Below, one piece after another: positions 1 to 64,000 of a DNA stretch of 64,000 bases. Within the stretch, counting starts at the first letter, position 1; each line of letters starts with the position of its first letter. Both the position numbers and the translations under genes were made by a program. Below the pieces are notes generated by a model. It worked only from the letters and a program-made list of their open reading frames with translations. It made no database searches and was not told the DNA's origin. Source of the stretch: Okeania sp. SIO1I7 (GTDB lineage: Bacteria; Cyanobacteriota; Cyanobacteriia; Cyanobacteriales; Microcoleaceae). The stretch lies in contig JAAHGF010000001.1 of NCBI GenBank assembly GCA_010672585.1, positions 186,001 to 250,000 of the forward strand, written 5' to 3'.

Positions 1-91
1 TAACTTTTGAACTTTTTAGATAGACTATTAATCGAGCAAGTCTTTGATTATCTGGCCCTTATTTATTAAATTGAACTGAGGTGGATAAATT

Positions 92-601
92 ATGAAACTG
101 AATGAGTCATCAATATCTTACAATGAAGCCACTTTTATACACAAAGCTAAAAATTCTTCTGCTCCGAAAGTAAAGGGTTCTAAAAGTATAGTTAAACCTA
201 ATAGAGAATTATCTTGGCAAGTAGCAAATAGTCTTTTAATTAGCTTCAAATATGCTTGGGCAGGATTGTCTTATGCTTTCCAGACTCAACGTAATTTTCG
301 GATTCATACTTTCATCGGTATTGTTGCTGTTAGTTTGAGTATTTTATTAGAGTTAAAACCAATAGAAACAGCAGTTATTGTATTAACTATTGGATTAGTT
401 ATGGCTATGGAATTACTGAATACTGCTATTGAATCTGTGGTAGATTTAACAGTTAAAAAGAGTTACCATGAGTTAGCTAAAATTGCTAAAGATTGTGCTG
501 CGGGTGCTGTTTTAATTTCAGCTATTGTCGCATTACTTATCGCAAGTTATCTGATTTTACCTCCATTATTAAGTCTGGTTATTGGTACTTTTAGTAGTTA
601 G
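92..601 (+). CDS. dgkA: Diacylglycerol/undecaprenol kinase family membrane protein
   Basis: The 169-residue protein has a variable polar N-terminus of about 45 residues and then the compact three-helix membrane kinase fold. The family signature is visible at residues 106-119 (AMELLNTAIESVVDL) and followed by AKDCAAGAVL at about 132-141. Hydrophobic segments lie near 71-88, 92-108 and 138-158. Members phosphorylate diacylglycerol or undecaprenol in the inner membrane and so feed lipid-carrier recycling for wall synthesis; the substrate cannot be read from sequence. The N-terminal extension is longer than in E. coli DgkA but usual for cyanobacterial members. GAGGTGG lies about 8 bases before the ATG. 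In many cyanobacteria this gene precedes trpG, as here, but the two are separated by about 1 kb of repeat-filled spacer. Confidence 0.93.
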   Translation: MKLNESSISYNEATFIHKAKNSSAPKVKGSKSIVKPNRELSWQVANSLLISFKYAWAGLSYAFQTQRNFRIHTFIGIVAVSLSILLELKPIETAVIVLTIGLVMAMELLNTAIESVVDLTVKKSYHELAKIAKDCAAGAVLISAIVALLIASYLILPPLLSLVIGTFSS

Positions 602-872
602 GGATTATCACCTTGATTGATTAAATGACGTACAACGTTTGAGATTTTAAGTTGATATTTAATGAAATTTCAAACAAGAGTTGGTGATTTACTAACAGTA
701 AAAAGTCCGGTAAACCTTTTTGCCTATTGCCTATTGCCAAAAAGGGGGTTCTTTACCCAACTCAAATGAAATTATACCAAATTCAAGAAAGATTGTTACA
801 GTAAAATATAGATGCTTAACGGAGTTGAAAAATCTTCACTTTTTATTGATTATACCTACCACCTACCACCTA

Positions 873-1107
873 ATACCAATTTGATAAATATTTGCTACAA
901 ATAGTTAGGCTATTTCTTAGGAGTCAACCCACCCCTCGCCCCTCCCCCTCCCAGGAGGGGAGGGGAATTCAGGAGTCAGGAGTCGTATGGGAATTGCTTC
1001 AATAACAGTTTTTAGGTCATAAATTATCTTTCTTGTCAAAGGGACATTCCCTGCAAAATATTTTTATTGCACTTATTATTCGTAACATTCTTTTTTCAAA
1101 TTGGTAT
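873..1107. repeat. Inverted-repeat element with ATACCAATTTGA ends
   Basis: The left end reads ATACCAATTTGA and the right end TCAAATTGGTAT, a perfect 12-base inverted repeat enclosing about 210 bp of non-coding sequence with a C-rich/G-rich hairpin and a GGAGTCA tandem. No transposase is present, so this is best read as a miniature non-autonomous element. Single ends resembling it occur near 770, 18246 and 24953. Confidence 0.6.
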
Positions 1108-1377
1108 AACATCTTGAATAGCCAATGTAGCAATATTTTTTGAAAATGGTATTACTATATAAGTTTTTGCCATTATCTAAAGTATCTGACTTTTCACAGT
1201 AAAAACAATTTTTACTGAAGTAGACCTCTAACTATAATCAAACTATTTTGGAAGTTGACTGATAAATACTTCTTGCATAAGTTTAATGAAGCTAGAATTG
1301 TAATAATACAATAGTGTTTTTTTGTGCTTTAGTTGCAATCTTGATCTTTAGCTCAGTAGTATAACTTTAGTCTTCTG

Positions 1378-1525
1378 GGCGTTGCTGAATTGAAGTATGA
1401 ATGCACGATTGTTTGGTTCTACTCAAGCCCCCTAAATCCCCCAAAATTGGGGGACTTTTAGAGTTTTATCCCCCCAAAATTGGGGGGTTAGGGGGGCTTG
1501 CATCATACCCAGAATCAGCAACGCC
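1378..1525. mobile_element. Miniature inverted-repeat element, family GGCGTTGCTGA, copy 1
   Basis: Ends are GGCGTTGCTGAATT and TCAGCAACGCC. The element is flanked on both sides by GTCTTCTG (1370-1377 and 1526-1533), a perfect 8-base target-site duplication. Inside lies a very strong hairpin of C-rich and G-rich arms around CAAAATTG. A near-identical copy lies at 28518-28662 and a partial left end occurs near 2243. Confidence 0.85.
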
Positions 1526-1641
1526 GTCTTCTGAATCTTATACTTGAGAAATTCTTGGTCAAAATAACTAATCATAAAAATGAGCGATCGCTCATTGATT
1601 GAGAGATTTAATATATCTAGGGAATGAAGGAGTAAAAAGCT

Positions 1642-2235
1642 TTGATTATAGTTATAGATAATTACGATAGTTTTACCTACAACTTAGTACAATATTTAGG
1701 TGAATTGGGTGCAGAATTAGCAGTTGCAGCTAATATTAAAGTTTACCGTAACGATAAAATTTCTTTGGCAGAAATTAATGAGTTAAAACCTGATGGAGTG
1801 GTTATTTCTCCAGGTCCTGGTCGCCCTGAAGATGCCGGAATTTCTCAAGCATTAATTAAAGAATTAGGAGCAAGTTTACCTATATTGGGAGTGTGTCTCG
1901 GTCATCAAAGTATTGGTCAAGTATTTGGGGGAAAAATTGTTGCTGCGCCAGAATTAATGCACGGTAAAACTTCTGAAATTTATCATCACGGAGTAGGAAT
2001 TTTTGCAGGGTTAGATAATCCTATAACTGCTACGAGATATCATAGTTTAGTTATAGATAAAGAAAGTTGTCCTGAAGTATTGGAAATTACGGGATGGGTT
2101 GAGGATGGAACTATTATGGGTGTTAGACATAAAAATTATCCTCATATTCAGGGTGTACAATTTCATCCAGAAAGTATTTTAACTAATTCTGGAAAGTTGT
2201 TACTGAGAAATTTTTTGGAAGGGTTAGGTTTATAG
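1642..2235 (+). CDS. trpG: Anthranilate/aminodeoxychorismate synthase component II (glutamine amidotransferase)
   Basis: This class I glutamine amidotransferase releases ammonia from glutamine for anthranilate (tryptophan) or 4-amino-4-deoxychorismate (folate) synthesis together with a TrpE/PabB partner not in the window. The 197-residue length is normal. The start of the fold is IDNYDSFTYNLVQYLGEL, the oxyanion region is SPGPGRPEDAG at about 56-66, the nucleophile is Cys85 in GVCLGHQS, and His175/Glu177 lie in GVQFHPES. A TTG start at 1642 is chosen because it begins exactly at the family start and AAGGAG lies about 9 bases upstream; no ATG fits. TrpG and PabA cannot be told apart from this sequence. 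Confidence 0.94.
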   Translation: MIIVIDNYDSFTYNLVQYLGELGAELAVAANIKVYRNDKISLAEINELKPDGVVISPGPGRPEDAGISQALIKELGASLPILGVCLGHQSIGQVFGGKIVAAPELMHGKTSEIYHHGVGIFAGLDNPITATRYHSLVIDKESCPEVLEITGWVEDGTIMGVRHKNYPHIQGVQFHPESILTNSGKLLLRNFLEGLGL

Positions 2236-2364
2236 AAATTTGGGCGTTACTGAATTGAGCTATGAATTTGTTAAACTGAAGTACTAGAATACTTCAGATA
2301 GCGATCGCTATTCAGAGGAAAATTTTTGATTTCTTCGAGGGGTAACTGTTTCTCCTTGTTGTTC

Positions 2365-2924
2365 ATAGTCTCACCTGCATGCAGCTAGACGAGATTCAAT
2401 TAATTGACGACATTGTTGCCAATTTTCTTTGACTTTAGAAAATGATTTATCTGTCCTTAATAAGACTTGACTATAGATACAAAAAGCTGCCCCTGGATTA
2501 CGGATATATTTCTGATATTTAGAATTTTTAGCAATGGCCATTGCAGGCGAAAGATAGGCCATAGCATCATCATATCGCTTTTGCTTAAATCTTGCCCATC
2601 CTAAATTTTTAAATATGCTGTATTTTTGGGTCTGGAAATTCAACATTTCCTCAGGGGAAATTCTCTCTATATTCAGCTAAATTAATATCTTGAATTAATA
2701 TCGGTATTTTCTCTAAATTGTCTATCTAATTATTCAATTTTTAATACCGCAGAAGCAGAGGGTTTGATTTAATTTGATAATGCTTTATCAAAAGCATCTC
2801 TAGTTAATAATATTTCGATAACTTCCTGCTTCAATAGGGGAGGATTAGAGGCATTTAATTTGTCTAATAATTGTTATAAAATCCTTTTATAATAGTCTAA
2901 AATATCTAAAATAGTGATTTTCAT
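2365..2924 (-). pseudogene. Deleted and frame-disrupted copy of the TPR membrane protein gene at 54091-55404
   Basis: Read on the minus strand from the ATG at 2924, the sequence follows the intact TPR gene at 54091 almost base for base, including the upstream AATGTTAGG and the first ~86 codons (for example KQEVIEILLTRDA-like and DINLAEYRENF). It then jumps straight to the C-terminal part from about codon 329 (NFQTQKYSIFKNLGWARFKQKR) and continues to the LIESRLAA region at about codon 420. Both transmembrane segments and the first TPRs are missing, and stops interrupt the N-terminal part. The open stretch at 2371-2646 is only the surviving C-terminal piece. It lies in inverted orientation about 52 kb from its parent, so it is a decayed duplicate. 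Confidence 0.88.
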
Positions 2925-3405
2925 CCCCTAACATTCCTCTGAATACCGACAGCTTTTCCTAGAAATAACGTTCATCTATTTCTTACTTTAACAGCTAGAT
3001 TCGCTCTACTCTGGATAATGAGCGAAAAAGTAGTGTTTGAGATTGCTTCCATCCACTCCGTTCCAATCGCAATGATATTTTACATTTAATTATACCTACC
3101 TACTTAATAAATAATTTATTAAGTCGATAAATCTGATTTTTCAACCGTAATTATTTTGTTAAAATTAACCAATAAAATTAATTCTTATATAACACATAAA
3201 AATCTACTGATAATTTGTCTATGACCAAAAAAAGTTTCAAGCCTCCCCCTTTTCAGGGAATAAAAAGCAGTCGTTAGCGTAGCTTCCCGTAGGGTGGGAT
3301 AGCGAGGTTTCCTCTCCATATCAAATCGACCAAGAGAAGTAAAATCCTGTATCTTCAAACCTTCTTATTGCAGAAAGTACTGATAACTGATAACTGATAA
3401 CTGAA
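2925..3405. other. Spacer with a divergent dispersed repeat
   Basis: No gene is seen. The part at about 3236-3370 (AAGCCTCCCC, a short palindromic insert TAGCTTCCCGTAGGGTGGGA, then GACCAAGAGAAGTAAAATCC) is a divergent member of the dispersed repeat found at 33173-33425 and 48840-49018. A tandem TGATAAC run (3380-3403) sits immediately before the next ATG. Confidence 0.6.
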
Positions 3406-4554
3406 ATGACCATATCATCCCCACCGAAAAACTCGGAAATTATCCTAAATATAGAGCAAATAGAAACTTCAATTTTACAAAAAATTATAGCTCCCCTAGC
3501 TAATGAAATAGATAGGGATCAAGAAACATTAAAAACAGCTTTAATGACTCTAGGAAAATCGGGATTATTAGCATTAAAAATTCCGCAAAAGTGGGGTGGT
3601 CTAGAATTAAATCAACAAGAATTTTTTAACTATCAATTACTCATAGCAAGATATTCTGGTGCATTAGCTTTTCTCCAAACTCAACATCAAAGTGCAGCAG
3701 CAATGTTAGCATCAAGTCAAAACACTCAATTACAACAACAATATTTACCTCATTTAAGTCACGGCAAAATCTTGTTAGGAATAGGCTTTTCTCAACTCAG
3801 ACGTTCTGGAGAACCACCTGTAAAAGCTTCTCCAACTAGAGGTGGATACTATATAGAAGGAATTGTTCCTTGGATAACTGGGTGGAGTATATTTCAGGAA
3901 TTTATTCTTGCAGCAAAATTACCTGATGGCAGAGCAGTTTTTGGCATTCTTCCTTTGATTGATACCACTAAATTAAATGGTAGTATTACTTTCTCAGAAA
4001 TAATGCCTTTATGCGCTATGACTTCAACTAATACTGTTAGTGCTACAGTAAAAAATTGGTTTTTACCTGATGAGCAAGTAGTTTCTATCAAACCTGTAAA
4101 TTGGATTCACAATAGCGATCGACAAAAAGTTCTCGCTTTTAGTGCTTTTGCTTTAGGATGTGCTTTAGCAGGTATAGATATTATGAAAGCAACATCAAAA
4201 ACTAAACCTCTTCCTTTTATTCCAGATGCAATTTCTTCCTTACAAATTCAGGTTGATAAATGTCGAAATGCCATAGAAGAAGCCAATAAAAATCCGGATA
4301 CTGATTTTGCTGAAAAACTCCACCTCAGAGCAACAGCTATTAATTTAGCCCAGCGTTGTACTGCTGCTGCTGTTACTGTTTCTAGTGGCGCTGCTAATCA
4401 CAAAAATCATGGAGCGCAACGGGTTTATCGCGAGGCTTTAGTATACACAGTTTCAGGTCAAACTACAGATATTATGGAAGCTACTCTCAAATGTTATAGC
4501 AGGGAACAGGGAACAGGGAACAGGGAACAGGGGGAAAAACATTTCCCTGTCTGA
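3406..4554 (+). CDS. Acyl-CoA dehydrogenase family protein
   Basis: The 382-residue protein has the helical N-terminal domain (about 20-120), the beta-domain (about 120-235) and the C-terminal four-helix bundle (about 240-365) of FAD-linked acyl-CoA dehydrogenases. The family normally oxidises acyl thioesters or related substrates; no substrate can be given. The usual catalytic glutamate is not evident, so a non-classical activity is possible. The C-terminus is odd: from about residue 366 (SREQGTGNREQGEKHFPV) the frame runs through GGGAACA tandem repeats, so the last ~17 residues are repeat-derived. The start is the ATG directly after a TGATAAC tandem repeat; a ribosome-binding site is not clear. 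Confidence 0.8.
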   Translation: MTISSPPKNSEIILNIEQIETSILQKIIAPLANEIDRDQETLKTALMTLGKSGLLALKIPQKWGGLELNQQEFFNYQLLIARYSGALAFLQTQHQSAAAMLASSQNTQLQQQYLPHLSHGKILLGIGFSQLRRSGEPPVKASPTRGGYYIEGIVPWITGWSIFQEFILAAKLPDGRAVFGILPLIDTTKLNGSITFSEIMPLCAMTSTNTVSATVKNWFLPDEQVVSIKPVNWIHNSDRQKVLAFSAFALGCALAGIDIMKATSKTKPLPFIPDAISSLQIQVDKCRNAIEEANKNPDTDFAEKLHLRATAINLAQRCTAAAVTVSSGAANHKNHGAQRVYREALVYTVSGQTTDIMEATLKCYSREQGTGNREQGEKHFPV

Positions 4555-5029
<475 letters not shown>

Positions 5030-6829
5030 CTAAATAGATTCCAATGGCGTCCCTAACCATCCTGCAAAATTTTCTAATTGTTTGAGTGTGGTGCTGCTAA
5101 ATGGTACTACTTGGTAATGACTAGGACTAGGAGCTGCTAAAGTTACCTTATGGGTCAGAAGTCGATCCTGATGAAAAACCGTCACTTCAATCGAATCTCC
5201 TGGTTGATAATCTTTGAGGCGATCGCTCAACTTATCAGCATTTACCCGAAAACCATCTATTGCCAATAACTCATCACCCGCATCCAATCCCGCCAATTGT
5301 GCTGGCCCTTGGGCTTCGACAAATTTAATTATTTCTTTACCATTTTTAGTGCTGACATTCATACCTAAATTAGGCCATTTATTGTCTTCTCTCTGAAGTC
5401 GTAATCCAAAAGGCTTGAGATACTCATCAAAAGGTAACTCATCTACACCATCAATATACCTCTCAAAAAAGTCATCCAAATTTACTTCTGCTACTTCTTC
5501 AATTACACTTTTCAGTTGTTCGGGAGTAAAGCCTATTTCTGGTTTACCAAACTGCTCCCACATTTGGCGCATTACATCATCTAACGAGTATTGATTTTGA
5601 TGTTTTTCCCTAATTAATAAATCGAGCAATAAAGATACCATCGCTCCTTTTAAATAATAGGAAATCTGGCAATTATTGCTATTAGCATCCCGACGATAAA
5701 GTTTAATCCAAGCATCCCAACTAGACTCACTTAGGGGCTGTACCTTTCGTCCTATTGTTGTTAGGAAAAGTGTAATTTCTTTCCCTAATCCTTGTAAGAA
5801 AGTTTGAGCATCATAAACACCAGCTCTCAAAGGAATTAATAAATCATAATAGCTAGTTGTACCCTCACAAAACCATAGAGAAGGAGTATAGTTCTCCTGT
5901 TCATAATTAAATACTTCTAGAGCTTTAGGTCGAATACGCTTAACATTCCATAAGTGAAAAAATTCATGGGCAACTAATTGCATGAAGCGGTCGCGTTTTT
6001 CCTTACTCCTAAAACTAAATCTAGGATAATTTAAAGTACAGCTAAATTTATGCTCTAAACCACCAAACCCCTGTCCAGATATATGCAATAAAAATAGATA
6101 TTTTTCATAAGGTAAACCACCAAAAAACTTTCCTTCCATATCAATAATTTTCTTGATATCTGGAATTAACTTTTCTGGTTCCGCATTACCTGTTCCCCAA
6201 ATAGCTAACTGATGTGCTTTTCCTTGTACTTCAAATTGATATAATTGATGAGTACCTATTTCAAAAGGACTATCTACTAAAGTATCAAAATCTACTGCCT
6301 CAAATGTATTATCAGAACCTGGAATTTCTTGTAAAGAAGTCGCTACTTTCCAATCAGGTTTAGGTGGAATAATCTTTATCCAAATCGAATTTTTCTCAGC
6401 TCCAGGAATATCAAAAAACAAAGCTGCACCATTAAAATAACCATGTGTAGAGTCTAAATGATTAGTGCGTACTGTTAATTCATTTGCAAATATCCTGTAC
6501 TGTACTATTACTTCAGAAGTTCCTGAAGTTTCTATTTGCCAATGATTTTTACTCAGCTTTTTCCAATGTAAAGAACATTCATTTTCACTATAAGCACAAA
6601 AATCTTGCAAATGTTTAGCATATTCTCTAACTAAGTAAGAACCTGGTGTCCATACAGGCATCTTTAAATCCAGTTTTCGATCTTTTTGTAGCGAAGGAGA
6701 TAGTTGTTCAAGTTTGACACGCAAACTAACCTCAAACAGATGAGATTCTGGATGAGGCATAAATACTTGATATTGAATTGCTGGTTTTTTAACTGTGGGA
6801 CTGAGGGATACTGTTCTAGCTTCAGTCAT
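5030..6829 (-). CDS. M61 family peptidase with PDZ domain
   Basis: The 599-residue protein matches the M61 (glycyl aminopeptidase) architecture: an N-terminal beta-rich domain (about 15-190), a gluzincin catalytic domain with HEFFH at about residue 285 followed by LWNVKRIRPKAL, and a C-terminal PDZ domain at about 475-570 (MNVSTKNGKEIIKFVEAQGPA, LDAGDELLAIDG). Length is normal for the family. M61 enzymes are zinc aminopeptidases; the PDZ domain probably binds substrate tails. No signal peptide is seen, so a cytoplasmic location is likely. It stands alone, with the Crp-type regulator gene upstream in the same direction after a 145-base gap. Confidence 0.9.
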   Translation of the reverse strand: MTEARTVSLSPTVKKPAIQYQVFMPHPESHLFEVSLRVKLEQLSPSLQKDRKLDLKMPVWTPGSYLVREYAKHLQDFCAYSENECSLHWKKLSKNHWQIETSGTSEVIVQYRIFANELTVRTNHLDSTHGYFNGAALFFDIPGAEKNSIWIKIIPPKPDWKVATSLQEIPGSDNTFEAVDFDTLVDSPFEIGTHQLYQFEVQGKAHQLAIWGTGNAEPEKLIPDIKKIIDMEGKFFGGLPYEKYLFLLHISGQGFGGLEHKFSCTLNYPRFSFRSKEKRDRFMQLVAHEFFHLWNVKRIRPKALEVFNYEQENYTPSLWFCEGTTSYYDLLIPLRAGVYDAQTFLQGLGKEITLFLTTIGRKVQPLSESSWDAWIKLYRRDANSNNCQISYYLKGAMVSLLLDLLIREKHQNQYSLDDVMRQMWEQFGKPEIGFTPEQLKSVIEEVAEVNLDDFFERYIDGVDELPFDEYLKPFGLRLQREDNKWPNLGMNVSTKNGKEIIKFVEAQGPAQLAGLDAGDELLAIDGFRVNADKLSDRLKDYQPGDSIEVTVFHQDRLLTHKVTLAAPSPSHYQVVPFSSTTLKQLENFAGWLGTPLESI

Positions 6830-6974
6830 GGTTATTTATTTTTAATATGAACTATTTCCATTTGATTTTAGTATATATATTTTCTCTTAGTTCATCACAT
6901 ATTAATTAATATTATTTTTCAGACAAAACTTTCGATTAAAATTTTAATGTTTGAAACATTATTATTAATCTAGT

Positions 6975-7658
6975 CTATTGACTTGCTAAATGCATTAAAT
7001 GTTTGAGATTAAGTAATTGAATTACTTGATATTCTGTATCTCTATTAATCCACCCCTTCGTCTGTAATTTTTCCATGATTTTGCTAGTTTCTTCGATTTT
7101 TATATCTGTGACATCAGCTAAATCTTGGTCAGGAACATTAAATATTTCACAGTTTTTTTCTGTAGTCTGACCGTAATTTTCTGCTAATTCAACTAATGTA
7201 TTAGCTAGTTTTACGGCAGGGGGTCTATGACGCAGTTGATAACGAATGTTTGTTTGCCTGAGACGCTTGACCATAAGTTGAAGCATTCGATGATGTAGCT
7301 GAGGGTCTTTGAAGAGAGTTTGAATAAATCTTTGAGCTGAAATACTAATCAAACGTACTGGTGATAAGGCAACGACATCATTTGAGCGTGGTGACTCATC
7401 TAGAATAGCCATTTCTCCAAAAAAATCTCCTCTCCCTAGAATAGCCAGTGTCACTGAGTTGTCAGAGGACAATCTGCGTCTGACTTTGACCCAACCGGAT
7501 ACCACGAAGTAAACTGCATTACCCCAAGCATCTTCCATTAAAACTACTCTATCTGAGGGATATTCGTGTTTTACTGCAACTGAGAGTAGCCATTCCAAGG
7601 TTTCTGGGTTTGCTCCCTTAAACAGAGGAAAAAGCTCACTGAAAGCTTCTGTCTGCAT
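6975..7658 (-). CDS. Crp/Fnr family transcriptional regulator
   Basis: The 227-residue protein has a cyclic-nucleotide-binding beta-roll (about 10-125, with GRGDFFGEMAILDESPRSNDVVAL covering the phosphate-binding cassette), a long dimerisation helix (about 130-160) and a winged helix-turn-helix at about 165-215 (DLADVTDIKIEETSKIMEKLQTKGWI). The PBC glutamate and arginine are present, which is compatible with cyclic nucleotide binding, but the ligand is not known. It probably controls genes elsewhere; nothing nearby shows an obvious recognition site. Confidence 0.9.
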   Translation of the reverse strand: MQTEAFSELFPLFKGANPETLEWLLSVAVKHEYPSDRVVLMEDAWGNAVYFVVSGWVKVRRRLSSDNSVTLAILGRGDFFGEMAILDESPRSNDVVALSPVRLISISAQRFIQTLFKDPQLHHRMLQLMVKRLRQTNIRYQLRHRPPAVKLANTLVELAENYGQTTEKNCEIFNVPDQDLADVTDIKIEETSKIMEKLQTKGWINRDTEYQVIQLLNLKHLMHLASQ

Positions 7659-7734
7659 GAAAATTAGTTATCTTTGTCGTATCTTGATGTTGTTAAACTG
7701 CTGCTCTATAAAATTGATACAAAACGTCACAAAC

Positions 7735-7950
7735 AGTGACGAATTGATGTTTAATTCCTGCTTCCACTGATACCGTCGGCAGTTACTCATCCACAGGCAT
7801 TGACGGTCGAACTGGCCGCATCCCTCAAATTAATACTTGCGTTTAAATCTCTATCTATTGATCAGCCACATTCTGGGCAATCATAAGTTCTTAGATTTAA
7901 TGGCATATCTTGAACGTGACCGCAGTTAGAACAAGTCTTTGATGATGGAA
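7735..7950 (-). pseudogene. TnpB (IS200/IS605) C-terminal zinc-finger remnant
   Basis: On the minus strand the sequence reads SSKTCSNCGHVQDMPLNLR, then TYDCPECG, a stop, and IDRDLNASINLRDAA, which is the C-terminal zinc ribbon and last RuvC motif (DRDxNAS) of TnpB/OrfB nucleases. An in-frame stop and the absence of the N-terminal 300 residues show that it is dead. The adjacent tail matches the type of C-terminus seen in the remnant at 10311-10530. It is one of three TnpB fragments within 4 kb. Confidence 0.85.
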
Positions 7951-8173
7951 AAAATCTATATACTATTCAGAGCGGCACAACCGTACCATTGGCACTTATA
8001 CTCAAGCTGTCTCCGAAACTCATAAAATCCTTGGTCTGCACCTACCCCTCTAGCTCCCCTACCGGGAGGGGATGGGGGTGGGTTATGGTTAGTTAACATT
8101 CTCCACTAACATTCAAATATTCAATTACTACACTGCATTTTTTCTTCTTCCTTCTTCCTTCTGCCGAAATAAC

Positions 8174-8209
8174 TAAAAAAACGGGCTAACCCGATCTTGG
8201 TTAACCCGC
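8174..8209 (-). terminator. Intrinsic terminator of ycf35
   Basis: Read on the minus strand, GCGGGTTAACC-AAGATC-GGGTTAGCCCG is followed by seven T. It lies about 25 bases after the ycf35 stop codon and is a strong rho-independent terminator. Confidence 0.85.
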
Positions 8210-8232
8210 AAACTTGGGAACGCGCAAATAAA

Positions 8233-8586
8233 TTACTTCTGCACAACCAACTTGACATTAGCGTTTTGCAGACCGCGTTGCTTAACAGCGGCTAAAGTTT
8301 TATTAACGGCATACTTCTGATTGATGGAGTTGATCAACTCAGTTTGATTGTGCTTTTTAGCAACACCCCAGAGGTCAGCGATCAGGTCAAAAGAACCATC
8401 ACTGTTGGAAGACCAACCTAAATCATATTCACCTTCGAGAACAGCAACGATATCTGAACGTACACGTTGGCCATTGTAGCCACGAACATCAGCGTTAGTT
8501 TTAACTGTGATGCCCAAGTCACGCAGAGAAGCTTTTAAAATTTCAGAATCAGTGATCTTGGTACGCAGTGTGCTGAAGTGAGACAT
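8233..8586 (-). CDS. ycf35: Ycf35/DUF1257 protein
   Basis: The 117-residue protein begins MSHFSTLRTKITDSEILKAS and contains GYNGQRVRSDIVAVLEGEYDLGW, the pattern of the DUF1257/Ycf35 family conserved in cyanobacteria and red-algal plastids. Function is unknown. The gene has a perfect GGAGG ribosome-binding site 8-9 bases before the ATG, its own terminator downstream, and lies 175 bases after ycf46 on the same strand, a neighbourhood commonly seen in cyanobacteria. Strong translation signals and an own promoter region in the gap suggest it is well expressed. Confidence 0.92.
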   Translation of the reverse strand: MSHFSTLRTKITDSEILKASLRDLGITVKTNADVRGYNGQRVRSDIVAVLEGEYDLGWSSNSDGSFDLIADLWGVAKKHNQTELINSINQKYAVNKTLAAVKQRGLQNANVKLVVQK

Positions 8587-8760
8587 TCGAGTTTCCTCCT
8601 AATTTTAAAACTGAAAACAGAAACAACAACGGTTTTTATGAAAAGTTACCACTGCTCAGAATCGTTAAGTTGATATCGAGTCAAGGTGGTTTTTTTTAGG
8701 CACTGCTAGTAACTTTATCCATTACTAGCCTTTACTCCTGTTTGGACCAGGAGAAAGCTT

Positions 8761-10278
8761 TTAGAACTCCAGTCTTTGATACTCGGCGACTGAAGATGCA
8801 GCAGGCCGCGCACGTTGTCTTGCCCAATCTCGTAGTGCAGTAACCTGCTCTGTCATGGTTTTCGACAACGGTAGTGTAGATTTAATCGCGGCAATAATAT
8901 CTAGCTGTGTAAATTCTCTATCTTGAGCAAATGCCTCATACATAGCAGCGATTATGGCTTGCTCTATTTCTGCACCTGAAAAGCCTTCGGAAACATTAGA
9001 TAATTGATCGAGATCGAAGCGTTCAATTTCTCGACGTCTTTTTGCTAGGTGAATCTTGAAGATATCTTGACGTTCCTGTTTGTTTGGTAAATCTACAAAG
9101 AAAATTTCGTCAAATCTACCTTTACGCAAAAACTCTCCCGGTAAACGTTCTACTCGGTTGGCAGTTGCCATCACAAATACTGGGGAAGTTTTTTCTTGCA
9201 TCCAGGTGAGGAATGAACCGAATATTCTACTTGAAGTACCTCCATCAGAGTCAGCTGAACCAGTACTACCAGCAAAAGCTTTATCCAACTCATCTATAAA
9301 TAGTATGGCTGGTGATATTGACTCGGCTGTTTTTAGAGCATTTCGTAAATTAGCTTCAGAACGTCCTACCATTGAACCATCGTAGACACGTCCCATATCC
9401 AAGCGCAATAACGGTAAACCCCACAGGCGAGATGTAGTCTTTGCTATTAAAGATTTCCCACATCCAGGTATTCCCAGGATTAACATACCTTTTGGCTGAG
9501 GTAGGCCATATTCTCTAGCTCTCTCTGTGAAAGCATCAGAACGTTGTCTTAACCAGTGTTTAAGTTCCTCTAGCCCACCTACAGCATTAATAGTTTCATC
9601 CTCTTCGATGTACTCTAATATGCCGTTACGCTTGATTAGCTGCTTTTTCTCAGACAGTACAATCTCAACCTCTTGTTCAGTTAGACGTCCTGCTGTTACT
9701 TGAGCTTTGCGATATACCTTTTCAGCCTCATCTTTTGTAAGACCTAAAGCTGCTTTGAGGAGCTTTTCCCTTGTCTCTGTGGAAATGTTACGCTTCCCTA
9801 GATGTTGTGACAGGACTTTATTCAACTCCTTCATATCTGGTAGTGGAAAGTCAAGTACAACTACCTCCTTTTCTAGTTCTATCGGAACATTCTGTACTGG
9901 GGACATCAATATAATTGTTTTATCTGTGCCCTTGAAACTAGCGATCGCATCTCTTAACCACCTAGTAACTGGCGGTGAGTCAATAAATGGATGTAGGTCT
10001 TTGAATATGTATATTCCAGCGTTATTGCTAGTATCTCGCTGCCTGATTACCCACTCTATAGCTGCCTCTGGTGAGACTGTATTATGCTGAGTGGTGTTTT
10101 TGCTTTGACCGTACTCCACTATTCCGTGAGTTACTGTCCAAAGAAATACTCTTTTCTGAGACTGGGGCTTAAGTTGAGCTATAGCTGCAATTGCCTGCTC
10201 TGACCGTTCTTCCTCGGATGTCACGAGGTAGATCAGAGGATATTGAGCTTGGATGAGAATGTTAATTTCTTCTTTCAT
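8761..10278 (-). CDS. ycf46: Ycf46-type AAA ATPase
   Basis: The 505-residue protein has a divergent N-terminal domain (about 1-220) and one AAA+ module. The Walker A motif GIPGCGKS lies near residue 270, Walker B ILFIDELDKA near 325, and an arginine-finger region FLRKGRFDEIFFVDLP near 385. The C-terminal lid helix bundle follows. Ycf46 proteins occur in cyanobacteria and plastids; in the literature they are linked to inorganic-carbon use, but the mechanism is not settled. It precedes ycf35 on the same strand. The nearby RHH gene upstream is separated from it by a TnpB fragment. Confidence 0.92.
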   Translation of the reverse strand: MKEEINILIQAQYPLIYLVTSEEERSEQAIAAIAQLKPQSQKRVFLWTVTHGIVEYGQSKNTTQHNTVSPEAAIEWVIRQRDTSNNAGIYIFKDLHPFIDSPPVTRWLRDAIASFKGTDKTIILMSPVQNVPIELEKEVVVLDFPLPDMKELNKVLSQHLGKRNISTETREKLLKAALGLTKDEAEKVYRKAQVTAGRLTEQEVEIVLSEKKQLIKRNGILEYIEEDETINAVGGLEELKHWLRQRSDAFTERAREYGLPQPKGMLILGIPGCGKSLIAKTTSRLWGLPLLRLDMGRVYDGSMVGRSEANLRNALKTAESISPAILFIDELDKAFAGSTGSADSDGGTSSRIFGSFLTWMQEKTSPVFVMATANRVERLPGEFLRKGRFDEIFFVDLPNKQERQDIFKIHLAKRRREIERFDLDQLSNVSEGFSGAEIEQAIIAAMYEAFAQDREFTQLDIIAAIKSTLPLSKTMTEQVTALRDWARQRARPAASSVAEYQRLEF

Positions 10279-10310
10279 AGTCCTCGATCGTATAGAAACG
10301 GTACAGTTGA

Positions 10311-10530
10311 TTACGGCTTAATTGAGTTTATGCTTGCTACCGTTCTTAGAAGCTTACAATAATCTGTAAAATTTACAGTTATCTGTTCTATTCCTGCTTC
10401 AACCTGGAAGTGTCGGCACTCCCCAGTCCACAAGCTGTAACGGTCGTTCGCGGAACGCGGAGCGTAGCTCTTACTGACCGCCATAGCTAGGTTTAAACTA
10501 GCATTCAAATTAGTCTTTCAGATGTAGTTG
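10311..10530 (-). pseudogene. TnpB C-terminal remnant between the RHH gene and ycf46
   Basis: The minus strand reads NLNASLNLAMAVSKS, the terminal motif of TnpB (normally DRDxNASxNL), followed by a tail containing LWTGECRHFQVEAGIEQ like that of the 7735-7950 remnant. Zinc-finger and upstream parts are absent. A short GC-rich insert (TTCGCGGAACGCGGAGCG) splits the tail in frame and encodes YAPRSAN. It is a dead fragment just after the RHH stop. Confidence 0.7.
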
Positions 10531-10542
10531 TTTCTACATTCA

Positions 10543-10893
10543 TCAGCAGGGTACTAACTCTTGCTCTCCCGGTTGAGCTTTGGATTTTTCTGTTTCTGGG
10601 GTTTCCTTAACTGGAATATTTTGGTCTGCCAATACACTTGGCTGATTGTTCAGGGAGGCCAGTTCTCCTTCTCGCATTACAAGTGAACTCGTACACTCTG
10701 GACAAGTGTATACCCGGTGGGTTTGTCCATACATTGAACTTGTTTCATCAACCACCTCTGGGTGTTCCAGATAGAAAAGGATAGCTCTTTCTGCTATTGA
10801 TGACATTGGTTCCGAGTCAACTGCTGCCCTGATTTTGAGCTTGCGATGCAGTTCTGGTTGGATGTATAATGTTACTTTTTGCTTGTCTTGCAT
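10543..10893 (-). CDS. Ribbon-helix-helix protein with a CPEC motif
   Basis: The N-terminal 50 residues (KVTLYIQPELHRKLKIRAAVDSEPMSSIAERAILFYLEHPEVV) have the form of an Arc/CopG-type ribbon-helix-helix DNA-binding domain. The central YTCPECTSSLVMREGEL looks like a single zinc knuckle half (one CPxC only). The tail to residue 116 is acidic and probably disordered. Such proteins bind DNA as dimers; its target is not known. No toxin partner is adjacent, so an antitoxin role is not supported. Confidence 0.7.
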   Translation of the reverse strand: MQDKQKVTLYIQPELHRKLKIRAAVDSEPMSSIAERAILFYLEHPEVVDETSSMYGQTHRVYTCPECTSSLVMREGELASLNNQPSVLADQNIPVKETPETEKSKAQPGEQELVPC

Positions 10894-11210
10894 ATGACAG
10901 TCAACTTGTTTACCCGGGTATGTATATTACATTAACTACTCTTTTAGGGAATGTCAAGCGGTTAAACCGTTTTAACTCCAATATTGTAACATTTGTTTAC
11001 ACTTTATCAAAAGTAATTTACTGATTAAAAAAGCTATATTCTTCTGTGCATAAGACTTACAGCATTATGGAGACTATCAAGTTTTTTGCTTTTTTTGACT
11101 AAATAATTTAAACAATAATCAAAATTAGATTACATATTTCTTCGGAATTTTAGTAATTAACATATATTCTGCAAAATAGTAGAAATAATCCATATTTTTT
11201 AATATTTTTC
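10894..11210. other. AT-rich spacer, nothing recognised
   Basis: The spacer is AT-rich and holds the upstream region of the RHH gene. No repeat, hairpin or coding region could be supported. Confidence 0.5.
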
Positions 11211-11575
11211 ATGGTTAATATCAAATCCGAAGGACTGGCAAAAACCCGTTTGAGTAAATCAATTAACGATGCGATTTGGGGGCCAATTTCTAACTATTTT
11301 AACTGTCAAAGCTGTTAGCGCAGTTCCTCCGCAGGAGGAAAATGCAGGAGGGGAAAACCATAGCAGTGAACCCCAAAAATACTAGCCAAGATTGCTCAAA
11401 TTGTGGGGAAAAAGTCCCTAAAGAATTAAACATACGAACTCATTCTTGTCCGCATTGCGGTATTGTAATAGACTGCGACTTGTTTGCGTTTGCACAGCAT
11501 CCCGTAGGGAAGCATGACCTAGGAAATGCGGCGATAAATATCAAAAATAGGGCGCTAGGGCCCAGACCTCCTTAA
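11211..11575 (+). pseudogene. TnpB (IS200/IS605) C-terminal remnant with inserted short repeats
   Basis: From the ATG at 11211 the sequence reads VNIKSEGLAKTRLSKSINDAIWG, the conserved TnpB stretch before the zinc ribbon, then shifts frame and resumes as GKTIAVNPKNTSQDCSNCG, with SCPHCGIVIDCD and NAAINIKNRAL. Two short repeats interrupt it: a palindromic TTCCTCCGCAGGAGGAA at about 11322-11340, and about 30 bases within the DRDxNAA motif that add LFAFAQHPVGKH. The N-terminal half of the gene is missing. It is a dead fragment of an RNA-guided TnpB nuclease. Confidence 0.85.
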
Positions 11576-11589
11576 AGCACGCGCTTGTC

Positions 11590-11660
11590 CGACGGGATAC
11601 CGGGACTACGAAACGAGAGAGCTTACACTATAGCCTCAGCTTAGTGTGGGAGATGTCACA
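11590..11660 (+). repeat. Probable IS200/IS605 right-end remnant
   Basis: Directly after the TnpB remnant come hairpin-forming sequences ending ACACTATAGCCTCAGC-TTAGTGT-GGGAGATGTCAC. In TnpB elements the right end, which also encodes the 3' guide scaffold RNA, has this position and a similar GGATGTCA-type end. A comparable solo end lies at 58088-58157. Confidence 0.5.
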
Positions 11661-12120
11661 ATTTATATTTCTATAACATTGGTAGGGGAAAATGGCCATT
11701 CGCCCTTACCATATTGTATGACGATCGACGGAATTATATTACTCCGAAGCCAACGGATTTGATATAAGTGGACTGGATGTTAAACAACTGTCATCTGGAA
11801 ATTGAAAGTGTAATCAGTTTTCCATAAAAATTAATATCAGAAAAATTTAGTTAGGTATTTGCTATATTTAGTTTATGGGATATTGCTCCAAACAATATCC
11901 TCAGTTAATCCCTAAATCCTTACTCCTATCCCTTGTCCAGCGCTTAGGCAAATGGGAGGTTTTCATTAATTGATAATTGATGATGGATAATGGATAATTG
12001 ATAATTACCTCTGGTTAAAACCGTTACGGAATTGAATATAAGGAAATATTATTTCTTTTTTCCTCTTAAAAGGGGAGGCTTCAAAGCGCGAATTATTTAA
12101 TTATTAATTATTAATTATTC
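11661..12120. other. Spacer with AT heptamer repeats
   Basis: It contains a GGCCATTCGCCCTTAC motif shared in inverse with the region near 4945, TGATAAT tandems near 11970-12005, a CCTCTTAAAAGGGGAGG hairpin near 12060, and a TTAATTA tandem that runs directly into the truncated COP23 remnant at 12121. Confidence 0.6.
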
Positions 12121-12360
12121 GGTAATCAAAATAATGTTCTGTGGACTCTGAAAAATGACAATCAAAATTCCAATGGTCAAATTATTAGACAACTACTGAG
12201 TGCACTTCGAGGTGAAGCGAGCAGTAGCATAACTATGGAAAGTCAAAATGATGAAAAAATAGAAGAAGTACTTTCAGAAGTTAAGATGGAAAATATAATT
12301 GATGCCATTATTGAACAAGAAAGCAAAAAATTTGATGAGGAAAACGAACTTCCTGAATAA
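12121..12360 (+). pseudogene. COP23-family remnant (C-terminal 79 codons)
   Basis: The open frame GNQNNVLWTLKNDNQN...GQIIRQLLSALRGEASSSI...IDAIIEQESKKFDEENELPE aligns with the C-terminal third of the intact COP23 protein next to it (SSNLLWTLRSNNRG, NLVSSLKGNASASL, LIDQVIEEQKKMENREF). The signal peptide and most of the domain are gone, and the break coincides with the end of a TTAATTA tandem repeat. It is a decayed tandem paralogue. Confidence 0.82.
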
Positions 12361-12437
12361 TAGAAAAGAAAAAAGAAGGATGAAAAAAACAGCAAATTTA
12401 AAGTTTTTGCTGAACTATATGCTAGGAAATATTCATT

Positions 12438-13235
12438 ATGGAACACCAAAAAATATTACCTATGGTTTGTGCAGTAGCGATCGCTACTCAACTCCTAGTG
12501 ATAAAAGTACAGTCCAGTTTTGCCCAACTCACAAACTTAAATACTACAGTTGCTCAACTTAGTACATCTGATGATGAGGCAAATAATAGTCCCACTCGTT
12601 CAGTCAACCCTCAAAAGATACGTTACAGTCGCCGTTACGCATACAAATATGAATTTGATTGTACGCCAGAAAATCAAACTGCGCTAGTTGTATATCAAGC
12701 ACGTCGTAGTCGTCAGGGTGAAATAGTTACATCCTGGAAGGAAGCGACTAAAAGACCTCTAATTCAATGGACACAGACAGGTTCGGTAGAATTTGGTGAC
12801 AAGTATACTCCAGAAGTTCGTTGTCAGGCAGTTACAGATAGATTTAATCAGCATTTTCTGAGGGGAGGAAAACCAAATATGCCTCCTTTAAGTGAAGGAG
12901 TTGTTAATGGTGCGGCCGTAGTTTGTGCTGCTCAAGCAGGAAGTTGTAATTCTAGTAATTTATTGTGGACTCTGAGAAGTAATAATAGAGGTACGAACGG
13001 TAAAATTCTGATGAATTTAGTAAGTTCTCTTAAAGGTAATGCTAGTGCCTCGTTAATAATTGAAAGTGGGGACCCTGTGGAAGATCAAAGTCTTGAATGG
13101 GTTGAAAAGTTGGCGGTTATTGATGGGTTGAAAGCATCATCAGTGAATCAGGAAAAAATGCTGGAGGTGGATATGGAAAAGTTGATTGATCAAGTTATAG
13201 AAGAACAAAAAAAAATGGAAAATCGGGAGTTTTAA
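12438..13235 (+). CDS. COP23-domain secreted protein
   Basis: The 265-residue protein has an N-terminal hydrophobic segment (about 8-30, ending SSFAQ) suitable for export. The COP23 domain covers about 70-215: YKYEFDCTPEN, LVVYQARR, W-rich and RCQAVTDRFNQHF, then VVCAAQAGSC and LLWTL. The family is named after a circadian-oscillating protein of Cyanothece; its biochemical role is unknown. Four cysteines could form disulphides. It lies 62 bases before the first of three trypsin-like protease genes on the same strand, so co-expression is likely. A decayed paralogue lies just upstream. Confidence 0.85.
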   Translation: MEHQKILPMVCAVAIATQLLVIKVQSSFAQLTNLNTTVAQLSTSDDEANNSPTRSVNPQKIRYSRRYAYKYEFDCTPENQTALVVYQARRSRQGEIVTSWKEATKRPLIQWTQTGSVEFGDKYTPEVRCQAVTDRFNQHFLRGGKPNMPPLSEGVVNGAAVVCAAQAGSCNSSNLLWTLRSNNRGTNGKILMNLVSSLKGNASASLIIESGDPVEDQSLEWVEKLAVIDGLKASSVNQEKMLEVDMEKLIDQVIEEQKKMENREF

Positions 13236-13296
13236 GGTTTTAAATGATAATTGTTAAACAAAAATTTTAGGGACAAAGAAATTCCCTTTAACTCAA

Positions 13297-14262
<966 letters not shown>

Positions 14263-14340
14263 AAACAAAAATAAGAGTGCACAGTTTCTCCTCTTCTTTC
14301 TTCTTCTTTATTTCCTCCTGACTCCTCCGTCATTTATCTA

Positions 14341-14365
14341 TAACTGTTCAACCGGACATGATATT
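14341..14365. repeat. Right end of the CCGGACATGATAT element
   Basis: TAACTGTTCAACCGGACATG and the following ATAT are identical to the right end of the complete element at 43123-43260. The T/C-rich stretch before it also resembles that element, but the left end is lost. Confidence 0.65.
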
Positions 14366-14395
14366 AGAGATTTTTTTGAATAGGTGTAAAAAAAT

Positions 14396-15838
14396 ATGAT
14401 TAAAATAAGACATATATTTACTGCCTCTATGACTGGATTTATTGTCAGTCTTGGTAGTGGGGTAGATGCAGTCCCTAGAAAATTAACAGTAGAAGAAATT
14501 AATTCTATAGCTAAACAAACTACTGTTCTAATTGCTCCTAAATTAACTAAAGAAGAAATCGATGATTTGTTAGATAAAAAACCTGTGAAAAAATGGACGG
14601 TAGGTTCTGGGGTAATTATTGCAAAAGAAGATAAAAAATATAAAGAAGGTAAAAAATATTATGTATTGACAGTAACTCATAACTTTAGTCAAAAACAGAT
14701 AGCTGAAGACACAGATTATGGTATAGTAACAAGCGACCGAGACAAACGAGAAGTTCATCAGGTTACAGAAATAAATGATGGTAAGAAATGTAATGGTGAC
14801 TTTTTCAGAAGAATAAAAAATCAAAAATTAGAAGCTGCTTTGGTAAGATTTGGTTGTTTTGAAAGACAAAAAATAAATGGTTATGACTTAGCAATAGTTA
14901 GTTTTGAAAGTGAAAAGAATTATCCTGTTGCTTCCTTAGGAAATGCTAGTCAATTAAAAGAGGGAGATAAAGTTTATATTTCTGGTTGGCCGAAAATTGA
15001 AGCAGAACCGAAACTCAAACCTGATGGAACTCCACAATTAGATTCAGAAGGAAAAATAATTTGTAAAGATCCTGCACCTCGAAGGCAAAGACGTCTTGCA
15101 TGGGGACAATTACAAGCTTCTACTGCTGTTACTGAACAAGATAATGGCTATAGCTTATATTATACAGACCATACTCGTCCTGGAATGAGTGGTGGTCCTG
15201 TGTTTAATAGTGATGGTAAAGTAGTTGGAATTCACGGACGAGGTTCAGCGAATAAACTTATTTGTGGGCAAATATATCCACCAATATCTAATAATAATTC
15301 TACTTCAAAAGATTCATTACAAGCAGAAAATAATTGGCAGTATTATAGTGCATTTAAATCTCAAAATACTTGGCCACAAAATCAAAAACATCAGGCACAA
15401 AATGATTGGGAAATATTTAACGAATCTGAACCTCAAAATAACTTAGAAAAGGATTCAAATAACAATCAAAATAATTCAGATTTATTAGAGCAGGATAATA
15501 ATTCAATCTTAAAAAGGATGTATAGTAGTGCCCAAAATGTTGATTATTCTCAACAATTAATTACACAGGTTGGTATGAATTTATCTTTTCAATTAGAAGC
15601 TCCTTCAAAAAGCCTAATTGAATCAGAAATCAAACAAGTTCCTAATATTCCAACTTCTCCTGAAAGTGGCATAGGCAAAAAGTCTGAATTTATCGACCCA
15701 AATGAAGCAAATGAGGGCGGTTTTGAAGACCCTAATGATACGATCGAAAATATCTATGAACTTTTTAAGTTTGATACGGAAAATATCATTCGAGACGAGC
15801 CATCAGCTGGAACTGAAAGCATATTACTAGGAAATTGA
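14396..15838 (+). CDS. Trypsin-like serine protease with conserved C-terminal domain, copy A
   Basis: A signal-like segment (5-26) precedes the motif EEINSIAKQTTVLIAP shared with the next gene. The protease domain (about 40-285) has His95 (TVTHNF), Asp164 (GYDLAIVSF) and Ser265 (PGMSGGPV). A Gln/Asn-rich linker of about 90 residues follows. The C-terminal region has two blocks shared with the next gene: MYSSAQNVDYSQQL and a final DPND...ENIIRDEPSAGTESILL. The role of this tail is unknown; it could be a maturation or partner-binding segment. It follows the first protease after 133 bases and precedes the third by 55 bases. Confidence 0.88.
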   Translation: MIKIRHIFTASMTGFIVSLGSGVDAVPRKLTVEEINSIAKQTTVLIAPKLTKEEIDDLLDKKPVKKWTVGSGVIIAKEDKKYKEGKKYYVLTVTHNFSQKQIAEDTDYGIVTSDRDKREVHQVTEINDGKKCNGDFFRRIKNQKLEAALVRFGCFERQKINGYDLAIVSFESEKNYPVASLGNASQLKEGDKVYISGWPKIEAEPKLKPDGTPQLDSEGKIICKDPAPRRQRRLAWGQLQASTAVTEQDNGYSLYYTDHTRPGMSGGPVFNSDGKVVGIHGRGSANKLICGQIYPPISNNNSTSKDSLQAENNWQYYSAFKSQNTWPQNQKHQAQNDWEIFNESEPQNNLEKDSNNNQNNSDLLEQDNNSILKRMYSSAQNVDYSQQLITQVGMNLSFQLEAPSKSLIESEIKQVPNIPTSPESGIGKKSEFIDPNEANEGGFEDPNDTIENIYELFKFDTENIIRDEPSAGTESILLGN

Positions 15839-15893
15839 ATAATTAATAATTGCATTCAATCAAAAAAATATGTAGTAAATAAGAATAATAAAA

Positions 15894-17159
15894 ATGCTAT
15901 ATTTTTTGAGAAAAAAATCCGTAAAATTATCTATTTTTTTAGGTGGGATATTGCTTGGTTTGCTAGGAGCAACTCCTGCGATCGCTCAACTTTCTATAGC
16001 AGAAATTAATTCTATAGCTCGACAAACAACTGTATTAATTGCTCCTGCATTAACCCCTGAATTACGGCAAGACTTAGAAGAAAATCGTAATAACCCATTA
16101 CAAAAATCAGGGATTTGGAATCCAGGTTCAGGAGTAATTATTGCTAAAACAGGAAATAAATATTATGTCTTAACTGTAGCTCATAATTTTCTACAAAAAC
16201 ACCTTGATAGTAAACATTATTGGCAGCAGTTGGGGGGTACTCCTTATTATGGAATTAGAACTTATGATGGGAAAGTTCATATTGTTAAAAACGTTAATGA
16301 CCATCGGGGGTGTCCTCTAAAAGGTAATCCTAAATTAACAGTATTGGTAAGATTTGGCTGTCGCGATCGCTTTATTGCAGGTACAGATATAGTTGACCGC
16401 AGTATTGGAACAGATCGAATAAGAGGTATAGATTTAGCGATCGTCACCTTTGAAAGCACAAAAAGTTATACAGTTGCTCCTCTAGGAGACCCAGATAGTG
16501 TCAATATCAATGATAGAGTATATATTTCCGGTTGGCCTGACCCAGAAAAAGAGCAAGACCCGCAGACAGGAAGATGTCGTAACAGAGTAGCTCGCAGACA
16601 ACGTCGTTTAGCTTGGGGTTTAGTTAGGGGAAAGATTAACCCCAATCCCGAGCATCTGGGTTATAGTATTTTTTACACTGATAAAACTGCTGCTGGTATG
16701 AGTGGGGGACCTGTATTTGATAGTAATGGTCGTGTAGTTGGCAGTCATGGATTAGGTAGTCAGAGCAAACCTTTATGTGGCGGGAGTCTTGAGGCAGGAG
16801 GTGAATCTGATTCGGATAATGTTTCGAGTAGTGAGAGTCTTGATTTTAATAAGTTGCAAAAGCGGTATAGCAGTGGCCAAAATGTTAATTATTTTGAGAA
16901 TTTGCTTAAAGAGTTTAATTTTGATTTGGCTTTCAGACGAGAGCTAATTAGACCTGAAGTGATAAAAGCTGGTATCACATACATTCAAAATCTAGAAGTT
17001 GCTAGTAGTAGCGGTCAAGTAGAATTTGACGCAAGTGAAGATGTGTTTGATGACCCTAATGATGTTGTTGATGATATTTATAAACTGTATACGTTTGAGT
17101 TGGAGAACATGATTAGGGATGAACCTTCTGGTGGCCCTGAGAGTTTATTGTTAGATTGA
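15894..17159 (+). CDS. Trypsin-like serine protease with conserved C-terminal domain, copy B
   Basis: The 421-residue protein has a clear signal peptide (8-32, ATPAIAQ), then AEINSIARQTTVLIAP. The protease triad is His97 (TVAHNF), Asp180 (GIDLAIVTF) and Ser270 (AGMSGGPV). RRQRRLAWG at about 233-241 is identical to copy A. The C-terminal part has RYSSGQNVNY, NFDLAFRRE and the terminal DPNDVVDDIYKLY with ENMIRDEPSGGPESLLL, aligned with copy A, while the Gln/Asn linker is absent. The two are clearly paralogues from a tandem duplication. Secretion is expected; the substrate is unknown. Confidence 0.9.
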   Translation: MLYFLRKKSVKLSIFLGGILLGLLGATPAIAQLSIAEINSIARQTTVLIAPALTPELRQDLEENRNNPLQKSGIWNPGSGVIIAKTGNKYYVLTVAHNFLQKHLDSKHYWQQLGGTPYYGIRTYDGKVHIVKNVNDHRGCPLKGNPKLTVLVRFGCRDRFIAGTDIVDRSIGTDRIRGIDLAIVTFESTKSYTVAPLGDPDSVNINDRVYISGWPDPEKEQDPQTGRCRNRVARRQRRLAWGLVRGKINPNPEHLGYSIFYTDKTAAGMSGGPVFDSNGRVVGSHGLGSQSKPLCGGSLEAGGESDSDNVSSSESLDFNKLQKRYSSGQNVNYFENLLKEFNFDLAFRRELIRPEVIKAGITYIQNLEVASSSGQVEFDASEDVFDDPNDVVDDIYKLYTFELENMIRDEPSGGPESLLLD

Positions 17160-17500
17160 CTAATATAGCAATCACTAATGATTGAGATAGGTTGAGGTTA
17201 TAAGAAGTCACATTAATTAACTACAATTTAAAGGCATTGTATAAGTAACAAATTTCTTTTTCAACTATTAATACTTTACAAAATCTTCATATATTAGAAA
17301 TAATCAACAAATTGTTGTAATACCTACAGCAGGGTCTGTATAGCTGTTTATAGCAGTATTTATTCAGTTTTAAATTATCAAGATTTGGTAAAGACGGCAT
17401 CAACCCTCTAGACAAATCTTTGATAAATTTGCAATTCTTAATTTATTAGGTGTACTTAGTAATCGATCAAACCCTTAAATAGAAATAAGATAAAACTTGA
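17160..17500. other. AT-rich spacer, nothing recognised
   Basis: No gene or clear repeat is seen. It should contain the promoter of the secreted gene at 17501. Confidence 0.5.
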
Positions 17501-18087
17501 ATGATAACTGCAAAAAAACTATTTTTAACTACGGTAGGAACAGCCATTATCGCCTTATCAGCAGGAATAGCAGAAGCTGCTATAGCTCAGAAAATTGTTG
17601 GAACTAATTCTTTATTGGAGCAAAACAATTCTTTTCAGGTTGACTTTGATGAATATCCTGATGAAACAGATATTACAGAACTAACTTTAGACCTGTCACC
17701 AAATCCAAATGCTGACTTTGATTTGGATAACAGATTTTTCTCCCCAGGAGAATTCGGATTTGCTTCTCAGGTAAGTAATACTAATAATTATTCTATGAGC
17801 AATTTATTCGTTAGCAATAATCAAAAGGTATTAACTTCTTCTTTTGCCACGGAAACATTTAGTGCAAATAATCTATTCCATTTTGGAATTAACATAGACT
17901 TTTTTGTTAATAGCTTTTTGCTATTCAATTGCATAATGCTGATGCTAATTTTGCTTGTAGAGATATTACCTTATCTGTATATTTAAGTTATTGCCAGTCT
18001 GATGCAGGAACTTTTAAGCTTGAAAGTTTAATCAGCTGTTCAGCATATCCAATTTTGGTCCAAGGCAACAGGCAACAGGGAATATAA
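17501..18087 (+). pseudogene. Secreted protein gene, probably frameshifted near codon 140
   Basis: The frame starting at 17501 has a typical signal peptide (MITAKKLFLTTVGTAIIALSAGIAEA) and an acidic mature part (VDFDEYPDETDITELTLDL). Around 17915-17925 the reading becomes an unlikely hydrophobic run ending at 17986. A different frame from 17926 gives a soluble continuation, QLHNADANFACRDITL, SVYLSYCQSDAGTFKLESL, ending at about 18087 in a GGCAACA repeat. A one- or two-base indel in the T-rich stretch at about 17900-17922 would restore one protein of about 195 residues. No known family was recognised. Confidence 0.55.
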
Positions 18088-18204
18088 AATCTAAATAATT
18101 TTTAGCCAATAGTCTCATCAAAATCTTTATCAGTCAATATTCTTGAACCTAATATAGTTTTGGTTTATTTTGCAATGGGTGGTCATGTCGTTAAGATTTG
18201 TGTG

Positions 18205-18230
18205 AAAAAAAAAGAGAGCGATCGCTCTCC
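18205..18230 (-). terminator. Intrinsic terminator of glcF with a HIP1 stem
   Basis: On the minus strand GGAGAGCGATCGCTCTC is followed by nine T. The stem is built on the HIP1 octamer. It lies 117 bases after the glcF stop. Confidence 0.75.
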
Positions 18231-18346
18231 ATGTCTAAATTAACTTATACCAATTTGTTTATTACTTCTTATTTGCTGATACTATTTGTCACAAACATCA
18301 ATCGCCCTTGGTATTACTTATAAATGGGAAAAATCTTCCACTTTTT

Positions 18347-19750
18347 CTATAGCTTAACTCCTCGAATTGAATAATCTAATAACTCTATTGGATGCATTAA
18401 AATCATTTTCTTTCCTTGTAATTCTAAATGCTTTTTAATCTGCAAAGAACATCCAGGATTAGCAGAAGCAATTAATTCTGCACCTGTATTCAACAAATTT
18501 TCTACTTTTTGTTCCCCCAACTCATCAGCTATTTCTGGTTGCAACATATTATAAACTCCAGCGCTTCCACAGCACAAAGAAGCATCTATTGGTTCGCGCA
18601 ACTTCACTCCAGGAATTTTTTGTAATAGTTCTCGGGGTTGCAAACTAATTTTTTGACCGTGTAATAAATGACAAGCATCTTGATAAACTATAGTCAAATC
18701 TTCTGCCTCAGTTAAAGGAGAAAGTTTGGCTGTTAACCCCACATTTGCTAAAAATTCTTGCACATCTTTAACATTACTAGAAAACTCTTTTGCTTTGTCA
18801 GAATATTCAGAATCATCTTGGAGAATATTGCCGTATTCTTTCAGAGTATGACCGCAACCTGCAGCATTAATAATAACAGCATCAACACCGGTATTAGCAA
18901 AACTATCTATCATTTGTTTTGCCAAAGTATGAGCTTGTTTTGTTTGCCCTTGATGTTCTGGCAAAGCAGCACAACAACCTTGACTTTGAGGAATCACAAC
19001 TTCGCAACCATTAGCAGTTAAAACTCGAATTGTTGCCTGATTAACTGGTGAGAAAAATATTCTTTGTACGCAACCTAAAATTAAACCGACTCGATAACGT
19101 TTTTCTCCTTGAGCAGGGATAACAGTAGGATAATTATCCTGGAAAGAATCAGCAGTAATTTCCGGTAAAATAGATTCCATTGCTGCTAATCTGGGGGATA
19201 CTTTTTTCAGCAGTTCAGTAGCACGAAAAAATTTCTGGAATCCTAATTTTTGATACGCTAATAGAGGAACAAGTAATGGTCGTAATCTCTGAGGATATGG
19301 GAAAATATTAAAGATGAGATTGCGAATTAATTTGTCAGGTAAAGAACGTTTAATATTTCGTTCTACTTGCGGACGAGTTGCAGCAATTAATTTGTCATAT
19401 TTAACATTAGATGGGCAAGTAGTTACACAGGCAAGACAACCTAAACAAGTATCAAAATGTTGGGAGGTAGTTTCATTGAGGGGTGCTTCTCCTTTGTTAA
19501 TAGCATCCATAGCATAAATTCTGCCCCTGGGAGAATCCATTTCTTTACCAATTACCCTATAACTAGGACAGGTTGACAAACAAAATCCACAATGAACGCA
19601 AGCGTCAATTAATTCCGGTGATGGTGGTTTTTGAGAGTCAAAACTAGGGTTATCTGTTAAAGATTTTAAATGTGGATTTTGCTGTAAAAAGTTGCTTTCT
19701 TTGGCGGGAATTGCTCGATCATTTTGGGTGTTTATGTCTTTTATCTGCAT
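18347..19750 (-). CDS. glcF: Glycolate dehydrogenase iron-sulfur subunit GlcF
   Basis: The 467-residue protein carries two 4Fe-4S motifs, Cys51/54/57/61 (CVHCGFCLSTCP) and Cys102/105/108/112 (CLGCLACVTTCP), followed by two CCG domains with QGCCAALPEHQGQ near 255 and SLCCGSAGVYN near 390. GlcF passes electrons from the flavin subunits to the membrane quinone pool when glycolate from photorespiration is oxidised to glyoxylate. GlcE is encoded on the same strand 3.5 kb away; GlcD is not in the window. Two plus-strand genes lie between the two subunits, so they are not one operon here. Confidence 0.93.
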   Translation of the reverse strand: MQIKDINTQNDRAIPAKESNFLQQNPHLKSLTDNPSFDSQKPPSPELIDACVHCGFCLSTCPSYRVIGKEMDSPRGRIYAMDAINKGEAPLNETTSQHFDTCLGCLACVTTCPSNVKYDKLIAATRPQVERNIKRSLPDKLIRNLIFNIFPYPQRLRPLLVPLLAYQKLGFQKFFRATELLKKVSPRLAAMESILPEITADSFQDNYPTVIPAQGEKRYRVGLILGCVQRIFFSPVNQATIRVLTANGCEVVIPQSQGCCAALPEHQGQTKQAHTLAKQMIDSFANTGVDAVIINAAGCGHTLKEYGNILQDDSEYSDKAKEFSSNVKDVQEFLANVGLTAKLSPLTEAEDLTIVYQDACHLLHGQKISLQPRELLQKIPGVKLREPIDASLCCGSAGVYNMLQPEIADELGEQKVENLLNTGAELIASANPGCSLQIKKHLELQGKKMILMHPIELLDYSIRGVKL

Positions 19751-19832
19751 ATCTTATATTCAAATATTTGTTGATACTAACTTTAATTGATCGTGCTATA
19801 CATCAGTCTTTTTGTCAATCGATCAATAGTAG

Positions 19833-20018
19833 GTAAGCATTTCCTACGGACTGCTGCGCAAACAGCTATTAGAAGTCAGCGCTTCCCTGCCGGATGTTAC
19901 GCAAACAGCAATAAGACTCAGATGAGTTTAGTAAGCTCTAATTTGGCGTTAATTAATAAACTTTATTTAAAACCAAAAACAATAGCTGATGGCTGATGGC
20001 TGACGGCTGAATGCTTAC
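19833..20018. mobile_element. Miniature inverted-repeat element, family GTAAGCATT, copy 1
   Basis: The ends are GTAAGCATT and AATGCTTAC. ATAGTAG occurs directly on both sides (19826-19832 and 20019-20025), a 7-base target-site duplication. The interior has a GC-rich palindromic insert and a tandem of CTGATGG next to the right end. A second complete copy lies at 34722-34916. Confidence 0.85.
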
Positions 20019-20270
20019 ATAGTAGAGAGCAACTACTAGCCCACTTGTAAATTTTGATTATAGCATTTAATAATACTTAATAAAACAAACTTGTTGTAGA
20101 GAATTTACTTATAAAGAATGTAATTTATGAGTATAACTATCAAAATAAGACAGGCTGTCATATTTGTTTGCAAAAAGTAAGAATTATATACCAAAAAAAT
20201 TTTATATTTAAAATAAATATGACTATCATAGTTTAGTATTAACCATACTGAAAAATGACAGAGATTAATA
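20019..20270. other. AT-rich upstream region of the CHRD/RTX gene
   Basis: No gene is seen. It probably holds the promoter and leader for the gene at 20271; a specific promoter could not be chosen. Confidence 0.45.
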
Positions 20271-22229
20271 ATGACTACTTATTTATTTGACAACTTCTTG
20301 GGGCTTTCTTTACCAATGTCAGAACTACAAGAAGTTCCCCCTATAGCAGATGGTCCAGCTTTAGGAAGTTTCAATGCTTTTTTACCAGGGAATACATTAC
20401 TAATAGAGGGAAGCTTTGGCGGACTATCAAGCCCTTTATTTCCTGTAGGAGCAGTAGACTCAGAGGGAAACCCTCAAAGCGCAATTCATGTTCATCAGGC
20501 TGAAGCAGGTCAGAATGGAGGTATTATCCGCAACTTAGATGTAATTGATAATGGTAATAGTTCCGGTACATTTAATGGCGCTTTTACTCTCACAGATGCA
20601 GAAACAGAAGCAGCAGAAGCAGACGGGTTGTATATAAATCTGCACACAGATAATAATCAAAGTGGAGAGCTACGAGGACAGGTAATTCTTTTCGACGATA
20701 TAGAAACAGCAGTCAGTCTAGGGTTGCCCATGTCAGAAGCTTTTGAAGTACCACCAGTAGCAGATACCCCCGCAGAAGGAATAGTAGATGCCATTTTGAT
20801 TGGTAATAACTTATTAATACAAGGAACTTTTTCAGACTTATCAAGCGATTTATTTCCGGTTGGCAATACAGACTCACAAGGAAATCCTCAAAGCGCCATT
20901 CATCTGCATCAGGGATTAGCTAATTCTAATGGTGGAATTATTCGTAACTTCGATGTAATTGATAATGGTGATGGGTCAGGTGGATTTTTTGGTAATTTTG
21001 CTTTAAGTCCCGATGAAGTAGTCGCTGCTGAGTCAGGGAATTTGTACATCAACCTGCATACAGACAATAATCAGAGTGGAGAATTACGCACTCAGGTTCT
21101 GCTCAACGAAACAGACCCAACAGGAGACGAGCTAGTAACATTTTTACCGATCTCAACTGTTCAACAAGTCGATCCAGTAGGACCTAGTGACGGTTCAGGA
21201 TCTTTTTATGCGGCTCTTTCTGGCAATACTCTCAATATATCCGGTGGTTTTTCCGTTGTATCAAGTGATTTGTTGAATGTCGGACCCTCCGAAGACTCAG
21301 AGGGAAACCCTCAAAGTTCAGTTCACCTTCATTTGGGTGGACTTGGTGAGAATGGTGATATTTTACGCAACTTGACTGTGGTTGAAACTGATGGTGTTGG
21401 TGAAGGTTTCTTCTCTGGTAGTTTTACTCTGGATGAAACTGAAGTTGCAGCAGTAGAGTCAGGAGAAGTTTATCTTAATCTGCACACAGAAAATAATCCC
21501 AGTGGTGAATTACGCGGACAGGTGATTTTAGAAGATTTGGATACTGTAATTCCTCAAGAGGATGTGGTTTTTAATGGAGATAACCGTGACAATAATATTT
21601 TTGGAGGTACTGGTAACGATGAAATTGTTGGTTTTGCAGGAGATGATTTATTAAACGGGCGATCAGGTAACGATGAAATTGTTGGTGGTGATGGTAATGA
21701 CAACCTCATTGGTGCTAATGGAAACGATACTTTATTCGGTCAGGATGGTAATGATGTTTTAGAAGGTCGCCCTGGGTTTGATATATTGCTTGGTGGAGAC
21801 GGTAATGATATTCTCAATGGTGGTCAAGGTCGCGATCGCCTGAATGGTGGCCCTGGAAACGATGAATTAAATGGTGGAGCTAGTATAGACCGATTTATCT
21901 TTAACACCAACGAAGAGTTTGATTCTCAAGACATAGGTATAGACCAGATTAATGATTTTAATAGTGGGCAAGATTTAATTTTGCTTGACTTGGGAACTTT
22001 TACTGCTCTAGATAGTTCTCCTGGTATTGGTTTATCTGAAGGTGATTTTGCGATTGTTTCTAGTGAAGCTGATGCTGCAACCGCTGAAGCTGAAATTGTT
22101 TACAACTCCGCTAGTGGAGCATTGTATTATAATGCCAACGGTACTGCAGATGGGTTTGGTAGTGGCGCTCAATTTGCCACATTAGACGGCAGTCCAGATT
22201 TAGTAGCTAATGATTTTCAAGTTAGATAG
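20271..22229 (+). CDS. Triple CHRD-domain protein with RTX calcium-binding repeats
   Basis: The 652-residue protein has three tandem CHRD domains (about 10-135, 142-275 and 290-425). Each shows the SAIHxHxG-NGxIxRN pattern and ends INLHTxNNxSGELRGQVIL. About nine RTX nonapeptides (GGxGNDxLxG type) follow at about 443-540, then a C-terminal block DQINDFNSGQDLILLDLG common in cyanobacterial RTX proteins. No signal peptide is present; RTX proteins are usually exported by a type I system recognising the C-terminus, and the repeats fold when calcium binds outside the cell. CHRD domains take their name from chordin; their bacterial role is not known. It lies between glcF and glcE. Confidence 0.9.
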   Translation: MTTYLFDNFLGLSLPMSELQEVPPIADGPALGSFNAFLPGNTLLIEGSFGGLSSPLFPVGAVDSEGNPQSAIHVHQAEAGQNGGIIRNLDVIDNGNSSGTFNGAFTLTDAETEAAEADGLYINLHTDNNQSGELRGQVILFDDIETAVSLGLPMSEAFEVPPVADTPAEGIVDAILIGNNLLIQGTFSDLSSDLFPVGNTDSQGNPQSAIHLHQGLANSNGGIIRNFDVIDNGDGSGGFFGNFALSPDEVVAAESGNLYINLHTDNNQSGELRTQVLLNETDPTGDELVTFLPISTVQQVDPVGPSDGSGSFYAALSGNTLNISGGFSVVSSDLLNVGPSEDSEGNPQSSVHLHLGGLGENGDILRNLTVVETDGVGEGFFSGSFTLDETEVAAVESGEVYLNLHTENNPSGELRGQVILEDLDTVIPQEDVVFNGDNRDNNIFGGTGNDEIVGFAGDDLLNGRSGNDEIVGGDGNDNLIGANGNDTLFGQDGNDVLEGRPGFDILLGGDGNDILNGGQGRDRLNGGPGNDELNGGASIDRFIFNTNEEFDSQDIGIDQINDFNSGQDLILLDLGTFTALDSSPGIGLSEGDFAIVSSEADAATAEAEIVYNSASGALYYNANGTADGFGSGAQFATLDGSPDLVANDFQVR

Positions 22230-22565
22230 AACCCGATCTTATATGAAATACGTTAATGTTTCCTACCAAAGATTGATGAGAAGATGGGGAGATGGGGAGT
22301 ATTTTTTTACCTTTGAATTGCATAGAAAATAAACAACCGTTTTCAAATCGGTATTTTTGGAGAGGTCTAAGCTAAAAATCATTGAGATTTTATATTTCCT
22401 GTTGTCTTTTATTTGTTGCCTATTGCCTATTGCCTTCGACAAAAGTTTAGATATATTATTCAAGTACTGAAAAACTTATAGGAAAGTTGTCAGAAAAAGC
22501 CGAGTAAGTTCGTCTTAAGGATGGAACAAGCTTGACAAAAAAAATAAACAAGGATCAAGAAAGTA
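22230..22565. other. Spacer with GATGGGGA tandem and a dispersed segment
   Basis: The segment at 22240-22275 (ATATGAAATACGTTAATGTT...CTACCAAAGATTGAT) recurs in inverse at about 48243-48286. A GGGGAGAT run and GCCTATT run are also present. No coding region is supported. Confidence 0.6.
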
Positions 22566-22994
22566 ATGAAAAAAGCTCTGAAAATCGTTGCTTGTCTGCT
22601 CATAGCCTTGACGGTAGCATTGGCCACGAATGTATCTAATGCTAGTGCACAACCAGCAGCATGCGATAAGTCTTCAGCACCTACTTGTCAGACCATAGTA
22701 TATCCTGGGGACTGTCAGGAAGTACCTCTGCCAGGATATAACTTGGCAGAAATTAAGATTGCTCTCCCTCCTGGTACCGGTGTCCCAGGGATTTATCCAC
22801 CCCCAAAAATCTTTTACAATATCGACATTCCTGATACGGAGGTATCAGCACAACTAAATCTAGCAGCAACAGCGACATACACTTTTAATCCACTATCTAA
22901 ATCTCAGGGCATAGTATGTAACGATTTATACCCTATTGCCCCAGGATATCCCATGCCATTTACACTTTCATGGAAGAATATTCCACCACAGTAA
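22566..22994 (+). CDS. Small secreted protein of unknown function
   Basis: The 142-residue protein has a canonical signal peptide (MKKALKIVACLLIALTVALA, cleavage likely after NASA near residue 28). The mature part has four cysteines (CDK, TCQ, DCQ, VCN) likely in two disulphides, and many prolines (PPGTGVPGIYPPPK). AGGA lies about 10 bases before the ATG. I do not recognise a family. It lies on the plus strand between the CHRD/RTX gene and the convergent glcE. Confidence 0.7.
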   Translation: MKKALKIVACLLIALTVALATNVSNASAQPAACDKSSAPTCQTIVYPGDCQEVPLPGYNLAEIKIALPPGTGVPGIYPPPKIFYNIDIPDTEVSAQLNLAATATYTFNPLSKSQGIVCNDLYPIAPGYPMPFTLSWKNIPPQ

Positions 22995-23220
22995 TTAGGT
23001 AAAGAGTTGGACTATTAGGAGTCTTGAAATAATTAGACAAAGTTAGACATAATTATATATTTATTAAAATATAGTTATGTCTAGAAATGGTGCGTTACGA
23101 CAGATTGTTAAATGCCTTTCACAGTCTGTCTAATGCATCCTAAAAATTTGGCACTAAATTGGCTGTGTTGGTCAACTACTGATTCTTATTAACTGGCAAC
23201 TAATTAACCTTTATTGCCTT

Positions 23221-24555
23221 TTAAATCCCACCAACAAAAGAATGAGGATTAAGAATATTTTGCGGGTCAAATTGTTGTTTAATTCGGCGCATTATCTCAA
23301 GACCATTCTGATGATAACCCCAAACATCTAGTTTTTCTTTAATGTCTAATGGTGCTGCTAAAACTGTGAGAAATCCACCTTTAGATTCACACCAACGCCG
23401 TAATTCTAGAATAGTTTCAGGAGTAACAGAATTAAATTTTAATTCTCCCAAACCACTACCTGCATGAATTAATCCGAAACCAGTTTCTAGTGCTGTTCGC
23501 TCTAAAGTTTCTACAGCTTCAGTAGGAATAACTCCTATTTTACAAATTATTTCTGTATTTTGCTGAGAATGCCAGATTTGTTGTTTTAAATTTTGCCATA
23601 ATTCTGCTTCATAATCATGGTAACGGGTGGAATTTAAACCTAAGCTATCTCCCACTTTTAATAATTGATTAGACTGCTCTTCAACACTCTCTATTATGCT
23701 TTGAAATCTAACCATTAATCCCACACCTTTACCTAAGTCTAATTGTTCAACTAAATTAGTAGAAAGTAAGTCAATAGCAACGGGTGTTAATGCTGAAGAT
23801 AATAAAGTTTGAGTTGCTTTGGCAATGTTATTTTTTTCTCCTACTAAAACAACAGTACCGGATGCTTGTTGTAGAGGATAAACTCTCAGAGTAACTTGAC
23901 TAATAATACCTAATGTGCCATAAGAACCTGTAAATAATTTCATTAGGTCGTAACCTGCCACATTTTTAACTACCCGTCCTCCCGCTTTAGCAACTTTTCC
24001 ATCCGATCGCACAAAACTTATACCCAGTAGCATATCTCGTACACCCCGGTAGCGTTGACGAAGGGAACCTGTATCAGCAGTGGCAACGATACCGCCAATA
24101 GTAGCAGTTTCTGGATAAGCAGGGTCAATAGCGAGAAATTGACCTGTTTTTGCTAAGGTTTCCTGTAATTCTGCATATTTCATCCCAGGTTCCACCGTAA
24201 CAGTTAAGTCTCCCACCGCGTGTTCGATCAGATGATTGAGGCGATCGCTACTAATAACGATTATTCCTTGTTTGTGAGTAGTTTGGTCTACTTTCATTAA
24301 CCCTCCCCAATCAACTTTGCTACCGCTACCACAAGGTAATATTGCCCAATTATTTTTAGCGCAGCAAGTAACTATATTAGAGAGTTGTGCTTGAGTTTCT
24401 GGATAGACGATGCAGTTGACGGTAGTGTCGGGAGCGATCGCCTGTGATATTTGTTGTTTTTTTGTTTGGTCTACATCTTGCCACAAACTAATATTGTCTT
24501 TGCCGACAATAGTTTCTAATTCTTGTATGTTAAATGTATTTTCTTGGGAAATCAC
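23221..24555 (-). CDS. glcE: Glycolate dehydrogenase FAD-binding subunit GlcE
   Basis: The 444-residue protein has an FAD-binding PCMH domain (about 40-225) with the PCGSGSKVDWGG segment, TVEPGMKYAELQ and the GGIVATADTGSLRQRYRGVRDMLLG block, followed by GGRVVKNVAGYDLMKLFTGSYG. The C-terminal part ends FDPQNILNPHSFVGGI, typical of the GlcD/GlcE family. GlcE acts with GlcD and GlcF to oxidise glycolate in photorespiration. It is on the same strand as glcF but about 3.5 kb away. Confidence 0.9.
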   Translation of the reverse strand: MISQENTFNIQELETIVGKDNISLWQDVDQTKKQQISQAIAPDTTVNCIVYPETQAQLSNIVTCCAKNNWAILPCGSGSKVDWGGLMKVDQTTHKQGIIVISSDRLNHLIEHAVGDLTVTVEPGMKYAELQETLAKTGQFLAIDPAYPETATIGGIVATADTGSLRQRYRGVRDMLLGISFVRSDGKVAKAGGRVVKNVAGYDLMKLFTGSYGTLGIISQVTLRVYPLQQASGTVVLVGEKNNIAKATQTLLSSALTPVAIDLLSTNLVEQLDLGKGVGLMVRFQSIIESVEEQSNQLLKVGDSLGLNSTRYHDYEAELWQNLKQQIWHSQQNTEIICKIGVIPTEAVETLERTALETGFGLIHAGSGLGELKFNSVTPETILELRRWCESKGGFLTVLAAPLDIKEKLDVWGYHQNGLEIMRRIKQQFDPQNILNPHSFVGGI

Positions 24556-25106
24556 TATAATTAATTATGGATAGTATTAGTCAAATTATTTTTTTACAGT
24601 TTAGGGATTTAAAATAGGGCTTGCTGATTAAATCTTAAAGCATTTACAGATCAAGGTAAGTGCCTTTTTAGGTCTGAAATACCTTGGTTTTCAGCTGTTG
24701 ATGCTCAAAAAGGAGCGCATTTCTGGCGCATAGTTGGGCAAAAAAATGATTCCCCTACTCCCCTACTCCCTTACTCCCCTTTTCCCCTCCTGGGAGGGGT
24801 TAGGGGTGGGTACCCTACTCCTTAAAAAAGACTTTTTCAGCAAACCCTAAAATAATTCCCTTTTCTTTTTATCACATATTTGTTGCATTTATTTGATTGA
24901 CTTTTCGATGGTTTTATGATATTAATTTCTATAAAAATGAACCTCATAGTAATACCAAATTTCAAAAAGTTTGCTATATATATATCTTTATAGTTATGAG
25001 GAAGTAGGGATATAGGGAGATGGGGAGGTAGGGAGATGGTAATCAAATATAGCATTATTATTAGTAGAAAAAATTTCATCTACTTTCACTGGAGGAAACA
25101 AAAATT
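24556..25106. other. Spacer with a miniature element and G-rich tandem repeats
   Basis: Besides the element at 24617-24847, the stretch holds an ATACCAAATTT motif near 24953 and a GGGAGAT/GGGAGGTA tandem near 25005-25040. The ribosome-binding site GGAGG for the EF-hand gene lies at about 25091. Confidence 0.65.
24617..24847. mobile_element. Miniature inverted-repeat element, family GGG(C/T)TTGCTGA, copy 2
   Basis: The ends are GGGCTTGCTGATTAAA and TTTTTCAGCAAACCC. TAAAATA flanks both sides (24610-24616 and 24848-24854), a 7-base target-site duplication. The interior contains a CCCCTACT tandem. It is in the opposite orientation to copy 1. Confidence 0.87.
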
Positions 25107-26186
25107 ATGCTTACCACACTGCAAAAAAGAAAATGGACGCGCTTGTTTCAAGTCTATGATGCCGATCGAAATGGTACAGTAGAAAAAGAGGATTTTGAAG
25201 CAATATTTCAGAATCTTGCTAGAGCGCGTAATTTAACTGAGGAAATGCCACAATATCAGCAACTCTATGAAAAGTTTATGGAAGAGTGGGAATATTTGCA
25301 AAAGGATGCCGACAAGAACGGAAATGGTAAAATTGAGTTAGCAGAATGGCTCCAACACGCCGAGCGCCGTATCAAGAATCCAAATATATACCAGATACTT
25401 GTTGACTTAGCAGATCGGGTTTTCGAGTTATTGGATCTCGATGGAAATGGAGTTATTGGTGTGAAAGAGTACAAAACTTTTTATTGGAGCTGGCGAATTC
25501 CTCCAGATTTAGCTATAGAAATTTTTCCCAAGTTAGACCTAAATGGTGATGGCAGTATAACTAAAAAGGAGTTCTTGAAATTAGTACGGGAATTTCATCG
25601 TAGTGATGAACCTAATGCTCCCGGAAACTCACTTTTTGCTTTCTATACTACCACACTGCAAAAAAGAAAGTGGACGCGCTTGTTTCAAGTTTATGATGCC
25701 GATCGAAATGGTGCAGTAGAAAAAGAGGATTTTGAAGCAATATTTCATAATCTTGCTAGAGCGCGTAATTTAACTCAGGAAATGCCACAATACCAACAAC
25801 TCTATGCAAAGTTTATGGAAGAGTGGGAATATTTGCAAAAGGATGCGGATAAAAATGGAAACGGTAAAATTGAGCTAGCAGAATGGCTCAAATATAGTCA
25901 ACGTCGGATCAATAGTCCAAATATATACCAAATAGTTGTTGACCTAGCAAATCAGGTTTTCGAGTTATTGGATATTGATGGAAATGGGGTTATTGGGGTG
26001 GAAGAGTACAAAACTTTTTATTGGAGCTGGCGAATTCCTCCAGATTTAGCTATAGAAATTTTTCCCAAGTTAGACCTAAATGGTGATGGCAGTATAACTA
26101 AAAAGGAATTCTTGAAATTAGTACGGCAATTTTATCGTAGCGATGACCCTGATGCTCCCGGAAACTTATTTTTTGCTTATTACTAA
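25107..26186 (+). CDS. EF-hand protein made of two near-identical halves (eight EF-hands)
   Basis: The 359-residue protein consists of two tandem copies of about 178 residues joined in frame at LFAFYTTTLQKRKW. Each half has four calcium-binding loops: DADRNGxVEKEDF, DADKNGNGKIELAEW, DxDGNGVIGVxEY and DLNGDGSITKKEF. Most loops have Asp/Asn at positions 1, 3, 5 and Glu at 12. The layout resembles calerythrin or sarcoplasmic calcium-binding proteins, which buffer or sense Ca2+ in the cytoplasm. No signal peptide is seen. The halves are very similar at DNA level too, so the duplication is recent. A GGAGG site lies 10 bases before the ATG. A decayed fragment of a relative lies at 27017-27127. Confidence 0.93.
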   Translation: MLTTLQKRKWTRLFQVYDADRNGTVEKEDFEAIFQNLARARNLTEEMPQYQQLYEKFMEEWEYLQKDADKNGNGKIELAEWLQHAERRIKNPNIYQILVDLADRVFELLDLDGNGVIGVKEYKTFYWSWRIPPDLAIEIFPKLDLNGDGSITKKEFLKLVREFHRSDEPNAPGNSLFAFYTTTLQKRKWTRLFQVYDADRNGAVEKEDFEAIFHNLARARNLTQEMPQYQQLYAKFMEEWEYLQKDADKNGNGKIELAEWLKYSQRRINSPNIYQIVVDLANQVFELLDIDGNGVIGVEEYKTFYWSWRIPPDLAIEIFPKLDLNGDGSITKKEFLKLVRQFYRSDDPDAPGNLFFAYY

Positions 26187-26263
26187 ATAGGAAAATTAAT
26201 TATAATTCCCATTCCTCCTGACTTCTGGATTCTTGATTCTGGCTCCTGTCCCTACCAATGTTT

Positions 26264-26680
26264 TTAGACATCCCAATCATTACCAACCTTTTCCATCAGG
26301 CGGTTTAATATTACATATCCTTGTGGGTTGACAACAGTCAGGCGGATGATTGACGGGTCTTTAGGTCGGTGAGCAATAATATATTTGTGACTTCCGTTTC
26401 TAAAGGTATAAGTATAGCGTTTCCTGTTTCCTCTAATAGAAGCATTTTTCAAAGTTAGAGAACCGCCAGTTTTTCGATCTAGAGCTTCATAGGTATAGTT
26501 TCCGAACTCATCTAATTTCAGCCAAACAACCCAATTTTCGCTATTATCCATGAAAGCTCCAGTTGGACGGACAAAATCGGTAGGCATTGCAGAAACACTA
26601 TGAGAATTTAAGGTAATATCTGCGATTGCAGGAGCAGATAAACCAATAACAGATGCCAGAGCAATTGCTTTGATATTCAT
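26264..26680 (-). CDS. Small secreted protein of unknown function
   Basis: The 138-residue protein begins with a signal peptide (MNIKAIALASVIGLSAPAIA). The mature part (MDNSENWVVWLKLDEFGNYTYEALDR...GNRKRYTYTFRNGSHKYIIAHRPKDP) is rich in aromatic and basic residues and predicts beta-strands. No family was recognised. The gene converges with the EF-hand gene. Confidence 0.65.
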   Translation of the reverse strand: MNIKAIALASVIGLSAPAIADITLNSHSVSAMPTDFVRPTGAFMDNSENWVVWLKLDEFGNYTYEALDRKTGGSLTLKNASIRGNRKRYTYTFRNGSHKYIIAHRPKDPSIIRLTVVNPQGYVILNRLMEKVGNDWDV

Positions 26681-26806
26681 ATTTTTTTTCTCTTTCTTTA
26701 TTTGTTTTAGTGGTGTATTGTCTTTCCTAATTAATTCTTCAAACTCAAAATTTTGTTTCCGTATTTATCATGCTATGAAAGTACCAGAATTAAATTTGGC
26801 ACACAT

Positions 26807-26899
26807 ATAGCGCTACGCGTAAGTACAAAAGTTCAAAGTAATATTTGACTGAGTTTGAGCATTTATGAATGTCCGTGCCCTATTTGCGTAGTGCTATAA
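26807..26899. repeat. Miniature element, family TATAGCGCTACGC, copy 1
   Basis: The ends TATAGCGCTACGCG and TTTGCGTAGTGCTATA form an imperfect inverted repeat around a conserved core GACTGAGTTTGAGCATTTAT. Further copies lie at 36879-36984 and, partial, 58650-58721. Confidence 0.75.
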
Positions 26900-27016
26900 A
26901 CCAGCATTCAATAGACTTATTTTTTTAGATATCGGTAGACAAATTAGAAATTGTCACTTTATATTATGTATAGTATCCGTTCATATATACTTCTTGTTTA
27001 TTACAGATTTATGAGA

Positions 27017-27127
27017 TATAGATGGGGTTATCGGTGTGGAAGAGTACAACACTTTTTGTTGGAACTTGCGACTTCTCCCACACTTTCTTAATGCACTACC
27101 AGAAAATATTAGGCTTGTTAAAGAATA
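27017..27127 (+). pseudogene. EF-hand protein remnant
   Basis: The frame reads DGVIGVEEYNTFCWNLRLLPHFLNALPENIRLVKE and stops. It matches the third EF-hand and following segment of the intact EF-hand gene (DGNGVIGVEEYKTFYWSWRIPPDLAIEIFP). The first and last hands are missing, so this is a fragment of a further copy. Confidence 0.7.
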
Positions 27128-27720
27128 GACTGAGAAAGGTTCTTTATACAATTCAACTACGAGGAGAAAATCCAGAAGCATACATGATTGAGTTAGCTAA
27201 CTCAGCAATAGAGTTTTGGTTACAAAAGATATGATAGAGACAGTAATTTCCTTAATCAATTTATTATTACAACTCACTCTGATTATATTGAGCAATTAAT
27301 TCCTGAAGTACAAATTGTGAGATTAGAGGTGTAATTGTGAGGGTTGTTAGTAGCGGAAAATTTATTTTTTGTGAAGGTAAAAAAAACAGTTTAGAAGAAA
27401 GATAAATACATATCCCTCAATAATTTTGGGGATTGGGCAGTTGCTAATATTGACATCTCTCAGTATCCTGACCTTAGAGAATTGCAGATAAAAATTGAGC
27501 AAATATAAAGCCATGTGCAACTTTTTTCAGCGGATGAGATTTAGAGAATTTTGAGAACTAGACTTTCCGTCAAAGACTCAGAAAAACTGATTATTTCATA
27601 GAAAGTTGCACACCGCGTAACTATAGAAATTATTATGGCTAATTGGCTAATTAATGAGGCTTGATTTAACGAAGTCAGAAGTCAAAAGTCAGAAGTTATT
27701 TTTGTGATAGGGATTTGATA
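27128..27720. other. Degraded coding-like pieces and a small inverted-repeat element
   Basis: Short frames here read like broken genes (for example NQFIITTHSDYIEQLIPE near 27262-27325, which resembles the end of an ABC/OLD-type ATPase), but none is complete. A 97-bp element with perfect 10-base ends GTGCAACTTT/AAAGTTGCAC lies at 27515-27611. AGAAGTCA repeats precede the methyltransferase stop. Confidence 0.45.
27515..27611. repeat. Short inverted-repeat element with GTGCAACTTT ends
   Basis: GTGCAACTTTTTTC and GAAAGTTGCAC delimit 97 bp without coding potential. Only this copy is seen in the window, so its status as a mobile element is uncertain. Confidence 0.45.
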
Positions 27721-28386
27721 TTAAACCTGGCGATAAGCAATTACAGCATAAAAAGGGTCGCCTCCTCCTAAACCTAACATCTGCAAAAAACTAGGTACAT
27801 TTGACTTCTGAGAAATTACTTCTACTTGACTAAAACCTGGAACTTCATTAGCACTTTTTACACTGTCAAAATAACGCTTTACTAACTCTACTCTTCCACT
27901 TTCCGAACCATCTCGCCAAGCACTAATAGCCTTCTGATAAAACATCCGATTAGAAAAGCTAATAATTGCTATCCCGCCAGGTTTCAAGATTCGATAAATC
28001 TCATAAAATATAGCATCAGGATATTGCAAATATTGAATCGAAACACAATTAACAACAGCATCAAAATCTTTGTCAGGAAAAGGTAGTTTTAAATCCTTGT
28101 TTAAATCTTGAACAAAGTAATGATTTAATTGACGATTTTTAGCCAACTCCTCCTCATTCATCCCATGTCCTTCAACATGAGCAAATTCCATATCCTGTGG
28201 TAAGTGAGAAACCCAACTACTCATCATATCTAAAATTCGAGTATTAGGTTTCAAGCGATCGCGATATAAATTTGTCAACTGGTCAATAAACCCCTCATCC
28301 ACATGAGTAACAAATCTAGGGTCTAAATAAAACAGGCGATCGTCAGAGTCATCTAACTTCGTGCGTTGATTAGCTTGCAGTAACAT
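27721..28386 (-). CDS. Class I SAM-dependent methyltransferase
   Basis: The 221-residue protein has a Rossmann methyltransferase core. Motif I is degenerate (RILDMMSSWVSHLP near 55-70), and the motif II-IV region reads LPFPDKDFDAVVNCVSIQYLQYP at about 115-138, followed by RILKPGGIAIISFSNRMF. The degenerate motif I (no GxGxG) is typical of a cyanobacterial/plastid subgroup, and SAM binding is still plausible. The substrate is unknown. Confidence 0.8.
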   Translation of the reverse strand: MLLQANQRTKLDDSDDRLFYLDPRFVTHVDEGFIDQLTNLYRDRLKPNTRILDMMSSWVSHLPQDMEFAHVEGHGMNEEELAKNRQLNHYFVQDLNKDLKLPFPDKDFDAVVNCVSIQYLQYPDAIFYEIYRILKPGGIAIISFSNRMFYQKAISAWRDGSESGRVELVKRYFDSVKSANEVPGFSQVEVISQKSNVPSFLQMLGLGGGDPFYAVIAYRQV

Positions 28387-28517
28387 AAATAGTCAAGGTG
28401 GGTTTACACTACACAATTTATTTTATCCGAATATTACGAATTGTAAAGTAAGCGATATAATAAAAAATATATAGCAATAGCTAGAGCAGTTAGGACAGAG
28501 ACTGATAATGATCTTTA

Positions 28518-28662
28518 GGCATTGCTGAATTGAAGTATGAATGCGCGATTGTTTGGTTCTCGCCTTCGCCCCCTAAATGCCCATGGGGGACTTTTAGAGT
28601 TTGATTCCCCCCAAAATTGGGGGGTTAGGGGGGCTTGCATCATACCCAGAATCAGCAACGCC
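28518..28662. mobile_element. Miniature inverted-repeat element, family GGCGTTGCTGA, copy 2
   Basis: It runs from GGCATTGCTGAATT to TCAGCAACGCC and is nearly identical to 1378-1525. Flanks are GATCTTTA (28510-28517) and AATCTTTA (28663-28670), an 8-base duplication with one mismatch. It lies just upstream of the S9 peptidase gene. Confidence 0.83.
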
Positions 28663-28766
28663 AATCTTTAGACAGAGAAATGTTTTTCAATCTGTTGCCT
28701 GTTCCCTGTTGCCTGTTGCCTGTTGCCTACTATGCAACTTCAGTAAATCAAATATTCAACCAAAAT

Positions 28767-30665
28767 ATGACTACAACAACTGCAGAAAAAATTACAACCA
28801 AACTCCCTCCCCTTATTCCCCGTGAAATTTTGTTTGGCAACCCCGAACGTACCAGTCCCAAACTTTCCCCCGATAGCAAATATCTGGCATACATTGCTCC
28901 AGATGAAAAAAATGTCTTACAAATATGGGTACGAACAATAGGTCAAGAAGACGATCGGCAACTTACCGCCGACAAAAAACGGGGTATTCGGATGTATTTC
29001 TGGACTTACAACGAACACCAACTAATATATCTTCAAGATGCTGATGGAGACGAAAACTATCATCTCTATCAAGTCAATATTCAATCAAATATGGTGCGCG
29101 ACCTCACCCCATTCCAGGGAGTCAAAGCACAAGTAATAGATTTAGATCATAATTTCCCTGACCAAATATTGGTGGGTCTGAACCTGAAAAATCCTCAAAG
29201 CTTCGATGTTTACCGTATCAACCTCAATAATGGTGCAGTAGAATTTGACACCCACAACCCAGGCAATATTGTTGGTTGGACTGCTGATGCCAAATTCCAA
29301 ATCCTGGCTGCAGCAACCATCACAGAGGATGGAGGTTCGGATTTACTGTATCGCGAAACCACAGAAAAATCTTGGGAAACTATGCGTCACTGGGGACCAG
29401 ATGAAGATGGTGGGCCGAGTTTCTTCTCTAATGACGGCAAAACTCTCTATATATCAGCTAACCATGATGCTAATGCCATACGTTTACTAGGTCTCGATCT
29501 TGCTACTCGCGAAGAAAAAGTAATTGCTGAAGACCCCCAATATGACATTAGTGGCAGTTTAACTCATCCTATTACTCGTGCTATTGAAGCAGTGGGTTTC
29601 TACAAAGATAAATTAGAATGGCAGATTCTAGATGATAGTATTGCTGCTGATTTTGAATTTCTCAAGCAAGCGCACAAAGGTGAGTTTCGCATCGTTAGTC
29701 GTACCCTCGAAGACAATAACTGGTTGGTAGCTTATTTTACTGATGACGGACCTGTTTATTATCATACTTATGACCGCACTGCTAAAACGATAACTTTCCT
29801 CTTTAGCAACCAACCCCAACTCGAAGGTTTACAGTTGGCACCAATGGAACCCATTTCCTATACTGCTAGAGATGGTTTAACTATTCACGGTTATCTGACT
29901 AAACCTGTAGGTGTTCCAACTCCTGCGCCAGCAGTGCTTTTAGTTCATGGAGGACCATGGGCACGAGATACCTGGGGTTATAGACCGCAAACTCAGTGGT
30001 TAGCGAACCGAGGTTATGTTGTATTGCAAATTAATTTCCGGGGTTCGACTGGTTACGGTAAAGATTTTCTCAATGCTGGTAATCGGGAATGGGGAGCGAA
30101 AATGCACGACGATCTAATTGATGGAGTTAACTGGTTAGTTGAAAAGGGTATTGCTGACAAGGATCAAGTTGCTATCATGGGTGGTTCTTATGGTGGTTAT
30201 GCAACATTAGCAGGGTTGACTTTTACCCCGGAAGTGTTTGCTGCTGGTGTGGATATTGTCGGACCGAGTAATTTGATCACTTTAATGCAAACTATTCCTC
30301 CTTATTGGGAACCTTTGAAGAAAGTGTTTTTCCATCGTGTGGGAAATTTGGAAACTGAAGCAGAGTTTTTGCAGTCGCGATCGCCTCTGTTTTTTGTAGA
30401 TAAAATTGAGAAACCTTTGTTAATAGGTCAAGGGGCAAATGACCCACGGGTCAAAGAGTCAGAAAGTACACAAATTGTTAAGGCAATGGAAGACGCGGGT
30501 AAAGCGATTGAATATGTACTATATACAGATGAAGGACATGGTTTTGCCCGTCCAGAAAACCGTTTACATTTTTACGCGATCGCCGAGGAATTTTTAGCAA
30601 AATATCTGGGTGGAATATTTGAACCAGTAGGGAATATAGAAGGTCATTCTGGTGTAGTTCATTAG
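28767..30665 (+). CDS. S9 family serine peptidase (prolyl oligopeptidase-like)
   Basis: An N-terminal beta-propeller domain (about 20-370; ERTSPKLSPDSKYLAYIAPDE) precedes an alpha/beta-hydrolase domain (about 375-632). The catalytic triad is Ser474 (GGSYGGY), Asp559 (GANDPRV) and His591 (DEGHGFA). It cleaves small peptides, probably in the cytoplasm, as no signal peptide is seen. I chose the ATG at 28767 (MTTTTAEKITTKLPPLIPRE); the frame is open back to 28635, but that stretch is element end plus GTTGCCT tandem repeats. Total 632 residues, usual for the family. Confidence 0.92.
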   Translation: MTTTTAEKITTKLPPLIPREILFGNPERTSPKLSPDSKYLAYIAPDEKNVLQIWVRTIGQEDDRQLTADKKRGIRMYFWTYNEHQLIYLQDADGDENYHLYQVNIQSNMVRDLTPFQGVKAQVIDLDHNFPDQILVGLNLKNPQSFDVYRINLNNGAVEFDTHNPGNIVGWTADAKFQILAAATITEDGGSDLLYRETTEKSWETMRHWGPDEDGGPSFFSNDGKTLYISANHDANAIRLLGLDLATREEKVIAEDPQYDISGSLTHPITRAIEAVGFYKDKLEWQILDDSIAADFEFLKQAHKGEFRIVSRTLEDNNWLVAYFTDDGPVYYHTYDRTAKTITFLFSNQPQLEGLQLAPMEPISYTARDGLTIHGYLTKPVGVPTPAPAVLLVHGGPWARDTWGYRPQTQWLANRGYVVLQINFRGSTGYGKDFLNAGNREWGAKMHDDLIDGVNWLVEKGIADKDQVAIMGGSYGGYATLAGLTFTPEVFAAGVDIVGPSNLITLMQTIPPYWEPLKKVFFHRVGNLETEAEFLQSRSPLFFVDKIEKPLLIGQGANDPRVKESESTQIVKAMEDAGKAIEYVLYTDEGHGFARPENRLHFYAIAEEFLAKYLGGIFEPVGNIEGHSGVVH

Positions 30666-31060
30666 AGTAGGGGAGTGGGGGAGTAGGGGAGTAGGGGAGC
30701 GGGGGAGTAGGAAAGAAACTGAAATACATCCTCTTTCTTTTACAATGCGCCACCACCCAAAAGTTTCAAACTCACACAACGGAATATTTTTCCTTTTTTC
30801 TTGTGAAATACATCCTCTTTCTTTGGTAGTCCTGCGGAGCATAATGGTATATATAGCAAAAAAATACCAGGTACAGAAGTAAAAGGAATACCTGGCACGG
30901 GAGCAAGATGCTCCCACTGCCGTCTCTGATAACAAACATTGCCGGACAAAGCACCACCACCCAAAAGTTTAAAACTCACACAACACTAGATTTTTCCTTC
31001 TGCCTTCTTTAATTATTCATTATTCATTATTCATTATTCATTATTAATTGTTAAACCCTG
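30666..31060. other. Spacer with G-rich tandem, local duplication and paired hairpins
   Basis: A GGGGAGTA tandem (30666-30708) follows the S9 stop. GAAATACATCCTCTTTCTTT occurs at about 30719 and 30806, and CACCACCCAAAAGTTT at about 30750 and 30950, so the region contains a partial duplication. Two hairpins lie at 30865-30895 (TACCAGGT/ACCTGG arms) and 30899-30915 (GGGAGCA-AGA-TGCTCCC). A TTCATTA tandem follows (31012-31045). No gene is supported. Confidence 0.6.
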
Positions 31061-33133
31061 CTATTCTTCTTCATGAAAACTATAAAAAAGATATTCATTT
31101 TTAAAACCATGTCTATCTAAGACATGATGAATTAACCCACGATCGATTAATAATTGACCAATCGAAATTGCTTCTTGTAAATTCAAATTTTGAGTCCTCA
31201 TTAACCATTTTACTGCCTCAGAACCAACAAAACATTTTGGGTAAATACCCCACCGATGTCGGCGGTCTTTTATTGTTACTCCATGAGAACCATGCATTTC
31301 CTTAACTAAGGTATCTATGTCTATATTATTAAGAATTTCACTATCAATATTATCTATGGTTGATACAGTTAAATGATCCTCTTCATCTAGCTCTAAATTA
31401 GAAATTTTGCTTTCTAGTTTATGTACAAAACTATCAGGATAATAAAGTTTTACAGGTTGGGGAGTGTTTTTCTGCATCCAAGTCTGAATCATTTGCTCTA
31501 TTTCTGGAGATTTTAAATGCAAATCTCGCTGAGGAAAAGGAATTTCAATTCCATATTTTCTGAGACTTGCTTCAATGCGATAATTGAGTTGGCTTTTGAG
31601 CCTACTTTTTGTCTGAGGTTCTCTAGTCCAAACAAGTAAATCAAAATTTAGAGAGCTATTGCCAAATTCTTGAAACCAAACTTCTGGCGATGGATGTAAT
31701 AATACTTTTGGATGACTTTTAGCTACTTCTAAAATAGCTTTTCTAACTAACTTAATTTCAGAACCATAAGCAACTCCTATGGGAATTTTTATCCGAGAAA
31801 CTGGGTTGTTATGACTCCAGTTTAAAACTTCATTTTCTAGAAAACGAGAGTTAGGAACAATTAAAGAAATCTTGTCTAAAGTAGTAATGTAAGTGCTGCG
31901 TAAACCAATCCGTTTAACAATACCTTCTAAATTTCCAACTTGAATAAAATCACCCACTTGAATAGGTCGCTCAAAAATTAGAATAATGCCACTCATGAAA
32001 TTGTTAGCAATATTCTGTAGACCAAAACCGATACCTACACCAAGGACACTAGCAATAATTGCTAAAGAACTAACATCTACACCCCAAAGTTGCAGAATAA
32101 TGAGTAGACCTAAGAAAATCAAGCCATACTGAACTAAGAAACTAACTGTATCTTGAACGCTCTGCTCTGCTCCTGTTAATCCAATAATTTTAGCTCTGAA
32201 GATTTTAATAAAATATCCTACTCCTTTCCACATTGCGATGGTTAATCCGACTAAAAACATTATGTCTAAAATGGAAAAACCTTTGCTGCCTAGAGTAAAA
32301 ATAGGAGAAGTAAAGCTCTCGATTAAAATATTTAATACTTGATTACGATAGTCTCGAATTAATGGTATTAAATCGGTTATATAGAAGACAACTACTATCC
32401 AGACTATGACTCTAACAGCAATTCCTGTTAATGGCAAAATTGTAGGTAAATAATTGACAAATTGAGGATATCTTTCTTCAAATAAATTGCTGATTTTGAA
32501 TTCAAATAAACGATAAGAAAACTCTAGAGCCAAAGCAGTTAAAATTAGAATAATACTGATGATTAATACTTTGAAAATATAACGTGGCTGACTTTCTATT
32601 TGAGCTAATTCCAAAGCTTCTTCAATTTTATATTTCCAGATTACTGCTTGTTCTTCTATCTTCATTCTTCCTTTGACATCTATTGCAGTTACTGTAAGAA
32701 GATAGTTACTATTAACACGCAGAATTGTTTCTTTATTTTGCTGGTCTATGTCTACCTCTATAGATTCACCTGAGTTTAAGATATCTTCTAATTTTGAACT
32801 GATGATTTCAGCCCGTTTAGCAGCCGTCAAATTTGTCTGGTCATTACCTGCTACTTGAAATAAGGCTTGACCATTAAGTTCTACTGGAGCTGTTTTGAAA
32901 TTTTTGTTAGTAGAAGTAGATTGCCCCCAAGCTGGTACTATAAAAAATAATAAAGGTAGCAAAAAAGCAATTATTAATATTTGAATAATTTGTCTTTGAG
33001 CTGTTTTTCTCCTTAGTGGAAAAATCAAACGATTCTTTGTTGCTAGAGAGCGATATGTTCGTTCACTTCTTGCTACTTTTCTCAACTTTAGCCACAAATA
33101 TTCATACCACATAGCTATCCTTGAAAACCTCAA
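31061..33133 (-). CDS. MscS-family mechanosensitive channel fused to a DEP domain
   Basis: The 690-residue protein starts with a basic N-terminus and a transmembrane segment at about 45-70 ending at PAWG, a periplasmic region (about 70-190), several transmembrane helices (about 190-365), and the MscS pore and beta domain (about 350-530; SVLGVGIGFGLQNIANNFMSG, FERPIQVGDFIQVGNLEGIVKRIGLRSTYI). The last 75 residues (GVTIKDRRHRWGIYPKCFVGSEAVKWLM...RGLIHHVLDRHGFKNEYLFYSF) are a DEP domain, normally a membrane- or receptor-docking module of signalling proteins. MscS proteins release solutes on hypo-osmotic shock; the DEP domain suggests extra regulation. The fusion is complete and in frame. Confidence 0.88.
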   Translation of the reverse strand: MRFSRIAMWYEYLWLKLRKVARSERTYRSLATKNRLIFPLRRKTAQRQIIQILIIAFLLPLLFFIVPAWGQSTSTNKNFKTAPVELNGQALFQVAGNDQTNLTAAKRAEIISSKLEDILNSGESIEVDIDQQNKETILRVNSNYLLTVTAIDVKGRMKIEEQAVIWKYKIEEALELAQIESQPRYIFKVLIISIILILTALALEFSYRLFEFKISNLFEERYPQFVNYLPTILPLTGIAVRVIVWIVVVFYITDLIPLIRDYRNQVLNILIESFTSPIFTLGSKGFSILDIMFLVGLTIAMWKGVGYFIKIFRAKIIGLTGAEQSVQDTVSFLVQYGLIFLGLLIILQLWGVDVSSLAIIASVLGVGIGFGLQNIANNFMSGIILIFERPIQVGDFIQVGNLEGIVKRIGLRSTYITTLDKISLIVPNSRFLENEVLNWSHNNPVSRIKIPIGVAYGSEIKLVRKAILEVAKSHPKVLLHPSPEVWFQEFGNSSLNFDLLVWTREPQTKSRLKSQLNYRIEASLRKYGIEIPFPQRDLHLKSPEIEQMIQTWMQKNTPQPVKLYYPDSFVHKLESKISNLELDEEDHLTVSTIDNIDSEILNNIDIDTLVKEMHGSHGVTIKDRRHRWGIYPKCFVGSEAVKWLMRTQNLNLQEAISIGQLLIDRGLIHHVLDRHGFKNEYLFYSFHEEE

Positions 33134-33513
33134 TGAACGTTTAATTATTAGACTAATTTACTGTGGAATATTTTACCGAAAAATTCAGGTATAAAGCCTC
33201 TCCATTCATGGAGAAAAAAGCGGTCGTTTGCTTTTGCTTCGCAAAACTGGCGTAACGCAACGCTGACGCGAAACGCGACAGCGGAACGGAGTTCTCTCTT
33301 CGCAGCTTCTCGCAGGGTGGGATGGTGAGGTCTCCTCGCGGGCCGACCATCGACCAAGAGAAGAAAAAAAATCCTTTTAACCAATCCTCTTATTTATTAA
33401 GAAGAGGTAATTCTAAATTCTTGAAGCACTAAATTTGTTAACTTATTGGTACTTTCTATTCCTGCTAAATTCTCTATTCCTACAGCAATTTTATCTGATT
33501 TTTTTTGATAACT
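33134..33513. other. Spacer with a dispersed repeat carrying a palindromic insert
   Basis: The segment 33173-33425 shares its two halves with 48840-49018: ACCGAAAAATTCAGGTATAA, hairpin TCTCCATTCATGGAGA, and later GACCAAGAGAAGAAAAAAAA and TCCTCTTAT. Between the halves this copy carries about 110 bp of GC-rich short palindromes (CGTAACGCAACGCTGACGCG). No gene is supported. Confidence 0.65.
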
Positions 33514-34578
33514 TTAACATCTTAATAATTGATCGACTAAATTTGCTAATCTTTTACCACTATCATTTACTGCTAATTTTTCCGAACCCTGATTCATTTT
33601 CTCCAGTTTTTCTGGTGAATTTAATAACTCCAAAACTACTGTTTGAAGTTTATCTGAAGTTAATTCTGATTGAGTAAAAACTATTGCTGCTTCCTGATTC
33701 GCAAATACATTAGCATTATAAACTTGATGATTATCAGCAGCAAAAGGATAAGGAATTAAAATAGATGGTGTATGAGTAACTGCTAACTCTGTTAAAGTAC
33801 CTGCTCCTGCTCTACTAATCACTAAATTTGCCCGCTGAAATAAACCAGCCATATTATTATAAAATGTCATGGGAAAATATTGGGGATGTTCTACACTAAA
33901 AGCATCTCGGTCATTTTCCCCAGTCTGGTGAATAATCCAAGCACCAGCATCAACCCATGCAGGAACACATTCTCTCACTAATTGGTTAACCGAAACTGCT
34001 CCTTGAGAACCCCCAACAACTGCAATCACAGGGACATTTTCTGGAATAGGTATATCTAACACTTGAGGAGACAAAAATTGCTCTCTGACAGGAGTACCTA
34101 CATAAACCGTCTTACTATTAGGGAGATATTTTGCTCCTTCCTCAAAACCCACTGCCACTACATTACATAAACGACTAAACCAGCGTGTCACCTTCCCAGG
34201 TAAAACATTAGACTCATGGAGAATAACTGGTAAACCCAGGGAACGAGCAGCAAGAATGGCCGGAGCAGCAATATAACCACCAGTAGTAAACAATCCTTGA
34301 AAGTTTCCCTGCTTAAGTATATGTCTTACCTGTAGAATAGAGCCAATAAGTCCACTCAAAATTTTTAAAGTCCCCAGGCCCAATTTCTGCTGAAAACCTT
34401 CAACTGATATAGTATGGAGAGGATACTGGGATGGGACCAACTTAGTTTCTAGACGATTAGGTACTCCTAACCATTCGATCTGATAATCCTTTAATTGGTT
34501 AGCAGTGGCGATCGCTGGAAATAAATGTCCGCCAGTGCCACTGGCCGCGATTAACAATTTAATTGGTGTATTGGTCAA
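33514..34578 (-). CDS. murG: UDP-GlcNAc:lipid I N-acetylglucosaminyltransferase MurG
   Basis: The 354-residue GT28 enzyme adds GlcNAc to lipid I to make lipid II on the inner face of the plasma membrane. It shows the N-terminal glycine loop AASGTGGHLFPAIATANQL (about 10-28), TGGYIAAPAILAARSLGLPVILHESN, and the C-terminal donor site VVGGSQGAVSVN and RAGAGTLTELAVTHTPSILIPYP with DNHQVYNA. Length is normal. HIP1 sits inside the coding region near 34508. It is monocistronic here. Confidence 0.95.
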   Translation of the reverse strand: MTNTPIKLLIAASGTGGHLFPAIATANQLKDYQIEWLGVPNRLETKLVPSQYPLHTISVEGFQQKLGLGTLKILSGLIGSILQVRHILKQGNFQGLFTTGGYIAAPAILAARSLGLPVILHESNVLPGKVTRWFSRLCNVVAVGFEEGAKYLPNSKTVYVGTPVREQFLSPQVLDIPIPENVPVIAVVGGSQGAVSVNQLVRECVPAWVDAGAWIIHQTGENDRDAFSVEHPQYFPMTFYNNMAGLFQRANLVISRAGAGTLTELAVTHTPSILIPYPFAADNHQVYNANVFANQEAAIVFTQSELTSDKLQTVVLELLNSPEKLEKMNQGSEKLAVNDSGKRLANLVDQLLRC

Positions 34579-35071
34579 GGTTTCTTTCTCCCTGGTATAA
34601 CAATAAAATAAGTCAAAAATCTTAAATCAAAAGGCCACATTCAATAATTAATAATTAATAATTAATAATTAATAATTAATAATTACCTCTCCTTAAAAAG
34701 AAGAGGCTTTAAACCTTAATTGTAAGCATTCAGCCATCAGCTATTGCTTTTAGTTTAGGAGAAAAGCAATATTTAACTGTCTTGCTACAAAAGTTGCCTC
34801 CCTTGCCCTTAAAGTCTATATTAATTTAAACACCGTCCTTTAAAGAGAGAGTCTTGTTGCTGTTAACGCAGTTCCTCCGGAGGAGGCTAGCTGACAGCTA
34901 ATAGCTAAATGCTTACCCTTAATTATTCGTTAAAATCTTTTCTCTGTATCAGGTTCATCATCAACATAAGTCCTAATCAACTTGTTCCTTGCTATAACTT
35001 TCAGTTTTGCAGAAGGTCTAATATTTCATAATCAGTCTTTAAAAAATTAACACTCGGCAGAAATCAAACCT
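34579..35071. other. Spacer with ATAATTA tandem and a miniature element
   Basis: A TAATTAA-type heptamer tandem occupies about 34640-34685, followed by CCTCTCCTTAAAAAGAAGAGG and the element at 34722-34916. The remaining 150 bases upstream of 35072 show nothing specific. Confidence 0.65.
34722..34916. mobile_element. Miniature inverted-repeat element, family GTAAGCATT, copy 2
   Basis: The ends are GTAAGCATTCAGCCATCAGC and TAGCTAAATGCTTAC. CCTTAATT flanks both sides (34714-34721 and 34917-34924), an 8-base target-site duplication. It contains a short palindrome TTCCTCCGGAGGAGG, also found inside the TnpB remnant at 11320. Confidence 0.86.
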
Positions 35072-35959
35072 ATGGCCATAGAATTCGATTCTAACAACTT
35101 TTATAAGTTAAAAATGATTATTTCTCAAATCTTATGTCGTTCCCAAAGCAAATTTTTGATTAAATCTCAGAAATTAATGACAACATTATTGAGTTTTTTA
35201 TTACTGGGTTTAACTGTTTCTTCTGGAATAGTTTTATCTTCTAATTTGACTTTAGCTGAAGAACGAGATAAAACCCCTGATGAACTGACCGAACTTTTGA
35301 AAAAAATCGATCGAGCTGCCAGTCGTCAAGACTTAGATGATGTAATGGATTTCTATAGTAATGACTTTACGAACTCTGATGGTTTAAATCGGGAAAATTT
35401 GTCAGAAGCTTTATCTAAATTCTGGCAACTTTATCAATCAGTTAAATATCGTACTGAAGTAAAATCCTGGGAAACAGATGGCGATGCAATTGTGGCTGAA
35501 ACTGTTACCTACATTACTGGTATTCAGCAAATGAACAATAGAAATATAAAATTAAAGTCTACTATTACTTCTAAACAGCGTTATGAAGATAAAAAAATTG
35601 TTGAACAAGAAATTTTAGCCGAGCGTAATCAACTTACATCAGGCAAAAATCCACCTACTATTAATGTCAATTTACCAGAAGAAGTAGAAGTAGGTGAAAA
35701 GTATAACTTTGATGTGATTGTTGCAGAACCTTTGGGCGAACAAATTATGTTAGGAGCTGCTTGGGAAGAACCAATTAATGAAAATTCTTATAATCTTGAG
35801 TCTGCTAATTTTAAATTAGAACTATTGCCTTCTGGGGGGATTTTTAAAATTGGTGAGGCTACAGAAAATTATCAAGATCGATGGTTATCAGCAGTTTTGA
35901 TGCGAAAAGGAGGTATTACTATTAGTACCCATCGTTTAAGAGTTTTGGATAAGTTCTAA
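35072..35959 (+). CDS. Secreted NTF2-like protein
   Basis: The 295-residue protein has a basic N-terminus and a hydrophobic export segment at about 36-62 (MTTLLSFLLLGLTVSSGIVL...TLAEE). Residues about 70-180 have the form of an NTF2/SnoaL-like fold (LLKKIDRAASRQDLDDVMDFYSNDF). A beta-rich C-terminal part (200-295) follows. The start at 35072 is the first ATG; an ATG at 35177 would begin directly at the signal peptide and cannot be excluded. Function is unknown. Confidence 0.7.
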   Translation: MAIEFDSNNFYKLKMIISQILCRSQSKFLIKSQKLMTTLLSFLLLGLTVSSGIVLSSNLTLAEERDKTPDELTELLKKIDRAASRQDLDDVMDFYSNDFTNSDGLNRENLSEALSKFWQLYQSVKYRTEVKSWETDGDAIVAETVTYITGIQQMNNRNIKLKSTITSKQRYEDKKIVEQEILAERNQLTSGKNPPTINVNLPEEVEVGEKYNFDVIVAEPLGEQIMLGAAWEEPINENSYNLESANFKLELLPSGGIFKIGEATENYQDRWLSAVLMRKGGITISTHRLRVLDKF

Positions 35960-36010
35960 GGAGTCAGGAGTCAGTCCTCAGGAGTCAGGAGGGAAGAAAG
36001 AAGAAGAAAG

Positions 36011-36037
36011 GTAAGCATTCAGCTATTGAATGCTTAC
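36011..36037. repeat. Minimal GTAAGCATT palindrome
   Basis: GTAAGCATTCAGC-TATTG-AATGCTTAC is both ends of the GTAAGCATT family joined with almost no interior. It can form a hairpin about 50 bases after the preceding gene. Confidence 0.65.
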
Positions 36038-36091
36038 TGTCTAATAGTGTAAATAATTAAATCAAATTGATAAATTTATAGAATAGTAAAT

Positions 36092-36865
36092 ATGATTTCT
36101 GTTGAGGATAAAATAGTCTTAATTACAGGTGCTAGTAGTGGTATTGGAGAGTCTTGTGCTAATGTATTTGCTCAAGCAGGTGCAAATCTAATTTTGGCTG
36201 CTCGTCGCCAAGAAAAACTAGAAAAACTTGCTGATGAATTAACTAAAAAATTCCAGTGTAAAACTTATTTATTAAAGCTAGATGTACGCGATCGCCTAGC
36301 AGTAGAATCAGCAATAAATTCTTTGCCTGACCCTTGGAAAAATATTGATATTTTAATTAATAATGCTGGTTTAAGTCGTGGTTTAGATAAACTCCATGTT
36401 GGGGACTTCAACGATTGGGAAGAAATGATTGATACTAATGTTAAAGGATTACTATACATGACTCGCTATGTAGTGCCAGGAATGGTTAATCGTAGTCAAG
36501 GCCATATAGTTAATATTGGTTCTATTGCTGGTCGTGGTGCTTATCCCGGAGGTAATGTGTATTGTGCATCTAAAGCTGCTGTTAGAGCAATTTCTGAGGG
36601 GTTAAAACAGGATTTATTAGGAACTCCCGTGCGAGTAACCGAAATTCAACCAGGTTTAGTAGAGACAGAATTTAGTAATGTCCGATTCCATGGGGACACA
36701 GAAAAAGCTAAAAATGTTTACAAAGACTTGACACCATTAACCGGAGATGATATAGCAGATTTAGTATTTTTCTGCGTTACGCGATCGCCCCATGTTAATA
36801 TTAGCGAACTATTGGTAGTACCCACGGACCAGGCCAATGCAACAATGGTTCATCGACATCAATAG
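36092..36865 (+). CDS. SDR family oxidoreductase (YdfG-like)
   Basis: The 257-residue short-chain dehydrogenase has the dinucleotide-binding TGASSGIGES at about 11-20, the NNAG motif (LINNAGLSRG near 90), the catalytic Ser (NIGSIAGRGAYPGG) and YxxxK (YCASKAA near 156-160). NADP preference is suggested by the AARRQEK segment after beta-2. The best family match by pattern is the YdfG-type 3-hydroxy acid dehydrogenase group; the true substrate is unknown. Length is normal. Confidence 0.88.
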   Translation: MISVEDKIVLITGASSGIGESCANVFAQAGANLILAARRQEKLEKLADELTKKFQCKTYLLKLDVRDRLAVESAINSLPDPWKNIDILINNAGLSRGLDKLHVGDFNDWEEMIDTNVKGLLYMTRYVVPGMVNRSQGHIVNIGSIAGRGAYPGGNVYCASKAAVRAISEGLKQDLLGTPVRVTEIQPGLVETEFSNVRFHGDTEKAKNVYKDLTPLTGDDIADLVFFCVTRSPHVNISELLVVPTDQANATMVHRHQ

Positions 36866-36878
36866 AACTATCGAGAAA

Positions 36879-36984
36879 TATAGCGCTACGCGCAAGTCAA
36901 AAGTCATAAGCCAGAAGTCAGAAGTAATTCCTAACTAACTTTGAGCATTTATAAATGTCCGCGCACTATTTGCGTAGTGCTATA
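36879..36984. repeat. Miniature element, family TATAGCGCTACGC, copy 2
   Basis: The ends are TATAGCGCTACGCGCAAG and TTTGCGTAGTGCTATA, with an internal AGAAGTCA tandem and the shared core TTTGAGCATTTATAAATGTC. It lies between the SDR gene and the tandem array. Confidence 0.78.
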
Positions 36985-37029
36985 TAAAAAATTTTTCAGA
37001 ATTTTCCAGAATGCTTCAATGACCTTGAG

Positions 37030-38316
37030 AAAGAAATGGTAGATGCACCCTGATGGATAGCCTCCGCCTTAATTGGTGGAGGTTTTTTTTTGACAGTAAA
37101 ACCACAGAAAATCAAATTTATAATTCCCGGATTAAGTATCGGAAGATGGGAAAAAGAAATGGTAGATGCACCCTGATGGATAGCCTCCGCCTTAATTGGT
37201 GGAGGTTTTTTTTTGGCACTAAAACACTCTCAAATTAAATTTATAATTCCCGGATTAAGTATCGGAAGATGGGAAAAAGAAATGGTAGATGCACCCTGAT
37301 GGATAGCCTCCGCCTTAATTGGTGGAGGTTTTTTTTTGGCACTAAAACACTCTCAAATTAAATTTATAATTCCCGGATTAAGTATCGGAAGATGGGAAAA
37401 AGAAATGGTAGATGCACCCTGATAGATAACCTCCGCCATAATTGGTGGAGGTTTTTTTTGCACAAAAACAGTAGAAAATCAAATTAATAATTCCCGGATT
37501 AAGTATAGGAATATGGGAAAAAGAAATGGTAGATGCACCCTGATAGATAACCTCCGCCATAATTGGTGGAGGTTTTTTTTGCACAAAAACAGTAGAAAAT
37601 CAAATTAATAATTCCCGGATTAAGTATAGGAAGATGGGAAAAAGAAATGGTAGATGCACCCTGATAAGATAACCTCCGCTGTAATTGGTGGAGGTTTTTT
37701 TTTGGAACAAAAACAACAGAAAATTAAATTTATAATTCCCGGATTAAGGATAAGAATATGGGAAAAAGAAATGGTAGATGCACCCTGATAGATAACCTCC
37801 GCTGTAATTGGTGGAGGTTTTTTTTGCACAAAAACAGTAGAAAATTAAATTTATAATTCCCGGATTAAGTATGAGGAATATGGAAAAAGAAATGGTAGAT
37901 GCACCCTGATAGACAACCTCCGCCATAATTGGTGGAGGTTTTTTTTTGACAGTAAAACACTCTCAAATTAAATTTATAATTCCCGGATTAAGTATGAGGA
38001 ATATGGAAAAAGAAATGGTAGATGCACCCTGATAGACAACCTCCGCCATAATTGGTGGAGGTTTTTTTTGCACAAAAACAACAGAAAATCAAATTTATAA
38101 TTCCCGGATTAAGGATAAGAATATGGGAAAAAGAAATGGTAGATGCACCCTGATAAGATAACCTCCGCTGTAATTGGTGGAGGTTTTTTTTTGGAACAAA
38201 AACAACAGAAAATCAAATTGATAATTCCCGGATTAAGGATAAGAATATGGGAAAAAGAAATGGTAGATGCACCCTGATAGATAGCCTCCGCCGTAATTGG
38301 TGGAGGTTTTTTTATT
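37030..38316 (+). repeat. Tandem array of eleven 121-124 bp units, each with an intrinsic terminator
   Basis: The motif GATGCACCCTGAT starts at 37042, 37165, 37288, 37411, 37532, 37653, 37777, 37898, 38021, 38142 and 38266. In each unit it is followed by CCTCCGC(C/T)-N6-TTGGTGGAGG with seven or more T, an intrinsic terminator for plus-strand transcription. Units 2-11 carry (T/A/G)ATAAT followed by TCCCGGATTAAG about 40 bases before the motif, a plausible -10 box. Each unit could therefore make an RNA of about 83 nt. No good -35 box is seen at 17 bases. Unit 1 lacks this upstream part. The unpaired ATGGTAGATGCACCCTGA is constant, whereas the region before it and the hairpin loop vary. Confidence 0.9.
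37254..37337 (+). ncRNA. Representative unit 3 of the array: predicted small RNA
   Basis: TATAAT lies at 37242-37247, so a start near 37253 is predicted. The RNA would contain GGAAGATGGGAAAAAGAAAT, the invariant GATGCACCCTGAT at 37288, and end in the hairpin CCTCCGCC/GGTGGAGG with a run of T to about 37337. Units 2 and 4-11 have the same layout. The transcript is inferred only from signals in the sequence. Confidence 0.6.
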
Positions 38317-38344
38317 TAACAAATTTTCTTGATTTTGTCGCAAT

Positions 38345-38418
38345 GTATGTAAAAATATAATTTCATAAGATACACCCTGATTAATAATTCCTGGCCAAAA
38401 CTGGCTGGGTTTTTTTGT
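38345..38418 (+). ncRNA. Divergent twelfth unit with the same motif and a different hairpin
   Basis: TATAAT (38356-38361) is followed after 7 bases by GATACACCCTGAT (one change from the array motif) and then CCTGGCCA-AAAC-TGGCTGGG with seven T. The hairpin sequence differs completely from the array, but the fold and the motif are kept. It lies about 30 bases after unit 11 and about 200 bases before the methyltransferase gene. Confidence 0.6.
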
Positions 38419-38615
38419 ATGGAATTAGGACAACTAAGACAACAAAGTTTTTATCATTGTTAATATTTGACTAAAGGGATTTGGGGTGTAGATAAAGTTT
38501 TTATAAAGCAAGATGTTTCACTAATATATATTAGCCAAACTTTTACACAATCTTGACATTTTACCGATTATTATAAGGCTAATCTAAAATACAAATATTA
38601 ATATTTCAAACAATT

Positions 38616-39443
38616 ATGTCTGATTCCTCACCAAAAAATAACTGGTATCAAGACTTTAACCTGGAACAGAAATCCAATTGGTATGGCCAAATAGCAGATG
38701 CTTACGATAGAACTAGACCTCGTTATCCCCAACCATTAGTTAACCGTGTCGTAGAAATAACTCAACTTTCTTCTAATGCCAAGATTTTAGAAATAGGTTG
38801 TGCTACAGGAACAGCAACAACTAGCTTTGCCGATCTTGGTTTTTCTATGGTGTGTGTAGAACCAAATTCAGAATCTTATAAAATAGCTGTGAAAAATTGT
38901 GCTCACTATGAAAGAGTGAAAATCATCAATACTACTTTTGAAGAGTGGGAATTAGAAAAGAATCAGTTTGATGTAGTGCTTGCTGCTACTTCTTTTCACT
39001 GGGTATCCTCTGAATTTCGTTATGCTAAAACTGCTGAAGCTCTGAAAAACAATGGCTTTTTAGTTTTACTTTGGAATACTCCACCCCAACCAAGTCAAGA
39101 TATTTATCAGGAATTATTAGATTCAGTTTATCAGAGCTGTACATCTGATTTAAAAGGGTATGAAGCGATCGCAACTCATCGAAAAAATATTAGTAGTATA
39201 GGAAATGCAGTTATTGACTCTGGTAAGTTTCAAAACTTAGTTTCCGAAGAATTAATATGTGAAGTAACTTATGATATTGATGATTATCTAGCACTTTTAA
39301 GCACCTTATCACCTTATATAGCAATGGATGCAAAGAAACGTCACACTTTATTTGAAAATTTAAGTACAATTTTAAAAAATTATCATGGCAATATTATAAA
39401 CCTTTCTTACTTATCTGCACTTCAGATTGCTCAGAAAGTCTAA
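38616..39443 (+). CDS. Class I SAM-dependent methyltransferase
   Basis: The 275-residue protein has motif I VLEIGCATGTATTSFAD-like (ILEIGCATGTAT at about 59-70), an acidic residue at the end of beta-2 (CVEPNSE), and motif IV FDVVLAATSFHWV at about 120. The pattern is that of the UbiE/Methyltransf_11 group acting on small molecules. The N-terminal WYGQIADAYDRTRPRYP is typical of this subgroup. The substrate is unknown. It lies directly after the tandem array, so its transcription may be affected by the chain of terminators. Confidence 0.85.
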   Translation: MSDSSPKNNWYQDFNLEQKSNWYGQIADAYDRTRPRYPQPLVNRVVEITQLSSNAKILEIGCATGTATTSFADLGFSMVCVEPNSESYKIAVKNCAHYERVKIINTTFEEWELEKNQFDVVLAATSFHWVSSEFRYAKTAEALKNNGFLVLLWNTPPQPSQDIYQELLDSVYQSCTSDLKGYEAIATHRKNISSIGNAVIDSGKFQNLVSEELICEVTYDIDDYLALLSTLSPYIAMDAKKRHTLFENLSTILKNYHGNIINLSYLSALQIAQKV

Positions 39444-39654
39444 TTTAACTGAGCTATAGCAGAAGGAAGAAGGAAGAAGGAAGAAGGAAGAAGGAAGAAG
39501 AAAGAAGGAAAATTCAGCTTTTGATATGTCCGCGCTCTTTCCTTCGACTGCTTTTGTTCCCTACTCCCCCACTCCCCCACTCCCCCGCTCCCCTACTCCC
39601 TTGTGTATCCGTGTATCCGTGCCATAATCAGTGTGAGCCTCCCCACACTCCTGC
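39444..39654. repeat. GGAAGAA and CTCCCCCA tandem repeats
   Basis: A GAAGGAA run (about 39460-39510) and a CTCCC(C)AC run (about 39560-39600) fill the short gap between two convergent genes. Confidence 0.75.
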
Positions 39655-42600
39655 TCAACCTGTATTCCGCATTCCAGCAGCAATACCATTGAGAGTCAAC
39701 AAAGCACCTTGTAACAACTCACCCTTACTATAGCGAGAGTGAATCACTCCTGGCGTACCTGTATCATGCTGACGCAGGCGTTTCAACAAAGCTACCTGCA
39801 ACATACCTAGAGGAACAATATTAGCATTCCGCAACTGCACAGAACGCTGTAAATCTGGCTCTCCATCTAAAGGTCGTTGATGGCCAGAAATTTGTAAAAC
39901 TAAATCCCGCGTTAGCTTATATTCAGTAGAAATTTGCTCAAACAAAGCCTCAAATCTTTCCCGGTCTTCTGGATTAGATAATTCTCGGACATAATAATGA
40001 GCCATTTGTAAATCTACCTTCGCTAGAGTCATCTCTACTTTAGAGATTGCAGTAGTGAAAAATGGCCATTTTAGATAAAAGTACTGAAAAAGTTTCAGGT
40101 GTTCTTCTGGTTGCTTTTGCACAAACTCTTGTAAAGCAGTTCCTACCCCATACCAAGCAGGTAGTAAGAAGCGACTTTGAGTCCAGCTAAATACCCAAGG
40201 AATTGCCCGTAAACCAGAAATTGTCTTCTTTTTATCATTTTTCCTCCGAGCTGGACGAGAACTAATTTGTAGTTGACTAATTTCTTGGATCGGGGTAACT
40301 TGATAGAAAAACTCTACTAAATCCGGTTGTTCATAAATCAGATGTCGGTAATGAGTGCGCGATCGCACCGCCAACTCTTCCATAATGTCATTCCAGGTGT
40401 CTATTTCATCAAACCCTGTATGTAGTAAACTAGCTTGAATAACTGCAGTAGTAACATTTTCTAAGTTATACATTGCCAACTGAGGTAGAGAATATTTAGA
40501 CGCCAGCACCTCACCTTGTTCAGTAATCTTAATCCGCCCACTAATGCTCTTACCAGGTTGAGCCAAAATCGCTTTATAAGCAGGACCACCACCACGTCCT
40601 ACCGAACCACCGCGCCCATGAAATATCCGCAATGCGATACCATATTCCTGACCAATTTGATGTAAAGCTTTTTGAGCTTTATGAATTTCCCAGTTACTAC
40701 TGAGGAACCCAGAATCTTTATTACTATCTGAGTAACCAAGCATCACTTCTTGCAAATAAAGAGTCTTTAACTCAGATTGCATTTGAGAGTCTGCTGGTTC
40801 TTGTAATTGATTATATCCACCAGCAAGTGCTGCCCGATACAAAGGCAATTCAAATAAATCGTGCATTACCCTGGGAGCATTTCTCAAGTCTTCCACTGTC
40901 TCAAACAGAGGCACCACCTGAATCTCACTTGCACCAGTTGCCGGGTCATAAAGTCCTGCTTCTTGTGCTAGCAACAACACTTCCAACATATCGCTGACAT
41001 CACGACTCATACTAATAATGTAAGTTTGGCAAATTTCCGGGCCAAACTCTACCTGTAGCTGTCGCAACATTCGGAAAGTGTTAATGATTTCGCAAGTTCT
41101 CTCAGAAAAAGGTAGTTCTGCAGGAATTAGTGGGCGACGAGTAGGCAATTCTGTTGATAGCCACTCAGTACGCTCTGCTTCTGACATTTCAATATAGGGT
41201 TTAGGCAGAATTTGTAAGTATTCAGTAACTTCATTAATCACAGCCTCATGGACGGAAGATTCCTGACGGATATCTAGTCGTGCTAAATTGAAGCCAAAAA
41301 TTTCTACCTGACAAATGAGATTTTCCAAGTCACTACAGCTTAAACCAGTTTCGATCAAGTTACGTTGAATTAGTTGTAACTCTTCTAGAAATTCCGCACC
41401 AGAACGATAAACTGCTGCTGTTTCTCGACGTTGGGAGAGAACTTCCATTTGTCTTTGGAGGGAATCACCATTATACAAGCGCCAGTTGCGATCGCGAGTA
41501 TTTTCCAAACGCTTTCTCACATAAGACAATTTCAAACGATAGGGTTCTCGCCGATAGCGAATTGCCCACTGGTCATATACTTCTGGCATTTGCAATTGGT
41601 CGCGGTCTAACGAGTCCAGCAGTTCTGGTAAAACATCACTCCAATGCAACGACAAACTTAAAAGTTCGATCAGGGAATCGACAATATCAATATACTTATC
41701 TAACGCTATCTTACGTTGATAGCAGGCTGTTTGCCAAGTTACCTCTGGCGTACAAAAAGGATTACCATCGCGGTCAGCTCCCACCCAAGACCCAAACTTA
41801 CAGAAGTTGAAAGTAGGTGGTTTTAAGTAAGGGAAAGAACTATGCAGAGCTTGCTTAAACCTTTGGTATAGTTTGGGAGTAGCTTCAAACAACACTTCTT
41901 GAAAGTAATGAAGAGTCGTTTCTACTTCATCAAGTACAGTAGGCTTAAATTGGTGTAGTTCGTCTGTACGCCACCACAAACGAATTTCTTCTGTTAACTG
42001 TTCCTTGAGAGATTCTGTTTCCCAGGATGAAACCACAGAATTTTCCTGTTCTCCATCTACAGAAAATTCTGACAAACTTTCTTCTACTAGATCGAGCTGT
42101 TGGAAAATTTTGGCAATGCGTCGCTGTTTTGTTCTAATTGTATGACGTACAATTTCTGTAGGATGTGCTGTAAACACTAGACGGATATCTAAGTTATCAA
42201 TTAATCGTTGAATTAATTGAGATGGTACGTTCAGAGTCCGCAATAGGGGAAATAGATAATGAAATGTCCCCTCTCCTTGAGGTTTACTTCTGTTATCGCT
42301 CCATACTGGAATACTTCCAACTCGCAATGAACAAGCTTCACCATCCTTAGCTTCATCGTCTTTAAATATTAGTTGTCCTAGACCTTTGTTATTAGAATAG
42401 GCTAACTGTTGAATTTTTTGTTCATAATGTTGTTCAACAATATTGATTAGCTGAAAATATATAGCAAAAGCTCGAGCTGCCCGAATTGCATCTTTGAGTT
42501 CTAACTGTTCAATAAGTTGTACAATTTCTGAATCTAGAAAGTTAAAAGCTTGTCCTTCTGGAGAATTAACCGAGCGCATTTTCTGAAGTATACTTACCAA

Positions 42601-42750
42601 TTCTTGGCCACACTCTTGCTCTAGAACTAATTCCCACAAATTTTCAATTATTTTAATTCGATTACTCAGAAACAGACCTGAAGTTTTAGTCGGGGAATTG
42701 TTAACCCCTTGTTTTAGTGTTGTCTGTTCTGACTGTAGTAGTGAACTCAT
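39655..42750 (-). CDS. ppc: Phosphoenolpyruvate carboxylase
   Basis: The 1031-residue enzyme adds bicarbonate to phosphoenolpyruvate to give oxaloacetate, the main anaplerotic reaction of cyanobacteria, in the cytoplasm. Catalytic blocks are visible: [15 protein letters not shown] (His active site, about 195), [31 protein letters not shown] (about 665-682) and [14 protein letters not shown] (about 705). The C-terminus RNTG is the usual family end. Length agrees with cyanobacterial enzymes. The start MSSLLQSEQ is the first ATG and fits the extended N-terminus common in this group. Confidence 0.97.
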
Positions 42751-43122
42751 ATTACCTATTCCTTAGTAGCTGCTGATATCAAAATAAATGTATTGTTTGA
42801 TACTGTTACACTCTTTCAATGGGATTTAGTAGTACCAACTCCTCAAAATAGCTGTCGCTAATAGGGGATTTTTAAACTATTTTTAATCTATATATATCTG
42901 TATTCCTCATTAAGTACCTCTTTTTCCACCCTTTCTTTTAACAATAAATAACTTTTTGCTTCTCCCTATCAAAAGGAAGCGAGAGTCATTAATCTTTCTC
43001 TATAAATTTCGTGAGTCATTTTTCATCCACAGGTTAAACTGCCTAGCTCTTATCTGCCAAAATTTTTGTAGGCTATTGAGTAGCTTACATTTAGTCATAG
43101 GTCTAGTGTTAAAATACTTCTA
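42751..43122. other. Upstream region of ppc, nothing specific recognised
   Basis: AT-rich sequence of about 370 bases without a convincing gene. It should contain the ppc promoter. Confidence 0.45.
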
Positions 43123-43260
43123 ATATCATGTCCGGATAATTAGTGATAAAAAAACTTTCTCTTTCTTTTCTTCTTTCTTCTCTCCTGAATTCTAAATTCT
43201 TAATTCTAAATTCTGAATTATGAGTAGTTTATTTATAACTGTTCAACCGGACATGATATA
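43123..43260. mobile_element. Miniature element with ATATCATGTCCGG ends
   Basis: The 138-bp element begins ATATCATGTCCGG and ends CCGGACATGATAT, a perfect 13-base inverted repeat. Read as TCATGTCCGG...CCGGACATGA, it is bounded by TA on both sides, compatible with TA-target transposases. The interior is a T/C-rich run with TTCTAAA tandems. Single ends occur at 14341-14365 and about 55889-55910. Confidence 0.78.
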
Positions 43261-43418
43261 AGTTCTACATCACTAAACCAACTATCTGGTAATTTTGTTT
43301 TTGTTAATGTTTTTATAACATTTTGATTATTTTCCCAATCGTTAATCAGAAAAATGCCAAATACTAAACAAGCATCATGGAATAAATGTGCTTTTTTGAC
43401 ATATTCCACTTGCTTCAA
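43252..43418 (-). pseudogene. Fragment of an unknown protein gene cut by the ATATCATGTCCGG element
   Basis: On the minus strand an open stretch reads MKQVEYVKKAHLFHDACLVF, then INDWENNQNVIKTLTKTKLPDSWFSDVE, then runs into the end of the neighbouring element (LISCPVEQL). The composition is protein-like, but length (61 residues) and the element at its 3' end suggest a truncated gene. No family was recognised. Confidence 0.35.
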
Positions 43419-43882
43419 GGAGTAGGGATAATGGGTCCCGTGACACCGTTTAACTATGCTCTACTATTGCGGTAGTTAGGTATAGGTGGTGCTGTCCCCT
43501 GCTATTCAGGTGGTTAACCTCAGTTGGCGGATGCTGTGCGCTACTGTTTTATTCACTGAACCTTATTTTATTAGATACTTTGGTTTGCTCTAGTTTTTTG
43601 CTGTTTTTTCGCCACCGCAAGTTCGGATCTTTTGACCTTCTCAGAACACTTTACCTATATGTAGTAGGGGGTTGCATATTTCAACTAACATTACTGTATC
43701 ATACACTTGGGAGTAAAGTAGCCCTTTGAGAACTAGGCTTTCAGCAATGTTTTTTGTTAATTAATCACATAGTAGTAGAGGGTTTGAGCTAACCTATTGA
43801 AAAGGATGGCAGTTGTTGCACCCTTAATATTAAGTTTAAAAAATCTTCGGAATCTGTGGAAACTATAAAGAGTCAAATAAAA
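43419..43882. other. Unassigned spacer with above-average GC patches
   Basis: The region 43430-43640 is less AT-rich than its surroundings and has several possible stems (for example CCTGCTATTCAGG). I tested it by eye against 6S RNA, SRP RNA, tmRNA and RNase P RNA and saw no match. No coding region is supported. Confidence 0.35.
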
Positions 43883-44113
43883 TTAGGAATCTGATGAATT
43901 TTGGGGAAAATTAAGCATTGGTAGGCGATCGCCCCGGAAGATTTCCTCGCTATAGAGGCCAATTTCTGGTAATAATTCATTAATGGCTTTATTACCCAAT
44001 AAGCCTAATAAAACAGGTCCAGTGGCCAAGCTAAGTAAAATATCTGAGGAAATTTTCCAACTGGGAGTTTTTAGTGTAGGATTTTCAGAGGAATTTTCTC
44101 GAAAGGATTGCAT
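43883..44113 (-). CDS. Small conserved-looking hypothetical protein
   Basis: The 76-residue protein has a polar N-terminus, a moderately hydrophobic middle (DILLSLATGPVLLGLLGNKAINELLPEIGL) and an acidic tail (SEEIFRGDRLPMLNFPQNSSD). GAGGT lies about 8 bases before the ATG, and codon use is like that of neighbours. Similar short proteins seem familiar from other filamentous cyanobacteria, but I cannot name a family. It is divergent from the DUF1574 gene. Confidence 0.6.
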   Translation of the reverse strand: MQSFRENSSENPTLKTPSWKISSDILLSLATGPVLLGLLGNKAINELLPEIGLYSEEIFRGDRLPMLNFPQNSSDS

Positions 44114-44707
44114 TGATGTTACCTCAGTAAGTGTGTACGGTAGAATTTAATATAGCAAGCTGAACAAGACTCAAGCATCGGAAGCCACTCAACAAAAATT
44201 CAATAATATTAAAGTTTGGTTGAATATTAATTGTTAATAGGGCAAGAAACCTAAAAGTGAGAAATAATTAATAAGTTTGACATGATAATATAGCATTTTC
44301 CATAATTCAAAGCTAAAATCAATAGAAATTTTTCTTAATTTATTAATCCGTGGCTCTTTCAGAGGCTGTTTGTCAACAAAAGTAAAGATAGGGTGTGTGA
44401 CAGCACACTTACCATTTCTGGAATAATGGTCAGTTTTACGCCTCACGCACCGCCTGCTGTGGGAGGCGTGTGCTACTTAACACGCTTCGCACCCTGCGCG
44501 ATCTAATATTTATTTGACAAATAATCTCTAACTTTCTGGTAAGATAATCATATAGTATAATAATATACGAATATACCCATAATTTTCAACTATATTGTGA
44601 TAATTTTAGCAATAGGCTTTCCTTTATATATGTTTATACGCTACAGTCCAAAATGTCACTAACGAATAGTTAAGCCTAGCAAGGGAGTCTCCCACAAACA
44701 GGAGAAG
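44114..44707. other. Spacer with one short palindromic repeat block
   Basis: A GC-rich patch at 44435-44505 has inverted segments (GCCTCACGCACCGCC and GGAGGCGTGTG) like the short palindromes seen elsewhere in the window. A minus-strand open stretch of 70 codons here has no start signal and no protein-like pattern. The GGAG before the DUF1574 start lies at about 44700. Confidence 0.5.
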
Positions 44708-47700
44708 ATGAAAGGGAATAAAACTATATTGACGGAAAATCGATCTCCTTTAGGAGATTGGGCACAGGAAGCTTTGGGACTTCCAGAAGTGCAAGTACAG
44801 GTAAGATTGCGTGGCAATCATTTACATATTCTCTGTGAAGCTGAAAAATGTCCAGAAATGAACTTTGCACTAGCCCAGTTTTCCCAGGCACTGGGTCAGG
44901 TCGATCTAGAATCTTTACTACCTCCTAATCAACCTCGGATTTACCAGATGTTTTTATGTGGCCGAGCTTTAGGTCGCAGGAGACCTGACTGGACAGTAAA
45001 ACTTGATGGTAATAAGGTAGTAACTCAGAGCCAACAGGTAAATACTCCTTCTCCTTCCTCTGGTTCAGAAGTTAATGCTCTTTTGAGGTCTAATGATGTT
45101 GCTCCTGCAAAACACCCACAAAATCAAAGTGATAGTCAAACTTTACCGGAAGAACATCTGACAAAAGTCACTGCTGGACAATCTCCGAAACTAGATATTA
45201 ATCAAAATGCCTCTGAATTACTTTCAACTCCCCACAAGGCATCTGTATTGACAAATGACATATTAGACCATTCAGAACTGGTTTCATCACCAAAATTCCA
45301 CTCAGAAAACTCTTCTGTTACAGAATCAAAACAGCCTAATGAATTAGAAGCAGAGTCAGAGAATACAACAGAAGAATTAGATCGGTATTTAATTGATTCT
45401 CCCCTTACGGTTTCCTATCAAAGATTGGCCAAGTATGGCCATCCAGATGCAATTGCTAGTTATCTTAGTGAAGTTTTAGGTGAGTTAGGGGTTTCTGTAA
45501 ATGTCAGTATTCGAGAAAGACAACTTAAGGAAAAATTAACAGAAACTACCCCACAATTAGAAGATTCTGCCAAAAGTCCTGAATTGAAAACCCAGAAAAT
45601 TCTATGGGTCTCTTGTGAAGCAGCTTATAGTCCAGCTCCATCTCTATTGGCAGAACCGATCGCCCAAAAACTTCGAGACTTAAAGCTCAAAGATTTCCAT
45701 GAAGCTTTAATTTCTCTACTTGTTCAGGGTGAAACTGCACCGGACTGGATGTTGCGGGTGGACTTAACCCCACCAGACCTGATGCTACAAGAATGGGCAA
45801 GTTGGGGAGATGTGGCAGCAATTGAACGTTTGCTACAACAACAATTTGCTACTCTTGGAATCAAGATTCGAGCTACTCTCAAAGAATCTACATTACATTT
45901 ATTTTGTACTAAAACTAATAACTCGAACCAAGAAGCTCCAGAGAAAAAGAAGACAAAAGAAGCGATCGCCTCTACATTATCTACTATTCTACCTAGAGGT
46001 ATCCAAGCTGCTACCATCTATGGTTGTATTATTAATGAACCGGAACAAAAATCAGAGTCACCTGTTTGGATCGACTGGTTGAATTTACCAGCATCGGAAA
46101 ATCCAGAGATGGCAGCAAGTGCTAAGGTTTTGGCAAGTCAGGGAAACTATGAAGCTATTAGTTTTCTGTTAAACAAATTACTTAATCCAAACCTCGATCA
46201 AAAATTACAAACAGGTGGTATCCGGGTACTAATATTACCTAAACAGGAATTATTGCACGTTATGAGTGAAGCTCCTACTTGTCCTTCTCAATCTCAAGTA
46301 GGACCGCCCATCGCTAAGTTTTTGCGTCAACTTCAAGTTCCTGGAATTAGTGGGGTCAGGGTATATGGCCGTCGTGCGGGTCAAAAATTGCCTTTGTGGC
46401 GCTATGGTATTAATTTTACTGCCAAAAGTCGTCAGTATTCGGAACAACCTCCGGAGTTTGCTGCTTCTGCAGAAATGGATTTGTTATTAGGAAAAAGAGC
46501 AGATAGTGTTTTTCTCAAGTTAACACCACAGAAAACTGAAAAATTTGACTCAAAGCTGTTAACTCCTCATCATAATTACACAGTTACAACACAACTTTTT
46601 ACGGCTCTTCAACAGTTACTTATTACTTCTCGTTTGTTCATTCCTCATGAAGAATACTCTACACAAATGGGTAATTCATTAACATATAATACTGTTAATT
46701 CTGGTAAATGGGTTACTGCTTTTGCCTGTGCTGCTATGGGTATTTTGTTGACAGTTCAAACCGATCTAAAATTAGGTGCAGTATTAGAGGAACTTCCAGA
46801 TATTTCCCTATCTGGAAATACTTGTCAGGGTCCGAATTGCCAAACTCCTACAGAAGTGAATGAAGATTCTGTGGAAGTTTCTGAATTTTCTACTTATCCT
46901 AGTTTCAATAGTCCGCAATTAGATGAACAGTTAGTTCGTTATCAACAGTATTTACAAGTAGAAAATAAACTACCAGATATTTTAATAGTTGGTAGTTCTA
47001 GAGCATTGAGAGGAGTTAATCCTACAGTACTTGAGGAAAGTTTAGCAACAGCAGGGTATCCAGATTTAAGAGTTTATAATTTTGGGATAAATGGGGCAAC
47101 AGCTCAGGTAGTAGATTTAATTGTACGTCAGGTTTTACCAGCAGAACAACTGCCACCATTGATTATATTTGCTGATGGAGTTCGCGCTCTTAATAGTGGC
47201 AGAGAGGATCGAACTTTTGATATTATTGCGAGTTCTGAAGGTTATGAGGAAGTAGATGCTGGCACATTTACTATTGAGACAAATACATCAGAAACTTCTG
47301 TGAATTTTGGCATTAAAAAATACAAACAAATATTCAAAGAATTACAGGAAAAAATTGAGGAAATATCGCTTACTTATCAACAGCGCGACCGCCTCAAAAG
47401 TTTAATAAGTTCAATCATAAATAATCCCCAAGAAAATTGGAATTTTTGGCAGCAAAAAGAGGGCGAAAATGTAGCAGTAGAAGATGAAAATATTGATAAA
47501 TTAGACCAATTTCAATCTAACGGTTTCCTACCAATTTCGATTAAGTTTGAGCCAGAAAATTACTATCAAAACTATGCTAAAGTTTCAGGTAAATATGATG
47601 CAGATTATGCTAACTTCCAGTTGCCAGGAAAACAAATAACTGCACTGAAAAATTTACTACAGTATACTCAGTCAATAGGGATTAATTTTGTATTTGTGAA

Positions 47701-47953
47701 TATGCCTTTAACTACAGCATATTTAGATGAGGCACGAACTACCTATGAACAAAAATTTCAAGAATATATGCAGCAGTTACCTCTAGAATATTCAAACTTT
47801 TTATACCGAGATTTAGGTACTGCATGGCCAGATGCTTATGATAAATTTTCTGACCCTAGTCATTTGAATCTTTATGGAGCGATCGCTGTTTCTCAAAAGT
47901 TATCTGAGGATAATGTTATTCCTTGGGTCGGGAGTGGGGGAGTAGGGGAGTAG
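44708..47953 (+). CDS. DUF1574 protein with SGNH-hydrolase-like C-terminal domain
   Basis: The 1081-residue protein has three to four repeats of an about 95-residue module in the first 600 residues (VQVQVRLRGNHLHILCEAE, LGVSVNVSIRERQLKE, LGIKIRATLKESTLHLFC, GGIRVLILPKQELLHVMSEA). A single transmembrane segment lies at about 668-687. The C-terminal DUF1574 domain has block I VGSSRALRG (Ser763/764), GINGATAQ, and DPSHLNLYGA near the end, the Ser/Asp/His pattern of SGNH esterases. Topology suggests a cytoplasmic module region and an exported hydrolase-like domain, perhaps acting on cell-surface polysaccharide (inference). The last residues run into GGGGAGTA repeats. Confidence 0.85.
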   Translation: MKGNKTILTENRSPLGDWAQEALGLPEVQVQVRLRGNHLHILCEAEKCPEMNFALAQFSQALGQVDLESLLPPNQPRIYQMFLCGRALGRRRPDWTVKLDGNKVVTQSQQVNTPSPSSGSEVNALLRSNDVAPAKHPQNQSDSQTLPEEHLTKVTAGQSPKLDINQNASELLSTPHKASVLTNDILDHSELVSSPKFHSENSSVTESKQPNELEAESENTTEELDRYLIDSPLTVSYQRLAKYGHPDAIASYLSEVLGELGVSVNVSIRERQLKEKLTETTPQLEDSAKSPELKTQKILWVSCEAAYSPAPSLLAEPIAQKLRDLKLKDFHEALISLLVQGETAPDWMLRVDLTPPDLMLQEWASWGDVAAIERLLQQQFATLGIKIRATLKESTLHLFCTKTNNSNQEAPEKKKTKEAIASTLSTILPRGIQAATIYGCIINEPEQKSESPVWIDWLNLPASENPEMAASAKVLASQGNYEAISFLLNKLLNPNLDQKLQTGGIRVLILPKQELLHVMSEAPTCPSQSQVGPPIAKFLRQLQVPGISGVRVYGRRAGQKLPLWRYGINFTAKSRQYSEQPPEFAASAEMDLLLGKRADSVFLKLTPQKTEKFDSKLLTPHHNYTVTTQLFTALQQLLITSRLFIPHEEYSTQMGNSLTYNTVNSGKWVTAFACAAMGILLTVQTDLKLGAVLEELPDISLSGNTCQGPNCQTPTEVNEDSVEVSEFSTYPSFNSPQLDEQLVRYQQYLQVENKLPDILIVGSSRALRGVNPTVLEESLATAGYPDLRVYNFGINGATAQVVDLIVRQVLPAEQLPPLIIFADGVRALNSGREDRTFDIIASSEGYEEVDAGTFTIETNTSETSVNFGIKKYKQIFKELQEKIEEISLTYQQRDRLKSLISSIINNPQENWNFWQQKEGENVAVEDENIDKLDQFQSNGFLPISIKFEPENYYQNYAKVSGKYDADYANFQLPGKQITALKNLLQYTQSIGINFVFVNMPLTTAYLDEARTTYEQKFQEYMQQLPLEYSNFLYRDLGTAWPDAYDKFSDPSHLNLYGAIAVSQKLSEDNVIPWVGSGGVGE

Positions 47954-48055
47954 GGGAGTAGGGGGGTGGGGGAGTAGGGGAGTAGGGGAGTAGGGGAGTA
48001 GGGGAGTAGGGGAGTAGGGGGGTAGGGGAGTAGGGGGGTGGGGGAGTAGGGGAGA
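47930..48055. repeat. GGGGAGTAG tandem repeat
   Basis: About twelve 8-9 base units of GGGGAGTAG/GGGGGGTAG begin within the last codons of the DUF1574 gene and run on for about 100 bases. On the minus strand they appear as a false open frame rich in Pro, Leu and Ser. Confidence 0.9.
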
Positions 48056-48067
48056 TGAAAAGATTCT

Positions 48068-48224
48068 TAAGTAGCAGGATGTTTTGTATTTCATATCAGA
48101 ACCTTAAAATTTAGGTTTTAAGTTTTAGGTGGAATTTTATTAGAATTAAATCCCTAATAACCTTGTAGAGACTGCCCATAAATGTAGGGTTTTAATATGA
48201 AATACAAAAAATTGTGCTACTTAC
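48068..48224. mobile_element. Miniature element with AAGTAGCA/TGCTACTT ends
   Basis: The left end TAAGTAGCAGGATGTTTTGT and following ATTTCATAT match the inverse of the right end (ATATGAAATACAAAAAATTG, TGCTACTTA) over about 35 bases with few mismatches. The 157-bp body has no coding potential. It is unique in this window. Confidence 0.65.
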
Positions 48225-48718
48225 AAATCTCCCTATCTCCCTATCAATCTTTGGTAGCAAACATTAACGTATTTCATTTCATATAATAACTGAATTACAC
48301 TCTCCTCAATTTTCTCCTTCTTAATATTTTATAAATTGCTAATTCCTACTTGAGTTTATCGATAATTTGAAGTAGAGTTTTTCCTGATTTTAAAAATATT
48401 TAAGAGTATTTAAATAAATGATAAGGATTTGTAGGATAACACAATATATCGACAGTCTTTGCCCAGGTTGCTATACTTATCCCCACTATTGGCAGTCTAT
48501 AAATTTTCGGATTATCATAGAGAAAAAAGGAGCTTGAATTCATCAAACTAGCTAAGGTGGACAAAAATTACAAAATTTACTATTAATGCTATTAGTTATG
48601 AATATATAGCAATCCTAAATAATTCGCGATTATTGTTATTGCTTCGGTGTTTCTAATTCTCTATTCCCTAAAATCCACAATATCTCACAACTCAAATAAG
48701 ATTGCTATAACTTAATAT
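48225..48718. other. AT-rich spacer
   Basis: Apart from the segment at 48243-48286 shared in inverse with 22240-22275, nothing specific is seen. It should contain the promoter of the metalloprotease gene. Confidence 0.5.
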
Positions 48719-51700
48719 TTGCTCATCGTACTATACTTCTTCCTTATTCTCTCATTAATTATGTGGACGATCCGTCAAAATAAAACCCATAAACAGAAAA
48801 ACTGTATAGGCAAAATAATTTCGCAAAAAATTATTAAAATTACCGAAAAATTCAGGTATAAAGCCTCTCCATTCATGCAGAAAAAAGCGGTAGAGGGATG
48901 GATGGGTTTCCTAACCATATCCATGAGACCAAGAGAAGAAAAAAAATCCTTTGCTCCAATCCTCTTATCTATAAGAAGAGATAATTCTAAATTCTTAATT
49001 CTACATTCTAAATTCTTGAAGAGCATATTACTATTATTTTGTTTATCATTTCTACTGGTTATATTTATCATTCCTACAACTAGAGCTTCAACAACCAATA
49101 TTTCAGCAAACCCACAACAAATTATTAGTGCCACAGAAATAGATGATTCTTATGAAAAATTAATTGATGGGTTTGAGAAATTAGAAGGGATGTTTACCAT
49201 TTATAGGGATGAAGAAACAGGTAAAACATTAATGGAAGTTCAACCAGAACAACTTAATAAAAACTTCCTTTCTGTAATTACTTTAGAATCAGGTATTGGC
49301 GAGGCAGGTTTAATTAGTGGCTTACCAATGGGTGACTTTATCTTTCAATTGCGCCAACATCAAGAACAGATTCAATTTGTGGTGCCAAATATCAATTTTA
49401 GGACTAATGAATTAGACCCTCAAGCTCGTTCGATTAAACGTTCTTTTAGTGATTCAGTTTTATATTCTCTGCCTATTGAAGCAACTCATCCTCAAAGGAA
49501 AACATTATTGATTGACTTGGAAGATTTATTAATAGGAGAAATGAATTTACCATCATTAGAAAAAGCTTTGCCTTATGATTACTCAATAGATCTAACAAAG
49601 TCTTATATTAGTGATGCTAAAGCATTTCCTCTAAACATAGAACTGGAGTCAGTTTATGGTATTTTAAACGAAGATAATACAGTATATTTAGAATCTCTGC
49701 CAGATAGCCGCGCTTTTAACCTCAAAGTTCGCTACAGTTTTTCTGAATTGCCAATAAATAATGGTTATATTCCTCGATTAGCAGATGAAAGAGTAGGTTA
49801 TTTTATTAGCGCTTATAAAGATGTTTCTGACAATAATCGTAGAGAATCTTATGTTCGTTATATTAATAGATGGCATTTAGAAAAACAAATTCCTAGCGCA
49901 CCCTTATCTCCACCCCTAGAACCGATAACTTTCTGGATAGAAAATACAGTCCCAATCGAATATCGCGATGCCATTAGAGAAGGAATTTTAATGTGGAATA
50001 AAGCTTTTGAAAAAGCAGGATTTATTAATGCTATTCAAGCCAAACAAATGCCTGATGATGCTACTTGGGACCCGGCTGATATTCGTTACAATACAATTCG
50101 TTGGTCTACTACTTTTGAATCTTGGTTTCGAGGGATAGGTCCTTCCCGTGTCAATCCATTAACAGGGCAAATTTTAGATGCAGATATTATTCTCAATGCA
50201 GGTATTATTAGAGATATTAAATATGGCGAAATAGGCAGCATAATCTTACAAAATCAATCTCTGGCTGAAGCTTTTCAAACCAAGGATGGAAAAAGTTACA
50301 ATCCCTGTGTATTAAATATGTATTCCCGCTATTTAGGAAATTTAGAAAGTGAGCCAGAAACTAATACTTCAAACAACAGTATAGAATCTATTATTCCTCA
50401 ATCTCTACAAGCAAAATATCAATCTTCTCGGAAGTCGTCATTATCAAACTCTCACTCATCAGAACATATTTGTTTTGGTTGGGAGTCATCTCAACAGTTG
50501 GCAATAGGAGCAGTAGCAATGGATGCTTTGCAGAACATCGCACCCCAAAGCAGAGAAATGGAGAAATATGTAAATCAGTTCTTGAAACATCTCACTGCTC
50601 ACGAAGTTGGACATACTCTTGGTCTTAGACATAATTTCCACGGTAGTACAATGCTCGAACCAGAACAGTTAAACGATACAACTATTACTCAAACAAAAGG
50701 GTTAGTAGCATCTGTAATGGATTATGTACCAGTTAATATAGCTCCACAAGGAAAAATACAAGGAGACTATTTTCCGACTGTAGTTGGTCCTTATGATGAT
50801 TGGGCAATTGAATACGGTTATAAACCCAGTGGCACGACTAGCTATATAAGTGAAAAAGGATTCTTACAAGAGATTGCTAGAAGAGCGTCTCAACCAGAAT
50901 TATCTTATGCTACAGATGAAGATTCTTATGATATTCTCGATCCAGCAGCAAATAGGTTTGACCTTAGTAACGATATATTGATTTATTCTCAGTGGCAACT
51001 GGATAACGCCCGGAATATTTGGGAAAGTTTAGAAAAACGCGTTCCTCAAAGTGATGAAAGTTACAGCGAAATCAGGGTAATGTTTGATACGGTATTTTTC
51101 TATTATATGCGGCAAATAATGGATACTACTTTGTATGTAGGCGGTCAGTCATTTAATCGGGAGAGTACGAAAAATACTAATGGACGATTACCATTTGAAT
51201 CTATACCTGTAGAGCAACAACGCCAAGCATTAGAAATACTGGATAAATATGTTTTTGCTGAAGGTGCATTTCAGTTTGCACCAGATTTACTGAATAAGTT
51301 AGCTCCATCACGTTGGCGACATTGGGGAAGCTCTGTTTTAGTGTTTCCTTTGGATTATCCTATTCAAGATAATATTTCATTTCTACAGAGGATAGTTTTA
51401 CGATCGCTCCTTTCTAATATTCGTTTGATTCGTCTACGAGATTTGGAGTTGAAAACAACCCCAGATAATGCTTTGAAACTACCGGAACTTTTTGAGACTC
51501 TGCAAAATAGTATCTGGACGGAAGTTTTAGAGTCTAGTGGTGGAGAAGTTAAGATTTCTGGTATGCGTCGCTCCCTGCAACGGGAACATCTAAATCTGCT
51601 AATTTCAATGGTATTGCGTAATCGTACTGTGCCTGAAGATGCTCGGAGTTTAGCTTGGTATCAATTGCGACAACTTGATGAAGATTTGGAGAAGATAATT

Positions 51701-51802
51701 AAAAAGCGGGGTAAGAAAATGGATGACTATACTAGAGCACATTTGGAGGAAACACGCGATCGAGTTGTGAAAACTTTGAATGCACAATTACAGTCTAATT
51801 AG
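48719..51802 (+). CDS. Zinc-dependent metalloprotease (metzincin, DUF5117/DUF4953 type)
   Basis: The catalytic motif HEVGHTLGLRH at about residue 631 is the metzincin HExxHxxGxxH pattern, and VMDYVP about 40 residues later fits the Met-turn. The preceding region (residues 135-330) matches the DUF5117/5118 block (LEGMFTIYRDEETGKTLMEV) and the C-terminal 350 residues the DUF4953 part. A signal peptide is present at about 100-122 (KSILLLFCLSFLLVIFIIPTTRAS). The long frame from 48719 starts before a dispersed repeat (48840-49018) which contributes residues 40-99; a TTG at 49016 would start exactly at the signal peptide. The true start is unresolved. Confidence 0.85.
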   Translation: MLIVLYFFLILSLIMWTIRQNKTHKQKNCIGKIISQKIIKITEKFRYKASPFMQKKAVEGWMGFLTISMRPREEKKSFAPILLSIRRDNSKFLILHSKFLKSILLLFCLSFLLVIFIIPTTRASTTNISANPQQIISATEIDDSYEKLIDGFEKLEGMFTIYRDEETGKTLMEVQPEQLNKNFLSVITLESGIGEAGLISGLPMGDFIFQLRQHQEQIQFVVPNINFRTNELDPQARSIKRSFSDSVLYSLPIEATHPQRKTLLIDLEDLLIGEMNLPSLEKALPYDYSIDLTKSYISDAKAFPLNIELESVYGILNEDNTVYLESLPDSRAFNLKVRYSFSELPINNGYIPRLADERVGYFISAYKDVSDNNRRESYVRYINRWHLEKQIPSAPLSPPLEPITFWIENTVPIEYRDAIREGILMWNKAFEKAGFINAIQAKQMPDDATWDPADIRYNTIRWSTTFESWFRGIGPSRVNPLTGQILDADIILNAGIIRDIKYGEIGSIILQNQSLAEAFQTKDGKSYNPCVLNMYSRYLGNLESEPETNTSNNSIESIIPQSLQAKYQSSRKSSLSNSHSSEHICFGWESSQQLAIGAVAMDALQNIAPQSREMEKYVNQFLKHLTAHEVGHTLGLRHNFHGSTMLEPEQLNDTTITQTKGLVASVMDYVPVNIAPQGKIQGDYFPTVVGPYDDWAIEYGYKPSGTTSYISEKGFLQEIARRASQPELSYATDEDSYDILDPAANRFDLSNDILIYSQWQLDNARNIWESLEKRVPQSDESYSEIRVMFDTVFFYYMRQIMDTTLYVGGQSFNRESTKNTNGRLPFESIPVEQQRQALEILDKYVFAEGAFQFAPDLLNKLAPSRWRHWGSSVLVFPLDYPIQDNISFLQRIVLRSLLSNIRLIRLRDLELKTTPDNALKLPELFETLQNSIWTEVLESSGGEVKISGMRRSLQREHLNLLISMVLRNRTVPEDARSLAWYQLRQLDEDLEKIIKKRGKKMDDYTRAHLEETRDRVVKTLNAQLQSN
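48840..49018. repeat. Dispersed repeat inside the 5' part of the metalloprotease frame
   Basis: The sequence matches both halves of 33173-33425 (TTCAGGTATAAAGCCTCTCC, GACCAAGAGAAGAAAAAAAA, TCCTCTTAT, ATTCTAAATTCTTGAAG) but lacks the GC-rich insert. A third divergent copy is at 3236-3370. Confidence 0.75.
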
Positions 51803-52335
51803 CTAAGTTACAAAAGATATGGGGTGAGCAAGGATGCAAAGTCTTCCTCATCAATGTTATTTGTGGGTATTTAAAGAGATATGTATATAAGTAATTCTTT
51901 CTTTGCTATAAGTCAAAAAAATTTAATAATTGTAAAAATTATAAAAATAATATAAAGAAGCTATATAAACTTAATTTATCAAAATTTTGCTTTAGTAAAG
52001 TAACAAATCAAATTACGGAAATTCTTGATTAAATACAAAGACAACTAAATCAATGTATATCATAACTTTTAGAAAATATATCAATATCTAAATTATATAG
52101 ATAAAGTAAGTAAGTACAAAAAAACAAAGTATTTAACAAAAATCAAAGTAGCTCATAAGCCTCTTTCTTTCTGCTTTCTGCTCTGTGCCAGCTGCCCTTC
52201 TCTAAGGATAAATTTTAACAACTACCTACTTAATATTAAAGTTGATTGACAAATGTGGCATGATGTATCATGGAATTTACAGGGTGTAATAAATATTTTT
52301 TGTGTAGTTACTATTAAAGCTAGGGAAAAATAACG
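51803..52335. other. AT-rich spacer, nothing recognised
   Basis: About 530 bases of very AT-rich sequence without gene or repeat that could be supported. The DUF6745 module promoter should lie in its last part; TTGACA at about 52245 with TATCAT 17-18 bases later is one possibility. Confidence 0.45.
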
Positions 52336-52629
52336 ATGCGGCCAATTCGACAAGGTGATGTAATATTACAACCAGTTAAGCTAACTTCAGGTAAAAAACT
52401 ATCTCACCTGACCTTAGCAGAGGGAGAAGTTACTGGACACTCTCATCGTATTACTCGTGGAAATGCAGAGCTATGCGAAAAAGATGGCACTCTGTACCTG
52501 AAAGTTGTGTCAGAAAAAGTAACTTTAACCCACGAGGAACATAAGTCAATCGAAATTCCTCAAGGAAATTGGATGGTACGCATTCAGCGAGAATATGAAC
52601 CTCTTGGATGGCACTATGTGGCAGACTAA
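52336..52629 (+). CDS. Small beta-rich protein, first gene of the DUF6745 module
   Basis: The 97-residue protein (MRPIRQGDVILQPVKLTSGKKLSHLTLAEGEVTGHSHRI...LYLKVVSEKVTLTHEEHKSIEIPQGNW) looks all-beta, with a conserved GHSHRI and an HEEHK segment that could bind metal. No signal peptide is seen. I recall such genes beside DUF6745 genes in other cyanobacteria, but function is unknown. It overlaps the next gene by 14 bases, which points to translational coupling. Confidence 0.8.
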   Translation: MRPIRQGDVILQPVKLTSGKKLSHLTLAEGEVTGHSHRITRGNAELCEKDGTLYLKVVSEKVTLTHEEHKSIEIPQGNWMVRIQREYEPLGWHYVAD

Positions 52630-53911
52630 AATTGAAAACCTAACAGCAGAACAAAAATCATTAATACCAATGTATCGGGAAAAGTGGCACAAGAATATGG
52701 TGTCAACTGACCCGATAGATAGGCAAAGGGCAACAAATGCAGTAAACGCAGCTTATTCTGCGATGGGAAAACCAGACCCAGAGATTCTATTTATCAGTAG
52801 TCCAGATGCGATAAAAGAGATAATAGGTTCGCGATCGCCTCAACGTTTAGTGCAAATGTTGGGCACTCCCTTACTAACTTCCTTACAAGTTCAACTCTCA
52901 GAAGAAATAGAAAGTCAAATTGATGAGCAACTATGGCTGAAACTGGAAAATGATTTGCCCAATGAAGAATTACTACAGCTAATGTTTATCTGGCAAGATG
53001 CTTTAGCTGAACACGCAGAATTATTAGGGGAGTTGTGGGTACAATGGCAAGGTGGCATTATCAGGCAAATCTGGGAACAGCAGCAAAAACAGTGGCGAAA
53101 ACAACTAATAGAGTTTCCTGGAGGAGACCCTTTAATTAGATTCGGAGATTTAATTTGGCAACAAGTTGGACAACCCCTATCACAACATATAGAAGTTAAT
53201 ATATGGCAACATCTATCTAGTCAACCCTTGGTACGAGAGTGGGAAGAACAGATTAAGCAACCCCTGCAACAAATAGGGGATGCAATAGGGTTAGTCTCAA
53301 ATATTAGCCAAAATTTGATGGCAAGTTCTATTGAAATGCTCGACTTCTGTATCTCTGTACTTGAGTGTAGTTACAACGAAAAAAAATGGCAGGCACTTCA
53401 AGGGTTGGTCAAAGAATGTGGGTTTGTGTTGCCACTAGAGAATACTTGTTTGGTATGCGATCGCCCGATCAAGTTATCTCTGGACGAACAAAATCGTTTT
53501 CATGCTGAAGGTGGGTCGGCAATTAGGTTTATTGATGGTTATCGGATCTATGCTTATCATGGGGTAAAGCTGCCAGAAAAATATGGATTATTATATCCCG
53601 AACGATGGCAAGTACGGTGGTTACTGGAAGAAAAAAATGCCGAACTACGACGAGTATTAATTCAGGGAATAGGTTACAGTAGAATTTGTCAGGAACTGCA
53701 AGCAGTAGAATTAGATAGTTGGCGAGAATATACTCTGTTAAGAATAGATAATGATATTGATGTTGAACCCATTTATCTATTAAAAATGACTTGCCCTAGT
53801 ACAAATTATATTCATGCTACAAGAGTGCCGCCAGATATTAGTAAAGCGAGGGAAGCTATTGCTTGGGTAAATTGGGGAGTAGATCCAGAAGAGTTTATGG
53901 TGGAAACTTGA
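52616..53911 (+). CDS. DUF6745-type protein
   Basis: With the ATG at 52616 (MWQTKIENLTAEQKSLIPMYREKW) the protein has 431 residues. The N-terminal half is helical and charged (QRATNAVNAAYSAMGKPDPEILFISSP), the middle has a Trp-rich helical region, and the C-terminal half has CLVCDRPIKL, IRFIDGYRIYAYHGVKLPEKYG and finally LLKMTCPSTNYIHATRVPP with EAIAWVNWGVDPEEF, the most conserved block of this group. The gene is coupled to the previous one. No catalytic motif could be recognised; the CxxC pair could bind zinc. An earlier ATG at 52595 would enlarge the overlap. Confidence 0.8.
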   Translation: MWQTKIENLTAEQKSLIPMYREKWHKNMVSTDPIDRQRATNAVNAAYSAMGKPDPEILFISSPDAIKEIIGSRSPQRLVQMLGTPLLTSLQVQLSEEIESQIDEQLWLKLENDLPNEELLQLMFIWQDALAEHAELLGELWVQWQGGIIRQIWEQQQKQWRKQLIEFPGGDPLIRFGDLIWQQVGQPLSQHIEVNIWQHLSSQPLVREWEEQIKQPLQQIGDAIGLVSNISQNLMASSIEMLDFCISVLECSYNEKKWQALQGLVKECGFVLPLENTCLVCDRPIKLSLDEQNRFHAEGGSAIRFIDGYRIYAYHGVKLPEKYGLLYPERWQVRWLLEEKNAELRRVLIQGIGYSRICQELQAVELDSWREYTLLRIDNDIDVEPIYLLKMTCPSTNYIHATRVPPDISKAREAIAWVNWGVDPEEFMVET

Positions 53912-54090
53912 AATAGCAGTCAGCGGTCAGCGGTCAGCTATCAGCTTCTCGAAGTGTATAATGGGGGATACTCAAGAGAAGCTGCTCCGCGTCTACAAAC
54001 CCCCATTAACACGCACCACGGGCTTTTTAAAGTATAGTGGGGGATGCCGAACCTTTGGATTTTTAGCTGATAGCTAAATAATGTTAGGCG
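53912..54090. repeat. GGTCAGC tandem and palindromic block before the TPR gene
   Basis: GCGGTCA units at 53920-53950 and AGCTGATAGCTAAATA before 54090 resemble the interior of the GTAAGCATT family, but without its ends. GGGGGAT repeats lie between them. Confidence 0.5.
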
Positions 54091-55404
54091 ATGAAAGTTA
54101 CTCTTTTACAACATTATCAAAACACTTTAGAACAGTCGTTAGAAAAATTAAAAGCTTCTAATATTTCCCTGTCAAAGCAGGAAGTTATGGAAATTTTATT
54201 AACTAGGGATGCTCTTAATAAAGCATTATCAAATAAAATTAAGCCCTCTGCTTCTGCGATATTAAAAATTGAAAAATTAGATAGAAAACTTAGAGAAAAT
54301 GCCGATGGATTAATTCAAGATATTAATTTAGCTGAATATCGAGAGAATTTCCCCAAAACCCCCGATGCTTGGTGGTGGTATTTAGATAATATTGTAGAGG
54401 AAAAAGCAAAAAAATCTCACCCTTGGAATCGCTTTGACTGGTTTTTTAGAGGAGTCAGAGGTATTTCTTTGATAGGAAACATAGCCCTTTCGCTAACGCT
54501 GGCTAGACTTTGGATTTTCAGTAGCACTTCTGACTTTATCGCCGCAGCAGCTATTGTTCCAGGTGTTTTATCATTACTGCAAGCTCAAAGTGAGTTAACG
54601 GAAACAGGAAAAAAAGGGTTCGATAAACTTTTAGAGAAAGTCAAAATCCCTCAACATTTTCACGAGGTGGTAAAGCTTGTTTCTAGTTTATTAATGACAG
54701 GATTGTTATTAGTAATTTGGTTTAACTTGCCATCTATTTCTAATCGCTACAAACTGGCAGGTCAAAAATTACAAGACCAGGAAAAATTAGCCTCAGCAGA
54801 AGAAAAATATTTACAAGCAATTAAGTTGGATTCTGATAATTTAGATGCTCGTTATAAGTTGGCAACCATCTATGAAGAATTACAGGACTTTGATAATGCC
54901 AAGAAACAATACATAATTGCTGCTAAAGGTGGATTTTTGGATGCTTACAATAATCTTGCTTATTGGTATATTCGGGAAAATAAGAATGATGAAGCGATAG
55001 ATTTGCTGAATCAAGGTAAGCGACTTTTAGAGAAAACAGAACAGAATTTTGAGCAGTTAACGGATGTAAAAAAGCTCAATTTACAGACTCAAAAATATAG
55101 CTTATATAAAAATTTAGGATGGGCAAGATTTAAGCAAAAGCGAGATGAAGATGCTATGGCCTATCTTTTGCCTGCAATGGCTATTGCTAAAAATTCTAAA
55201 TATCAGGAACATATCCGAAATCCAGGTGCAGTCTTTTGTATCTATAGTCAAGTCTTATTCAGGACAGATAAATCATCTTTTAAAGTGAAAGAAAGTTGGC
55301 AACAATGTCGTCAATTAATCGAATCTCGTCTAGCCGCGGGTGAGACTATTTATTCTGAAGAGTATGGATTATTATATGAAGCTAAACAACAATTAAAGCA
55401 ATAA
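54091..55404 (+). CDS. TPR protein with two transmembrane segments
   Basis: The 437-residue protein has a helical N-terminal region (1-115), hydrophobic segments at about 118-152 and 190-212, and a TPR region from about 228 to 400 (AEEKYLQAIKLDSDNLDARYKLATIYEELQDFDNAKKQY...DAYNNLAYWYIRENKNDEAIDLLNQG). The TPRs probably mediate protein contacts near the membrane. It lies 3 bases before the FecR-like gene on the same strand, so the two form an operon. A deleted copy lies at 2365-2924. In other cyanobacteria comparable TPR/FecR-like pairs accompany CHAT-type proteases; none is visible here. Confidence 0.85.
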   Translation: MKVTLLQHYQNTLEQSLEKLKASNISLSKQEVMEILLTRDALNKALSNKIKPSASAILKIEKLDRKLRENADGLIQDINLAEYRENFPKTPDAWWWYLDNIVEEKAKKSHPWNRFDWFFRGVRGISLIGNIALSLTLARLWIFSSTSDFIAAAAIVPGVLSLLQAQSELTETGKKGFDKLLEKVKIPQHFHEVVKLVSSLLMTGLLLVIWFNLPSISNRYKLAGQKLQDQEKLASAEEKYLQAIKLDSDNLDARYKLATIYEELQDFDNAKKQYIIAAKGGFLDAYNNLAYWYIRENKNDEAIDLLNQGKRLLEKTEQNFEQLTDVKKLNLQTQKYSLYKNLGWARFKQKRDEDAMAYLLPAMAIAKNSKYQEHIRNPGAVFCIYSQVLFRTDKSSFKVKESWQQCRQLIESRLAAGETIYSEEYGLLYEAKQQLKQ

Positions 55405-55407
55405 ATA

Positions 55408-55767
55408 ATGGTAAATTCTATGCTGAATTGGAAAGGGACAATTCAAGCTGTATTGACCTTAATACTTATGGCATGGGCAACTCCTGTGTTAAGCAGTCCC
55501 ACTCATCACATAATTGATGTTCGGGGGAATGTCCAAGTAAAAAAGTCACAATGGAGAAGCTTTAATAAAGCTGAGTCTGGCATGACTCTCAGTGGTAGGG
55601 ACAAAATTAAGCTAGGAAATAATGCTTCGGTAAGGATTTATTGTAGCAATGATAATCAACAGACAATTAATAAACCAGGAACATATCTTGTTTCTCGCGA
55701 ATGTGCTGAAAAAAAACCTGTTCCTCAATTATGCGAAAAATGTAACAACGACTCCATAAAAATGTAA
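55408..55767 (+). CDS. Short exported FecR-like protein
   Basis: The 119-residue protein has a signal peptide (about 10-32, MAWATPVLSS) and a region RGNVQVKKSQWRSFNKAESGMTLSGRDKIKLGNNASVRIYC that fits the beta-rich FecR-like/DUF6-strand type seen in cyanobacterial secreted proteins. The end looks cut: after KCNNDSIKM the sequence repeats TGTAACAACGACTCC twice around the stop, so a longer ancestor may have been truncated by a short duplication. It is translated just after the TPR gene. Confidence 0.7.
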   Translation: MVNSMLNWKGTIQAVLTLILMAWATPVLSSPTHHIIDVRGNVQVKKSQWRSFNKAESGMTLSGRDKIKLGNNASVRIYCSNDNQQTINKPGTYLVSRECAEKKPVPQLCEKCNNDSIKM

Positions 55768-56100
55768 CAACGACTCCAGAGCGATTAATCCTAGAGTAGA
55801 CCAAACCCCTCTTATAAAGCTTAAAAAATAGGGGTGAGACAGAGAATTTGTTTGTACTATCTATTCTCTTAAAATTAGTTATCTTTGTTATCACTAATTA
55901 TCCGGACATTATCAGGACTTACACAAATTCTTAGACAATACGCTATCTTTAGAGGGCGAATGCCATTCTATATATGGCGGTTCTGCGTAAGTCCTGATTA
56001 TATTATTCAATATTAAAGAATTTTAGGAGCGAATGACCATAAAACCCCTACAGGGTTCCGGTTATCACGTTAGCATCTATCAGCAAAAGCGCTGTAATTA
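55768..56100. other. Spacer with nested element pieces
   Basis: It contains the left end of the ATATCATGTCCGG family in inverse (about 55889-55910), directly adjoined by an element at 55912-55997, and the region before the element at 56101-56331. No gene is supported. Confidence 0.65.
55912..55997. mobile_element. Miniature element with TCAGGACTTAC ends
   Basis: TCAGGACTTACACA and TGCGTAAGTCCTGA are the ends of an 86-bp element, a type of terminal sequence common in cyanobacterial genomes. TTA flanks both sides. It sits at the edge of another element's remnant. Confidence 0.75.
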
Positions 56101-56331
56101 GGGCTTGATGATAAAATATAAAAGCACTGGTAAATAAAGGTTTTAGCCTGTTTGTCACCGAAAAAAGTACGGCTGTTTCAATTCACTTACCCTCCAAAAG
56201 TGAGAATTTTGGGGTGACTATGGCAGAAAAATCAAAGAACAATTATTCCTCTTACTTTCCCTGTCTTCCCACGCTCCCCACGCTTCCCACACTTCCCACA
56301 CTTTTCACACTTTGCTTTTTTCAGCAAACCC
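56101..56331. mobile_element. Miniature inverted-repeat element, family GGG(C/T)TTGCTGA, copy 3
   Basis: The ends are GGGCTTGATGATAAAA and TTTTTTCAGCAAACCC. TAATTA flanks both sides (56095-56100 and 56332-56337). The interior shares GACTATGGCAGAAAAAT with copy 1 and has a CTTCCCACA tandem. It ends right at the stop codon of the M41-like gene. Confidence 0.87.
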
Positions 56332-56334
56332 TAA

Positions 56335-57027
56335 TTATTCTGTCTGATCCCCCGAAATATTTTCCTCAATTGTTTGATAACATTCAGAAACAGAAGCTCT
56401 TTGTGTCATCGCAGTCACTAATGCTTGATAAGCAGATTGATGATTTTCTATTAAACTACGCGCTTGTAAAGATGCCCAACTTTGTTTCAGTTTAGATTCT
56501 GTAGAGCGCTTTAATTGTGTTAAAATTACCGTAATTTTTGCCCGGTCTTCTGCTCCACCCTCAGTATTACCATAAACTAAATCTTCTGCAGCAATACCCG
56601 CCATCCAGACAGTACAATATTGGTCAATCGTTTGTTCAGAAATCATTCCTCTCTGTAACTGAGCAGCCAACTTTTGGTCATCAAACCTAACCCCACCCTG
56701 AGCAGACTGACCTTGCCGAAATGCTTCCCATGCACTGAGAGCATACCCACTAACAGGAATTTCTAATAAATAAGCTACCAAAAAATGTCCAGCTTCGTGA
56801 CGAATTATCCGCTCGCGTCTTTCTGAGGATGCACCTTCCACTAAGTCTACAATAATCATACTTCCCTGACCTTGCCATCCCAATGTATCTACAGTAACTA
56901 ATACCATCACAGAAAAAGTAGCGATCGCGGGTATTACTGGGGATATATTAAAAATTGGTCCGAGTAAAGCAGACATTGTCAGTATAAAAATACTAATCGC
57001 AATAATATTCAGGGAAGTTTGTCTCAT
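56335..57027 (-). CDS. M41-like membrane metalloprotease without AAA domain
   Basis: Two transmembrane helices (about 7-27 and 30-46) are followed by a zinc protease domain with HEAGH at residues 77-81 and EDRAKI near 176 as the likely third ligand region. FtsH proteins have the same M41 domain after an AAA+ module; here the AAA module is missing and the protein has only 230 residues. Stand-alone M41-like proteins occur in cyanobacteria and plastids. How it acts without an ATPase is unknown; it may work with an FtsH partner or on unfolded membrane substrates. Its stop codon lies in the target duplication of the element at 56101-56331. Confidence 0.85.
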   Translation of the reverse strand: MRQTSLNIIAISIFILTMSALLGPIFNISPVIPAIATFSVMVLVTVDTLGWQGQGSMIIVDLVEGASSERRERIIRHEAGHFLVAYLLEIPVSGYALSAWEAFRQGQSAQGGVRFDDQKLAAQLQRGMISEQTIDQYCTVWMAGIAAEDLVYGNTEGGAEDRAKITVILTQLKRSTESKLKQSWASLQARSLIENHQSAYQALVTAMTQRASVSECYQTIEENISGDQTE

Positions 57028-57062
57028 ATAGCAAGGAAAATATAGTGTATAATAGTAGATAT

Positions 57063-57935
57063 CTAATTTTCAGTTTGTTGCTCTTCTTCAAGTGACCTAG
57101 CTTGTTCAAAAGTTTGTGAACTATGACCATCGCCTACAAATCTCCAATGCCAGGGTTCATAACTAATACCTTGAGGATTATCTCTCGGAAACGATAACTC
57201 AAAACCATAATTACCTGCATTTTCTTGCAACCATTGGAAAGCTTTTGTATTTTCAAAACTAACTTTGAGATAACTATCTGGTACTCTAGCATCTCCAATA
57301 TCAATGGCATATCCTGTATGATGTTCACTATAACCGGGAGGCGCACTAACTTCAGCTCGTTGATATGTTGCTTGTCCTCGCTTTGCCTTTAGCTCAAAAA
57401 ACAAATATTCTTGATCTGCCAAAGTTCTGAACCCGGAAATAGGAACCAAATTAATATTTGCGGCCCAAGCGGCGTCTGTCATGGCATTAAATCTTTCTGC
57501 TGCATTTGAGCGGAGTCTGATATTTTGATTGCCAAAAACTGGTGTTAATTCCTGCCAAGTTGCTTCTTGATATGGCAAATGTCCAAGAATATTTTCTTTC
57601 TGCTCAATAGAAGGAGTCGGAGATGGTGAGGGGGTTACTACTGTAGGAGTTGGAGATGGTTCAACTAATTTTATACCTAAATTTTGTTTGATTTGGCTAA
57701 CAAAAGCTTTGTCTTGAGTTTGATTAAGTTGGAAGTGCAGACCAATACTAATTATCAGAGCGATCGCTCCTACACCTAATAATTTCCAAATCTGCCATTT
57801 TTTCTGAGACTGAATAGGTTGCTGTTTTGGACTTTTGTCTTCATCTCTTACAGCTTCGGGAATGTCATCGACTAGCAATTTTGGTTCATCTGGAGATTTT
57901 TTCTTAAATAGACCGAGCTTATTCAAAATTTTCAC
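57063..57935 (-). CDS. D-alanyl-D-alanine carboxypeptidase, VanY/M15B family
   Basis: The 290-residue protein has a cytoplasmic N-terminus, a transmembrane anchor at about 51-70, a Pro/Ser/Thr linker (VEPSPTPTVVTPSPSPTPS) and an M15B catalytic domain (about 120-275). The zinc ligands are in SEHHTGYAIDIGD and EPWHWRFVG. It trims stem-peptide ends in the periplasm. The M41-like gene follows 35 bases later on the same strand, so the two may be co-transcribed. Confidence 0.9.
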   Translation of the reverse strand: MKILNKLGLFKKKSPDEPKLLVDDIPEAVRDEDKSPKQQPIQSQKKWQIWKLLGVGAIALIISIGLHFQLNQTQDKAFVSQIKQNLGIKLVEPSPTPTVVTPSPSPTPSIEQKENILGHLPYQEATWQELTPVFGNQNIRLRSNAAERFNAMTDAAWAANINLVPISGFRTLADQEYLFFELKAKRGQATYQRAEVSAPPGYSEHHTGYAIDIGDARVPDSYLKVSFENTKAFQWLQENAGNYGFELSFPRDNPQGISYEPWHWRFVGDGHSSQTFEQARSLEEEQQTEN

Positions 57936-58087
57936 TCCTGCACTTACACTGAAATCATCAATAATTAGAGCTTTGTTGATTGAGTTTTTGTCACCTTTGA
58001 TAGTGCTGCACTAGGCTTACTATTTTTGTGACTACTCCATAAAATTGATCTAAATTATCACAATGTGACATTTACTCATCTTCAAAT

Positions 58088-58157
58088 TTCTGCTTCATCA
58101 TATTTAAGTCCCTACGGCTCAGTAGGGAATCTCCGCACCTTTAGGCCGGAGAGGATG
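58088..58157 (+). repeat. Solo IS200/IS605-type right end
   Basis: Two hairpins in a row, GTCCCTAC-GGCTCA-GTAGGG and CTCCGCACC-TTTAG-GCCGGAG, are followed by AGGATGTCAAC. Position and form are those of an IS200/IS605 right end with its scaffold-RNA hairpins and TCAA-type border, but no tnpA or tnpB sequence is nearby. It ends 10 bases from the XRE gene stop. Confidence 0.5.
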
Positions 58158-58168
58158 TCAACATCTGT

Positions 58169-58480
58169 TTAATGGCCAGTTGCTGATTCTGTACTTTTTA
58201 TCTCACTTACTCCATTATTATTGTCATTATTTTCGATTGTTTTTCTCGGTCTACCTGGTTTGCGCTTGTGGCGTTGACTAATAGACTTGTCACTAGCTAC
58301 TGCTAATTCTTCTGGAGTACATTTTAATATATCCAGAATTTCTAGGTACTTTTGGGGAGTCATTGTTGGTTCAGTACGCCCCGTTTCCCAGTTACGAACA
58401 CTGGTTTCGCTGATGCCTAGCCGATCTGCTACTTCTGCACGGGTAAGCCTCGCACGTTCTCTCAGGGCTTCCATATCCAT
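58169..58480 (-). CDS. XRE-family regulator with AT-hook-like tail
   Basis: The 103-residue protein has a helix-turn-helix of the Cro/CI type at about 10-60 (ARLTRAEVADRLGISETSVRNWETGRTEPTMTP). The C-terminal part contains RHKRKPGRPRKTIENN, whose KPGRPRK resembles an AT-hook minor-groove binder. This combination suits AT-rich promoters. It occurs alone, with AGGA about 8 bases before the ATG. Confidence 0.83.
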   Translation of the reverse strand: MDMEALRERARLTRAEVADRLGISETSVRNWETGRTEPTMTPQKYLEILDILKCTPEELAVASDKSISQRHKRKPGRPRKTIENNDNNNGVSEIKSTESATGH

Positions 58481-58930
58481 ATTTTTTATGTTTCCTCCAA
58501 CAATTATCTACAGTATAACTTTTTTTGAAAACCAATTTAGACAATTTATCAAACTACTTTATTCTAAACTTGTTAAAATAGAATTGTCTAGGTTTTTTTA
58601 AAAAAAGACTGAATTAAGGCAGAAGGCAGAGGGCAGGAGGCAGGAGGCAGAAGTCATCCCTGACTGAGTTTGAGCATTTATAAATACCCTAATTTATATC
58701 TATTACTTGCGTAGTGCTATACACTTAATGACTATAAAAAACAACCCATAATCCGGAGATGCAAATTATAGCATAAATATTTAAAAAAGTCAATACTTTT
58801 CTACTTTAATCAACGGATTTTACTGTAGTTTTAAGCATTCAGCTATCAGTTCAAGTAATATTAATATTTCAAAATAGCTACAATTTATGGGTATATAAAT
58901 TTTTTCCTCACACCAGAAACAGAAAGAAAT
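58481..58930. other. Spacer with GCAGGAG tandem and partial elements
   Basis: GGCAGAGG/GGCAGGA units at 58617-58650, a partial TATAGCGCTACGC-family element (58650-58721) and a single GTAAGCATT-type end near 58834 (TAAGCATTCAGCTATCAG) are present. No gene is supported. Confidence 0.6.
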
Positions 58931-59107
58931 ATGTTTATGTCTGTTGAGACTTACCAAAATAATATCCAAAGTTTATTAGGCCAAATATTTTTTCTAATAT
59001 TTGTATTTGCTCCCTTTATAATTTATTTTATCTATAAAAACTTTCCTAAAAATAATGCAATTATTCCTTATTACGCTAATTCAGCTAAAATTGATGAAAG
59101 AAGCTGA
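58931..59107 (+). CDS. Small single-span membrane protein
   Basis: A 58-codon frame (MFMSVETYQNNIQSLLGQIF...KNFPKNNAIIPYYANSAKIDERS) has one hydrophobic helix at about 19-35 (IFFLIFVFAPFIIYFIY) followed by a basic stretch. AGAAAGAAAT precedes the ATG, a weak purine-rich site. An ATG two codons later is an alternative start. It is not one of the small photosystem or cytochrome subunits I can recall. Composition fits a real small membrane protein, but homology is needed for proof. Confidence 0.45.
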   Translation: MFMSVETYQNNIQSLLGQIFFLIFVFAPFIIYFIYKNFPKNNAIIPYYANSAKIDERS

Positions 59108-59165
59108 ATAAAATAATGTAATGGGGTGATAAGTGTTTAAAAGGTAATTTTTTTCATCTTTTAAA

Positions 59166-59588
59166 CTATGATGAATATAAATTAGCTTTACTTTTCATCA
59201 ATTGAAAAATATTGTAAAAACCATTAGCACGAGAAGGAGTCAAGCTTGCTTTTAAACCTGTTTCTTGAATAAAATCTGGAGTTATTTGATTTATTTCTTG
59301 AGGAGTTAATCCATTAATTCCCTCAATTAATAAAGCCACTAATCCCTTTACTAACTGAGCATCAGAATCTCCTTGATACCAAACCTTACCATCATTTAAG
59401 TTGGCAGTAATATATACCTGAGATTGACAACCATAAACCTTGTTTTCTGGTATCTTTTCAGCTTCAGGAAAATCAGGTAATTTTTTGGCGTACCAAAGCA
59501 GTTGTTCATAGCGCAACTTATTAGAAGATGCCCGTTTGAATTTGTTAACAATACGTTCTAATGATGGTGGTAAAGCCATAGATAGCAC
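59166..59588 (-). CDS. sufE: SufE-family sulfur acceptor
   Basis: The 140-residue protein accepts sulfur from the cysteine desulfurase SufS during iron-sulfur cluster assembly. The acceptor is Cys54 in VYGCQSQVY, and the family pattern continues with YQGDSDAQLVKGLVALLIEGINGLTPQEI. ATG at 59588 and ATG at 59579 (MALPPSL) are both possible; the second fits other members better. No other suf gene is near. Confidence 0.9.
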   Translation of the reverse strand: MLSMALPPSLERIVNKFKRASSNKLRYEQLLWYAKKLPDFPEAEKIPENKVYGCQSQVYITANLNDGKVWYQGDSDAQLVKGLVALLIEGINGLTPQEINQITPDFIQETGLKASLTPSRANGFYNIFQLMKSKANLYSS

Positions 59589-60086
59589 TCAAACAAATAA
59601 AAGTAATTATGTAGTAAGTTAATTATAACAGATTTTTTGTGTGGAGTAAATCATAGAAAACCTTAAATAAATCTTTAATTTAAAATCTGATTTTTTGGCA
59701 AAAAATACGAGCTTAAGAAATGAATAAATCAACTAAATTGTTATTTAAATTGGATGTAGATTTTTATCTATAGCAGGTAGAAAAATAACTAATAAACTCA
59801 GAGAAGCTATCAAAAGTAAATTATATCACTTTTTATTTGTGAACTAAAGTTTATGCTTAATCTGAAAATACTAACCAATGAAAATAAGTGAGTATCAACG
59901 TGGATGAAATGATTACCAAATATAATAATAGTGAGGCTTGAAAATAATTTCAACATTACACTTAAATATAAGACCTAACCACTGAGAATCTGAAAGGAGG
60001 AAAAAACCTCCCACACCCATCTTTGTCTGATGTCAGGTACAATAGTTAAATAAACTTAACACTAATAGTTGTAATAAAAACTTCTT
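59589..60086. other. Leader region of typA
   Basis: About 500 AT-rich bases. A small hairpin GGAGGAAAAAACCTCC lies at 59997-60012, about 75 bases before typA, and could be a leader element. No gene or repeat is supported. Confidence 0.45.
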
Positions 60087-61877
60087 ATGTCTCTTCCTAT
60101 TCGCAACGTAGCCATCATTGCCCACGTTGACCATGGCAAAACAACCCTAGTTGACTCACTCCTCAAACAATCCGGTATCTTCCGCGAAGGGGAAGAGGTT
60201 CCTGATTGTGTAATGGACTCCAATGACTTGGAAAGGGAACGTGGGATTACAATTCTTTCCAAAAATACTGCCGTAAGATACAAGGATACTCTAATTAATA
60301 TTGTTGATACCCCCGGTCACGCTGACTTTGGAGGAGAAGTAGAACGAGTCCTGGGTATGGTTGACGGTTGTTTACTAATTGTTGATGCTAATGAAGGCCC
60401 AATGCCTCAAACTCGCTTTGTCCTTAAAAAAGCTCTGGAAAAAGGATTACGGCCCATAGTTATCGTCAACAAAATTGACCGTCCCCGAGCTGACCCCCAC
60501 GCTGCTGTGGATAAAGTTCTAGACCTATTTATAGAACTGGGAGCAGATGATGACCAATGTGACTTTCCATATTTGTTTGCCTCTGGTTTGGCAGGTTACG
60601 CCAAAAAAGAACTGGATGTAGAGTCAACAGATATGCAATGTTTATTCGATGCTATTTTAGATCATGTCCCACCACCAGTGGGAGACCCTGAAAAACCTCT
60701 ACAGTTACAGGTGACAACTCTCGACTATTCAGAATATTTGGGCAGAATAGTTGTAGGTCGCATTCACAATGGTGTGATTAGGTCTGGGCAACAAGCAGCT
60801 ATTGTCAAGGAAGATGGGACTGTTGTCAAATCAAAAATTTCTAAACTAATGGGTTTTGAAGGTCTGGCACGCATTGACATTGAAGAAGCTGCTGCTGGTA
60901 ATCTTGTGGCAGTTGCTGGATTTAGTGATGCTAATATTGGTGAAACTATTACTTGTCCTAATGAACCTCAAGCACTACCTTTAATTAAGGTAGATGAACC
61001 TACTCTCCAAATGACTTTTTCTGTAAATGACTCTCCATTTGCTGGGAAAGAAGGAAAATTTGTAACTTCTCGACAAGTGCGCGATCGCTTAATGCGAGAG
61101 TTAGAAACTAATGTTGCATTGCGAGTAGAGGAAACTGACTCTCCAGAGAAATTTGCTGTTTCTGGTCGTGGGGAACTGCACTTAGGTATTTTGATTGAAA
61201 CTATGCGTCGAGAAGGTTATGAGTTTCAAGTTTCCCAACCTCAAGTTATTTACCGGGAAGTCAATGGTCAACCATGCGAACCATTTGAACTTTTAGTAAT
61301 GGATGTTCCTGAAGATGCTGTTGGTGGTTGCATTGAAAGAATAGGTCAGCGCAAAGGTGAAATGCAGAATATGCAGGTGGGTACAAATGGTCGTACTCAG
61401 TTAGATTTTTCTGTTCCTGCTCGTGGTTTGATTGGTTTCCGGGGTGAGTTTATGCGTTTGACTCGTGGGGAAGGTATTATGAACCACAGTTTCTTAGATT
61501 ATCGTCCGTTTATTGGTGAGATTGAAGCGCGACGCAATGGGGTAATTATTGTATTTGAGGAAGGTGTGGCGACTTTTTATGCGTTGAAAAATGCTGAAGA
61601 CCGTGGAGTGTTTTTTATTACTCCTGGTACGAAGGTTTATAAGGGTATGATTGTAGGAGAGCATAACCGTCCTCAAGATTTAGATTTGAATGTCTGTAAA
61701 ACTAAGCAGTTGACTAACCATCGTTCTGCAACTGGGGATGAATTGGTGCAGTTACAATCGCCTGTGGATATGAGTTTGGAGCGAGCGTTGGAATATATTG
61801 GACCGGATGAGTTGGTGGAAATTACTCCTGAGTCAATTCGGTTGCGGAAGGTAAGTAAGAAGTTGGTGAAGCGTTAA
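60087..61877 (+). CDS. typA: Ribosome-binding GTPase TypA/BipA
   Basis: The 596-residue translational GTPase has G1 [10 protein letters not shown] at about 11-20, the switch region [15 protein letters not shown]3 [14 protein letters not shown] and G4 NKIDRP. It is followed by domains II, III/V and the BipA-specific C-terminus ([27 protein letters not shown]). It acts on ribosome assembly and stress translation, especially in cold. Length is normal and the ORF is intact. Start [18 protein letters not shown] is the usual one. Confidence 0.96.
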
Positions 61878-62165
61878 CGAAGTCAGAAGTCAGAAGTCAG
61901 AAGTCAGAAGTTAACCCACCCCTAACCCCTCCCAGGAGGGGAAGTAGGGGAGCGGGGGAGTGGGGGAGTGGGAGAGATCGAGACACCTAGAAGCAACAAT
62001 CTATTACACAGTTTTAGGTGTGCTACTCCATTGCAATAATACTTACCGAATAATTGTGGTTTAAAGTCTCCCCTTTTTAGGGGGATAATAAAGAAAAATT
62101 TTCATGATTAGTCAATCCTATCCGTTTTAAAGGAGAGGTAATTATTAATTATTAATTATTAATTA
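61878..62165. repeat. AGAAGTC, GGGGGAGT and TTAATTA tandems
   Basis: A seven-base GAAGTCA run directly follows the typA stop, then a C-rich/G-rich block, a CTCCCC/GGGGA hairpin near 62070 and a TAATTAT tandem reaching the stop of the next, convergent gene. Confidence 0.8.
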
Positions 62166-62945
62166 TTAATTATTAATTATTGAACCCTCCTCCCTGTTTC
62201 TAGAGATATTTAATGAACCTGTTAAGTAAATACCGAATAAACCCAGAGCAATTATTGTTGTGGGTTCGGGAACATCAACCTTAATAATCTCAGCATATAA
62301 TATTGCATTTGCTACTGAATGTTCTGGGGAGTTAAACTCACTGAGAAAAGTATTACCACCGTCACTAGAAAAACCAGCTAATTTCAAGGTGTAATCTACT
62401 CCAGCAAAGTTAAAAGAATCATTTGTTAGACCATTAGCAGTAAAAAGAAGTATATCTCCATCTAAAACTGGGTCGTTGTAAATGTTAGGAGTATTGAAAA
62501 TATTGAAGGTGTAGTTGAAGTTTTCTGCGTTGTTGAAAGGATTAGTAAAAGACAGTTCAACCTCTAGAGGAAAGTCTCCATTAAAACCATAGTAAGTAGC
62601 GCCATTACCATAGGTTAAATCACCAACAGCAAATAAAGTATTTACATCCGTGCTGAAACTTAAGCCATCATACTGAACATAATTTCTGAACGATGTAGTG
62701 GCAGCAATTCCCCAAGTTAATCTGTTATTTGTCCCACCGTTTTCATCTGAGAGAAATTCCACACCAGTAGATACAACGGGTAAACCCCAAGATCCAGATG
62801 ATGTTCCAGAAAAAGTAATGGCTTGGGCGTTTTCTGTTGCTGCAAATAAGATAGTAGTAGTTGCTACTAAGGTTGTTAAAAGTTTAGGTATGTTCATTGC
62901 AAACTGTTCTGTTGATTTTTTATTTATATTAGTCCGTTGTTTCAA
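62166..62945 (-). CDS. PEP-CTERM anchored secreted protein
   Basis: The 259-residue protein has a signal peptide at about 17-42 (LLTTLVATTTILFAATENAQA), a beta-rich middle domain without recognisable family (SGTSSGSWGLPVVSTGVEF), and the C-terminal sorting signal VPEPTTIIALGLFGIYL with a final basic SRNRE. PEP-CTERM proteins are processed by an exosortase and end on the cell surface. In-frame ATGs at 62945 and 62897 (MNIPKLL) are possible starts; the second fits a normal signal peptide better. Confidence 0.85.
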   Translation of the reverse strand: MKQRTNINKKSTEQFAMNIPKLLTTLVATTTILFAATENAQAITFSGTSSGSWGLPVVSTGVEFLSDENGGTNNRLTWGIAATTSFRNYVQYDGLSFSTDVNTLFAVGDLTYGNGATYYGFNGDFPLEVELSFTNPFNNAENFNYTFNIFNTPNIYNDPVLDGDILLFTANGLTNDSFNFAGVDYTLKLAGFSSDGGNTFLSEFNSPEHSVANAILYAEIIKVDVPEPTTIIALGLFGIYLTGSLNISRNREEGSIINN

Positions 62946-63137
62946 TAGACTTATCCGGAAAATAAAGATATAAGATCAATTTTATCACAGGAAAATTTTA
63001 AGTAAATTTTCTGATATATTTAATAGCTTAGTTATTAATTTTACTTAGAGAACAACTTTAATTTTGGTAGTCCTAAACAGATAAGGATATTAGTTGCTAC
63101 ATTCCTTTAATTGTCAGAAGGTAGACTAGAAAAATCA

Positions 63138-64000
63138 TTACTTGTTTACCACGACCATTCTTTGTATAAACTTTTTTAACTTTGAAAATTCATCTTTCTG
63201 AGCAATAATTCTGATTGGACGCACAAAATAGTATAGAAAAGATAGTGATTTTGGTAATGGCAGAAATTCTTGATCTTTTCCACTAGGTACAACAGAAAAG
63301 TAAATGATATTACGAGCTTTTCGGATTCTTCGCCTGAAGCTTCTTGTATATAAAAGGAAAAAGTGTAGAATAGAATGGGGAGCACTACTCAAAAAGCGAA
63401 AAAGAAAGTGCTCTAATTTTGTAGTTGGGGTACCTGGGGTAAATAAAAAACGTTTGCTTACTTGAGAAACAAGTAATTTAACAACTGGATCAGCTTTCTG
63501 GATTTTTTGCCCAATTGCTTCTGGAAAAGATACTCCCCAAAGTTCATTTATTAGTAAAAGAGCAAGGAATAGAAATTTCTTAATGCCGAGATTCTTTGAA
63601 GTTTCGATGACCATTTCCCAATCCATTTCTGGATGAACATAGATAAGTTGAGCCAAATCACATAGCCATTTTAGCTGTCTCCAACGATCCTTAGATCCAT
63701 GTATACAGAGAATAACTATTAAATCCTCTGGGGGAAAGTGAAGTACTTTTTTGCCAGACAATTCCACTAATTCTAGTCGCTGCCAAAAAGGTTCAATATC
63801 AATGTCAAAAGGAATCATGCCACCACCTACATTGATATGCTTTGTAGCAATTTTCCAGTGCAGTTCTAGGAAAATATTTTTTTCATCATTAAATTTATAA
63901 AACTTGTAGTTGTAATGAAACTTCAGTAATTTTGATTCTTTGGCAAGGGTTTGAGTTGGTGTTTCATATCCTTCAGCAAGAAGTAATACTTTAGCCTTCA
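63138..64000 (-). CDS. Nucleotidyltransferase-family protein (PF14907-like), 5' end outside window
   Basis: The frame is open from the stop at 63138 to the window edge, reading AKVLLLAEGYETPTQTLAKE at the edge, then FLELHWKIATKHINV and DIEPFWQRLELVELSGKKVLHFPPEDLIVILCIHGSKDRWRQLKWLCDLAQLI. The HWK...PxDLxxxLCxHGxKxxWxxLxWLxDLA pattern is that of the uncharacterised nucleotidyltransferase family often found near polysaccharide or ribosomal-peptide gene clusters. The ATG at 63818 is internal to the frame and not the start. At least 287 residues are seen; the N-terminal catalytic part may be outside. Confidence 0.8.
   Translation of the reverse strand, partial: KAKVLLLAEGYETPTQTLAKESKLLKFHYNYKFYKFNDEKNIFLELHWKIATKHINVGGGMIPFDIDIEPFWQRLELVELSGKKVLHFPPEDLIVILCIHGSKDRWRQLKWLCDLAQLIYVHPEMDWEMVIETSKNLGIKKFLFLALLLINELWGVSFPEAIGQKIQKADPVVKLLVSQVSKRFLFTPGTPTTKLEHFLFRFLSSAPHSILHFFLLYTRSFRRRIRKARNIIYFSVVPSGKDQEFLPLPKSLSFLYYFVRPIRIIAQKDEFSKLKKFIQRMVVVNK

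Follow-up and report, generated by a model that had tools for sequence, protein, structure and literature searches.

An eleven-copy NsiR1 array lying apart from hetF in an Okeania genome

Results

Anatomy and identity of the array

The window, by which is meant the whole stretch of 64,000 nucleotides analysed, comes from Okeania sp. SIO1I7 (genome G000; 9.48 Mb, 109 contigs) and holds, between a short-chain dehydrogenase/reductase (SDR) gene and a class I methyltransferase gene, eleven direct repeats with a unit length of 121-124 bp, located between 37030 and 38316. Beyond the methyltransferase gene, a PEP carboxylase gene is found on the other strand. The features of the locus are the following.

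36092..36865, + strand: SDR gene, upstream neighbour (PF00106, E 2.3e-54)
37005..37010, + strand: DIF1-like box of copy 1 (TCCAGA), 1 mismatch to TCCGGA, 32 bp before the constant stretch
37126..37131, + strand: DIF1-like box of copy 2 (CCCGGA), 1 mismatch to TCCGGA, 34 bp before the constant stretch
37249, 37372, 37493, 37614, 37738, 37859, 37982, 38103, 38227, + strand: CCCGGA boxes of copies 3-11, 34 bp upstream of the constant stretch
37037, 37160, 37283, 37406, 37527, 37648, 37772, 37893, 38016, 38137, 38261: starts of the constant stretch TGGTAGATGCACCCTGAT
37037..37090, + strand: NsiR1 copy 1 (RF02399, 55.8 bits)
37160..37213, + strand: NsiR1 copy 2 (RF02399, 55.8 bits)
37283..37336, + strand: NsiR1 copy 3 (RF02399, 55.8 bits)
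37406..37459, + strand: NsiR1 copy 4 (RF02399, 59.4 bits)
37527..37580, + strand: NsiR1 copy 5 (RF02399, 59.4 bits)
37648..37702, + strand: NsiR1 copy 6 (RF02399, 55.4 bits)
37772..37825, + strand: NsiR1 copy 7 (RF02399, 56.6 bits)
37893..37946, + strand: NsiR1 copy 8 (RF02399, 59.1 bits)
38016..38069, + strand: NsiR1 copy 9 (RF02399, 59.1 bits)
38137..38191, + strand: NsiR1 copy 10 (RF02399, 55.4 bits)
38261..38314, + strand: NsiR1 copy 11 (RF02399, 54.2 bits)
38366..38417, + strand: degenerate twelfth NsiR1 copy (22.3 bits, under the cut-off; decayed seed, terminator 38390-38409 kept)
38616..39443, + strand: class I methyltransferase gene, downstream neighbour (PF13649, E 1.1e-12)

With Tandem Repeats Finder, 37030-38313 was returned as one array (period 123, 10.5 copies, 92% matches), and the constant 18-nt stretch was recovered as 11 exact copies, free of mismatches in every unit. 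The terminator scan of 36900-38620 gave 12 terminators on the + strand, compared with 1.6 ± 1.2 in shuffled sequences, corresponding to the eleven units and the one at 38390-38409. The eleven terminator-ending direct copies of 121-124 bp reported in a first-pass annotation of this DNA were thus borne out by repeat finding, exact-match search and terminator scan.

All eleven units matched the Rfam family RF02399 (NsiR1) at 54.2-59.4 bits with the covariance model, for which the gathering threshold is 39 bits. By this model, the eleven array units are NsiR1 itself. The same annotation had proposed a multicopy small-RNA locus with NsiR1 as its precedent and a covariance search against Rfam, NsiR1 included, as a check; with that search run and 11 of 11 copies above the threshold, the proposal holds in a stronger form. 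As is described for NsiR1, the window array is a tandem one in which each copy has its own terminator. The model spans 54-55 nt, beginning at the constant stretch, and the eleven RNAs represent six distinct 54-nt sequences. In two congeners (G003 and G004), the copy at the position of the twelfth one has a better seed and is without a DIF1 box within 1 mismatch.

Folding of four array copies gave a strong terminator hairpin and a small GGU/ACC hairpin in all of them (z -3.1 to -4.6). The small hairpin is missing from the decayed copy (z -1.5), from the genome's own cobM-linked copy (z -3.3) and from one chlD-linked copy (z -0.8), and the conservation of the 5' stretch therefore looks sequence-driven rather than structural. 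Across 20 representative NsiR1 copies the 5' seed GUAGAUGCACCCUG is invariant, which is partly built in since the representatives were picked by seed similarity. In the terminator stem of these 20 copies, both-sided changes with pairing kept were observed in 5 of the 6 predicted pairs.

Copy number differs between close relatives and the twelfth copy is decayed, as would be expected of a neutral satellite derived from one NsiR1 gene and kept by unequal exchange alone, with most copies inactive. Unit identity, however, is 0.904 within G000 and 0.901 within the relative G002 compared with 0.908 between the two, giving no sign of strong recent homogenisation, the constant stretch is identical in 11 of 11 units while the spacers vary, the boxes are kept in all copies, and tandem NsiR1 copies are present in several genera and families. 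Consequently, such a satellite is considered improbable. Concerted evolution of the array was likewise unsupported, as within-genome unit identity is not above between-genome identity; when copies of G000 and G002 are paired by their order from the 5' end, their identity is 0.91-1.00. Short tandem repeats with 7- or 8-bp units are also scattered throughout the window (e.g. 4621-4667, 14155-14250 and 47930-48054).

Promoter boxes and transcript size

A putative DIF1 box within 1 mismatch precedes 11 of 11 window copies, with the exact TCCGGA in 0 of 11; copies 2-11 (10/10) share CCCGGA, one base off DIF1. According to the available part of PMC6133370, the DIF1 motif is TCCGGA at -35, one mismatch being tolerated when promoters were collected, and in the portion at hand of PMC9045159 the NsiR1 copies of PCC 7120 are driven by individual DIF1 promoters. 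Among 162 distinct NsiR1 copies, which were collected by seed similarity and are in many cases related, so that the figure describes the family and not independent cases, 138 have a DIF1 box within 1 mismatch (60 exact) and 24 have none. These boxes sit at -34 or -35 in 129 of the 138 copies, and a box was found in about 4% of shuffled upstream sequences.

The first-pass annotation had assigned to each unit a -10-like TATAAT and expected an RNA of about 83 nt. The element ends one base before the CCCGGA box, some 36-41 bp ahead of the constant stretch, which places it upstream of the -35-type box, and its exact spelling occurs in 7 of the 10 inter-unit spacers. Sigma-70-like promoters around the array numbered 6 compared with 8.0 ± 2.7 in shuffles, without any excess, and TATAAT was therefore dropped as a sigma-70 -10 element, such predictions being no commoner than in shuffles. 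A start set by TATAAT would give the 83-nt RNA; the covariance model supports about 55 nt instead, covering 54-55 nt from the constant stretch. Of the earlier overall interpretation, the NsiR1 array and its separate context (see below) stand, and the TATAAT promoter and the 83-nt size are unsupported.

The eleven terminators all point in the same direction and lie between two + strand genes, an arrangement which would also suit a stepwise read-through barrier, as the earlier annotation had considered, insulating the methyltransferase gene with the RNA product being irrelevant. Against this speak the promoter-type box at a fixed distance in every unit, the constant seed, whose unchanged sequence would be superfluous for a barrier, the stems varying with pairing kept, and the other NsiR1 copies in unrelated contexts, which together make a barrier very unlikely.

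Genomic setting and separation from hetF

The methyltransferase gene adjoins the array in all five genomes of the genus that were examined, and a relative of the SDR gene adjoins NsiR1 in 11 of 24 genomes of the window's family f1, some of which were covered only in part (G000, G002, G003, G004, G010, G012, G016, G017, G019, G021 and G023); in G001 the SDR gene is not beside the array within the stretch fetched. By RF02399, G000 carries 14 NsiR1 copies, namely the eleven of the array, one upstream of cobM and two near chlD, and it carries HetF, HetR and nifH over the cut-off.

A location upstream of and antisense to hetF, which is a feature of the described arrays and not of the Rfam model, is lacking in the window array. 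The hetF gene of G000 is carried by contig C28, where a search of 3.2 kb upstream of it for the NsiR1 seed (≤3 mismatches) gave no hit, and within family f1 a seed was present upstream of hetF in 0 of the 23 genomes with hetF found (24 sampled; about 3 kb each). G019 has hetF on the contig of its array, at a distance of some 11 kb. The gene context other than that of PCC 7120, which the first-pass annotation had pointed out, was thus confirmed as a position away from hetF.

In other families, eight relatives have hetF, of which G024 was excluded as its contig ends too near the gene; an antisense NsiR1 lies upstream of hetF in 5 of the 7 assessable relatives and is absent in G025 and G031. In family f18, which behaves like Nostocaceae, HetF was over the curated cut-off in 10 of 11 sampled genomes, and in 10 of 10 genomes with hetF the NsiR1 copy nearest to this gene is upstream of it and on the other strand (within 700 bp in nine, at 2.7 kb in G201). 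These figures and the shared RNA family would speak for a cis-antisense regulator of hetF, like NsiR1.1 in Nostoc PCC 7120, but the position of hetF on another contig of G000 without a nearby seed contradicts it, as do the 0 of 23 family genomes and the distance in G019, leaving such a role of the window array with a nearly negligible probability. In loci of both the hetF type (G030, G033) and the SDR type (G019, G023), NsiR1 is followed by an S8-peptidase gene, which suggests that hetF and the array were parted by a rearrangement.

Separately, ORFs resembling insertion-sequence pieces, as judged by eye, were seen upstream of the G000 hetF (L089:3290-5079), and NsiR1 copies were noted near ilvC in G007, G013 and G018 (L022, L032, L040).

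Copies linked to cobM and chlD

In G000, an antisense NsiR1 copy lies 80 bp from the start codon of cobM. The latter gene was found in 35 of 39 relatives, 29 of them with NsiR1, two of which (G016, G021) were too close to contig ends. Of the 27 assessable relatives with NsiR1, 24 have its seed in antisense orientation in the 1200 bp upstream of cobM (20 of the 24 seeds being 77-129 bp from the start of the cobM match); it was not found in G027, G030 and G031, and was present in 0 of the 6 relatives without NsiR1. The Nostocaceae-like f18 genomes have the cobM-linked copy in 11 of 11 cases, including G169 (ten within 150 bp, G214 at 574 bp), and in one of them, G155, 12 NsiR1 copies upstream of hetF occur together with one at cobM.

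When named genomes were searched with the RNA sequence TGGTAGATGCACCCTGGT alone, at least 118 stretches were obtained, and among the 80 listed ones, which were examined, 70 are beside cobM on the opposite strand, 3 at contig edges and 7 without cobM in reach. The listed cobM loci include Nostoc, Calothrix and Fischerella as well as Microcoleus, Tychonema, Planktothrix, Oscillatoria, Laspinema, Symplocastrum, Coleofasciculus, Microseira and Trichocoleus, these latter genera not being known to form heterocysts. Most listed loci have lgt, in the same orientation, ahead of cobM; a joint transcript of the two genes would therefore extend across the NsiR1 copy. In G007 (L069) and G025 (L083), the cobM-linked NsiR1 is a tandem array of four copies.

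Near chlD, two NsiR1-like copies sharing the seed were observed on the minus strand of G000 contig C21 (L014:7143-7205 and 7317-7378), with no DIF1 box and with a TATACT element and a GGGGT-ACCCC-like inverted repeat before the seed; the chlD-linked copies are some 650 bp or more upstream of chlD. Copies of this type recur near chlD in G001, G002, G003, G010, G016 and G021, and near serS in G011, G012 and G019.

Outside the array, sequence complementary to the constant stretch with ≤1 mismatch is found in G000 only at the cobM-linked copy and at the two copies near chlD, and the cobM leader region is complementary to 17 of the 18 nt. Duplex energies with the array 5' part were -37.0 kcal/mol for the chlD upstream region, -33.6 for the cobM leader and -16.8 for the hetF leader, to be compared, across stretches of unequal length, with a best value of -22.8 and a median of -13.7 kcal/mol for 40 window ORF leaders. 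Trans-pairing with the own hetF leader was accordingly rejected, its energy being inside the background range. Beyond NsiR1 copies, two complements with ≤3 mismatches were found (C55:246980 and C88:629080, 3 mismatches each), compared with about six expected by chance under equal base frequencies and none in a reversed-pattern control. Complementarity to cobM and chlD is the necessary result of an opposite-strand copy and is therefore no proof of regulation; cobM may be named as the first candidate target of the array RNA, with about an even chance of being one.

Distribution and host family

Previous descriptions present NsiR1 as an early marker of heterocysts which regulates hetF and represses a hetP-like gene (alr3234) through pairing over the start codon, its expression being HetR-dependent, induced by nitrogen stress and specific to heterocysts. 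The search for NsiR1, HetF and HetR covered the same 214 genomes of the window's class, each with a completeness of 90% or more, and the results were cross-tabulated. NsiR1 was over the cut-off in 111, HetF (E ≤ 1e-60) in 110 and HetR_C in 109; three of the 114 genomes with an NsiR1 match at E ≤ 0.001 were under the cut-off (by E-values taken as G165, G172 and G188) and counted as absent. NsiR1 and HetF were both present in 109 genomes and both absent in 102, with 3 discordant (NsiR1 only in G169 and G236; HetF only, as a 525-aa frame, in G073). For NsiR1 and HetR, the corresponding figures were 108 and 102, with 4 discordant (NsiR1 only in G044, G058 and G205; HetR only in G188). Fisher p-values for this co-occurrence ignore shared ancestry and are not to be taken at face value. 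Among the control genomes, E. coli alone gave an NsiR1 match, below the cut-off. Most of the NsiR1 genomes (100 of 111) are outside f18, and the co-occurrence with HetF and HetR across the 214 genomes suggests that NsiR1 is not dependent on heterocysts. The Nostocaceae-like G169 (3.8 Mb) has kept HetR and the cobM-linked NsiR1, with no HetF over the threshold and no NsiR1 array found.

Nitrogen fixation was rejected as an explanation of this distribution, as nifH, counted over the cut-off, does not track NsiR1 in the 39 relatives: 19 have both, 13 NsiR1 only (two of these being less than 90% complete), 2 nifH only and 5 neither.

The window's family is taken here as non-heterocystous and includes relatives of Planktothrix and Microcoleus. 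Over 1.1 kb of the cobM region, its member G015 shares 91% identity with Planktothrix PCC 11201, and another member, G019, shares 94% with a Microcoleus MAG over 2.8 kb. In a CobM tree of 91 rows, the window's genus groups with a Planktothrix-containing set (96/86) and falls outside a clade of 47 rows (100/96) in which the named members belong to heterocystous genera, the state of the genera, heterocystous or not, being general background; in this single-gene tree f1 is not one clade, the Microcoleus rows standing apart. If the host forms no heterocysts, heterocyst-specific NsiR1 expression cannot apply.

Discussion

Taken together, the window holds eleven NsiR1 genes and one decayed copy, their family membership, anatomy, location and conservation being directly observed, and these genes very probably act as independent units dosing one trans-acting RNA under HetR-linked control. 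As regards expression, HetR control, transcript ends, targets and the presumed non-heterocystous state, the following is proposed. Each copy would be its own transcription unit, with the DIF1-like box at -35 and a start at or just before UGGUAG, and the succession of conserved 5' seed and terminator hairpin would yield an RNA of about 55 nt. The repeats would raise the dose of a single base-pairing RNA acting in trans, which, by analogy with Nostoc, may be switched on through HetR under nitrogen limitation. Being apart from hetF, the array cannot exert a cis-antisense action on it, unlike in Nostoc, and cobM would be the strongest remaining candidate target, its own upstream region bearing an antisense NsiR1 copy.

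The hetF-detached array and the presence of NsiR1 in nearly all HetR/HetF genomes suggest that this RNA is heterocyst-independent and may predate heterocysts. In a wider proposition, for and against which we see equal chances, NsiR1 would not have originated as a heterocyst RNA but would be an ancient partner of HetR and HetF in filamentous cyanobacteria with or without heterocysts or nitrogen fixation, its second home antisense to the cobM leader would couple this module to vitamin B12 synthesis, and arrays would be movable dose amplifiers acting in trans, for which loss of the position at hetF changes the target set. The role of HetR, HetF and NsiR1 in simple filaments thus becomes a testable question, and the cobM-linked copy gives a concrete candidate target, which could be checked in PCC 7120 if carried there as in the 11 Nostocaceae-like genomes. 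In the literature, no paper was found treating hetF, hetR, non-heterocystous and small RNA together, nor one joining NsiR1 with cobM or cobalamin, the earliest NsiR1 papers being outside the reach of the search.

In PCC 7120, 12 tandem NsiR1 copies lie upstream of hetF (PMC9045159 and PMC8406250, available parts). The accessible text of PMC9045159 has the array-type NsiR1.4 of this strain partly regulating hetF and binding the alr3234 leader, and that of PMC8406250 reports that removal of array copies changed hetF::gfp expression little, which argues against a strong hetF role. The window array resembles NsiR1 of PCC 7120 (RF02399) in its covariance family, constant 5' stretch and terminator hairpin, and in being a tandem array with a DIF1-type box per copy and a similar copy number. 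It differs from it in its position between SDR and methyltransferase genes instead of at hetF, in its boxes being one base off DIF1 and in a host family taken as non-heterocystous.

A tandem array of 12 repeats is likewise found in Nodularia spumigena CCY9414, where, in contrast to the window, it lies upstream of hetF in a heterocystous strain (PMC3610870, in the portion available). RNA162 of Limnospira indica PCC 8005 is an NsiR1-like RNA of 57 nt from a filamentous cyanobacterium without heterocysts (PMC8400943); it is one small RNA in a radiation transcriptome, and the available part of that paper mentions neither an array nor a cobM link and offers no survey. In what is accessible of PMC4734099, homologs of small RNAs predicted for PCC 7120 were mapped across 89 genomes, among them non-heterocystous ones, and the figure and tables of that paper may already show NsiR1 outside heterocystous strains. 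Set beside these systems, the window array adds a new case to a known RNA family, and its setting is unusual.
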